Of a stretch of DNA of 38,341 bases, positions 1 through 38,341 are shown piece by piece; the stretch's first letter is position 1; each line of letters begins with the position of its first letter. Source of the stretch: a bacterium (GTDB lineage Bacteria; Patescibacteriota; Dojkabacteria; B142; OLB20); the NCBI GenBank assembly GCA_021463645.1, contig JAJTYI010000003.1, positions 1-38,341 of the forward strand. The letters are read 5' to 3'. The translations under genes and the position numbers were made by a program. The notes beneath the pieces were generated by a model. That model did not search any database, was not told where the DNA came from, and saw only the letters and a list, made by a program, of their open reading frames with translations.

Positions 1-105
1 AAATATGTGCTTTGTTTTGATACTTGTTTTTCATTTGCCAGACAATACATTTGAATGGATTATACCACTCTAAAGTTGTCTAGACCCAAATTATTTCTAT
101 AAAAC

Positions 106-1665
106 TTAATCCGTTACTGGTACGATTGCATCAATTTCAACACATACCTTCGAACTTGGTATTTCTCTTCGTCCGTTAGGTGCTGTGTAGGCTTGATTAC
201 ATACTAAATCGTTTTTACTTACAGCTTTAAAAGTGAATTCAAGTGTTAATTCTTCTCCTTCTTGAAGCGGACCAGTTAACTGTATCAAATTTAATAATTG
301 TTGAGGTTCAACAGGATTTTTTGGGAGGATCATTCCTGTGTCCATATCATTCATATCTTTAAAGAATAAACTTGTAACATCTATTTTTAGTTCGTTATGA
401 ACTAAAGTGACACTTTCCACTCGCATATCTGTTGTATAGATATCTCTCAAGTATAATTTTTCAATTACTTCTGTTCCAGTATTTTTGAAATTGACATTAA
501 AGATAATCAATTCACCCACTTGATATTTGAGTTTTCCAATAACTTCTTTGCTTATATTGAATCCAAACACGCTATCATCACCCATTACAGGGGGTGTTGG
601 TGTTATCACTGGTGTTGCAGTAACCGTTGGTGTAACTGTAATTGTAACTGTCGGTGTAACCGTAGGTGTTATTGTAGCTGTTACAGTCGGCGTAGGTGTA
701 ATAGTCACAGTAGGTGTAAATGTAGGTGTTGGAGTGGCTGTTGCGGTTGGTACAGGTGTACTTGTAGCTGTCGGGCTAGGAGTGACACTTGGTTCAGGCG
801 TAGCAGTAGCTGTTGGTTTAGGTGTAGCGGTAGCTGTTGGCTTCGGAGTCGCGGTAGCTGTTGGTTTAGGTGTAGCAGTAGCAGTTGGCTTCGGAGTAGC
901 AGTAGCAGTTGGTTTTGGAGTAGTGGTAGCAGTTGGCTTCGGAGTTGTGGTAGCCGTTGGTTTTGGTGTTGCAGTTGGAACAACTGGACTATATACTCTT
1001 AAATTATCAATTGATGAGGATCCACTAACGTGAATTACGAACTTAGAGACATCTCTTCCTTGTAGACCAGTATCTGCATGTCTTATATATTTATCAGGTA
1101 GATTTTGACCATTGTTCAAATCTAAGTCTATAGTAAAATCTGTTCCGTCCTTATAGAACATTTTAAGATAGTGATTATTTAGATGTCTTGATCCACCTAA
1201 TTGAGTATCAATCTCGTCACCAGCGTCTATGATATCAAATTCAATTCTTCTTAATGACCCAGAAGAAACATTGAAAATAAAGTCTCCTCCTTTGTATGTG
1301 TCATTGACTTGTGTTCCACCATCAGCTAAAACAATAGACTTCCCTTGACCTACTTGTAGATCATCTTCTCCTGTTACATAGGGGTCAATCACTTTCACTG
1401 CACTGATAGGAGTTGCTGTACTTCCATAGTCTTCGGAATTAACTTTATGAGAAACGTTTAATGATATATTTGTAGGTGAACCTGATATTAATGTAGTAAT
1501 AACATCCCCATTTTTCATATTATCGAATATCCATGAGAATTCATTTAAAGTGGATGTTGTTGATGCATTTAATGTTTTAGTATTTGAGGGCAACATCATC
1601 GCACTCACAGTTACAAACATCAAAAATGCAACTAAGGTTGTATAAATTGTAAGTAAGTTTTTCAT
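106..1665 (-). CDS. Secreted surface protein with Pro/Thr stalk and C-terminal DUF11-like domain
   Basis: This 519-residue protein starts with a hydrophobic segment (about residues 5-25) that should act as a signal peptide or signal anchor. Residues about 35-225 form an unrecognised beta-rich region. Residues about 225-362 are a low-complexity stalk of repeats such as KPTATATP. Residues about 363-519 resemble the DUF11/conserved-repeat fold of bacterial surface proteins ([19 protein letters not shown]). The C-terminal domain is closely related to that of the neighbouring 716-residue protein, and both end in VPVTD. There is no classical LPXTG motif plus hydrophobic tail. A TGATATAAT promoter lies just upstream of the ATG. 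I infer an extracellular adhesin or cell-surface structural protein; the substrate or partner is unknown. Confidence 0.8.
797..985. repeat. 24-bp tandem repeats encoding a Pro/Thr stalk
   Basis: About seven imperfect copies of a 24-bp unit encode TATATPKP-type octapeptides on the minus strand. Copies differ mostly at silent positions, so the array is older than a recent slippage event, although copy number may still vary. Confidence 0.85.
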
Positions 1666-1688
1666 ATATATAAGATTAATCTATATAC

Positions 1689-1694
1689 ATTATA
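1689..1694 (-). promoter_or_regulatory. Extended -10 promoter element
   Basis: On the minus strand the sequence reads TGTGATATAATGTATATA, with TATAAT preceded by TGA. It lies about 24 bases upstream of the ATG of the 519-residue surface protein. Nearly the same string precedes the sortase gene. No good -35 box was seen. Confidence 0.6.
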
Positions 1695-1744
1695 TCACAT
1701 AAATACCCATAATGTGCACAGGTATTAGTGATAGAAAAAATTTA

Positions 1745-1776
1745 CAAAAAAAGGGTGAACATAGTTCACCCTTTTG
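1745..1776 (-). terminator. Intrinsic terminator of the 716-residue surface protein gene
   Basis: Read on the minus strand, the arm AAGGGTGAAC and its partner GTTCACCCTT form a hairpin with a short loop, followed by a run of Ts. It starts about 20 bases after the stop codon of the upstream surface-protein gene, so the two surface-protein genes are likely separate transcription units. Confidence 0.85.
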
Positions 1777-1794
1777 GTTAGTTACTCATCTTTA

Positions 1795-3945
1795 TTAATC
1801 TGTTACAGGTACAACTGCATCAACTGATACACATACCTTTTGAGATGGTATTTCAGATCTATCGTTTGCACTTGCAAATGCTTGATTACAGACTTGAGAA
1901 TTTCTGGTTTGTGCTTTGAAAATAAATTCAAAGGTTGCACTATCACCAGGTTTCAAATCACCTGTGATTTCAGTAATGTCGAGAGTTTTCGTTCTGTCTT
2001 GTGGATCACGAGGTAAAATATTTCCACTTTCCATTTCACTGTCATTAGCAAAGAATTGGCTTGTAACATTTCTTCTAGTACCATTTTGTACTAAGTAGAT
2101 AGCTTCTACTCTCATATTTGTAGTGTAAACATCTCTCATTGTTATTTTGTTGATAATATCTGTACCCGAGTTTTCCAATGTTACTCTGTAAGTGACAAGT
2201 TCACCAACACTGTATTTATGATCTCCGACTATGGTTTTATCTACACTGAAGCCAAATATTGTGTCCTCACCCTTTACTCCAGGAGTTGGTGTGACTTCTG
2301 GTACTGTTGAAGGAGTAGGTGTAACAATGATCTGTTCTTTGTAGATTAATGCATCAATTGATAAATCTGTTCCTATTAGCATTATTTTTTCGGATAAACC
2401 TGTTTCTACATTTGCATTACTATCAAGCTCAGTATTGTTTCCAACGTAAGCTTCACTATATTTATAGTCAGCAGGTTTAAAGAATTTTATGTAATAGTTT
2501 GTATTACAGTCCAGTTCATCAAAAATATAGAAACCATAATCATTTGTAACCTCAGTAGCTAGCTTGTTCATTTGTTCGTCGTATAGTTCAACCTTAATAT
2601 TTTTTACACCTAGTTCATAAATGTCTTGTATACCATTTTTGTTCTGGTCGTAAACAACTCTATCTCCAATTTTACAGAGGATCACCACTGGTGTAGGAGA
2701 TGGTTCTGTTGTAGGTGTTGCGCTAGGCTTTGTTGTTGGAGTAGCGCTTGGTACCGTAGTAGGTGTTGGGCTAGGTATTATTGTAGGAGTTGGACTTGGA
2801 ACAACAGTAGGTGTTGCACTTGGTACAACTGTAGGTGTAGCGCTTGGCTTAGTAGTAGGTGTTGCACTAGGTTTTGTAGTTGGAGTTGTACTTGGCTTTG
2901 TGGTAGGTGTTACGCTTGGTGTTGGTGTATTAACTACTTCTTTTTTGTAAATAAGTGCATCAATTGAAAGATCAGTTCCAGTTAGATAAATCATGTCAGA
3001 TAATCCTGTCGAAACGTTTGCATTGCTGTCTAATTCTCTATTGTTTCCAACAAAGGGTTCACTGAAGATGTAATCAGCTGGTTTATAGAATTTCACATAA
3101 TAATTAGTATCACAATCTAATTCGTTAAATTCGTAAAAACCGTTTGAATTTGTGACTTTAGTACCTAACAAATCCATTCCTTCACTATATAATTCAACTT
3201 TGATGTTCATTACTCCAAGTTCGTAAATCTCTTGAAGTCCATTCTTGCTTTGATCGTATACGACTCTATCCCCTAATTTACAAAGTACAATTACCGGTGT
3301 AGGAGTTGCACTTGGTTTAGTTGTAGGAGTTGCGCTAGGCTTTGTAGTAGGAGTTGCACTTGGTTTTGTAGTAGGAGTTGCGCTTGGTTTTGTAGTAGGA
3401 GTTGCGCTTGGTTTTGTAGTAGGAGTTGCGCTTGGTTTTATAGTAGGAGTAGCACTTGGCTTTATTGTAGGAGTTGGGCTTGGTGTTCTAGTAGGTGTTG
3501 GAGTAGGTAAACATACTCTTGGTCCTAATCCACATGCTGTTCCCTCGCTTAAGAAATGTTCTTTTGTCTCTGTTTTTCCCCATTTGTACCATTGACTGTC
3601 TGTACCTGGAGTCGTTGCAGTTCGAGAACCTGATGGTGGAGTAGGAAGTCCTGGAATCATGTCTGGATAGTAGAACTCTCCATTCTCAGCTCTTTTAAGT
3701 GCTCTGTCTCTACATAGAAGCATACCTCCGATAGTTTTACCATTTACTACTTTAATAGTAGTATTTGTTCTGTAAGAAGGTTCTGTCCATCCATTACATT
3801 CGTCCCAACCAGATGTTTGATCATCTATGGCTGCTTCTGCAGTTTTGAAGGGTGAACTTACTAAGGTAATTTGGAGCACAAACATTATACTTGCTACTAT
3901 AAAGGTGTACAGAAGCAAATATCTTTTGGCTTTTGTATTAGACAT
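1795..3945 (-). CDS. Secreted surface protein with two SdrD B-like domains and Pro/Thr stalks
   Basis: This 716-residue protein has an N-terminal hydrophobic segment (about residues 9-30) and then a short cysteine-containing domain (about 40-150). Two SdrD B-like domains follow (about 216-335 and 419-539), each with the GDRVVYDQ.KNG.Q start and YYxKF core typical of calcium-binding stalk domains in Gram-positive adhesins. They are separated by TPTTKPSA-type repeats. Residues about 558-716 are a DUF11-like domain related to that of the downstream surface protein, ending in the same VPVTD. No LPXTG-plus-tail signal is present. Next to it, on the opposite strand, is a sortase gene. I infer a long fibrous cell-surface protein; attachment mode and ligand are not visible. 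Confidence 0.82.
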   Translation of the reverse strand: MSNTKAKRYLLLYTFIVASIMFVLQITLVSSPFKTAEAAIDDQTSGWDECNGWTEPSYRTNTTIKVVNGKTIGGMLLCRDRALKRAENGEFYYPDMIPGLPTPPSGSRTATTPGTDSQWYKWGKTETKEHFLSEGTACGLGPRVCLPTPTPTRTPSPTPTIKPSATPTIKPSATPTTKPSATPTTKPSATPTTKPSATPTTKPSATPTTKPSATPTPVIVLCKLGDRVVYDQSKNGLQEIYELGVMNIKVELYSEGMDLLGTKVTNSNGFYEFNELDCDTNYYVKFYKPADYIFSEPFVGNNRELDSNANVSTGLSDMIYLTGTDLSIDALIYKKEVVNTPTPSVTPTTKPSTTPTTKPSATPTTKPSATPTVVPSATPTVVPSPTPTIIPSPTPTTVPSATPTTKPSATPTTEPSPTPVVILCKIGDRVVYDQNKNGIQDIYELGVKNIKVELYDEQMNKLATEVTNDYGFYIFDELDCNTNYYIKFFKPADYKYSEAYVGNNTELDSNANVETGLSEKIMLIGTDLSIDALIYKEQIIVTPTPSTVPEVTPTPGVKGEDTIFGFSVDKTIVGDHKYSVGELVTYRVTLENSGTDIINKITMRDVYTTNMRVEAIYLVQNGTRRNVTSQFFANDSEMESGNILPRDPQDRTKTLDITEITGDLKPGDSATFEFIFKAQTRNSQVCNQAFASANDRSEIPSQKVCVSVDAVVPVTD
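2690..2925. repeat. 24-bp tandem repeats, stalk 2
   Basis: Imperfect 24-bp units encode TPTTKPSA/TPTVVPSA-type octapeptides between the second SdrD B-like domain and the first. Confidence 0.8.
3295..3495. repeat. 24-bp tandem repeats, stalk 1
   Basis: About eight units of the type GGAGTTGCGCTTGGTTTTGT plus four bases. Two or three neighbouring copies are almost identical, which suggests recent expansion or homogenisation. They encode TPTTKPSA repeats on the minus strand. Confidence 0.85.
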
Positions 3946-4078
3946 GATTGTGAAAAGTAATAACTATAGATAACTAAAGTATGGGGAGCATCACTATTTT
4001 AACACTTCTTACTTTCCAAAGTCAAAGTTGAGAAGATTGGCAACCTTAAAATTTGAACAGGGTTATCATTTATTATGA

Positions 4079-4084
4079 TATAAT
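4079..4084 (+). promoter_or_regulatory. Extended -10 promoter of the sortase gene, probably leaderless
   Basis: TGATATAAT ends only six bases before the ATG at 4091. Transcription would begin at or next to the start codon, giving a leaderless mRNA. A weak -35-like TTGAAC lies at 4053-4058, with a longer than usual spacing of 20 bases. Confidence 0.6.
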
Positions 4085-4090
4085 GTATAT

Positions 4091-4813
4091 ATGGAAAATC
4101 TATTAAAAAACAAATCAAAAAAACTTGTGATTGCAGGAGTAGTGATACTGCTAGTACTAATTGTTATTGTTGCTGTTTTTTCTTTTAGTGAAAAAAGACA
4201 GCCAGAACAAAATGTCAAAGGCGAGTCAACACTTAAACCAATTACTTTCGAACACAAGAGTACGATTGAAACTATAAACTCTAACTTTGAGATACCTACT
4301 GAGACATCTGGTGTAAAAGCTGCTACTACTGATAAAGAAGATAAATCTTTGGTTGATAAAGAATCACCGGTTGTGAACAATTCCAACGCTGTAGTTGTGG
4401 AAAGTATGGGGGTAAACACTCTTGTTATTCCACGTCTCAATGTCAGAACATCGGTAATAGAAGGTATTGATGGAGAAAAAGCAATTCATGAAGGTGCTTG
4501 GCTTTACCCAAACTCTTATGAAGGTGAAGGGGAGAAAATATTACTTGGACACAGAAGATTTTGGGGTGCTGATGATCCACGTTCATTTTGGAATCTAGAT
4601 CAATTAAAGCAAGGCGACACTATTCATTATTCCGATGCAAAAGGTAATGTCTATAATTACGCTGTTAAATCAGTTGTTGTCAGAAATGCAGGAGATTTGT
4701 CTACACTCAAGCCATCAAAGGAGAATATAATCAAAGTTATTTCCTGTTCTACAGCTGATGGTTCAGCAGGATCTTCAGAGAAGAGGATCGTTGTAATCGC
4801 CACTCAGATTTAA
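4091..4813 (+). CDS. Sortase-family transpeptidase
   Basis: A 240-residue membrane-anchored sortase. Residues about 11-32 form one transmembrane segment, followed by a linker and the sortase beta-barrel from about residue 110. The catalytic triad is visible: His154 in LLGHRRF, Cys219 in VISCST and Arg232 in KRIVV. The cysteine motif VISCST departs from the usual TLxTC. It stands divergent to the two surface-protein genes, which are its obvious candidate substrates, and has its own strong extended -10 promoter and terminator. Family assignment is firm. The class (D/E-like) and the sorting signal it uses are not clear, because neither neighbour carries a standard LPXTG tail. Confidence 0.9.
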   Translation: MENLLKNKSKKLVIAGVVILLVLIVIVAVFSFSEKRQPEQNVKGESTLKPITFEHKSTIETINSNFEIPTETSGVKAATTDKEDKSLVDKESPVVNNSNAVVVESMGVNTLVIPRLNVRTSVIEGIDGEKAIHEGAWLYPNSYEGEGEKILLGHRRFWGADDPRSFWNLDQLKQGDTIHYSDAKGNVYNYAVKSVVVRNAGDLSTLKPSKENIIKVISCSTADGSAGSSEKRIVVIATQI

Positions 4814-4838
4814 TTATCCACGGATATTCATTATTTGT

Positions 4839-4859
4839 AACTCCGTTTGGAGTTTTTTT
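4839..4859 (+). terminator. Intrinsic terminator after the sortase gene
   Basis: The stem AACTCC / GGAGTT with a GTTT loop runs directly into seven Ts, 26 bases after the sortase stop codon. It separates the sortase unit from secA. Confidence 0.9.
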
Positions 4860-4930
4860 ATATAATCCCGATAATCAATATTTGGTGTTTATGTTAATAT
4901 AAACCTACTATTTTTCAATTCTATTAGATT

Positions 4931-7861
4931 ATGATAAAAGGAATATTTTCACGGTTTTTAAACCCAAATCAAAGAGCTTTAAAGGATGTTGAACCTCTAG
5001 TCGAAGAGATCCTTGCAAAAGAAGATGAATACAAAGACAAAAGTATTGAGGATATGCGCAAACAGGTAAATGTTATCAGAGAAGAATTAAAAGAATTAAT
5101 CGACACTATCCCTCCGATGGCAAGAATGCCATTAGCAAACGAAGAGTTTAAAAAATATGAATCCACAGAGAAGAAAATTCGAGATTTACTACAATCAAAC
5201 GTAGTGGATTTTTTCGCAATGTTGCGAGAAATTAATAGACGAAAATTAGGTAAACCACATTATCCGGTTCAGCTAAAAGCAGCAACTATTTTAGCAAAAG
5301 GTCACAGTCTGACAGAATTAAGAACTGGAGAAGGAAAAACACAGGTATTCCATTTACCAGCAGCATTATATGGATTAACAGGGAGAGGAAGTCATGTAAT
5401 TACTGTTAATGACTACTTAGCAAGGCGTGATGGAGAATACGCTGGACATGCTTTTTCTGATTTAGGAATTAGTGTCGGGGTAATTACTCCTCAAGCGTCA
5501 TATAAATTTGTTCCTGATGACCAGCTAAAAGCAACTAAAGGTGAAGATGCTCAAAAAGAAAGAGACAGCCTTGATATTTCGAAGCTTAGTGATATGAAAG
5601 GCATCAATTTAATGGAGTGTAGTAAAAAAGAAGCGTATGAACAGGATGTCCTTTATGCAACAAATAACGAGGTTGGATTCGACTACCTTAGAGATAATAT
5701 GGTCTTTGATATAGAAGAAAGGGTCCAAAAGGAACTGTATTTCTGTATAGTTGACGAAGCGGATAGTATTTTGATTGATGAAGCAAGGACACCTCTTATA
5801 ATATCAGCACCTGCAGAAGCCTCAAATGACCTTTATGAAAAGTTTGCCAAAGTTGTGAAAAATCTCAAAGTTGATAAACACTATAACGTGGATGAGAAAG
5901 TTCGATCGGTAACTCTGACTGACGAAGGTGTAGAATATGTCGAGAATTTACTTGGTGTAAAAAATCTTTGGGAAGATTACAGACTTGCTCATCACTTGGA
6001 TAATGCTTTAAAAGCTGAAGTCTTATATAAGGTTGATGATGATTATTTAATAAAAGACGGAGAGATTTTGATTGTGGATGAGTTTACAGGTAGGGTACTT
6101 GCAGGTAGACGTTATTCAGAAGGACTCCATCAAGCAATCGAAGCGAAAGAAGGTGTGGAAATCAAACGTGAGTCAAAGACCATGGCAACCATAACTTTCC
6201 AGAACTATTTCAAACTTTACAAGGTCCTCTCAGGAGGTTCAGGTACTATTCTTACAGAAGCCGAGGAGTTCTATAAAATATATAATTTAGATTCATTTGA
6301 AATTCCAACAAATAAACCGATAATCAGAGAAGACTTAACAGATAAAGTTTATAAAGATAGAAAAGCAAAATTTAATGCTGTTGCAGAGTCCATCGTGGAA
6401 ATCCACAAAACAGGACAACCTATTCTGGTAGGTACTGCATCAATTGAAGACTCTGAATACTTGTCAGGGATCTTGGACAAGAAAAATGTTGAACATGAGG
6501 TGCTAAATGCAAAATTCCATGAGCGTGAAGCTTCTATTGTAGCAAATGCAGGACTGAAAAATGCAGTCACAGTAGCAACTAATATGGCAGGTAGAGGTAC
6601 AGACATCCCTCTGGGTGACGGTGTTACTGATTTGGGTGGACTTTACATAATAGGTACACAAAGGCATGAAGCTAGACGTGTTGATAATCAGCTTAGAGGT
6701 AGAGGAGGTAGACAGGGAGATCCAGGTATTACACAGTTCTACACAGCTCTTGATGACGAAATCATGCGAATACAGGGTGGTGAGATTGTAAGTAAATTAA
6801 TGACCGCAACTAAATTGCCAGACGACATGCCAATTGAGTCTAAAATTATCGGTAGATCGATAGAAACTGCACAGAAGAAAATGGAAGGAGCCCACTTTGA
6901 TACTCGAAAGCGAGTTGTCGACTACGACAACGTTATTAACCAACAAAGAGAGATATTCTATCTTCGAAGACTAAACTTGCTCTCGTTGTCTGCTGATGCA
7001 CTAAATAAGGATGATAAAGAAAAATCAAAAGAAGCACTTGAGGCCATTAAATTGAAAATAAAAGATTTATTAAATCAGGAAGTTGAGTTTCTGATTAACG
7101 AACACTTTTTGGAACAGAGGGAAGACAAGATTGATAAAATAAAATTAATAAACGATTTTGCTGATTTGGCAGTGGATAGAGATTTAATAAACGCTTATGA
7201 GAAAGTAAGTGAAACGAAACTTTCCAAAAAAGACCTAAAATCTTTGGAAGTTGAATTTGAAAAGATTGGAATAGCTAAAATTAAAAAAATCTTAACCGAT
7301 ACTATTGATGAGCTTTTAGAAACAAAGTTCAAAGAGTTTGATGAAGCACTTCCAGAAATCTATAAGATTGTGAATCTACAAATTATGGATCAACTATGGA
7401 CAGATCACCTCGATGCGATGGGAGATTTGAGAGAAGGTATAGGTCTACGTGGTTATGCGCAGAGAGATCCTTTAGTTGAATATAAAAATGAAGCTTATCA
7501 ATTATTTGAAAAATTTATTAATAGTATCAATTCACAGTTCGCAAGAAGAATATTAAAAATTAGAGCAGTAGCAAAACCGAAAGTAGAGAAGAAAATGTTA
7601 ACAAATAGTGAGGAAATTGACGAAGTATCGAACGAAACTCGTGAGATGGAAACTTCAGCACCCAAGATTAATGTTCAAAACAACAGAGTTCTTCGTGAGT
7701 TAGAACAAGCAGCTAGGAAAAATATTCAAACAAATGACACATCTCGGGAAGAAACCAAGGTGAATAAACATGTCATAGGCCGAAATGATCCATGTCCATG
7801 TGGCTCTGGTTTGAAATACAAAAAGTGTGGACTGATAAATTCACCTAAACATAAGGTTTAA
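4931..7861 (+). CDS. secA: Preprotein translocase ATPase SecA
   Basis: SecA drives proteins through the SecYEG channel by ATP hydrolysis. At 976 residues it is complete: Walker A at R131-TGEGKT-137, DEAD-type Walker B at D275-EAD, FDYLRDNM, the GRGTDIPLG helicase motif, and QLRGRGGRQGDPG. The C-terminus carries a SEC-C zinc motif (RNDPCPCGSGLKYKKCG). Compared with E. coli SecA, about 40 extra residues separate VGVI from YATNNEVGFDYLRDNM. The usual GMTGTA segment reads GGSGTI. The zinc motif shows only three cysteines (955, 957, 966); the usual fourth C/H ligand next to Cys966 is Gly. A beta-helix lipoprotein gene starts five bases after its stop codon, suggesting cotranscription. Confidence 0.98.
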   Translation: MIKGIFSRFLNPNQRALKDVEPLVEEILAKEDEYKDKSIEDMRKQVNVIREELKELIDTIPPMARMPLANEEFKKYESTEKKIRDLLQSNVVDFFAMLREINRRKLGKPHYPVQLKAATILAKGHSLTELRTGEGKTQVFHLPAALYGLTGRGSHVITVNDYLARRDGEYAGHAFSDLGISVGVITPQASYKFVPDDQLKATKGEDAQKERDSLDISKLSDMKGINLMECSKKEAYEQDVLYATNNEVGFDYLRDNMVFDIEERVQKELYFCIVDEADSILIDEARTPLIISAPAEASNDLYEKFAKVVKNLKVDKHYNVDEKVRSVTLTDEGVEYVENLLGVKNLWEDYRLAHHLDNALKAEVLYKVDDDYLIKDGEILIVDEFTGRVLAGRRYSEGLHQAIEAKEGVEIKRESKTMATITFQNYFKLYKVLSGGSGTILTEAEEFYKIYNLDSFEIPTNKPIIREDLTDKVYKDRKAKFNAVAESIVEIHKTGQPILVGTASIEDSEYLSGILDKKNVEHEVLNAKFHEREASIVANAGLKNAVTVATNMAGRGTDIPLGDGVTDLGGLYIIGTQRHEARRVDNQLRGRGGRQGDPGITQFYTALDDEIMRIQGGEIVSKLMTATKLPDDMPIESKIIGRSIETAQKKMEGAHFDTRKRVVDYDNVINQQREIFYLRRLNLLSLSADALNKDDKEKSKEALEAIKLKIKDLLNQEVEFLINEHFLEQREDKIDKIKLINDFADLAVDRDLINAYEKVSETKLSKKDLKSLEVEFEKIGIAKIKKILTDTIDELLETKFKEFDEALPEIYKIVNLQIMDQLWTDHLDAMGDLREGIGLRGYAQRDPLVEYKNEAYQLFEKFINSINSQFARRILKIRAVAKPKVEKKMLTNSEEIDEVSNETREMETSAPKINVQNNRVLRELEQAARKNIQTNDTSREETKVNKHVIGRNDPCPCGSGLKYKKCGLINSPKHKV

Positions 7862-7865
7862 AAAG

Positions 7866-9149
7866 TTGTCACAAGAAACTCTAACACGAAGATGGACAAA
7901 ACAATTGTTAATGGCAAGTCTTCTTGCATTAGCAATGGTTGCTTGCGATGGGAAAGTTAGTAACTTACCTACAGCGTTCATACCAGAAGTCTCTGGACAG
8001 ACAAGCTCATCCCATGAAGCACTGAATACACATGTTTTTACAGTGACAAATCCAGTTGAGTTAGAAAGTGCTGTTCGGATAATAAATGAATCAGTCGATG
8101 ATTCGGTTAATTATGAAATAAATATTACTCGTGGAGAATACAATCTGGGTAGACAAATCACAGAAGTTGAAAGTAAGCACTTAGACGATGACCAAAGGCA
8201 TCAGGTTTCAGCGGGATTAGTTATTAATACTAATTCGAATCTTACTATAAGAGCGGCAGAGTCAAATAACAAACCTGTATTTAGAGTTGATGGTTTAAAT
8301 AACGATGTCGGAATTTTGATAAATGGTTTGGGTTCGGTAACTATTGAGAACATTGAGATTCATACCATAGAAGGCCCTGCTAATCCAGTTGATAATCCTA
8401 TCGATACAAGCAATTCTGTCAGAGCTGCTTTATATATCGGAGGTGACCAAATATCTGCAAAAAGAGTGAAAATTGAAGGAGTTAGTTGCTTTGATAATGT
8501 AGATAGAAGTGCTTTCCAGGACGAATTAAATGTAGAATATTCAGGAATAATTATCAAGCATGCACAAAGAGCTGATATTGAAAATGTTAGACTCGAAAGG
8601 TTTTATGGTGATGGAGTATCACTCTTTGATGTTTTTTCTGCATATCTAAGTAATCTTCACATTATTAGAGATGGCTCACGTTTAAGGTCTGGAGTTGTTG
8701 TTGGTATGATTGCGACAGGAACATCATTCTTGGAGATTAACAATCTTTACGCAGAGGGTTTTTATAAAGGAATAAATATTTGGCCTTCAAATGGTTTTGA
8801 AGTTGAACAAAATACAGTAGTTCTGAAAAACGCTGAGTTTGTTAATAATTCTGCAGAAATGTTCTATCTCGTAAACGCCGCAGGTGGCGGAGTGGAGTTA
8901 ATCAATGTAAAAAACCGAGGAATATATGGAGTCGCATTCCCTATATTACAGGCTAATAATGCTGAGATAGAAAATTCGGAATTTACCTTATTACCTAGAG
9001 ACCCCTTTTGGGTATATCCTGAAATTTGGCCTCCGTATGTTGTTCGTGCTAATACTTCAAGAGTAATAAATAGTAGTATAATTAACCATCTGCACTTATT
9101 GCCTGAAGTACAAGAAACATTAAGAAATCAAGGATTTAGTTTAAATTAA
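7866..9149 (+). CDS. Beta-helix (pectate-lyase-like) lipoprotein
   Basis: The start is a TTG five bases after the secA stop. It gives a basic N-terminus (TRRWTK), a hydrophobic segment and a lipobox-like MVAC with Cys27, as in a lipoprotein signal peptide. Starting at the later ATG (residue 16) would remove the positive region, so I prefer TTG. The rest of the 427 residues shows the periodic NxxIxxA/ENxxI pattern of a right-handed parallel beta-helix (for example VTIENIEIHTIEG, ADIENVRLERFYGDG), as in pectate lyases and related surface proteins. No enzymatic residues can be assigned. The stop overlaps the rarA start by one base, so it probably sits in a secA-lipoprotein-rarA operon. Substrate unknown. 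Confidence 0.75.
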   Translation: MSQETLTRRWTKQLLMASLLALAMVACDGKVSNLPTAFIPEVSGQTSSSHEALNTHVFTVTNPVELESAVRIINESVDDSVNYEINITRGEYNLGRQITEVESKHLDDDQRHQVSAGLVINTNSNLTIRAAESNNKPVFRVDGLNNDVGILINGLGSVTIENIEIHTIEGPANPVDNPIDTSNSVRAALYIGGDQISAKRVKIEGVSCFDNVDRSAFQDELNVEYSGIIIKHAQRADIENVRLERFYGDGVSLFDVFSAYLSNLHIIRDGSRLRSGVVVGMIATGTSFLEINNLYAEGFYKGINIWPSNGFEVEQNTVVLKNAEFVNNSAEMFYLVNAAGGGVELINVKNRGIYGVAFPILQANNAEIENSEFTLLPRDPFWVYPEIWPPYVVRANTSRVINSSIINHLHLLPEVQETLRNQGFSLN

Positions 9150-10345
9150 TGAGCACACCACTCGCAGAAAAACTCCGCCCAAAAGAATTGTCCGAGGTAG
9201 TCGGTCAGAAGCATTTGTTGGGTAAAGGTAAACCGATAACTGTGTTGCTTGAGAAAGGAAATCTAGTTTCACTCATTTTCTGGGGACCTCCAGGAACTGG
9301 TAAAACCACAATAGCAAAACTTCTTGCTGATCAGACGAATTCAGAGTTTATCAGTTTCTCTGCTGTTGGAGGAAGTGTGAAAGAACTTAGAGAAATCATT
9401 GCCAAGGCTCTTTCTCGTAGAGATCTATTTCAAAAGCAGACAATAGTTTTCATAGATGAGCTACATCGTTTCAACAAAGCCCAACAAGATAGTCTTCTAC
9501 ATGCAGTAGAGGAAGGCATTATCACTATGATTGGTGCTACTACTGAAAATCCGTCATTCTATATTAACGCCCCACTTTTATCACGTTCTCGTGTCTTCAA
9601 ACTTGATTCATTGTCTGAGGATGATTTAGAGATTTTACTTGAACGTGTTGATAAAATATATCCGGAAACAAAATTCGAAAAGAAAGCAAAAGAGTATATC
9701 ATTCAACAGTCACACGGAGATGCGAGGGCATTATTAAATACTTTGGAGCTTTTGTTATCACTCACTAACAAAATTACCTTGAAAGAGGTAGAAAATGCGC
9801 TCCAAAAACAATCAATATATTATGATAAGAAAGGCGATAGTCATTATGATACTATTTCTGCATTTATAAAGAGTATGAGAGGTGGAGATGCTGATGCAAC
9901 ATTGCACTATCTTGCGCGGATGATAAAAGCGGGTGAGGATCCGATGTTTATCGCGAGAAGAATGTTGGTTTTTGCGAGTGAAGATATTGGAAATGCTAGG
10001 CCTAATGCTATGGTTTTGGCAACAAGCTGTATGCAAGCTGTTAGTATGATAGGGATGCCTGAGTCACAATTAATCCTAGCTCAAACAGCCACTTATCTCG
10101 CAACTTGTCCGAAGTCGATTGCATCTACTGAAGGTATTTTCTCCGCTTTAAGCGATTTGGAAAAATACGGACCCGATTCTATCCCACTTCATTTAAGAAA
10201 TGCTCCAACAAGTCTAATGGAGAGTTTTGGTTATGGGAAAAGTCACGTCAGGTATCCTTGGCAGGAAGAAAAGAAAGGGAATAAGGTGAATCAGAGTTAT
10301 CTGCCTGAGAAATACAAGAATAAGAAATATTACAAAACAGAATAG
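9149..10345 (+). CDS. rarA: Replication-associated recombination protein A (RarA/MgsA AAA+ ATPase)
   Basis: A 398-residue AAA+ ATPase of the RarA/MgsA/WRNIP1 family, which acts at stalled replication forks. Walker A is GPPGTGKT (residues 46-53) and Walker B is VFIDELHRF (Asp103, Glu104). Sensor 1 is GATTENPSF, followed by the arginine-finger region LLSRSRVF and sensor 2 HGDARALLN. The C-terminal tetramerisation part ([29 protein letters not shown]) is complete and of normal length. It overlaps the preceding lipoprotein stop codon by one base. Confidence 0.96.
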
Positions 10346-10415
10346 TTAATTATATAAATAGAGGTACTAATTAACAATATAACTATTCCAAATAGGGAGA
10401 AGGGTTACAATGTGA

Positions 10416-10421
10416 TATAAT
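10416..10421 (+). promoter_or_regulatory. Extended -10 promoter element
   Basis: TGTGATATAAT, with TATAAT at these positions, lies 27 bases upstream of the ATG of the 74-residue gene. It matches the motif in front of several other genes in this window. No convincing -35 box was seen. Confidence 0.55.
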
Positions 10422-10448
10422 TCGCAAATTAACTATTAGAACGTAATT

Positions 10449-10673
10449 ATGTCTTTTGAAACAAAACCAGAAGCAGGACTTTATGATCATAACGGTCAAC
10501 CTGTAGATCCAAATTCTCCAGGAGTACTTGCAAATCATTTCAAAGGAATCTCACCTGCAATTGCAAGTGGTATGGTTCAATCAGGGTTACAAGGGAGTCA
10601 AGATCTAGTACAAAATGCAGCGGATACATTAAACGCTATGGAATCAGGAAATCAAGCAAGCGACCGTTCATAA
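10449..10673 (+). CDS. Small hypothetical protein (74 aa)
   Basis: A short soluble protein with no transmembrane segment or signal peptide. It is rich in Gly, Asn, Gln and Ser and carries a motif KGISPAIASGMVQSGLQGSQ that could form an amphipathic helix. Its own extended -10 promoter lies 27 bases upstream, and it is followed by the T-box leader of the tRNA synthetase gene. I do not recognise a family. Confidence 0.65.
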   Translation: MSFETKPEAGLYDHNGQPVDPNSPGVLANHFKGISPAIASGMVQSGLQGSQDLVQNAADTLNAMESGNQASDRS

Positions 10674-10903
10674 CTCTTGTCTTCATGTCAGAAATGAAGT
10701 AATATCATAATTACAGGAATTCGATGTTTTTTTGAAAGTCGAAAAGTAAAAGTGACAACAAATTAATAAAATACTGAGATCCTCTGATTCGGAGGATGAA
10801 TCAAGGTGGCACCGTCTATGTCCTGACTAAATCGAAGGACTTTTATAGGCCCTTGGACTACATATGTAGTTTAGGGTCTTTTTTTATTTTTTAAATCAAT
10901 TTT
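10674..10903 (+). promoter_or_regulatory. T-box riboswitch leader of the AspRS gene
   Basis: The leader holds a T-box antiterminator and a competing terminator. A stem III-like hairpin (ATCCTC/GAGGAT, near 10779-10797) precedes it. The antiterminator is AAGG (10803-10806), the 7-base bulge UGGCACC (10807-10813), an extended hairpin GUCUAU-GUCCU / AGGAC-UUUU-AUAGGC (10814-10850), and CCUU (10851-10854) closing on AAGG. UGGC would pair with a tRNA ending in GCCA, meaning discriminator G, as in tRNA-Asp and tRNA-Asn. Stem I is not resolved. A GAC codon followed by A (10754-10757) is a candidate Asp specifier, with AAC at 10757-10759 as an alternative. Uncharged tRNA is expected to switch the gene on. 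Confidence 0.82.
10848..10885 (+). terminator. T-box-controlled intrinsic terminator
   Basis: The stem CCTTGGACTAC / GTAGTTTAGG (with G-U pairs), loop ATAT, extends outward and ends in a T run from 10879. Its 5' arm includes CCUU (10851-10854), which is also the 3' arm of the antiterminator, so the two structures are mutually exclusive. Confidence 0.85.
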
Positions 10904-12697
10904 ATGCAAAGGTCAATTTCAAACAAACTCATAGATCATATTGGAGAAGAGGTAATGATAAAAGGTTGGATGAATGCGATTCGTATTCTTGGGAAATTAA
11001 GCTTTATGGTAATTCGAGATAGAGGAGGAATGGTACAGGTTGTAATCGAGGATAGAGAAGAAATTGAAAAAGTTAAAAATCTACAACCAGGCTCTATTAT
11101 AACTGTTATCGGACAAGTTCAAGAATCTAAACAGGCTGAGCTTGGTGTGGAGCTTATTAAGCCAAAAATTACAGTTGAAATTCCTGTTACTACCCCTTTA
11201 CCTGTTGAATACAACAAACCTGAACTAAATGCAGAAATGGATACAATACTAGACTATAGACCACTTACTTTGAGAAATCAGAAGATTTCGGCAGTTTTCA
11301 AGATTCAGGCAACAATTGTGGCTGCATATAGAGAGTATCTTACTAGTCAGGGATTTACTGAGTTCTTTGGTCCAAATGTTATTAGTGCATCCTCAGAGGG
11401 TGGGACTGAGTTATTTACGGTCAATTATTTCGATCAAGAAGCAAAGTTGTCACAAAGTGCACAACTGTACAAACAAATGATGGTTGGTGTGTATGAGAGA
11501 GTTTTTGCCTTGATGAAATGCTTTAGAGCGGAAAAGTCCGCAACAAGAAGACATCTTACAGAGGCCACTCAGTTTGAATTTGAAATGGGATTCATTGATG
11601 GATTTGAAGATGTAATGGATATGCTTGAGAATACCGTCAAATTCATTGTTAAAAGTGTAAATGAGAAAAACGCCAAAGAATTAAAAACTCTTGGAGTTAA
11701 ATCAGCTTTGGCTCCAGAAGAGGTGTCTTTCCCTAGGATTACTTTCAGGGAGGCACTTGAACTCTATTACAAAAGAACCGGAAATGACGAAAGACATGAG
11801 ATTGACTTATCACCCGAAGCTGAGAGAGAACTTTGTAAATATGCCAGGGAAGAATTTGGAACTGACTTCATCTTTGTAACTCATTTTTTGAGGAAAAAGA
11901 CAGCTTTCTATGCTCACCCAAACGAAGAGAATCCAGAAGTCACCAATTATTTCGACTTACTTTGTAGAGAGGCTGAAATTGTCAGTGGAGGTCAAAGAAT
12001 CCATGAACATGACATGATGGAGGAATCGTTAAGATTGAAAGGTCTTAATCCTGATGATTTCCGTGACTACTTAGCCATTTTCAAATTTGGAATGCCTAAA
12101 CACGGTGGTTTTGGAATGGGAATGGAGCGTTTAACTATGTTGTTGCTTGGATTGGATAATATTCGTGAGGCGACATTGTTCCCATCTGATACTAAACGTA
12201 TTGCCTCGGTGAGTATAAAGAGGAAAATTGTTCCAGGGTCACAGTTGGTTCAGAAAATAAAAAGTCTATTCGATGATGCAGGCGTGAAATATGAGTATCA
12301 AAAACATGCTCCAGTAAAAACTTCAGAAGAAGCCGCAGAAGTACGCGGAACAAAATTAGAAGAAGGACTAAAAGCACTCATTCTCAAAGGTAAAAAATCT
12401 GGCAAGAATATCATGGTTTGTCTTCCAGCAACCGAAAAGATTAACATGGAGAAGTTAAAGGGAATTGAAGGTGAAGCTTTTGAGTTTGAGAAACCAGAAG
12501 TCGTCAAAGAGAAGTTTGGGGTTGAGGTTGGTGGTGTTCCACCATTTGGTTTTCTGATGGGCCTAAAGACATATTACACAGAATCGGCTAAAGAACAGAC
12601 AAACAGTAATTTCAATTGTGGGACGAGGGAAGAGTCGATGACAGTTAAAACGAAAGGACTTTTAGAGCTTATCGGATTGGATATTCAATTTATTTAA
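10904..12697 (+). CDS. aspS: Archaeal-type aspartyl-tRNA synthetase fused to a YbaK-type deacylase domain
   Basis: Residues 1-about 445 form a class IIb synthetase: an OB-fold anticodon-binding domain (IKGWMNAIRILGKLSFMVIRD), motif 2 (FRAEKSATRRHLTE, near residue 206) and motif 3 (GFGMGMERLTMLLLGLDNIR, near residue 402). Wording such as SGGQRIHEHD and LNPDDFRDYL matches the archaeal/eukaryotic, often non-discriminating, AspRS rather than the bacterial type. Residues about 446-597 match the YbaK/ProX/INS aminoacyl-tRNA deacylase fold, including VGGVPPFG near residue 542. I infer charging of tRNA-Asp (perhaps also tRNA-Asn) with an editing domain in cis. The T-box leader controls it. AsnRS is less likely because of the motif 3 context (LFPSDTKR). 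Confidence 0.88.
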   Translation: MQRSISNKLIDHIGEEVMIKGWMNAIRILGKLSFMVIRDRGGMVQVVIEDREEIEKVKNLQPGSIITVIGQVQESKQAELGVELIKPKITVEIPVTTPLPVEYNKPELNAEMDTILDYRPLTLRNQKISAVFKIQATIVAAYREYLTSQGFTEFFGPNVISASSEGGTELFTVNYFDQEAKLSQSAQLYKQMMVGVYERVFALMKCFRAEKSATRRHLTEATQFEFEMGFIDGFEDVMDMLENTVKFIVKSVNEKNAKELKTLGVKSALAPEEVSFPRITFREALELYYKRTGNDERHEIDLSPEAERELCKYAREEFGTDFIFVTHFLRKKTAFYAHPNEENPEVTNYFDLLCREAEIVSGGQRIHEHDMMEESLRLKGLNPDDFRDYLAIFKFGMPKHGGFGMGMERLTMLLLGLDNIREATLFPSDTKRIASVSIKRKIVPGSQLVQKIKSLFDDAGVKYEYQKHAPVKTSEEAAEVRGTKLEEGLKALILKGKKSGKNIMVCLPATEKINMEKLKGIEGEAFEFEKPEVVKEKFGVEVGGVPPFGFLMGLKTYYTESAKEQTNSNFNCGTREESMTVKTKGLLELIGLDIQFI

Positions 12698-12729
12698 AAG
12701 GATACATCGCATAGTGTATATATGCATGA

Positions 12730-12735
12730 TATAAT
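12730..12735 (+). promoter_or_regulatory. Extended -10 promoter element
   Basis: TGATATAAT lies 26 bases upstream of the ATG at 12762 and matches the recurring motif of this window. Confidence 0.5.
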
Positions 12736-12761
12736 ATCTCGTAATCTTTAAATTGTTGATT

Positions 12762-13019
12762 ATGAGTATTAATACAGCATCAGTGTTGAGTCCCGAAACA
12801 GTTGATCCAAATCATTTGGAGAGTATTGCTAGACTTATGTTGATGACAGGATCAATAACTATAGCTGGTGGATTGATAGGCGCATTAATTACACATAAAA
12901 TAGTGAATCAAAGTCAGATTGAGTCTAAGTTTAAGAAAGCCATCACAGCTGCAGGAGCTGTCTTTGGTTCGGGAGCTGGTGCACTGATTGAGAATCTTTG
13001 GTTAGGACATTATTCATAA
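12762..13019 (+). CDS. Small glycine-rich membrane protein
   Basis: An 85-residue protein with two likely transmembrane helices (ITIAGGLIGALITHKIV and AITAAGAVFGSGAGALIE), both rich in small residues as in glycine-zipper packing. I choose ATG 12762 over the in-frame TTG at 12753 because it fits the promoter spacing and avoids an extra three residues. It faces three minus-strand genes for similar small membrane proteins. Function unknown. Confidence 0.65.
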   Translation: MSINTASVLSPETVDPNHLESIARLMLMTGSITIAGGLIGALITHKIVNQSQIESKFKKAITAAGAVFGSGAGALIENLWLGHYS

Positions 13020-13153
13020 TTATCCCAAATTGTTCATAGTCCCTTTCTGTTAGAGAGCTTTCCGACAATTATTGTATACATTGATTAATGGATTTGTTTA
13101 CCATGGTTTATTAAGAAAAATCTAAAAGAAATTTCAAAATTTACTTTAAGAAA

Positions 13154-13469
13154 TCATTTTAGAAAACGACGATTTTTATATCGCTCGTAGGTTCTGATAG
13201 CAAATGAACCTAAAGCAGAACCCAAAATCATTCCACTCTGGAATTGCAGATCAAGTACTGTTGTTACATCAGGCTTCCCAGCGTTAAACATTAGATTTAC
13301 TAAATTTCCAATAATCCATCCACTAGCTACTAAAAAATGGTAATCCTTTGATAGCGTTATCAGAGAAAACGACATCGGTTTCTACACTCGGGATTACTTT
13401 GCCAAATAACCACGCTGGTACACTACCCATGAGTCCGTAAGCTGCTCCAGTAAGAAATTCCCCCGACAT
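13154..13469 (-). pseudogene. Small membrane protein gene with an apparent frameshift
   Basis: Two minus-strand frames overlap. Frame 1 starts at ATG 13469 (MSGEFLTGAAYGLMGSVPAW) and ends at TAG 13323. Frame 2 covers 13154-13375 and ends FAIRTYERYKNRRFLK. Removing one T from the T6 run (plus-strand A6 near 13332-13337) joins them as PF-LVASGW, giving about 104 residues, close to the 110 of the upstream neighbour. The joined protein has two or three hydrophobic segments and a GSALGSF motif like the neighbour's GSALTWG. It may be a real mutation, a sequencing or assembly error in a homopolymer, or frameshifting during translation. Frame 2 could also be translated alone from ATG 13375 (73 residues). 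Confidence 0.55.
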
Positions 13470-13565
13470 TAGATCAATATTAACTGGGAGATTTTACTAT
13501 CTTTACTAATTTAAATGCAAAAGATTACATTATAATTACTAAAAATTTCACGTATAACATCTTTA

Positions 13566-13898
13566 TTAGATCACGTTTCTACCAGCTTGAACTAGGGCTA
13601 TCCATGCTGGAGATGCGAGCATTCCAGCAGCTGTGTATAGAGCTCTAGGTAGGTTTCGTGGATTTTTTGCTCTCTGTACAGCTTCATTTGCAAGTTCCAT
13701 CAGTGCTGTATCATCTTCGAGAGGTGTACACTTCCATTTGTTCAAAATGAATCCAAGTCCCCATGTTAGAGCTGAACCTATTGCTCCATAAGCAATAGTT
13801 CTGGGCTCAAAATTGATGTCCATTAAGTTTACTACGGCTGACCCTGCTAATACACCTGCAAGATACATACCTCCTGATTCTAAAGTATTAATTATCAT
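13566..13898 (-). CDS. Small membrane protein of unknown function (110 aa)
   Basis: Three likely membrane segments are visible: GGMYLAGVLAGSAVVNLM, AYGAIGSALTWGLGFIL and a weaker AAGMLASPAWIALV. A soluble helical loop (LMELANEAVQRAKNPRN) separates the second and third. The start overlaps the end of the 178-residue gene by 11 bases, so the two are translationally coupled. Small-residue motifs resemble the other members of this cluster. I do not recognise a family. Confidence 0.65.
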   Translation of the reverse strand: MIINTLESGGMYLAGVLAGSAVVNLMDINFEPRTIAYGAIGSALTWGLGFILNKWKCTPLEDDTALMELANEAVQRAKNPRNLPRALYTAAGMLASPAWIALVQAGRNVI

Positions 13899-14424
13899 TT
13901 CTGTTAGATGAAGAATTAAGCATACGTGCTGTTAAGTTTACCGCACCTTTAAGGATTTTTGCGATTGTATATGTAACCATAACATCTCCACGATTTTTTG
14001 CTATGTACGAATTTATACCTGTTAAAAAATAGGTGGATAGAATTAGTGCTTCATTTAATCCATCATTCACTGACAATGGGAACGAATCTTGTCGAAATAA
14101 TGAAGATATGTCGAATTCTCCAGAAATTCCTACAGCACCAGCTGTAGCAGCTATTGCGACTCCTAAGGGAAGTGCTCCTCGTCTGCCTAAAACATCACCA
14201 GCAATTGATATGAGAGCAATAGTACCCGCATTCCGTGCAAAGCCTTCAAGTCCCGTAACTGTTTCCATTGGAACCGCCATGTCTTTAATCATTAACGATA
14301 CGATTGGAAGAGCAGGAATGGCTACATGACCAATTGCCCACCTAGCGAGAGATTTGCCTGGTGTATTATGGTCTAGTTGAGTACCTTCTGCAAGATTTAA
14401 CCCTAGTCTATCTTTAGCTCCCAT
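13888..14424 (-). CDS. Membrane protein of unknown function (178 aa)
   Basis: Hydrophobic segments are visible around VAIPALPIVSLMI, GTIALISIAGDVLG, LPLGVAIAATAGAVGIS and EALILSTYFLTGINSYIA, so this is a polytopic membrane protein. The N-terminus is hydrophilic and lacks a signal peptide. It begins a minus-strand run of three small membrane-protein genes, overlaps the next by 11 bases, and has an extended -10 promoter just upstream. No family recognised. Confidence 0.65.
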   Translation of the reverse strand: MGAKDRLGLNLAEGTQLDHNTPGKSLARWAIGHVAIPALPIVSLMIKDMAVPMETVTGLEGFARNAGTIALISIAGDVLGRRGALPLGVAIAATAGAVGISGEFDISSLFRQDSFPLSVNDGLNEALILSTYFLTGINSYIAKNRGDVMVTYTIAKILKGAVNLTARMLNSSSNRNDN

Positions 14425-14446
14425 TTGATAAATATAAATATGTTAT

Positions 14447-14452
14447 ATTATA
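14447..14452 (-). promoter_or_regulatory. Extended -10 promoter of the membrane-protein run
   Basis: On the minus strand GTGATATAAT lies 22 bases before the ATG of the 178-residue gene. It is the same motif seen before five other genes here. Confidence 0.55.
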
Positions 14453-14540
14453 TCACAACTATATATCTTTTGTGTGAAGAAACATTTTCTCAATTTTCCA
14501 TTCGTAAACCCTTGAAAAAGTATTCAGGATTATATAAACT

Positions 14541-14570
14541 ATTGGTGAAAGGTGGTGAAAAGTGGTGAAC
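14541..14570 (+). promoter_or_regulatory. Three tandem MraZ-box-like repeats
   Basis: Three direct repeats of TGGTGAA occur with an exact 10-bp period (TGGTG at 14543, 14553, 14563). MraZ proteins bind TGGGN-type repeats spaced about one helical turn upstream of mraZ, so these are very likely the operator for autoregulation of the dcw cluster. The base composition differs from the E. coli box (TGGTG instead of TGGGN). Confidence 0.75.
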
Positions 14571-14733
14571 TCTTCTTCTTGCACAAGATGAGTTTAATAA
14601 GTTTGTACTATTAAATATTTTTACTTTTATCCCTCCCTTTCTCCGGAAAGAGAGGGACAAGCAACTGCTCACTAAATATTTATTCTTGAATCAAATCAAG
14701 AACAAGTATTCCTCATAATTCACTTTCACCACC
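14571..14733 (+). promoter_or_regulatory. Structured 5' leader of the dcw cluster
   Basis: Downstream of the boxes lie a weak promoter candidate (TTGCAC 14579-14584, TACTAT 14606-14611, spacing too long to be certain) and two hairpins. The first is CCCTCCCTTTC / GAAAGAGAGGG at 14631-14656 (one mismatch). The second is TTCTTGA / TCAAGAA at 14683-14702. TTTCACCACC at 14724-14733, ending right at the mraZ ATG, is the exact reverse complement of the middle MraZ-box repeat (14551-14560). Confidence 0.55.
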
Positions 14734-15174
14734 ATGCTTTTAGGAAGTTACGAAACAAAACTTACAGACAAAAATAGAATTGCAGTACCTAGTAAATTAA
14801 GAATAGAGCTCGAAAACAATTTAATACTTGCCAGAGGTTACGAAGGATGTGTATTACTACTCGATAAAGCTAGATGGGATCAATTATTGGGAGTAATCGG
14901 AAAAGAGCCAATATTGAATCTATCAGTAAGAGACACTTTCAGGTTTATCATCGCAGGAGCATTTGAGGTTGATCTAGATAAGCAAGGAAGATTGGTTGTA
15001 CCACAAAGTTTAAGAGAGTTTGCTCAGATTGAAACAGATGTAATATTTTTAGGAATGAAAGATTGGGTTGAAATTTGGGATTTGGATAAATGGCAACAAA
15101 GACTTGGAAAAATCACAAAATCTGCAGACGATATTGCAGAAAAATTAATGAAACTAAATAAAAGTAATGCATAA
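14734..15174 (+). CDS. mraZ: Transcriptional regulator MraZ
   Basis: MraZ is a ring-forming DNA-binding protein with two SpoVT/AbrB-type domains that represses or activates the dcw cluster. The 146-residue protein shows both: MLLGSYETKLTDKNRIAVPSKL at the start and AFEVDLDKQGRLVVPQSLR from about residue 72. Length is normal. It heads the cluster and its ATG follows the repeat boxes by about 160 bases. Its end overlaps the rsmH start by eight bases. Confidence 0.95.
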   Translation: MLLGSYETKLTDKNRIAVPSKLRIELENNLILARGYEGCVLLLDKARWDQLLGVIGKEPILNLSVRDTFRFIIAGAFEVDLDKQGRLVVPQSLREFAQIETDVIFLGMKDWVEIWDLDKWQQRLGKITKSADDIAEKLMKLNKSNA

Positions 15175-16081
15175 ACCGGTACTACTAAAAGAAACAATTG
15201 ATTCGATAAATGTCAAAGAAGGTGGAACTTATCTCGATGTAACTTTAGGTGGAGGTGGTCATTCAATGTTGATACTTGAAAGACTCAATGGTAAGGGAAA
15301 TCTAGTAGTAATGGACGTTAATAAGACTGCTCTTGAAAATTTCAAGCAAAGACTAATTGAAGAAGGATTTAAAGAATCAGGTACTGTATTAATCAAAGGA
15401 AAAGTTCAAGTCACACTAGTAAATGAGAACTTCAGAAACCTTGATCAAATTTTAAAAGATTTAAAGACTAAAGAATTTGATGGGATTATTGCAGATTTAG
15501 GACTTTCAACAGATCAAATTTATCAAGTTGAAGGAATAAGCTATTTGAAAAACACAGAATTAGATATGAGATTGGATGATCAACTTGGAGTGAAGGCGAG
15601 TGATTTGTTAAACGCACTTTACAAGACTGAATTGGAAAATATGTTTAAAAATTTGGCTGACATCAAATTCGAGAAAGAATTAGCAAGAAAAATCATTGAG
15701 TACAGAAAAACACGACCTTTTAAAACAACTACACAGTTAAAACACTTAATTCAAGAAGTTGTACCCTTATACAAACGTAAGGGCACATACAAGAATCCTG
15801 AAGCAAAAGTGTTTCAAGCGCTAAGAATCGCTGTCAATGACGAAATTGGAGCATTGAAGACTTTTCTGCCCCTAGCGTTTGAAGCACTTGCTCAGGAGGG
15901 GATTTTATCGGTAATCAGTTTTCACTCAGGTGAAGACAGAATTGTGAAAAATTTCATAAGAGACATGGAGGAAAAGGGGCAAGCAAACATTGTTGAGAAG
16001 TTAATTAAACCTTCTCAGCAAGAAATAAATACAAATCCAAGAAGTTCAAGTGCAAGGCTTCGAGTGATGAGGAAATTATAA
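15167..16081 (+). CDS. rsmH: 16S rRNA (cytosine1402-N4)-methyltransferase RsmH (MraW)
   Basis: RsmH methylates C1402 in the ribosomal P site of 16S rRNA using S-adenosylmethionine. At 304 residues it is normal in size. The N-terminal HKPVLLKETIDSI, the SAM-binding DVTLGGGGHS, ADLGLSTDQI and the late ISFHSGEDRIVKNF and NPRSSSARLRVM motifs are all present. The usual GxSSxQ after ADLG reads LSTDQ. The gene overlaps mraZ by eight bases, in the conserved mraZ-rsmH order. Confidence 0.96.
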   Translation: MHKPVLLKETIDSINVKEGGTYLDVTLGGGGHSMLILERLNGKGNLVVMDVNKTALENFKQRLIEEGFKESGTVLIKGKVQVTLVNENFRNLDQILKDLKTKEFDGIIADLGLSTDQIYQVEGISYLKNTELDMRLDDQLGVKASDLLNALYKTELENMFKNLADIKFEKELARKIIEYRKTRPFKTTTQLKHLIQEVVPLYKRKGTYKNPEAKVFQALRIAVNDEIGALKTFLPLAFEALAQEGILSVISFHSGEDRIVKNFIRDMEEKGQANIVEKLIKPSQQEINTNPRSSSARLRVMRKL

Positions 16082-16103
16082 ATTTACATATTATTTTAGA
16101 AAT

Positions 16104-16421
16104 ATGAAAGATATCATCATAAAAAGAGAAAGACTTAGCAATAGTAAGATTCTTCTTTATACATCAGTGGCTTTGATTTTAGTATTTTTTGGATTGCAAT
16201 TATTTGTTTTAACAACTGTTGGAGCACAGGGGGAAAGAGTTACTCAAGTTAGAGAAGAACAAAATAGATTACGAATCGAAAATGAAATTAAACAAGCAGA
16301 AATTCTTAAATTACAATCCCGCAAAGAGATACTTACAAGTATCGAAAATCTAGATATGAAGGAATCTGAAGTTGTAATGGTTGACGGAAGTACAAAAATT
16401 GCTGACAATAGCAATCTATGA
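16104..16421 (+). CDS. FtsL-like cell division protein
   Basis: A 105-residue bitopic protein: a short basic cytoplasmic tail, one transmembrane helix (about residues 16-39) and a coiled coil (about 45-80, EEQNRLRIENEIKQAEIL). This plan and its place between rsmH and ftsI fit FtsL, which scaffolds the divisome with FtsB/FtsQ and FtsI-FtsW. Sequence conservation in FtsL is low, so the call rests on architecture and position. Its stop overlaps the ftsI start (ATGA). Confidence 0.72.
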   Translation: MKDIIIKRERLSNSKILLYTSVALILVFFGLQLFVLTTVGAQGERVTQVREEQNRLRIENEIKQAEILKLQSRKEILTSIENLDMKESEVVMVDGSTKIADNSNL

Positions 16422-18229
16422 AAGCAACCTCAAAGTTTCATTCTTACAAATTAAGTTTTATTTTTGTCGGTTTTCTACTAGTATTTGTCGCTATACTGTT
16501 CTCCTTGGCAAAATGGCAATTTGTAGATAAGGATGAGTTCATCGCATTGGCAAATGAGAGATATAGAGAAATAAAAATTCCTGCTGTTCGTGGAAGTATT
16601 CTCGCTAAAGATGAGACCACACTTACATTTAGCGAACCTCGTTTTGATTTTTATGTTTGGAAATCGGAACTAGAAGAAGCGGAGAACAATGAAAAGCAGA
16701 CGAGGGAAGAATTTCTGAGGAAGGTTTCCGAAATACTCCTGTCCGATGAAGATGAATTAACGGAAAAACTCGATAGTGAACAGTTATGGATTAAACTAGG
16801 TGATCGTATTACAGTTGACCAAAGAGACCAACTCTTAGCTTTGAAGAGTGATAAGAGTGGCAAGGAATTAGAGGGTCTCAGATTTGAATATGTTAATTCT
16901 CGTAGTTATCCTGAAGGAAGTTTAGCAAGTCATGTTCTTGGTTTCTATGGTTACAATGACTTCGGTGAGCCTGTCGGAGTTGGTGGAATCGAACAATTTT
17001 GGGATAGGAGTTTGAGACCTATTGAGGGTATTAGCAATAGCGAAGTCGATAGTTTTGGAAACTCGATTTTTCTCGGAGACAATACTGGAGAAACAGAAGC
17101 CAAACCTGGGATGACACTTGTTACCACTATCGACAAGAATCTACAGGCGATATTAGAGAAAAAGATTCAAGATGGGTTTACTGATTACCAGCCAAAGTCT
17201 ATAACGGGCATTATTATGGATCCTAAGACCGGAGCGATAATGGCAATGACAAATTTCCCAAATTTCGATCCAAACACTTATTTTGATGAAAAAGATGGGA
17301 ATATTTTCGGAAATAAAGCTATAACGACTCCATATGAAATCGGTTCTGTAGCAAAAGTGTTTACTGTTGCTGCTGCACTCGATTTGAAAAAAATTGAATT
17401 TGACGAAGTTATACTTCCAAATGGACATCGCGGGTGTGAAGTTATTACTCCAAATGCAAGTCCTAACGCGAATTGTAATGATTCTCGAATACAATGTATC
17501 TGTACATACGATAAAAAGCCCGTAAACCAACCAATCAATGTTATAGATGCTATGGTGACGTCTGACAACGTGGCATTTAGAAACATTGGAGGGAAATTGT
17601 CGAGTGAAGAATTTCATGATTATTTAGAGAGATTTGGAGTAGGTAAAATTAGTGGTGTCGATCTCACAGGAGAGTCGACAGGAGTATTACCTGATGCTGA
17701 TAAATGGGAATATGCAGATAACGCTGTTTACAGTTATGGGCATGGATACCAAATGACTCCTCTCCAAGCAATTGCAGGAATAAGTGTAATTGCGAACGAA
17801 GGTAAGAGAATGCAACCGTATGTTGTGGATAGGGTTTTAAATACAGATGGGACTTCAAAAACTTTCGAATCCAAAGAGTTGATGCAAGTTGTAGATGAGA
17901 AAGTCGCAGATACTACAGCACAACTTATGAGAGCTGTTTACAAGAAAAGTTTGTCAGAAACTCGCTATCAGGATTTAAGTGAATACAATATTGGTATGAA
18001 ATCAGGAACAGCATTGGTTCCTTACAGAGACAAACCAGGATATTCTTCAGAGATAAATGCCACTTATGTTGGTTTTGATAATTCACCCTCAAAGAAATTT
18101 ATCATGTTGATAAAGATTGAAGAACCTCAAGTTGGAGATTTGTCCTTCTATAATGCCAGAATGCTATGGCTAGATACATTTATCGCCATCAAAGACTATT
18201 TGGCTATTCCCAAAGATTCCAACAATTAG
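16418..18229 (+). CDS. ftsI: Penicillin-binding protein, FtsI/PBP2-type transpeptidase
   Basis: A class B penicillin-binding protein of 603 residues that cross-links septal peptidoglycan. One N-terminal membrane segment (about 12-32) is followed by the dimerisation domain (VRGSILAKD) and the transpeptidase domain. Active-site motifs are SVAK (Ser310, Lys313), SDN (382-384) and KSGT (528-531, in place of the usual KTGT). An insert after the SxxK helix holds four cysteines (340, 353, 360, 362) in a stretch that should lie outside the membrane. The ATGA overlap with the FtsL-like gene indicates coupled translation. Confidence 0.93.
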   Translation: MKATSKFHSYKLSFIFVGFLLVFVAILFSLAKWQFVDKDEFIALANERYREIKIPAVRGSILAKDETTLTFSEPRFDFYVWKSELEEAENNEKQTREEFLRKVSEILLSDEDELTEKLDSEQLWIKLGDRITVDQRDQLLALKSDKSGKELEGLRFEYVNSRSYPEGSLASHVLGFYGYNDFGEPVGVGGIEQFWDRSLRPIEGISNSEVDSFGNSIFLGDNTGETEAKPGMTLVTTIDKNLQAILEKKIQDGFTDYQPKSITGIIMDPKTGAIMAMTNFPNFDPNTYFDEKDGNIFGNKAITTPYEIGSVAKVFTVAAALDLKKIEFDEVILPNGHRGCEVITPNASPNANCNDSRIQCICTYDKKPVNQPINVIDAMVTSDNVAFRNIGGKLSSEEFHDYLERFGVGKISGVDLTGESTGVLPDADKWEYADNAVYSYGHGYQMTPLQAIAGISVIANEGKRMQPYVVDRVLNTDGTSKTFESKELMQVVDEKVADTTAQLMRAVYKKSLSETRYQDLSEYNIGMKSGTALVPYRDKPGYSSEINATYVGFDNSPSKKFIMLIKIEEPQVGDLSFYNARMLWLDTFIAIKDYLAIPKDSNN

Positions 18230-18283
18230 TAATATATTAAGTTAACACTCGTTATTTTCTTACTTACTTTATCACTTTAAGAA

Positions 18284-19570
18284 ATGTCGTATTATAAAAT
18301 TAAAGGGGGTACTCCACTTAATGGAGAAGTCATTCCAATTCCTAACAAAAACTCCATACTGAAGCTAATACCTGCGGCTTTGCTAACAGACGAACCAGTG
18401 ACCATTCACAATGTTCCAAATAGCACAGATGTGCGATTGATGTTAAAACTCGTGAGGCAACTTGGTGGCAAAGTTACATTCATGAATGATCGAAAATCAA
18501 TTAAGATAGTTGCTTCCGGAGTAAATACTTTCGAGATGGATCCAGATCTATCGCAGAAAGCTAAGGCCTCAGTTATGTTCATGGCACCTCTTCTTCTTAG
18601 ATTTGGGAAAGCCCATATGCCTATCCCAGGTGGATGTAAACTTGGAACAAGACCGCTAGATGCATTTATGGACAATATGGTCATGCTGGGTGCGAAATAT
18701 AAAAGAGAAAAAGGCTACTACATAGAGGCTGAGAACTTGAGAGGTAAAAAAATCTGGTCTTGGTTTCCTAGTGTGACTGGTACAGAAAATCTTGTGATGT
18801 TAGCAGTTCTGACTCCTGGTGTCACAGAAATCTATAACGCTGCTGCAGAACCACATACTCAGGATTTGTGTAATATGTTAGTAGCAATGGGCGCAAAAAT
18901 TGAAGGGATCGGTTCAAATAGATTGATTATTGAAGGTGTAGACAAATTAAAAGGCACAGAATGGACAGTAATTCCTGACCATCTAGATATTGGTGCATAT
19001 ATAGCAGCAGCAGCCCTCACAGGTGGAGAAATTACCATGAAAGATGCAATCCCAGAACACATGCAGTATATGATTCAGGCATTTCAGAAAGTGGGTGTGC
19101 AGGTTGATACAAAAGGAAACGATTTATTTGTTGGAAAAAACCAAAAATTAGTATGCGAGACAACTGTGAGAGGTGACATTTATGAGATTTTTGCAATGCC
19201 TTGGCCTGGACTCCCAATTGATTTTATGCAGATTATGATTGTGATGGCTCTTAAAGCGAAAGGAAGCATGATTATGCATAACAGTTTCCAAGAATACGGT
19301 ATGTTCTGGATAGAAGAACTTGTGAAATTAAAAGCAAAAGTAGTTATGGCAGATCCAAACAGAGTCCTTACATTTGGACCAACTAATTTCAAATCTGCAA
19401 AAATATTCGCACCGAATATTATCCAAGCTACAATGGCATTATTTCTTGCATCATTAAGCGCAGAAGGTGAGACAGTTTTAGAGGATAGAAGTGATTCACT
19501 ATTACGACGTTATCCTGATTTAGTTGGGGTTTATTCTTCATTAGGTGCTAAAATTGAGAGAGCTTTATAA
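18284..19570 (+). CDS. murA: UDP-N-acetylglucosamine 1-carboxyvinyltransferase
   Basis: MurA adds enolpyruvate to UDP-GlcNAc, the first committed step of peptidoglycan synthesis. The 428-residue protein has the two-lobed EPSP-synthase-like layout. Visible key positions are Lys22-Asn23, the catalytic Cys118 in PIPGGCKLGTRPLD (so it should be fosfomycin-sensitive rather than the Asp-bearing form), and the Asp of PIDFMQIM. The C-terminal LLRRYPDLVGVYSSLGAKIE corresponds to the conserved end. The stop codon abuts the ATG of the next gene. MurA is not usually inside dcw clusters of model bacteria, but here it follows ftsI. Confidence 0.92.
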   Translation: MSYYKIKGGTPLNGEVIPIPNKNSILKLIPAALLTDEPVTIHNVPNSTDVRLMLKLVRQLGGKVTFMNDRKSIKIVASGVNTFEMDPDLSQKAKASVMFMAPLLLRFGKAHMPIPGGCKLGTRPLDAFMDNMVMLGAKYKREKGYYIEAENLRGKKIWSWFPSVTGTENLVMLAVLTPGVTEIYNAAAEPHTQDLCNMLVAMGAKIEGIGSNRLIIEGVDKLKGTEWTVIPDHLDIGAYIAAAALTGGEITMKDAIPEHMQYMIQAFQKVGVQVDTKGNDLFVGKNQKLVCETTVRGDIYEIFAMPWPGLPIDFMQIMIVMALKAKGSMIMHNSFQEYGMFWIEELVKLKAKVVMADPNRVLTFGPTNFKSAKIFAPNIIQATMALFLASLSAEGETVLEDRSDSLLRRYPDLVGVYSSLGAKIERAL

Positions 19571-20374
19571 ATGAAAGGGAATTCTATGTTTCGACAATTA
19601 TTAAAATGGAGTTTATCTATATTGTCTAGTTGGGCGATTAGAAAACATAAAATAAAACTGATTGTCATTCTAGGTATCGGTGGATCTGACATTGTGAAAG
19701 AAATCCTTTACACAGTTTTAAGAGAAAAGATGAATGTGAGAAGAAATGTCGCAGATATTTGGTGGGATTTATCCATCCCCTTAAACGTTTTAGGATATGA
19801 AGATAAGCAAAGATCAAGTGTGGAATGGCTTAACCTCCTATTTTCAGCCTTAATAGCATTGATTAGAAACAAGTCAAATCCACAAGGATTGATAATCAAT
19901 GCTGATACTAGTAAAAAAGCAACAGTAGATTATTGGTCAAAGTTTGTACACCCTCATTATTTGGTTGTTTTGAATTATGATGAAAATTCTCTTTTGACGA
20001 ATAGATTATTAACACAAATTAACGCTACTGAAGGAAAAATTATTATTAAAGAAAAGTTAATTGAAAAAATACGGTCGAAAATCGATCTAGAAGATGAATA
20101 TTTCTTTAGTTATGGTCAGAAGAATGCTGATTTGAAGGTTAAATCTTTATCCGATGGAAAATTAAAGATTGAGTATAAAAAAGAAAAAGTTATTTTACCT
20201 AAAAAGATGTGGATTTCAATTTCAGAGAATATATCCGGTGCATTGTTCTCTGTAGCTGTTCTAGAACAATTTGCTTTGAAGTCAATAGCTTATTCGTTTC
20301 TTAAATACAGCTTCCCTAAATCAATGATAAACAGAATAAAGACAAATCTCTCAAATTCTGCCATTAATCTATAA
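19571..20374 (+). CDS. Degenerate Mur ligase-like protein
   Basis: A 267-residue protein starting directly after the murA stop. The segment IKLIVILGIGGSDIVKEILYTVL followed by an NV...LSIPLNVLGY stretch lines up with the start of the MurF/Mur-ligase central domain, where one expects GITGSxGKTTxKEFL and YNNxxGIPLTIL. The P-loop lysine and threonine are replaced (GGSDIV), so ATP binding is doubtful. The lower region (GLIINADTSKKATVDYW, YLVVLNYDENSLL) resembles the middle of that domain. There is no N-terminal UDP-binding domain and no clear C-terminal one. A non-catalytic relative is the best guess, not firmly shown. It lies between murA and murE. Confidence 0.5.
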   Translation: MKGNSMFRQLLKWSLSILSSWAIRKHKIKLIVILGIGGSDIVKEILYTVLREKMNVRRNVADIWWDLSIPLNVLGYEDKQRSSVEWLNLLFSALIALIRNKSNPQGLIINADTSKKATVDYWSKFVHPHYLVVLNYDENSLLTNRLLTQINATEGKIIIKEKLIEKIRSKIDLEDEYFFSYGQKNADLKVKSLSDGKLKIEYKKEKVILPKKMWISISENISGALFSVAVLEQFALKSIAYSFLKYSFPKSMINRIKTNLSNSAINL

Positions 20375-20462
20375 TAATTCTCCTATTATCGTTTGTTAGA
20401 AAAAACCTATTAAAAAGCTAATATCGATTAAAAGACAAAAGAAATTCTTTGCCAAAAAAGAG

Positions 20463-21017
20463 CTGAGTAAAAAGGATTTCGAAAAAATTTACGAAACTCA
20501 TTATTCCAAGGTTTTGGCATTTGTGACGAAAAGAGTTACAAATGTTACGACCGCAGAAGATCTCACATCTGAAATATTTGAAAAGGTTTTATTATCGATT
20601 TCGGATTTCCAATGGCAAGGTATTACCGTCTCTGCTTGGATATTTAAAATCGCTCGAAACCACATAATCGATTTCTATCGAAAAAATGATAAACACAAAG
20701 GTGAGAAATCGCTCGAAGATATTGTGAATTTCGTCGAATCAAATATACCTGGTGTCGATGTAGAAGCCGAGGCTGATGAAGAAGAGGTCGAGTTATATAA
20801 CGCTATTCGTGATTTACAAGAGGAAGAGCAATATTTAGTTTATTATAAATTTTTTGAAGAGTTATCAAATAAAGAAATTGCAGACTTATTAAATATGAGC
20901 GAAACTAATGTAGGAACAAAATTACATCGTGCTCGAAAGAAATTAGAGAGTATTATTCAAAAAAATCAAAAAAAACGTATCCGAAATGCAGCAAACGCAT
21001 CCAATCCAAAAAGCTAA
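20463..21017 (+). CDS. ECF-type RNA polymerase sigma factor
   Basis: Region 2 reads FEKIYETHYSKVLAFVTKRVTNVTTAEDLTSEIF, followed by WIFKIARNHIIDFYRK. Region 4 reads EEEQYLVYYKFFEELSNKEIADLLNMSETNVGTKLHRAR, both typical of ECF sigma-70 factors. Homology runs clearly upstream of the first canonical start (TTG 20514), back to an in-frame stop at 20397, but no ATG, GTG or TTG lies in that interval. I place the start at CTG 20463 (SKKDFEKIY). ATA 20421 or ATT 20427 are alternatives. The end overlaps murE by 32 bases. No anti-sigma gene is adjacent. Confidence 0.85.
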   Translation: MSKKDFEKIYETHYSKVLAFVTKRVTNVTTAEDLTSEIFEKVLLSISDFQWQGITVSAWIFKIARNHIIDFYRKNDKHKGEKSLEDIVNFVESNIPGVDVEAEADEEEVELYNAIRDLQEEEQYLVYYKFFEELSNKEIADLLNMSETNVGTKLHRARKKLESIIQKNQKKRIRNAANASNPKS

Positions 21018-22350
21018 AAACATTTATCATCTGTTTCAAGCTGTTTACGCTAATTACAAATACGACTTCCCTGCGAAAGATTTAAAAGTTTTAGGTGTAA
21101 CAGGCACAGACGGCAAAACTACTACAACCATGATGTTGTATCACGTTCTGAAGAATTCAGGTCTAAATGTTGGATACATCTCAACTACAGGGGCGAAAAT
21201 TGGAGATAAAGATTTAGATACTGGTCTACACGTAACTACGCCAGATCCTTGGATGGTACCTAAATATCTTCGTCAAATGGTGGAAGAAGGCGTTACTCAC
21301 GTAGTCCTAGAATCAACCTCCAACGGACTACAGCAAAACCGTCTGTGGGGAGTAGGGTTCGATGGTGGCATTATCACAAATATAAAGAGCGATCACCTTG
21401 ACTATCATGGGACTTGGCAGAATTATGCCAAGGCTAAATTTGAACTTGTTATGAAAATAAAACCTAAAAAGATACTTGTTATTAATAAAGAGGACCAGAA
21501 GTCATACAATTGGCTAAAAGACCAGATAGTTCGAGAAAAATTAAATATCAAGGTCGAAGAGGTAGATAAAAGTAAGGTCGACGAAGTTGAGTACTCAGTG
21601 AAAGGATTAAAATTTAATTTCCTTGGCGAGGAATTTAAATTACCAATAATTGGAAAATACAATCTTGAGAATTCTCTTGGAGCGGTTTTATTGTTGAAAG
21701 AATTTGTGCCTTTGGAAGACATTTCCAAGCATTTAAAAACTTTTAAACCTCCAAAAGGTCGAATGGAAGTAATCCAAACAGAACCATTTACAGTTATAAT
21801 CGACTTTGCTCATACACCCAATTCACTAGAGAGTGCACTAAAAAGTTTAAAAGAGATTAAACAATCTTCCCAAAAGATAATTACTGTGTTCGGTTGTGCT
21901 GGGATGAGGGATAAAGAAAGGCGTAAAATGGGAGAAGTTTCTGCAAGACTGTCAGATATAACTATATTGACAGCAGAAGATCCGAGAGATGAGAAACTGT
22001 ATGATGTGAATAATCAAATATTGGAATACGCTAAAGAATCAAAAGGAAAACTTGTAAATAGATTTGAAGATTCAGAACATTATAAAGTAGAGAAGCTAGA
22101 AGAAATTAAATCAGAAATGACTAAGACATCTAGTCAAGGCTATAAGCCTTTCTTTGCATTTGATGCGGACGATATCACAAGTAGAAAAGATGCTATTTCA
22201 TTAGCTGTAAAATTGGCTAAAAAAGGCGATATTGTATATTTAACTGGTAAAGCACACGAAGAAAGTCTGGCATTCGGTATTGAACAGGTAGAATACCCTT
22301 GGAGTGAGCATGAAGTAGTGAGAGAAGCACTGAAAAGTCTAAATCAATAA
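20986..22350 (+). CDS. murE: MurE-type UDP-N-acetylmuramyl-tripeptide synthetase lacking the N-terminal domain
   Basis: A Mur ligase that adds the third amino acid to the peptidoglycan stem peptide. The 454 residues start almost at the ATP-binding domain: GVTGTDGKTTT (Lys44), then TTPDP, ESTSNGLQQNR, FTNIKSDHLDYHG-like (ITNIKSDHLDYHG), and the C-terminal domain with FGCAGMRDKERR and TAEDPRDE. TAEDPRDE sits where MurE has DNPR for diaminopimelate recognition, so substrate choice is uncertain. The usual N-terminal UDP-binding domain of about 80-100 residues is missing. The gene overlaps the sigma factor by 32 bases and the convergent MFS gene by 12. Confidence 0.88.
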   Translation: MQQTHPIQKAKNIYHLFQAVYANYKYDFPAKDLKVLGVTGTDGKTTTTMMLYHVLKNSGLNVGYISTTGAKIGDKDLDTGLHVTTPDPWMVPKYLRQMVEEGVTHVVLESTSNGLQQNRLWGVGFDGGIITNIKSDHLDYHGTWQNYAKAKFELVMKIKPKKILVINKEDQKSYNWLKDQIVREKLNIKVEEVDKSKVDEVEYSVKGLKFNFLGEEFKLPIIGKYNLENSLGAVLLLKEFVPLEDISKHLKTFKPPKGRMEVIQTEPFTVIIDFAHTPNSLESALKSLKEIKQSSQKIITVFGCAGMRDKERRKMGEVSARLSDITILTAEDPRDEKLYDVNNQILEYAKESKGKLVNRFEDSEHYKVEKLEEIKSEMTKTSSQGYKPFFAFDADDITSRKDAISLAVKLAKKGDIVYLTGKAHEESLAFGIEQVEYPWSEHEVVREALKSLNQ

Positions 22351-23451
22351 GTACCCAAAAGAAATAATTATCCCCAATATAAAACTTGATTTAATTCCAA
22401 AGGTGGTAGCCAACCAAATTCCCGAAACCAATGTAATAATTATCGCAATATTTATTACGATTTCCCTGTAAACAATTTTCTCATCAAGGATTTCTTGATG
22501 TCCATCACGTGTTATCAAATCATAGGCTGTAGTTTCTACTGCTGATTCCCTAATAAATCCATTTAAACTGTGGAATGCATCAGCAAAAAATATTGAAATA
22601 GGGTTGAAAGCAAGAATTCTAAATATCCAGCTAAATGGACTAAATATAATCTGTGTTTTAACCAAATCTTTTCTATTGTGTTTATTTAGGTACTTACCAA
22701 GTAGTAAATTCAGAAAGGCGGAAAAAAGAGTAATCGCTGTAAGTAGTATACCGAAATTTTCGAAATTTTCATTGAATGAGACAAAGATAAAAAGTGTCCA
22801 AAAGATGCTTAAGTTTCGAGTTGAGTAATGACATGATTCAATCCATGAACCCCTAACTAAAGATTTATTCAATCTCAATTTATGGATTTCTCCACTGTAA
22901 ACAAATTTTATATTCTGAAGTTTATTTACAAATAGAATTGATACGCTGATTAATAAAATTAGTAAAACCACAAACCCTTGAATAGAGTAATTTGAAATCA
23001 TTGCACCTGACAAATAGGGAGCGAAGGCAGTTACAAATATTACAAGTGAATAAATTTTTCCAAATTGAATACCGCGAGTCTCTGAGCTAGTATATTTACT
23101 AGTATATAAAAATATTGGTACGAAATAAAATACGTATGCCAAAGAATTGGCTAAAACCCAAAAAGCTAAATATATATATGAAGTTTCTGCAAAAATCAAA
23201 AAAATATTTGAAATTAATAAAAAGAGAAGTGAGATGATTATTGAGGTTTTACTACCTAAAATGCCGATATATTTTGCTAGGAGAGGTAAAAGTAAGATGT
23301 ATAAAACCCTTACTACAACTAATAATCCAACGGAGAAATATAACGAATCATTTCTAATTGAATATAGGTATGCAATGCCAAAAGTATTAATCAGTGTGAA
23401 AACCAAAAAGAAAATGCTATTGGCAATGGTAAAATAGGTAAACTTTTTCAT
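22339..23451 (-). CDS. MFS-type membrane transporter
   Basis: A 370-residue polytopic protein with about ten to twelve hydrophobic helices, no signal peptide and a central hydrophilic loop (KLQNIKFVYSGEIHKLRLNK), the usual layout of the major facilitator superfamily. The first loop area holds VRVLYILLLPLLAKYIG, near the place of the family's loop 2-3 signature. The substrate cannot be told. It is transcribed against murE, sharing 12 bases at the ends, and is divergent from miaA with about 40 bases between the starts. Confidence 0.72.
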   Translation of the reverse strand: MKKFTYFTIANSIFFLVFTLINTFGIAYLYSIRNDSLYFSVGLLVVVRVLYILLLPLLAKYIGILGSKTSIIISLLFLLISNIFLIFAETSYIYLAFWVLANSLAYVFYFVPIFLYTSKYTSSETRGIQFGKIYSLVIFVTAFAPYLSGAMISNYSIQGFVVLLILLISVSILFVNKLQNIKFVYSGEIHKLRLNKSLVRGSWIESCHYSTRNLSIFWTLFIFVSFNENFENFGILLTAITLFSAFLNLLLGKYLNKHNRKDLVKTQIIFSPFSWIFRILAFNPISIFFADAFHSLNGFIRESAVETTAYDLITRDGHQEILDEKIVYREIVINIAIIITLVSGIWLATTFGIKSSFILGIIISFGYLLI

Positions 23452-23493
23452 TATTTATGTATAGTAGTAATAATTTATAACATTTTTGATGAC

Positions 23494-24477
23494 ATGAACA
23501 GTCAAGATGATTTGATACTAGTCGCGGGACCAACCGCTAGTGGAAAAACAAATTATGCAGTAAATCTAGCGAAAAAAATTAACGGATTGATTATCAATGC
23601 AGACTCAATGCAGGTATACAGAGGTATGGATATTGGGACAAACAAGGGGGAAGTTAAGAAATTAGGAGATTTAGGAATTAAGATATTATCAATTGCTAAA
23701 TTGATGACGGAAAATGAAGAGAATGAGGTAGAAAAGGATCATAGTAAAAAAGTACACGAAATAAATGCCTATGAGATCGAAAATTCAGGTGTTGTTGGAT
23801 ACATGTTTGATATCATTGAACCCGATGAGGATTTTTCTGTAGCAGATTATCAAACTTTGACTAAGGAATTAATAATTAGAGTAAGAGAAGATGGAAAAAT
23901 CCCATTATTAGTTGGTGGTACAGGGTTATACATTGACGCAATTATTAAAAACTATTCACTCGTTAAAGTCGAGAAAGATCCGATATTCAGAATTGATTCA
24001 ACTAATCTTTCGGCTGAGCAATTGTTTGACAGGCTTTATGAGATAAATCCCCAGGTGGCTTTAGAATTAAATGAAAGTGATATGTTTAATAAAAGAAGAT
24101 TAATTCGTAGAATTGAACTAGCAAAAGTGGGGAATTCTAACGAAGTACGCAATAAAATAATTCCGCATATTATGTATTATCCAAAGTTCGAAAGAGACGT
24201 TTTATACGAGAGGATTAATAACCGTGTGGAGGAAATGTTTAACGAAGGCTTAATTGATGAAGTCGAATCACTGATAAAAATGGGTTACAGGGATTGTAAA
24301 TCAATGCAGGGGATGGGTTACAAAGAAGTGGTTGAATATTTAGAGGGCGAAATAACTCTCGATGAAGCCAAAACAAAGATGAAGCAAGCTCATAGAAATT
24401 ACGCCTCTAGGCAGATTACATGGTTTGAGAATGATAGGAGGGGGTATAACTTAGTAAAAGTGGAATTCGGCGAATAA
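23494..24477 (+). CDS. miaA: tRNA dimethylallyltransferase MiaA
   Basis: MiaA prenylates A37 of tRNAs that read codons starting with U. The 327-residue protein has the P-loop GPTASGKT (residues 12-19), DSMQVYRGMDIGT, VGGTGLYIDAI, the FNKRRLIRRIE helix and the late MQGMGYKEVVEYLEG and HRNYASRQITWF motifs. Between GTNKG and FDIIEPDEDFS it holds roughly 50 residues where most MiaA proteins have under 20, so a lineage-specific insert is present. It is divergent from the MFS gene and convergent with the oxidoreductase operon. Confidence 0.95.
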   Translation: MNSQDDLILVAGPTASGKTNYAVNLAKKINGLIINADSMQVYRGMDIGTNKGEVKKLGDLGIKILSIAKLMTENEENEVEKDHSKKVHEINAYEIENSGVVGYMFDIIEPDEDFSVADYQTLTKELIIRVREDGKIPLLVGGTGLYIDAIIKNYSLVKVEKDPIFRIDSTNLSAEQLFDRLYEINPQVALELNESDMFNKRRLIRRIELAKVGNSNEVRNKIIPHIMYYPKFERDVLYERINNRVEEMFNEGLIDEVESLIKMGYRDCKSMQGMGYKEVVEYLEGEITLDEAKTKMKQAHRNYASRQITWFENDRRGYNLVKVEFGE

Positions 24478-24501
24478 TCTTCATTAAGTGAATTAACGGG
24501 A

Positions 24502-24522
24502 TTCCGTGCTTGAAGCACGGAA
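24502..24522. repeat. GC-rich palindrome A (possible bidirectional terminator)
   Basis: Ten-base arms TTCCGTGCTT and AAGCACGGAA flank one central G. The element lies in the convergent gap between miaA and the oxidoreductase beta gene. It stands out as GC-rich and has no T-run after it, so it is not a textbook intrinsic terminator. Confidence 0.8.
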
Positions 24523-24529
24523 AGACGTG

Positions 24530-24552
24530 ACTCCGCGGTTAAACCGCGGAGT
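24530..24552. repeat. GC-rich palindrome B (possible bidirectional terminator)
   Basis: Eleven-base arms ACTCCGCGGTT and AACCGCGGAGT flank one central A, eight bases after palindrome A. Both could form stable hairpins in RNA from either strand. Confidence 0.8.
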
Positions 24553-24562
24553 GACTGAGTGG

Positions 24563-25471
24563 TTAAACGAATCTACTGAAAAGTTCTTGACTCACATTGT
24601 TATAGCTTTTCACCTCGTCAACGAGTTCGGTAGTATAACCTTTGCGATTCTCGAGACGTTGATCAAATGGAACTGAATTCGGATTTACATATAAGATTCC
24701 AGTAGCTATTCTTTCGGACATATCTTTGGAAATATTTAATGCTGAGTCAAGGTTTGTGTTGTCAAAATCATTAAGCTCAATAGTGTCGTAAACTCTATTT
24801 TGGTACCATTCATGAGTTGTGTCTTTATTATATGTTGGGCAATTTTGTAGAATTTCGACAACGGAAAAACCTATGTGTCGTATTCCTGCTCGAATAACTT
24901 CTGTCATTTGATCGACATTACCTGAAAAAGTTCTGGCTGCGAAAGATGCACCTAGACTCAAAACAAAATTCATAAAGTTCATAGTATCTGCAGTTGTACC
25001 ATCGGGTGATGAGTTCATAGGTATTCCCGGTCTAGTTGAAGCCGAGGCTTGACCGGTTGTGAGTCCGTAGTTGCAATTGTTGTGCATTAAAAATGTGATG
25101 TTGTAGTTTGAGCGTATTGCATGTACTAAATGACCAATTCCTTCGCTTAAAGTAGCACCATCACCTCCAGAAGCGATTACAGTCATCTTTCTATTTGCTA
25201 ATGCTGCCCCAGTAGCCACTGGAATCACCCGTCCATGAAGTCCATGGAGTCGATAGCCTCCGATTTTGTCTGAGCCGTTACCATTACATCCAATGTCGAA
25301 ACACATGAATGTATCTTTCGGTACAATGTTTTCTGCAACCAATGCTCTCTTTGTGGCAGCTGCTATCCCGTAATTTCCGCAGTTTGTGCACCATGTGTAT
25401 ATGTTCTCAGAATAATAATCTTTCAGTGAAACGTTCTCATTTTCAAAGTATGTGTTGCACAAACTACCCAT
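24563..25471 (-). CDS. korB: 2-oxoacid:ferredoxin oxidoreductase, beta (TPP-binding) subunit
   Basis: The beta subunit binds thiamine diphosphate and one 4Fe-4S cluster and oxidises 2-oxoacids to acyl-CoA. The 302 residues show WCTNCGN (Cys28, Cys31), Cys62 in DIGCNGNG and Cys211 in NCPTYN, the usual four cluster ligands. The TPP motif is GGDGATLSEG...NNCNYGLTTGQ (about 102-141). The start overlaps the alpha subunit gene by eight bases. Substrate (2-oxoglutarate, pyruvate or branched oxoacids) cannot be settled from sequence alone; the symbol is a family label. Confidence 0.93.
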   Translation of the reverse strand: MGSLCNTYFENENVSLKDYYSENIYTWCTNCGNYGIAAATKRALVAENIVPKDTFMCFDIGCNGNGSDKIGGYRLHGLHGRVIPVATGAALANRKMTVIASGGDGATLSEGIGHLVHAIRSNYNITFLMHNNCNYGLTTGQASASTRPGIPMNSSPDGTTADTMNFMNFVLSLGASFAARTFSGNVDQMTEVIRAGIRHIGFSVVEILQNCPTYNKDTTHEWYQNRVYDTIELNDFDNTNLDSALNISKDMSERIATGILYVNPNSVPFDQRLENRKGYTTELVDEVKSYNNVSQELFSRFV

Positions 25472-27215
25472 TAGTAGATGAATTAATAAAATTTAATATG
25501 TCTTCAATAAAGAAAGGCCTACCATCGTATTTCAATAATTTTTCATTAAATTTGAATCCTGTCTCAGCGGTAATTAAATGGCCAAGCTGTCCAAGATAAT
25601 TATTTTCAATTAATACAGGTCTTTCTGCAGTTTTTAGTATTTCTAATAATTTTTCGGTTTTAAGTGGGAACAAGTAATCGTAGTGTAGGTAGTTAATTTT
25701 CAAATCACTATTATTTTGTGAGAGTAAATTTCTGATATCATTTACAACAGGCTTAACACTTCCCCAACCAACGAAAGTGATATCCACATCATTGTCTCCA
25801 TATAATATTGGTTCAGGAAAAGTTTGCTTGATCAATTCAATTTTCTTCATTCTTTTTTTGGCAATTAATTTTGCATTGAGAGCCTCCTCGTTGACATCAC
25901 CAATTTCATCATGTTCATCTCCATTTGCATTGTATTGAGGTAAATCACTTCCAGGAAGCCATCGGGGTGAAATGCCATCTTCTGTGAATTCGTATCTTCT
26001 TAATCCAGCTTTTTCTGTTTGTCCGTTATCAGTAAGTAAGTATCTATTTATCTCAAGGTCTTGGGGCAAATCCTTAACATTGTACAAACCTTCTGCAATT
26101 TGTTTCTCAGTGAGTAAAACTACAGCTGTTTGGAATTTTTCCGCTAAATCAAAAGCATGTTGAATAAGTGAGTACGCACTTTCAAAGTCGCTTGCCGATA
26201 AAACAATTCTAGGAAATTCACCATGACCAGCATGGATTGCTAGATTTAAGTCTCCTGCTGAAGTCCAAGTTGGTAGTCCTGTTGCAGGGCCTGGTCGCTG
26301 TGCAAGTACTAGCACTATAGGAGTCTCAATAATTCCAGCTAATGAAATGGTTTCAGTCATAAGGTCAAAACCACCACCTGATGTGCCGGTGAACGCTCTA
26401 GTTCCCATGTGCATTGAACCTAGTGTCATCTGTGCAGCGGTGATTTCGTCTTCTGCCTGTTTTACTAACATTCCACTTTCATGAGACGTTTCCGCCAAGT
26501 AGGTCAAAATCGATGAGGCAGGGGTCATAGGATATGAGTAGTAAGCTCTTGCCCCAGCAGAAATTGCTCCTAGTGCTATTGCGTGATTTCCTGTGATGAT
26601 TTTCGATTCATGCCATCCTTCATGTTTAATGTAAGTTAGTGGATAATCAGCGATATTTAATTCATGACCAACTTTTAAACACTTCAAATCAATTTCCAGA
26701 AGTTTTGGTTTGTCTGCAAATTGCTCGCTTACAATATGTTCAACAGCAGCTAAATCTAAACCAACTATTTCAGACAATGCACCAAGTAAAATCATATTAG
26801 ACATCAAGGCATTACCACCTTGCTCTTTTGCCAAAGTTAAAGCATCAATATATTTTACTCGGATATTATTTAGCTTAATAAACTCTTGTTCTTCAGGTTT
26901 GAATGATACTGCGGTGAGTGTATGAATGAGTAGGCCGTGGGGTCTCAAGTCTCTCAGATACTGATAAACTGATCTGCGGCTTGAACAAACTAGAATATCA
27001 CAGAATTGACTTGATGAATTAATCGAATCATTAGCAATATCAATCTGATATGAAGCATATCCTCCTCGAATTAATGATGGATATTCTCTATAGCCAAAGA
27101 TTTTATAACCTGAATTTTTCAGTGCTTTTGCAAGTATTTCTCCAAGAGAATTAATCCCTTGTCCGGATTCTCCTCCGAATTTAATTGAAAATCTTTTTAT
27201 TTCAGATGGATTCAT
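25464..27215 (-). CDS. korA: 2-oxoacid:ferredoxin oxidoreductase, fused gamma-alpha subunit
   Basis: A 583-residue fusion. The N-terminal about 190 residues are the gamma domain (FGGESGQGINSLGEILAKAL, EYPSLIRGGYASYQI). The rest is the alpha (pyrimidine-binding) domain with SYPMTPASSILTYLAE, EDEITAAQMTLGS and GTSGGGFDLMTE. This gamma-alpha fusion is a common form of KorA/VorA-type subunits. It overlaps the flavodoxin gene by 14 bases and the beta gene by eight, so all three are expressed together. No ferredoxin or delta-subunit gene is present in this operon. Confidence 0.93.
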   Translation of the reverse strand: MNPSEIKRFSIKFGGESGQGINSLGEILAKALKNSGYKIFGYREYPSLIRGGYASYQIDIANDSINSSSQFCDILVCSSRRSVYQYLRDLRPHGLLIHTLTAVSFKPEEQEFIKLNNIRVKYIDALTLAKEQGGNALMSNMILLGALSEIVGLDLAAVEHIVSEQFADKPKLLEIDLKCLKVGHELNIADYPLTYIKHEGWHESKIITGNHAIALGAISAGARAYYSYPMTPASSILTYLAETSHESGMLVKQAEDEITAAQMTLGSMHMGTRAFTGTSGGGFDLMTETISLAGIIETPIVLVLAQRPGPATGLPTWTSAGDLNLAIHAGHGEFPRIVLSASDFESAYSLIQHAFDLAEKFQTAVVLLTEKQIAEGLYNVKDLPQDLEINRYLLTDNGQTEKAGLRRYEFTEDGISPRWLPGSDLPQYNANGDEHDEIGDVNEEALNAKLIAKKRMKKIELIKQTFPEPILYGDNDVDITFVGWGSVKPVVNDIRNLLSQNNSDLKINYLHYDYLFPLKTEKLLEILKTAERPVLIENNYLGQLGHLITAETGFKFNEKLLKYDGRPFFIEDILNFINSSTNG

Positions 27216-27657
27216 TTTTTAGCGATTCGATTAGTTTATTTGTCCAATTTAATACAGTTGTGTTGAAATATTGATATGGTTCCCCGTTAATTTTGATGGG
27301 TGATGAGATATCTATTCCCCCAGATTTCAAAAAAGCTTCTCTCACAATATCTATTCCTTTACAGAATAATACTTGTTCATATCTAGTGTCACCCAGACCT
27401 ATAAACGCTGCTTTCTTGCCAGATAAGTCATTTGACTCTAACTCCTTTAATAATTTATTAAAAAATGGATTCAATTCTCCGTGTTCCCAGGTCGATGTTG
27501 CGAAAATCAAAGTGTTTGATTCCTGAATGATATCGAACTCTGTATTCTCTGCTCTGTGAAGAGATGTCTGGTAACCTGCTTCATTAAGTAGGTCTGAAAC
27601 TCTTTGGCATGTAGCCTCAACATTACCAGAAGTTGACGCGTAAATAATTGGAATCAA
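27202..27657 (-). CDS. Flavodoxin-like protein
   Basis: A 151-residue flavodoxin fold. The FMN phosphate loop YASTSGNVEATCQ (residues 6-18) and the ring-binding stretches FATSTWEHGELN and IGLGDTRYEQVLFCKG are in the expected places. The start is TTG (no in-frame ATG nearby). It is the first gene of the oxidoreductase operon and overlaps the gamma-alpha subunit by 14 bases, so it is probably the electron acceptor or donor for that enzyme in place of ferredoxin. Confidence 0.9.
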   Translation of the reverse strand: MIPIIYASTSGNVEATCQRVSDLLNEAGYQTSLHRAENTEFDIIQESNTLIFATSTWEHGELNPFFNKLLKELESNDLSGKKAAFIGLGDTRYEQVLFCKGIDIVREAFLKSGGIDISSPIKINGEPYQYFNTTVLNWTNKLIESLKNESI

Positions 27658-27872
27658 GGCGAATTTATTAAAGATATTTATATCTTATATTTTTATTCAA
27701 TTTAAGTAAATTCAAACTATGAAAATTGCAGCTTTACTCCGAAAAAACTTTATTTTTCTATTAAAAACTGTATGATTTAAATAACTTTAGTTAAATAACA
27801 CAGAAATTTGAATGTGTTATATAATCAATATAAATTGACATTTCAAGGTTTACATTATTCTCTTTAATAACA
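27658..27872. other. Divergent intergenic region
   Basis: This AT-rich gap holds the start regions of the flavodoxin operon (minus) and of the giant-protein operon (plus). On the plus strand a TATAAT at 27820-27825 (context GTGTTATATAAT) is a likely -10 element, 47 bases before the ATG at 27873. A possible 18-codon frame at 27719 has no support. Confidence 0.45.
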
Positions 27873-28145
27873 ATGAAAAGCCAAGTTCGAAGATTTCTAA
27901 CTAATAAATTTATTCTAGATCAGAAACTTAAAAAAGACTCTAGTATATGGGAGATGTACTATGACTTGGTAAGAAGAACACTCTTTATAAAATTAGATGA
28001 AAATGAAAAAAAACAGATTGAATCTGAGCTTGATGCAGGAGAAATACATAACTTTGAGAAACTTTGCGAAGAAAAACTTACAGACAAAGATTATGACATT
28101 ATTAATAATTATATTTATTTAAAAGTTTCAAAATTATTTAATTAA
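27873..28145 (+). CDS. Small hypothetical protein (90 aa) preceding the giant gene
   Basis: A soluble, charged, mostly helical protein (KLDENEKKQIESELDAGE, EKLCEEKLTDKDYDIINNYI). It has no signal or membrane segment. The stop lies one base before the ATG of the giant gene, so the two form one operon and may act together. It is not one of the families I recognise. Confidence 0.7.
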   Translation: MKSQVRRFLTNKFILDQKLKKDSSIWEMYYDLVRRTLFIKLDENEKKQIESELDAGEIHNFEKLCEEKLTDKDYDIINNYIYLKVSKLFN

Positions 28146-28146
28146 T

Positions 28147-31100
28147 ATGGAAAGACTGTCTATTCCCAGTTCTGGTACTTTTGATGATAGAAATCTAAAT
28201 ATTTTAGGCAACAGTTCATTACCTGAGACTAGTACCGTTCTGCCGAGCCCAGACCAACGAGGTGATGATGAAGGAGGTCAGCCTGAAGAAGGTTCACCTA
28301 AACCCATCAGCTTTGTCGATTTAACAGCAATGGATGCGAGTCTTTTAAGGACTACTTCTGATTCAAGGCTTTTTAAAGATGGCTATGAGTCAGTAGCGGG
28401 TGTAGGATCAGGGACTAGATTAAATGCAAGAAAAAAGATTGCGGCTGCACTTTCCGAACACATTAATGAAATTCCAGATGTTACGGATCCAGAATATATG
28501 CTTACCGTCCAGGATCTATTTTTGACTCAAGTTGTACAAAGAAGAAACGAATTACTCCCTGAAGATAAAATTATGCAACGAAATAATGGTTTCGTAGGAA
28601 GATTATTAGGAAGAGCAGAAGAGGGTAATTCACAACCAAGGATCGCGATGGATATTGTCAAGGAAGAAGATGGTCTAATTATGTTGGGAGAAGATGGTGA
28701 AAGAATTGTTCAAAAAATCGCTGATGAATTATATTTAAGGGCAGAAGGTCTTTCATTAGCAACTGGAGATACTGAAGGTTATGGGCTAATAGCAAATGAT
28801 CTTCAGCAGTTTGTTGATAGTGCTATTAATAAAAAAACTACTTTGCCCAGAGAATTGGTTGTTGTTTACAATGCCGTAAGAATTGCATATGAAAATAAAG
28901 TTTACGAACTTCAACTAAAAGAGGAACTTGTAACCCCATCGGAAACTCTCATAGATGCCGACGATGTAGACATTGTAGAAGCTGTACAAGAGGTTGGTTT
29001 ACAGGTTACTAACATGAATTCGCTTAGTGAGGACTTGAAGACGGAATTAACATTACTTGACCAAGCAGATCCTTCCATTTTGATTGGTATACAGTCTCTA
29101 TCCCAAAATGAACAAGCTGAGAGACGACAAGAATATGCTGATGCAATGACAAGGTTAAAGGATTATGCAGTTTCAAAATTGAAGTCTGATCAAGATAATT
29201 CTGATGAACAACCTGAGGTGATGCTAAATCGATTGGTAGAAGAGAGAATAGTTAAGGAATTAAGATTAGAAAATACCAACTTAGTAAATGTTTCTGATGA
29301 AGAAATAATAAAAGATATAAAGGCAAGTTATCATCAACATGACTCAGAAAATCCGAAGTTAGATTCAAAAGGAAGTCCAGTCTCAAGCTATGATCAATAT
29401 CTTAGAGTAATTAAGAATGACATTATTAATGAACGAATTGATGAAATTGTACAAAATGCAAATCGTCAATTGATAACTATTAGAACCGATGAAGAAGAAC
29501 GAAATGTACCTCTAAGTGAAAGAACCGTAATCACAGCTAGAGAGTCAGCTGAAAGAGACGCAAGTCAAAATCTTGATCTAGTTAAACAAGCTGAAATCTA
29601 TGAGAGTCAAAAAAGACCTGAAAAACCATGGGTAACAAAACTAAAAAGCTCTAAACTAGCTAAAAATTTGAAATTAATCGCAAACAGTGCAGGTGTTAAA
29701 GATGGCTCATCTGGTGCAGTTATGGGAGCAAGAATAGTTGGTTTAGTAATGACATTTGCGGGTGTTGCTGGAGCAATAAGTGAGATGAGAAGCCAAGATA
29801 TGGATGAAGACAACCATGACTTTAATCCATATGATTCACTTGCCGATTACGAATCATATCATCATGTGGCATGGTATGAGCAAACCGGTGATGTAGATGT
29901 AGACGAAGTGCATAGTAATGTAATGTCAGAACTAGTCCAAAGATGGGGAGATGATAATACTACGGATGATATAGACGTCTTAACGCCATTACAACAGAAT
30001 GATGCTTTGAGTGACAATGCCTTGGATGATATAACCACTAGTAGTGTGCATAGAGGAGGCAGAATTGCAGGTGGACTCGCATCTATGGCAATGACCGAGG
30101 ATGAGTTACTACAATTAGCAGAGTTGGAAGAACAACCAATGCCACAAGCTGACTTTGAAACTGGTGAGCCAGAAAACTCAACAGAAATTCCACCACAAAA
30201 ATATACAGTTACAGTTGATGGAACTGGACAAAGTTTCAATCTTGATCCAAATCTAGTTGTGACTGTACTTGAACAATTTGGTGTTGATGACGATGTCCTA
30301 AATGGGGAAATTCCTGATGGTATGACACTAAATGTTGGTGGAATGACGTTGAGAATAAACTCCGAGGCTACTGACGCAACAGCGCAACAAGACAACCCTG
30401 ATTTTGAAACAACTTTCAATCCAGCAGCGTTAGCTTCGTTACTTGGTAATGAAACATTAACAGATTTGGCAGAGGATATTGCAGATAGGGCTATGGATGT
30501 CGTTGAAGATCTTGTCGCAAAAATGGGAGTTGAACAAGTATTTGAAGAGGTTGTTGAAGAAGTCTCTAAATACGAAAGTTTAGCTCGAGCCCTAGGCGAA
30601 AAAGGTGTCGAACTAGCAGAACAAGCACCCAACACAGATTTGAAGGTAGAATTAAATACTGGTTCTCTAAAAGCATTTGGAGAGTTACTTAAGCATGGAG
30701 TATTAACAAATGTTAATGGTGTCGATTGGAATGGTTTGCAAAACGTAGGAGAAGAAATAACAGTAGTATTACATGATGGAAATATTGGAACATTTACTAA
30801 TGCTCATGAAGCAATTAGAGCTTTGTACGACACAATAACTAACTTATTGCCAGATGACTTTGAAATAACAATAGAAGGTGATGAAGACGTAGTATTGGGG
30901 AAAAATAGAGATGTTGCACCAGAGGTTTTAGTCAAAGTTTTTACTGACCCAGAAAAACTCGAGGAATTACAAGGAGAATTAGAAGACAAAGGAATAAACA
31001 TCTTCAATCTTGTCGGATTAAATCAAACAGAAGAAGGTAAAATTGAGATTCCACAAGAGACAATCGATACAGTGAAAGCAATTGTCGGAGGTGTAGCAGA

Positions 31101-34100
31101 AGCTGTTACAGGTGGACATGAAGAACCAGCTCCTGAGGTAATACAACAAGAAGTACAACCACAACCAGTTGAGGTCGTAGTTGGTGAACCGGTAACAGAA
31201 GAAGGTATAACAAATGAGCAACCAATATCTGCAGATGAATCACCCATTCAGGCAAACACTCAAAATGTTGAACCAACTGAATCATCGAATACTGTGTTTG
31301 CACCAGGTGTATTTGCTCAAGGTGACGGCGAAGAAGTAACGAATGAACAAGATCAACAGATAGAACAAAAAGCAGTTAACGTAGATACAGAACATTGGAC
31401 AACTCCATTATCTGAATTAGAGGAGGATCAACTAAAACAGAGAATGGATGAAGTTGAACAAGTATTGAACAACGTCCGAGCGGCAAACGAAGAAGAACGT
31501 GGAAAACTTCATGAAAGACAGACAATTAATGTCGATTCTATTGATGGGTTAACACAGGAAGAAATTGAGCGATTTAAGGAAATCAACCCAGAACTCGTTA
31601 AAACATATGAAGGCGATGTGGCAAAACTATTGGCTGAGGAATTTGGGATTAATCCTTCTGTAGCTAAACAAGTGGCAGCAGTTGTCGAGAATGCACCAAC
31701 AGTAGAAATCATAAATCGGGTCTTAGAGCTGGAAACACCAGAAAATGTTGTAGAAGAAGAGGCTCTACCTCAAGAAGAAATTGAAGCACCAACCGCAGAG
31801 ACTACAACAAGTGAACAAGCTGTAGAAGCGACATCTGATGCAGAAGCTGAGGTTGTGGAAGAAGTGGTAGAAAATGAAGTACCAACCGCAGAAAATACAA
31901 CTAGTGAGCAAGCTGTAGAAGCGACACCTGAGGTAGAAGGTGGAGCAGTGGAAGTAGAAGAAATAGTTGAAACTCAGACTACACCTCCTTTACCTTTTGA
32001 AAACGAAGCAATTGATAAAGAACCGATAATTAAATCTTTCAAAGTCAGTTCTGGAGGATCGTTGAGTAAAATTTTAAATGATGCTGGTTTGATGACAAAT
32101 GATTTATATGGTGAAGACGGTGCAATTGAACAATTGGAGGCAAATTCGATTGCAGTGATTGATGGAAAAGCATATATATTAGTTAATGATGACCCTTCAA
32201 CCACAGCGAAAGTATTCAATGTAATAAATCCTCGCTCAGATATGCAAGGTACTCCAGAAGGAGCAAGGTTAATAGTATTGGAACTTCCAGAGAATGTTTC
32301 GACCGATACTGATAGTTTGATTGATAACATACTCAATCCGGTGAGGAATGTACTGAGAAATCAAGAATTAACTATTGGAGATGGCCAAACATTAGATGAT
32401 GCATTTGATACAGTATTAGAATCAGTAAATAGAGAAGTACATAATCTTCCAGAAGAAGCTACTGTTGAAAACAGTGCGGATACAACTCCTGCTACTCCAA
32501 CAAATACCACAAATATTCCATTTGTAGCCACCCCTGGTGAAACACAAACTCAGGAATTTGTTGATACTGCAAGTAATCATTGGCAATCTCGAATCGAAGA
32601 ACTGGATTCTGATCAATTAGAACAAAGAATTAGTGATTCTCAGACTACGCTTAATAATGTAAGGTTGGCAACAGAGCAAGAAAAAGATACTTTACATGAA
32701 AGACAGATAATAAATGTATACTCAGCCAGGATGTTGTCTGAACAGCAGATTGCACAATTAGGTGATATAACTCCCGAATTGGTTGCACAATACGAAGGTG
32801 ATATTGCAGAATTACTAACAACAGAATTCGGAATGAACGGGTCTATTGCTAAACAGGTAGCTGCCGTAATTGAAAATGCACCTACTGTAGAAATAATCAA
32901 TAGAGTTTTGGAGTTGAACGGTATTGAAACAGCTCAAGCACCGGTTGAAGCACCTGAAATTCCTGTAGAAGCTACACAACAACCATTTGATGAAGCTCCT
33001 GTCGTAGTAGAACCTGCACCAGCAGAAGAAACTGTCGAACAGATTCCTACTGAAGTAGCTGAGACAGCAGCAGAAGTGCCACCATTCGTCTTACCAGAGT
33101 TACCCGAAGAAACGGTTACGGAAACACCAGAACAAGCTGAAGAGCCTCAAGAGGGATTAGAAGAGGAGGCTGAAGTGGAACAACCAGAAGTAGCTCCTGA
33201 AACTGTCGAGACGCCAGAAGCGCCATTGGCAGAAACTGGGGTAGTCGAAGAAGAATTAAAATTCCCGGAATTCATGCAAATCACATTTAACATAAATGGA
33301 ATAGAACAAACATATAGAATAGAGACAGCTCAAATTTCCGAAATATTACAAAACGTAGGATACGAGAACGAAGTATTAGAAGCATATATCCCAGACAATA
33401 TTACTGGATCAATCGCAGGAATAGATTTTACAATCTCCTCTGAAGGAGCAGATAGTAATGCAAATACACCAGTAATAGATAGCAGTTTTAACCCAGCAGC
33501 AATAGCAGCATTAACAGGGAATCAAGATTTAGTTGATGCCGCAGAAGGAATATATCAAAAGATATTGGATATAGTAGGTGACCAAGCATCCAAGATGGGA
33601 TTAGAAAATGCATTTGAGACAGCAATGACAGAAGCAGGTAAATACGAAAGTTTAGCAAAAGCATTAGTAGCACTTGGAATAGAAAACGCACCGAATGAAG
33701 ATGTAAAGATAAATATTGATGCAGGACCATTAGCTCCATTTGGTAGATTGATACAAGAAGGGATACAAGCTAATGTCAATGGAGACTTTAGTGGATTAGA
33801 AGCAGCAGGACAAGAGATAACCGTATTACTACAAGATGGAAGTATAGGAACATTTGTAAATTCACATGTTGCGGTTGATGAACTATACAATACAATAACT
33901 AGCTTACTACCAGATGGTTACGAACTTGTAATTGAAGGTGAAAATGGAGATATAGTTTTAGGTAAGGGGCATGATATACCAGCAGAAGTACTAGTGCAGG
34001 TACTTTCAGATCCTAAATACTTAAATTTAATTCAACAGGAATTAGAGAATAAAGGCATAAACATTTTCAATCTAGTTGGATTAAATCAGACTGAAGAAGG

Positions 34101-37100
34101 AAAAATAGAGATACCTCAAGAAACAATTGACACATTTAAAGCAATTGTAGGAGGAGTCGCAGGGGCGGTAACAGCAGGAGCAGAAGCTCTTGATGAAGCA
34201 GATAATAGTGTACAACCTGAAGATGGTGGACCGGTAGATACAGATGTAGAAGTACCACAAACTGAAACAGAGCAACCACTACCAACAGTAGAAGATACAT
34301 CTGATACTGAAGGGGTGCAGGAAGAAGAACAAACAACAGGGGAACAACCTGAACCAATTGAAGAGACACCACAAGAACCTGAAGCAGAAAAACCACTATC
34401 GGCAGGAGAGGCAACATTCCCAACTGAAGGGGAACAAGAGGAAGCTCTACCAGGTGATGAGGATACAGCAGAAGAGGTGGAGGCAATAGCAGAAACTGAG
34501 TCAGCAGAGACACCTGTTGAGTATCAGGAGGTTATCGGTGGGGAAGGATCGCAAGGAAAATATGAGTGGAGAACTAAGTACTTTGAAGCACCTTCTGGAG
34601 ATGGAATAGACAGATTTTATACTGTTATAGTAGATGATGTTACAGATAATAATAATACGAGTGATTTTAAGATAATATTTAGAGCACCTTCAGCTAATGA
34701 TCCCGATGGTTCTATACAAATTACTTATCAATATGGAGACTATATACAAGGAGGAGAAGTGGTTGTATATACAGGACCGATAGACGCATTCAAAAGTGAG
34801 CCTGGTAAAGATCTTACTACTTTGTTCGATCCTATGACTATAGAGTCAGGACTTACTGAAGATACACAAGCACTTATAGAAAATTATAATGAGGGAATAG
34901 AGAAAGCTATCTCGCTAGTAACTGAAGCACGTAATTTATTTGAATATATACAAAATTTCTCGGATGGAAGTGAATCATCCCTAACTCCTCCTTCAAGTGA
35001 TTCAGAAAGTGAAGGTGATCAAGGACAACCAACGGGAACACCAAACGATCGAGTTGATGAGGAAAATTTACCTGACGAGGAAACTAATACAGAAGGAATG
35101 AATGAAAATAATGAGTTACAAACAGAGAATCGTCATCCAAGAGTAGATGAGTTGAGTAATTCGGCAGGAGAAGATGTTAAGAATTTCGTGATAGATAGTA
35201 TGCAATCTGGAGATAGAGGACAAATTAGTAGTGCTATCAATACAGTAGCTGAAATGAATAATCCTGATCCAGAGATGGTAGGGAGTGTCTTGGATTACTT
35301 TGTAAACAATAAAGGAGCCTTTTTAAATCCAGTTTACAGCAATTTTGAAACAATTCTTCAAATTATGAAGAACAATGAGGATCATAGTTTTAACGTAAAT
35401 GGAAGAGTAATAATTGTTTCAGATGAAATAAATGAATTAAAATCTGATTTGAGTTTTGAAAAAATCCTTGGACTACATTACCAACAACAAGACAGAGGAG
35501 TTTTATTACACGAAATTTTTCCAGACGAAAATACCGGAGAATTCTTAAGGCAAATCCTAGACAATCACGCTATTAGCATTAGTGTTAGACACCATGCCAT
35601 CCAAGTACTTGCTGAGATAGGTGAAGCAGAAATAGAAGACTTCAGAGAGCATTATGAAGAGGTGAGAAAAATTGAAACTCCATTTACATACTCAACCTCT
35701 CAATACTTACAAGATCTAATTGAAATTAGTCCGGAACTTAATATTGATATGGGAGAAGAAGCAGTAAGCAATTTAGAAGTTCTAGCTCAGAATGAAAAAG
35801 ATAATCCTATAAGTAATGCTATGCGGTATGAGAATGTGGAAGTTCCAAGCAGTGGTATTCCATATGAACTTTCAGAAAACCATATAGGAAGATTATTGTA
35901 TATAGTAAACTCCGAAGACTATAGTGTCATGGCTAAGCATAATGCCGTAGGAATTTTAATAAATTCAGATAGTCAACTCAGTGAAGATGTTGTTGATGAC
36001 ATAGTGGGTTTTATAAATTCACAAGATATTGGACCTGAAACAAATACAATACACGTTGAAAGATATATACGAGGATTGATGAACAAATTAACTCAAGAAA
36101 GCAGGGTTGACGTAGTTGAACAGTTACTTGAAGGACAAACTCAGAATCCATATTTAACAAGTATGTTAATGCTATATAAAGCAAACTCCTTAGGAACTTC
36201 AGAAAATGTTGAAGCATTTATAGAAACATATGAAGGGCTTGAAGAATATGAGAAAAGTCAGATTTTATGGGAATTGACTCGTATTACAATAGTTGATAAA
36301 GGACTTACAGATTTTATATACTCTCAATTACAATACGAAAGTGAAGTAGCAGAAAATCAAAATGACCCTGCGCTAAACATAAGAACAAGTGCTCTTAACT
36401 TAATCCAAAACGGTCAGGTTGAGCTTACAGAAGATGGAATGACTAGAATTCAAGAAATGGCTTTGAATGATGATTGGTTAAATGGAAGACTTGCTGCTTT
36501 GAGATTTTGGCACAATAATATAGCAGACACTGGAGTTACAGATGAAGATTTTATAGATGCCTTTAAAGAATTGATTAGGAATGCAGATGCAAATAATAAT
36601 GGCTATTTTGATATGTATCAAGAGTCAAGTTTTGTTGACGAAATTGAACCATTATTAAAGGACCCAAGACTAATGGAAACCCTTCTAGAGATGATTGAAG
36701 AAGAAGACCTTGGATATGACAAAAAGTTATGGGATCCAGTTATACTGCATATGCAAAAAATTCTATTAGAAAGTGAGAATGCCGAAGGTGTAAGTGCTCC
36801 TACAGAAACTACTGAATCAACCCCAGAAGAAGGAGATACTAGCTCCTCCGGAACAAGTCCGACTAATACTGTAACCAATACAGGGGTACGAACAGAGACT
36901 AGAAATGCAGGAGTGGAATCTCCAGCTATGAACGATGCATTTGAAGAAACTTCGGGAGTTCTTTCTAGTGAAGATCTCCAAGCTGCACAAGCAGAAATAG
37001 AAGAAGAAAGACAGACAGCCGATGGTTTGGTCAGTAATGAAGAATGGTCAAGGACAGTAGAGGATGCATTTATGAACAGTACTTATAAACCAGAACGGAG

Positions 37101-37947
37101 AACACTGTCTGAAGAATGGAAAGAATTTGTAGTTAAATTTGAGGATTTTGTAGCAGAAGTAACTCCAGAAATAAAGCTCACAGTTGAAAATGTGGCAACA
37201 TATTTTCAGGAAAACCCAATCAATGGTAATTCAATCAGAAATATTCGATTATCACTTTCTGGGCTGTTACTTGGTACAGTTATGACGAGATTTAATAAAG
37301 GTAGAAGAAGAAAAGATGCAGGACAAAGACCAGTTAGGGTTACACAGCAACAGAAATGGATAGATAATTTTGAAATTAAAAATACTAGTGACAAGATTGA
37401 TATGGTATTAGGTAGTGCAGGAATATTAGAAGAAAGCCCTTATGGTGTTCAAAAAAACGCTTTAGTTTTTAATCCTTATAATGGAACTACCGAAAAGGTG
37501 AGACTTAACGGAACAGTAAAAACCAAGACAGGATTTATTACTGTATCTCCAGAACAAGAAGTCAAACTACACTCCATTTTTTCCGGAGGATATATACCAA
37601 GAAGTGGAGTTATAAATGTTACAGATAATTCTATGAGGTTAATACCTACTCTTAACGATATTGAGGATTATTTGAAGCCAGATAAACGTGATGAATTGGA
37701 AGAGATAGTTAGTGAGGCCATCACATCAGGAATCATTGATAGTCAACTACCTCAAGATATAAAGGATGAGTTAAACGATGTAATCACTAGTTCCCAAGGA
37801 GAAACTACACCAACTGGATTATTCAGTGCACTTGTAAAAAGAATCACCGATCTATTATTAGAAAATAAATTTAAAATTGAAATAGGTGAACTTGATGGAA
37901 TGCCAGAAGATTTGAAGATCCAAGTTTTGAAATTGATGAAAGTTTGA
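28147..37947 (+). CDS. Giant acidic repeat protein (3266 aa) with mirrored domain order
   Basis: A quarter of the window is one gene. The N-terminus has no signal peptide. Residues about 1-520 are soluble and helical, and a hydrophobic stretch near 527-547 (ARIVGLVMTFAGVAGAI) may cross the membrane. Then come module A1 (about 682-992), module B1 (about 1082-1200), a region X (about 1298-1430), B2 (about 1478-1598) and A2 (about 1708-2015), joined by Glu/Pro/Thr/Val-rich acidic linkers. Residues about 2330-2870 look like helical HEAT-type repeats. A second hydrophobic stretch near 3036 (LSLSGLLLGTVM) is followed by a basic GRRRK and a folded C-terminal domain. I do not recognise the family; a membrane-linked surface or scaffold protein is the likely role. 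Confidence 0.85.
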   Translation: MERLSIPSSGTFDDRNLNILGNSSLPETSTVLPSPDQRGDDEGGQPEEGSPKPISFVDLTAMDASLLRTTSDSRLFKDGYESVAGVGSGTRLNARKKIAAALSEHINEIPDVTDPEYMLTVQDLFLTQVVQRRNELLPEDKIMQRNNGFVGRLLGRAEEGNSQPRIAMDIVKEEDGLIMLGEDGERIVQKIADELYLRAEGLSLATGDTEGYGLIANDLQQFVDSAINKKTTLPRELVVVYNAVRIAYENKVYELQLKEELVTPSETLIDADDVDIVEAVQEVGLQVTNMNSLSEDLKTELTLLDQADPSILIGIQSLSQNEQAERRQEYADAMTRLKDYAVSKLKSDQDNSDEQPEVMLNRLVEERIVKELRLENTNLVNVSDEEIIKDIKASYHQHDSENPKLDSKGSPVSSYDQYLRVIKNDIINERIDEIVQNANRQLITIRTDEEERNVPLSERTVITARESAERDASQNLDLVKQAEIYESQKRPEKPWVTKLKSSKLAKNLKLIANSAGVKDGSSGAVMGARIVGLVMTFAGVAGAISEMRSQDMDEDNHDFNPYDSLADYESYHHVAWYEQTGDVDVDEVHSNVMSELVQRWGDDNTTDDIDVLTPLQQNDALSDNALDDITTSSVHRGGRIAGGLASMAMTEDELLQLAELEEQPMPQADFETGEPENSTEIPPQKYTVTVDGTGQSFNLDPNLVVTVLEQFGVDDDVLNGEIPDGMTLNVGGMTLRINSEATDATAQQDNPDFETTFNPAALASLLGNETLTDLAEDIADRAMDVVEDLVAKMGVEQVFEEVVEEVSKYESLARALGEKGVELAEQAPNTDLKVELNTGSLKAFGELLKHGVLTNVNGVDWNGLQNVGEEITVVLHDGNIGTFTNAHEAIRALYDTITNLLPDDFEITIEGDEDVVLGKNRDVAPEVLVKVFTDPEKLEELQGELEDKGINIFNLVGLNQTEEGKIEIPQETIDTVKAIVGGVAEAVTGGHEEPAPEVIQQEVQPQPVEVVVGEPVTEEGITNEQPISADESPIQANTQNVEPTESSNTVFAPGVFAQGDGEEVTNEQDQQIEQKAVNVDTEHWTTPLSELEEDQLKQRMDEVEQVLNNVRAANEEERGKLHERQTINVDSIDGLTQEEIERFKEINPELVKTYEGDVAKLLAEEFGINPSVAKQVAAVVENAPTVEIINRVLELETPENVVEEEALPQEEIEAPTAETTTSEQAVEATSDAEAEVVEEVVENEVPTAENTTSEQAVEATPEVEGGAVEVEEIVETQTTPPLPFENEAIDKEPIIKSFKVSSGGSLSKILNDAGLMTNDLYGEDGAIEQLEANSIAVIDGKAYILVNDDPSTTAKVFNVINPRSDMQGTPEGARLIVLELPENVSTDTDSLIDNILNPVRNVLRNQELTIGDGQTLDDAFDTVLESVNREVHNLPEEATVENSADTTPATPTNTTNIPFVATPGETQTQEFVDTASNHWQSRIEELDSDQLEQRISDSQTTLNNVRLATEQEKDTLHERQIINVYSARMLSEQQIAQLGDITPELVAQYEGDIAELLTTEFGMNGSIAKQVAAVIENAPTVEIINRVLELNGIETAQAPVEAPEIPVEATQQPFDEAPVVVEPAPAEETVEQIPTEVAETAAEVPPFVLPELPEETVTETPEQAEEPQEGLEEEAEVEQPEVAPETVETPEAPLAETGVVEEELKFPEFMQITFNINGIEQTYRIETAQISEILQNVGYENEVLEAYIPDNITGSIAGIDFTISSEGADSNANTPVIDSSFNPAAIAALTGNQDLVDAAEGIYQKILDIVGDQASKMGLENAFETAMTEAGKYESLAKALVALGIENAPNEDVKINIDAGPLAPFGRLIQEGIQANVNGDFSGLEAAGQEITVLLQDGSIGTFVNSHVAVDELYNTITSLLPDGYELVIEGENGDIVLGKGHDIPAEVLVQVLSDPKYLNLIQQELENKGINIFNLVGLNQTEEGKIEIPQETIDTFKAIVGGVAGAVTAGAEALDEADNSVQPEDGGPVDTDVEVPQTETEQPLPTVEDTSDTEGVQEEEQTTGEQPEPIEETPQEPEAEKPLSAGEATFPTEGEQEEALPGDEDTAEEVEAIAETESAETPVEYQEVIGGEGSQGKYEWRTKYFEAPSGDGIDRFYTVIVDDVTDNNNTSDFKIIFRAPSANDPDGSIQITYQYGDYIQGGEVVVYTGPIDAFKSEPGKDLTTLFDPMTIESGLTEDTQALIENYNEGIEKAISLVTEARNLFEYIQNFSDGSESSLTPPSSDSESEGDQGQPTGTPNDRVDEENLPDEETNTEGMNENNELQTENRHPRVDELSNSAGEDVKNFVIDSMQSGDRGQISSAINTVAEMNNPDPEMVGSVLDYFVNNKGAFLNPVYSNFETILQIMKNNEDHSFNVNGRVIIVSDEINELKSDLSFEKILGLHYQQQDRGVLLHEIFPDENTGEFLRQILDNHAISISVRHHAIQVLAEIGEAEIEDFREHYEEVRKIETPFTYSTSQYLQDLIEISPELNIDMGEEAVSNLEVLAQNEKDNPISNAMRYENVEVPSSGIPYELSENHIGRLLYIVNSEDYSVMAKHNAVGILINSDSQLSEDVVDDIVGFINSQDIGPETNTIHVERYIRGLMNKLTQESRVDVVEQLLEGQTQNPYLTSMLMLYKANSLGTSENVEAFIETYEGLEEYEKSQILWELTRITIVDKGLTDFIYSQLQYESEVAENQNDPALNIRTSALNLIQNGQVELTEDGMTRIQEMALNDDWLNGRLAALRFWHNNIADTGVTDEDFIDAFKELIRNADANNNGYFDMYQESSFVDEIEPLLKDPRLMETLLEMIEEEDLGYDKKLWDPVILHMQKILLESENAEGVSAPTETTESTPEEGDTSSSGTSPTNTVTNTGVRTETRNAGVESPAMNDAFEETSGVLSSEDLQAAQAEIEEERQTADGLVSNEEWSRTVEDAFMNSTYKPERRTLSEEWKEFVVKFEDFVAEVTPEIKLTVENVATYFQENPINGNSIRNIRLSLSGLLLGTVMTRFNKGRRRKDAGQRPVRVTQQQKWIDNFEIKNTSDKIDMVLGSAGILEESPYGVQKNALVFNPYNGTTEKVRLNGTVKTKTGFITVSPEQEVKLHSIFSGGYIPRSGVINVTDNSMRLIPTLNDIEDYLKPDKRDELEEIVSEAITSGIIDSQLPQDIKDELNDVITSSQGETTPTGLFSALVKRITDLLLENKFKIEIGELDGMPEDLKIQVLKLMKV
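30190..31120 (+). repeat. Giant protein module A, copy 1
   Basis: Encodes roughly residues 682-992: a beta-rich start, FNPAALASLLGNETL, SKYESLARALGEKG, VVLHDGNIGTFTNAHEA and a closing segment with NIFNLVGLNQTEEGKIEIPQ. The same series recurs about 1020 residues later in copy 2. Confidence 0.85.
31393..31745 (+). repeat. Giant protein module B, copy 1
   Basis: Encodes HWTTPLSELEEDQLKQRM, LHERQTINV, YEGDVAKLLAEEFGI and QVAAVVENAPTVEIINRVLE. Matches copy 2 at 32578-32935. Confidence 0.85.
32578..32935 (+). repeat. Giant protein module B, copy 2
   Basis: Encodes HWQSRIEELDSDQLEQRI, LHERQIINV, YEGDIAELLTTEFGM and QVAAVIENAPTVEIINRVLE. Clearly homologous to copy 1 at 31393-31745, and it lies on the other side of region X. 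Confidence 0.85.
33270..34190 (+). repeat. Giant protein module A, copy 2
   Basis: Encodes FNPAAIAALTGNQDL, GKYESLAKALVALG, VLLQDGSIGTFVNSHVA and the same closing segment as copy 1. DNA differs at many silent sites, so the duplication is not recent. Confidence 0.85.
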
Positions 37948-37994
37948 AATTGAGAAGAATGTTGTATTACTAAGTATGCCGAGGAGAGGACTCG

Positions 37995-38012
37995 CCTGGC
38001 TACGCAGTCAGG
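37995..38012. repeat. Palindromic insert in the T loop (18 bp)
   Basis: On the minus strand it reads CCTGACTGCGTAGCCAGG, with CCTG/CAGG ends. It lies between T55 and C56 of the tRNA-Leu remnant. Taking it out restores a perfect 5-bp T stem and the 7-base loop TTCGAGT. Confidence 0.75.
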
Positions 38013-38040
38013 AACCTCCACCCCCGAAGGGACTAGTTCC

Positions 38041-38076
38041 CCTGCCTGTCTACCTGCGCAGACAGGCGCAGGCAGG
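38041..38076. repeat. Palindromic insert in the anticodon loop (36 bp)
   Basis: Eight-base inverted ends CCTGCCTG and CAGGCAGG enclose a second nested palindrome (CCTGTCT/AGACAGG). It shares the unit CCTGNCTGCG with the 18-bp insert, so both belong to one repeat family. It splits the UAG anticodon. Confidence 0.8.
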
Positions 38077-38081
38077 TAAGA

Positions 38082-38333
38082 CTAGCGCGTCTTCAGATGC
38101 ATTTCTGTAAGAAGCTTCTCTTTATTTGAACTAATTTTTAAGAATTTCTCATAATCTCTCGCTGATAAACGATTAGTAAATTCTTTGGTATATATCAATT
38201 CAAATGGTGTGTATTTTTTAGTAGAGAATACTTTTTTTTGATTATGAGAGAGGAGACGCTTAACTGGGTCACTACTCATGCCAACATAAAACCAATTATT
38301 GTTTATACTTTTTATTATATAAACGAAAAACAT
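38082..38333 (-). CDS. GIY-YIG family endonuclease-like protein
   Basis: An 83-residue single-domain GIY-YIG protein. The signature appears as VYIIKSINNNWFYVGMSSDPVKRL, followed by the family's HN and YTPFELIYTKEF region and the acidic YEKFLK. Such small stand-alone proteins are nucleases of unknown target, common next to tRNA genes and in CPR and Bacteroidetes genomes. The last two sense codons (ACG CGC) and the TAG stop are shared with the tRNA-Leu remnant. The start ATG is close to the window edge, and upstream control is not visible. Confidence 0.88.
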   Translation of the reverse strand: MFFVYIIKSINNNWFYVGMSSDPVKRLLSHNQKKVFSTKKYTPFELIYTKEFTNRLSARDYEKFLKISSNKEKLLTEMHLKTR

Positions 38334-38341
38334 TATTATCA

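Follow-up and report, generated by a model that had tools for sequence, protein, structure and literature searches.

Close to the end of a contig from the Dojkabacteria (assembly GCA_021463645.1, here G000) lies a sequence that reads as a large part of a tRNA-Leu(UAG) gene, lacks its 5' part and is broken by two palindromes. The question raised by this locus is what brought it about, i.e., if palindromic elements moved into a tRNA gene, as put forward in the initial annotation, or if another event had separated the 5' part from the rest. The window, that is, the whole stretch of 38,341 nucleotides that was analysed, is contig C3 of this genome and ends with the contig at position 38341.

The interrupted copy of tRNA-Leu(UAG)

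On the minus strand, positions 37977–38092 correspond to the 3' part of tRNA-Leu(UAG), interrupted by palindromes of 36 and 18 nt. Read from 38092 to 37977, the order is AGACGCGCTAGTCTTA, the 36-mer CCTGCCTGCGCCTGTCTGCGCAGGTAGACAGGCAGG, GGAACTAGTCCCTTCGGGGGTGGAGGTT, the 18-mer CCTGACTGCGTAGCCAGG and CGAGTCCTCTCCTCGGCA. The three tRNA pieces represent positions 21–83 of the intact tRNA-Leu(UAG) that the initial annotation had proposed to look for, and that is present in the same genome at C7:22864–22944, where it scores 59.4 bits with the Rfam tRNA model. The spliced alignment of the remnant with this gene scores 46.0, against 7.1 ± 0.5 (maximum 8.0) for dinucleotide shuffles, which bears out the earlier reading of this region as a real tRNA remnant. 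Leaving the inserts aside, the remnant departs from the intact gene in the acceptor 3' strand only (CTCCTCGGC versus CTTCCCGGC), and its second piece is identical in 29 of 29 positions when an ambiguous junction base is counted. Neither ARAGORN nor Rfam at the gathering score gave a match in the raw window, as expected for an interrupted half gene; a known RNA family or intron within the inserts was rejected from the same lack of Rfam matches in the window at the gathering score. It was also correctly noted before that both inserts start with CCTG, end with CAGG, have CCTGNCTGCG in common, and are located one in the anticodon loop and the other in the T loop. The features of the locus are:

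37943–37976, minus strand: sequence apparently native to the downstream side of the original tRNA-Leu(UAG), TACTTAGTAATACAACATTCTTCT..., which aligns to the tRNA flank in the same-genus genome G001
37977–38092, minus strand: very probably the displaced 3' part of tRNA-Leu(UAG), from the spliced alignment to C7:22864–22944 and the alignment of its 3' end and flank to the G001 tRNA
37977–37994, minus strand: remnant piece 3, with the end of the T loop, the 3' side of the T stem and the acceptor 3' strand CCTCGGC plus A; matches the G001 acceptor
37995–38012, no strand: imperfect 18-nt palindrome in the T loop; a clean 18-nt gap against the G001 tRNA
38013–38040, minus strand: remnant piece 2, with the rest of the anticodon arm, the variable arm and the 5' side of the T stem, from the alignment
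38041–38076, no strand: 36-nt palindrome in the anticodon loop, from its sequence and fold; not found in the functional tRNAs of G000 and G001
38077–38092, minus strand: remnant piece 1, with the 3' side of the D stem, the 5' side of the anticodon stem and the UAG anticodon, from sequence and alignment
38082–38333, minus strand: GIY-YIG nuclease ORF of 83 aa matching PF01541, whose last codons, ACG CGC TAG, lie within the remnant
38255–38341, no strand: overlap of 87 bases, all identical, with one end of contig C7

A convergent ORF of 3266 aa (28147–37947, plus strand), with long acidic and internally repeated stretches, ends 30 bases short of the remnant.

The GIY-YIG gene and the proposed contig join

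The 83-aa ORF adjoins the remnant on its upstream side and on the same strand. It matches PF01541 with E = 4.3e-16 and 59.4 bits, against a Pfam cut-off of 22.6, and its residues Y5, G18, R26 and E62 are invariant among 14 relatives; with the cut-off passed and the catalytic residues conserved, it belongs to the GIY-YIG family. The end of C7 carries the intact tRNA-Leu(UAG) and then, after a gap of 15 nt, the first 26 codons of this same ORF. Since the ends of C7 and C3 share 87 identical bases, the locus would read: intact tRNA-Leu(UAG), GIY-YIG ORF, displaced 3' half of the tRNA. The join is made at the level of the assembly, and it is supported by synteny, with both flanks homologous to a single contig of G001. 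Neither the ORF that ends in the remnant nor the intact gene on the adjoining contig figured in the initial annotation.

Between the intact tRNA and the remnant, the 83-aa ORF is the only gene, and no tyrosine integrase is encoded by the element. No intron was matched by Rfam, either in the window or in those GIY-YIG loci that were searched, so that nothing marks these loci as group I introns; moreover, the tRNA that adjoins the ORF, be it downstream or upstream, is complete by itself. A further, older 5' piece of the tRNA, TGCCGGGATGGC, followed by a hairpin, lies approximately 150 bp upstream of the intact gene.

A homologous site without the gene

In G001 the tRNA-Leu(UAG) gene has flanks homologous to those of G000 on both sides, and the site contains neither a GIY-YIG ORF nor a displaced 3' piece. 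The G000 remnant and its downstream flank align to the 3' end and flank of this functional tRNA; the 18-nt palindrome appears as a gap in the alignment, and G001 is also matched over the first 16 bases at the start of the remnant. The acceptor of the G001 tRNA-Leu is GCCGAGG/CCTCGGC, and the remnant also has CCTCGGC, whereas the intact G000 copy has GCCGGGA/TCCCGGC. Because the remnant keeps the G001-type acceptor strand and the intact G000 copy differs, the remnant can be taken as the 3' end that the chromosomal gene originally had, and the one in current use would have arrived with the element. The older 5' piece with its hairpin is common to both genomes, and therefore an earlier event preceded the current insertion.

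The same arrangement in G000 and in relatives

The design is repeated in G000 at tRNA-Pro(UGG), where a 5' piece, the intact gene, an ORF and a 3' piece with hairpins follow one another, and a related arrangement is found at tRNA-Ser(GCU). At the latter (L052/L003, C6:252900-254660), a GIY-YIG ORF and the intact gene are accompanied by two dead copies that flank a gene which looks like an aminoglycoside-phosphotransferase-type kinase; a third dead copy lies 8 kb away (L200, C6:244700-246000), and all the dead copies have hairpins in the D and anticodon arms.

A search with the window ORF against 145 relatives gave matches in 54 genomes, and the loci retrieved contained 122 unique related ORFs. 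Among these, the ORFs that adjoin a tRNA or tmRNA gene are on its strand in 85 cases and on the opposite strand in one; of the 85, the tRNA is immediately downstream in 48 and upstream in 37. Most commonly, the ORF runs into an intact downstream tRNA, with its stop codon inside the tRNA in 27 of the 48 loci, and 10 of these 27 stops fall at the conserved T8-A9-G10. A partial copy of the same tRNA lies beyond the ORF in 35/48 loci of the downstream type and 9/33 of the upstream type. Alignment scores of at least 14 were obtained for 43 of 82 pairs with the own tRNA, versus 8 of 492 with mismatched isotypes, and identity between the displaced pieces and the intact gene is 97%. In most relatives either the 5' or the 3' half is displaced, with splits at about positions 26–32, 44–47 or 54–60. 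A single-protein scan of named genomes revealed five loci, among them one at tRNA-Leu(GAG) in Berkelbacteria GWA2_35_9 and others at tRNA-Arg(ACG) in two Bacteroidetes genomes. A homologue from Berkelbacteria shows 55% identity to the window protein.

An ORF tree was built from the first 75 residues, which leaves the tRNA-encoded C-termini almost wholly outside. Mapped on this tree, the target tRNA requires 44 changes, against 57.1 ± 1.7 when shuffled. When each ORF is compared with its nearest relative from a different host family, the tRNA isotype is the same in 29 of 79 cases, where 6.8 would be expected. The window ORF falls together with three further tRNA-Leu ORFs, which come from other families. 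The tree is poorly resolved, with 7 of 76 branches starred. From these sequence comparisons, the ORFs group by target tRNA and not by host, as target-specific homing would predict. A homing element is recognised by an ORF that is present or absent at homologous sites and by lineages tied to the target, which is the pattern found here.

Several loci extend this picture. At one tRNA-Ser site (L104) the order is ORF, tRNA, ORF and 3' piece, and at another (L137) two near-identical ORF-tRNA units follow in succession, which suggests repeated insertion at the same tRNA-Ser gene. GIY-YIG ORFs also lie approximately 100–330 nt downstream of tmRNA (L006 (rc 860-1316), L079, L068, L072, L086, L095, L096, L110, L146 and L151); in G000 the tmRNA match spans 463 nt and includes a palindrome-like insert, CCCGCCTTCGCGTAAGCTTCGGCGGACAAG, within what is presumably a functional gene. 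Two closely similar GIY-YIG ORFs in G000 (L004 and L005, C6:43370 and 45953) belong to a different subgroup and lie 2.6 kb from each other, each flanked by TGTCACCCCTGCGAAGGCAGGGGTC-type repeats. Displaced 3' pieces with no GIY-YIG ORF nearby occur in G000 at tRNA-Gln(CUG) (L197, C2:33200-34800), tRNA-Asn (L198, C4:185200-186800) and tRNA-Gln(UUG) (L199, C9:118300-119700), with 5' pieces as well at both tRNA-Gln loci. In the T loop, these pieces carry a related structured insert of about 100 nt (TCCC-hairpin-GGGA, then CAGCAGT...ACTGCTG) together with a CCTG palindrome, and the tRNA-Gln(CUG) piece has three tandem repeats; no Rfam match was obtained for these three loci at permissive thresholds.

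The palindromes

The 36-mer of the window folds far better than its shuffles (z = -4.2), which is not the case for the 18-mer by itself (z = -0.7). Of 42 displaced pieces, 29 have a palindrome whose stem reaches 6 bp or more, against 3.4 expected in shuffles. In relatives, loops or stem boundaries are the site of 27 of 32 clean inserts (19.2 expected, p = 0.002); a fold with z below -1.5 is obtained for 25 of the 32. Recurrent forms are a 30-nt insert made of two 15-nt hairpins and a 20-nt one, CCTGNCTGCCGNCAGG; elsewhere a hairpin replaces a whole arm, e.g., the anticodon arm in four tRNA-Asp elements.

The initial annotation had proposed a palindromic mini-element that inserts into tRNA loops. 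The placement in loops stands, and related palindromes do occur in the loops of other dead copies, with all ten strict matches of G000 located within dead tRNA copies. Specificity for tRNA does not hold: only 8 of 36 further palindromes sampled in relatives have joined flanks that match a tRNA, and a Bacteroidales genome has 59 copies, of which the sampled ones lie outside tRNA genes. On account of these copies in relatives and in Bacteroidetes, a palindrome restricted to tRNA in all genomes was rejected. Palindromes driven by a RAYT were likewise rejected, given that the Y1 transposase (PF01797) gave no match in G000 (88% complete) and is present in only 21 of 58 relatives. The strict CCTG motif occurs in 11 of 15 genomes with related GIY-YIG ORFs and in one of 43 without them; this co-occurrence across the 58 relatives (Fisher p = 7e-8, for genomes that are not independent) suggests linkage or shared spread of the strict palindrome and the tRNA-type GIY-YIG ORFs. 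As REP-like hairpins, the palindromes are dispersed, and they accumulate in the loops of dead tRNA copies; of the earlier readings the closest to this is that of a repeat which spread after the tRNA had lost its 5' end.

Proposed mechanism and alternative explanations

Very probably, what the window contains is the 3' half of the original tRNA-Leu(UAG) gene, displaced and left behind by the insertion of a very small mobile element. From the sequence comparisons, we conclude that such elements would be integrase-free and of the homing type, splitting a tRNA gene and supplying the half that is lost. The sequences themselves show the architecture, a relative's site that lacks the ORF, the adjacency on one strand, the grouping by target and the palindromes; DNA cleavage, homing, the immunity of the rescued copy and the way in which palindromes arrive are steps that we infer. 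The element would consist of one GIY-YIG endonuclease ORF plus a copy of the tRNA part that its insertion cuts off, so that the split gene would be restored in the same event. The endonuclease would cut the tRNA gene of a cell without the element, and homologous recombination through the tRNA halves and flanks would repair the break with the element-bearing allele as template, yielding the intact tRNA, the ORF and the displaced half. Being useless, displaced halves may then become hosts for short palindromic REP-like hairpins, mostly at loops and stem boundaries; speculatively, palindromes in the displaced half could break up the direct repeat, so that insertions with them would be lost less often by recombination. 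Related ORFs would act alike on most kinds of tRNA gene, and tmRNA is probably a target too. Some observations count against homing: the rescued intact tRNA retains almost all of the target sequence, the upstream-type loci with a detectable 3' remnant are few (see above), and the tRNA-Gln and tRNA-Asn remnants of G000 lack an adjoining GIY-YIG ORF. In addition, a survey of insertions in CPR rRNA genes judged that the GIY-YIG genes there were not spread by homing (PMC11270868).

Could the palindromes have come first, as a mobile mini-element that inserted in the tRNA loops and killed the copy, the GIY-YIG ORF being a bystander? The loops of many dead tRNA copies do hold palindromes, and in G000 the strict copies are confined to dead tRNAs. 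The missing 5' part is nevertheless better explained by a split, in which the GIY-YIG element would have divided the gene and provided it with a new 3' part, than by decay; together with the G001 site, where both ORF and 3' remnant are lacking, this largely refutes the palindromes as the main event. Added to this, tRNA remnants associate with GIY-YIG genes across the phylum and palindromes occur outside tRNA too, and we consider this origin distinctly unlikely. The remnant itself might have a function, as a tRNA-like leader or tail whose hairpins regulate the nuclease mRNA or tRNA processing. This would agree with the close identity between remnants and intact genes, and with the tRNA-Asp elements of several genomes, where hairpins sit in the same place and changes fall on both sides of the stem; the identity can also stem from recent insertion or gene conversion, the pieces vary widely in extent and side, and the hairpin sequences differ between loci, all of which leaves a functional RNA improbable.

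Two explanations without a homing nuclease are highly unlikely. An ordinary tandem duplication of the tRNA region, followed by decay and with the nuclease gene adjacent by chance, would account for the G000 tRNA-Gln and tRNA-Asn loci, where displaced pieces and tandem repeats occur and an ORF is lacking; it is at odds with the strand bias of 85 to 1, the stops inside tRNAs, the target-wise ORF tree and the occurrence in two phyla, and the frequency of ORF-tRNA adjacency therefore refutes chance. Just as doubtful is a conventional tRNA-integrated island, split by a tyrosine integrase and carrying the GIY-YIG ORF as cargo. Integrase islands are characteristically marked by a regenerated target together with a displaced fragment (Islander, PMC4383910), but a single 83-aa ORF is all that lies between the intact tRNA and the remnant, and the displacement of either half, at varied splits, is unlike a fixed crossover at the 3' end.

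Comparison with known systems

The element proposed here resembles the tRNA and tmRNA islands of the Islander type (PMC4383910) in that the target is split, the element's own sequence restores it, and a displaced fragment marks the far end. It differs from them in its size of approximately 0.3 kb, in its single nuclease gene, in the displacement of either the 5' or the 3' half, and in that the tyrosine integrase which such islands encode is missing from the element. A second point of reference is SegB of phage T4, a free-standing GIY-YIG homing endonuclease that, as summarised in PMC2988022 (citing Brok-Volchanskaya 2008), lies in a tRNA gene cluster and targets a tRNA intergenic region. As far as that summary goes, SegB and the present ORF are alike as small, intron-free GIY-YIG ORFs among tRNA genes with target-specific inheritance; the present ORF, unlike SegB, splits a tRNA gene, carries a replacement half, resides in cellular genomes and is found at many different tRNAs. 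The insertions in CPR rRNA genes, some of which encode GIY-YIG proteins, are located at the tops or bases of stem-loops (PMC11270868), and they share with the present loci the host group, GIY-YIG genes outside group I and II introns, and these stem-loop sites; those insertions lie inside rRNA genes, whereas here tRNA genes are restored and the ORFs follow their target.

With regard to the palindromes, REP elements of RAYT transposases are also short, dispersed and palindromic (PMC3733652), and GTAG or CGTC end tags serve as criteria for such elements in that work. In contrast, the two inserts of the window have neither tag, and the pairing of a GTAG-tagged end with a Y1 transposase in the genome is not found in G000. 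The two inserts are 18 and 36 nt long, have CCTG/CAGG ends and lie in a dead tRNA gene. Rickettsia palindromic elements are inserted in frame in protein genes, and the likeness to them suggested in the initial annotation has to be given up, since in the features tested the inserts have no CGTC end, are much shorter and are not in a coding frame.

Significance

Literature searches for GIY-YIG genes with tRNA genes in CPR/Patescibacteria found no description, an absence that is not proof of novelty. In synthetic cleave-and-rescue gene drives, a nuclease is combined with a replacement copy of its essential target. The present elements would be a natural parallel, with a nuclease and a replacement copy as well; they differ in being natural and in having a tRNA as target, and the resistance of the rescue copy to cutting would be presumed. 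The broadest form of the proposal is tentative, quite possible and to our minds not yet the probable one: single GIY-YIG genes on essential tRNA genes may be widespread integrase-free "cut and rescue" parasites, from Patescibacteria into Bacteroidetes, which carry a replacement half and leave displaced halves, and palindromes within these would help to stabilise the insertion by interrupting the repeat or the cut site. The findings give a putative function and mode of spread to the small "GIY-YIG family" proteins that are very common in Patescibacteria, and they would account for fragments of tRNA that would be dismissed in annotation or mistaken for introns or split tRNAs. They also make testable the way in which, in these bacteria, short palindromes get into RNA-gene loops, which has been reported for rRNA insertions too. 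The tRNA genes, which are among the most conserved, would be repeatedly split and rebuilt by 0.3-kb elements that have no integrase, with dozens of different tRNA genes hit across a bacterial phylum.
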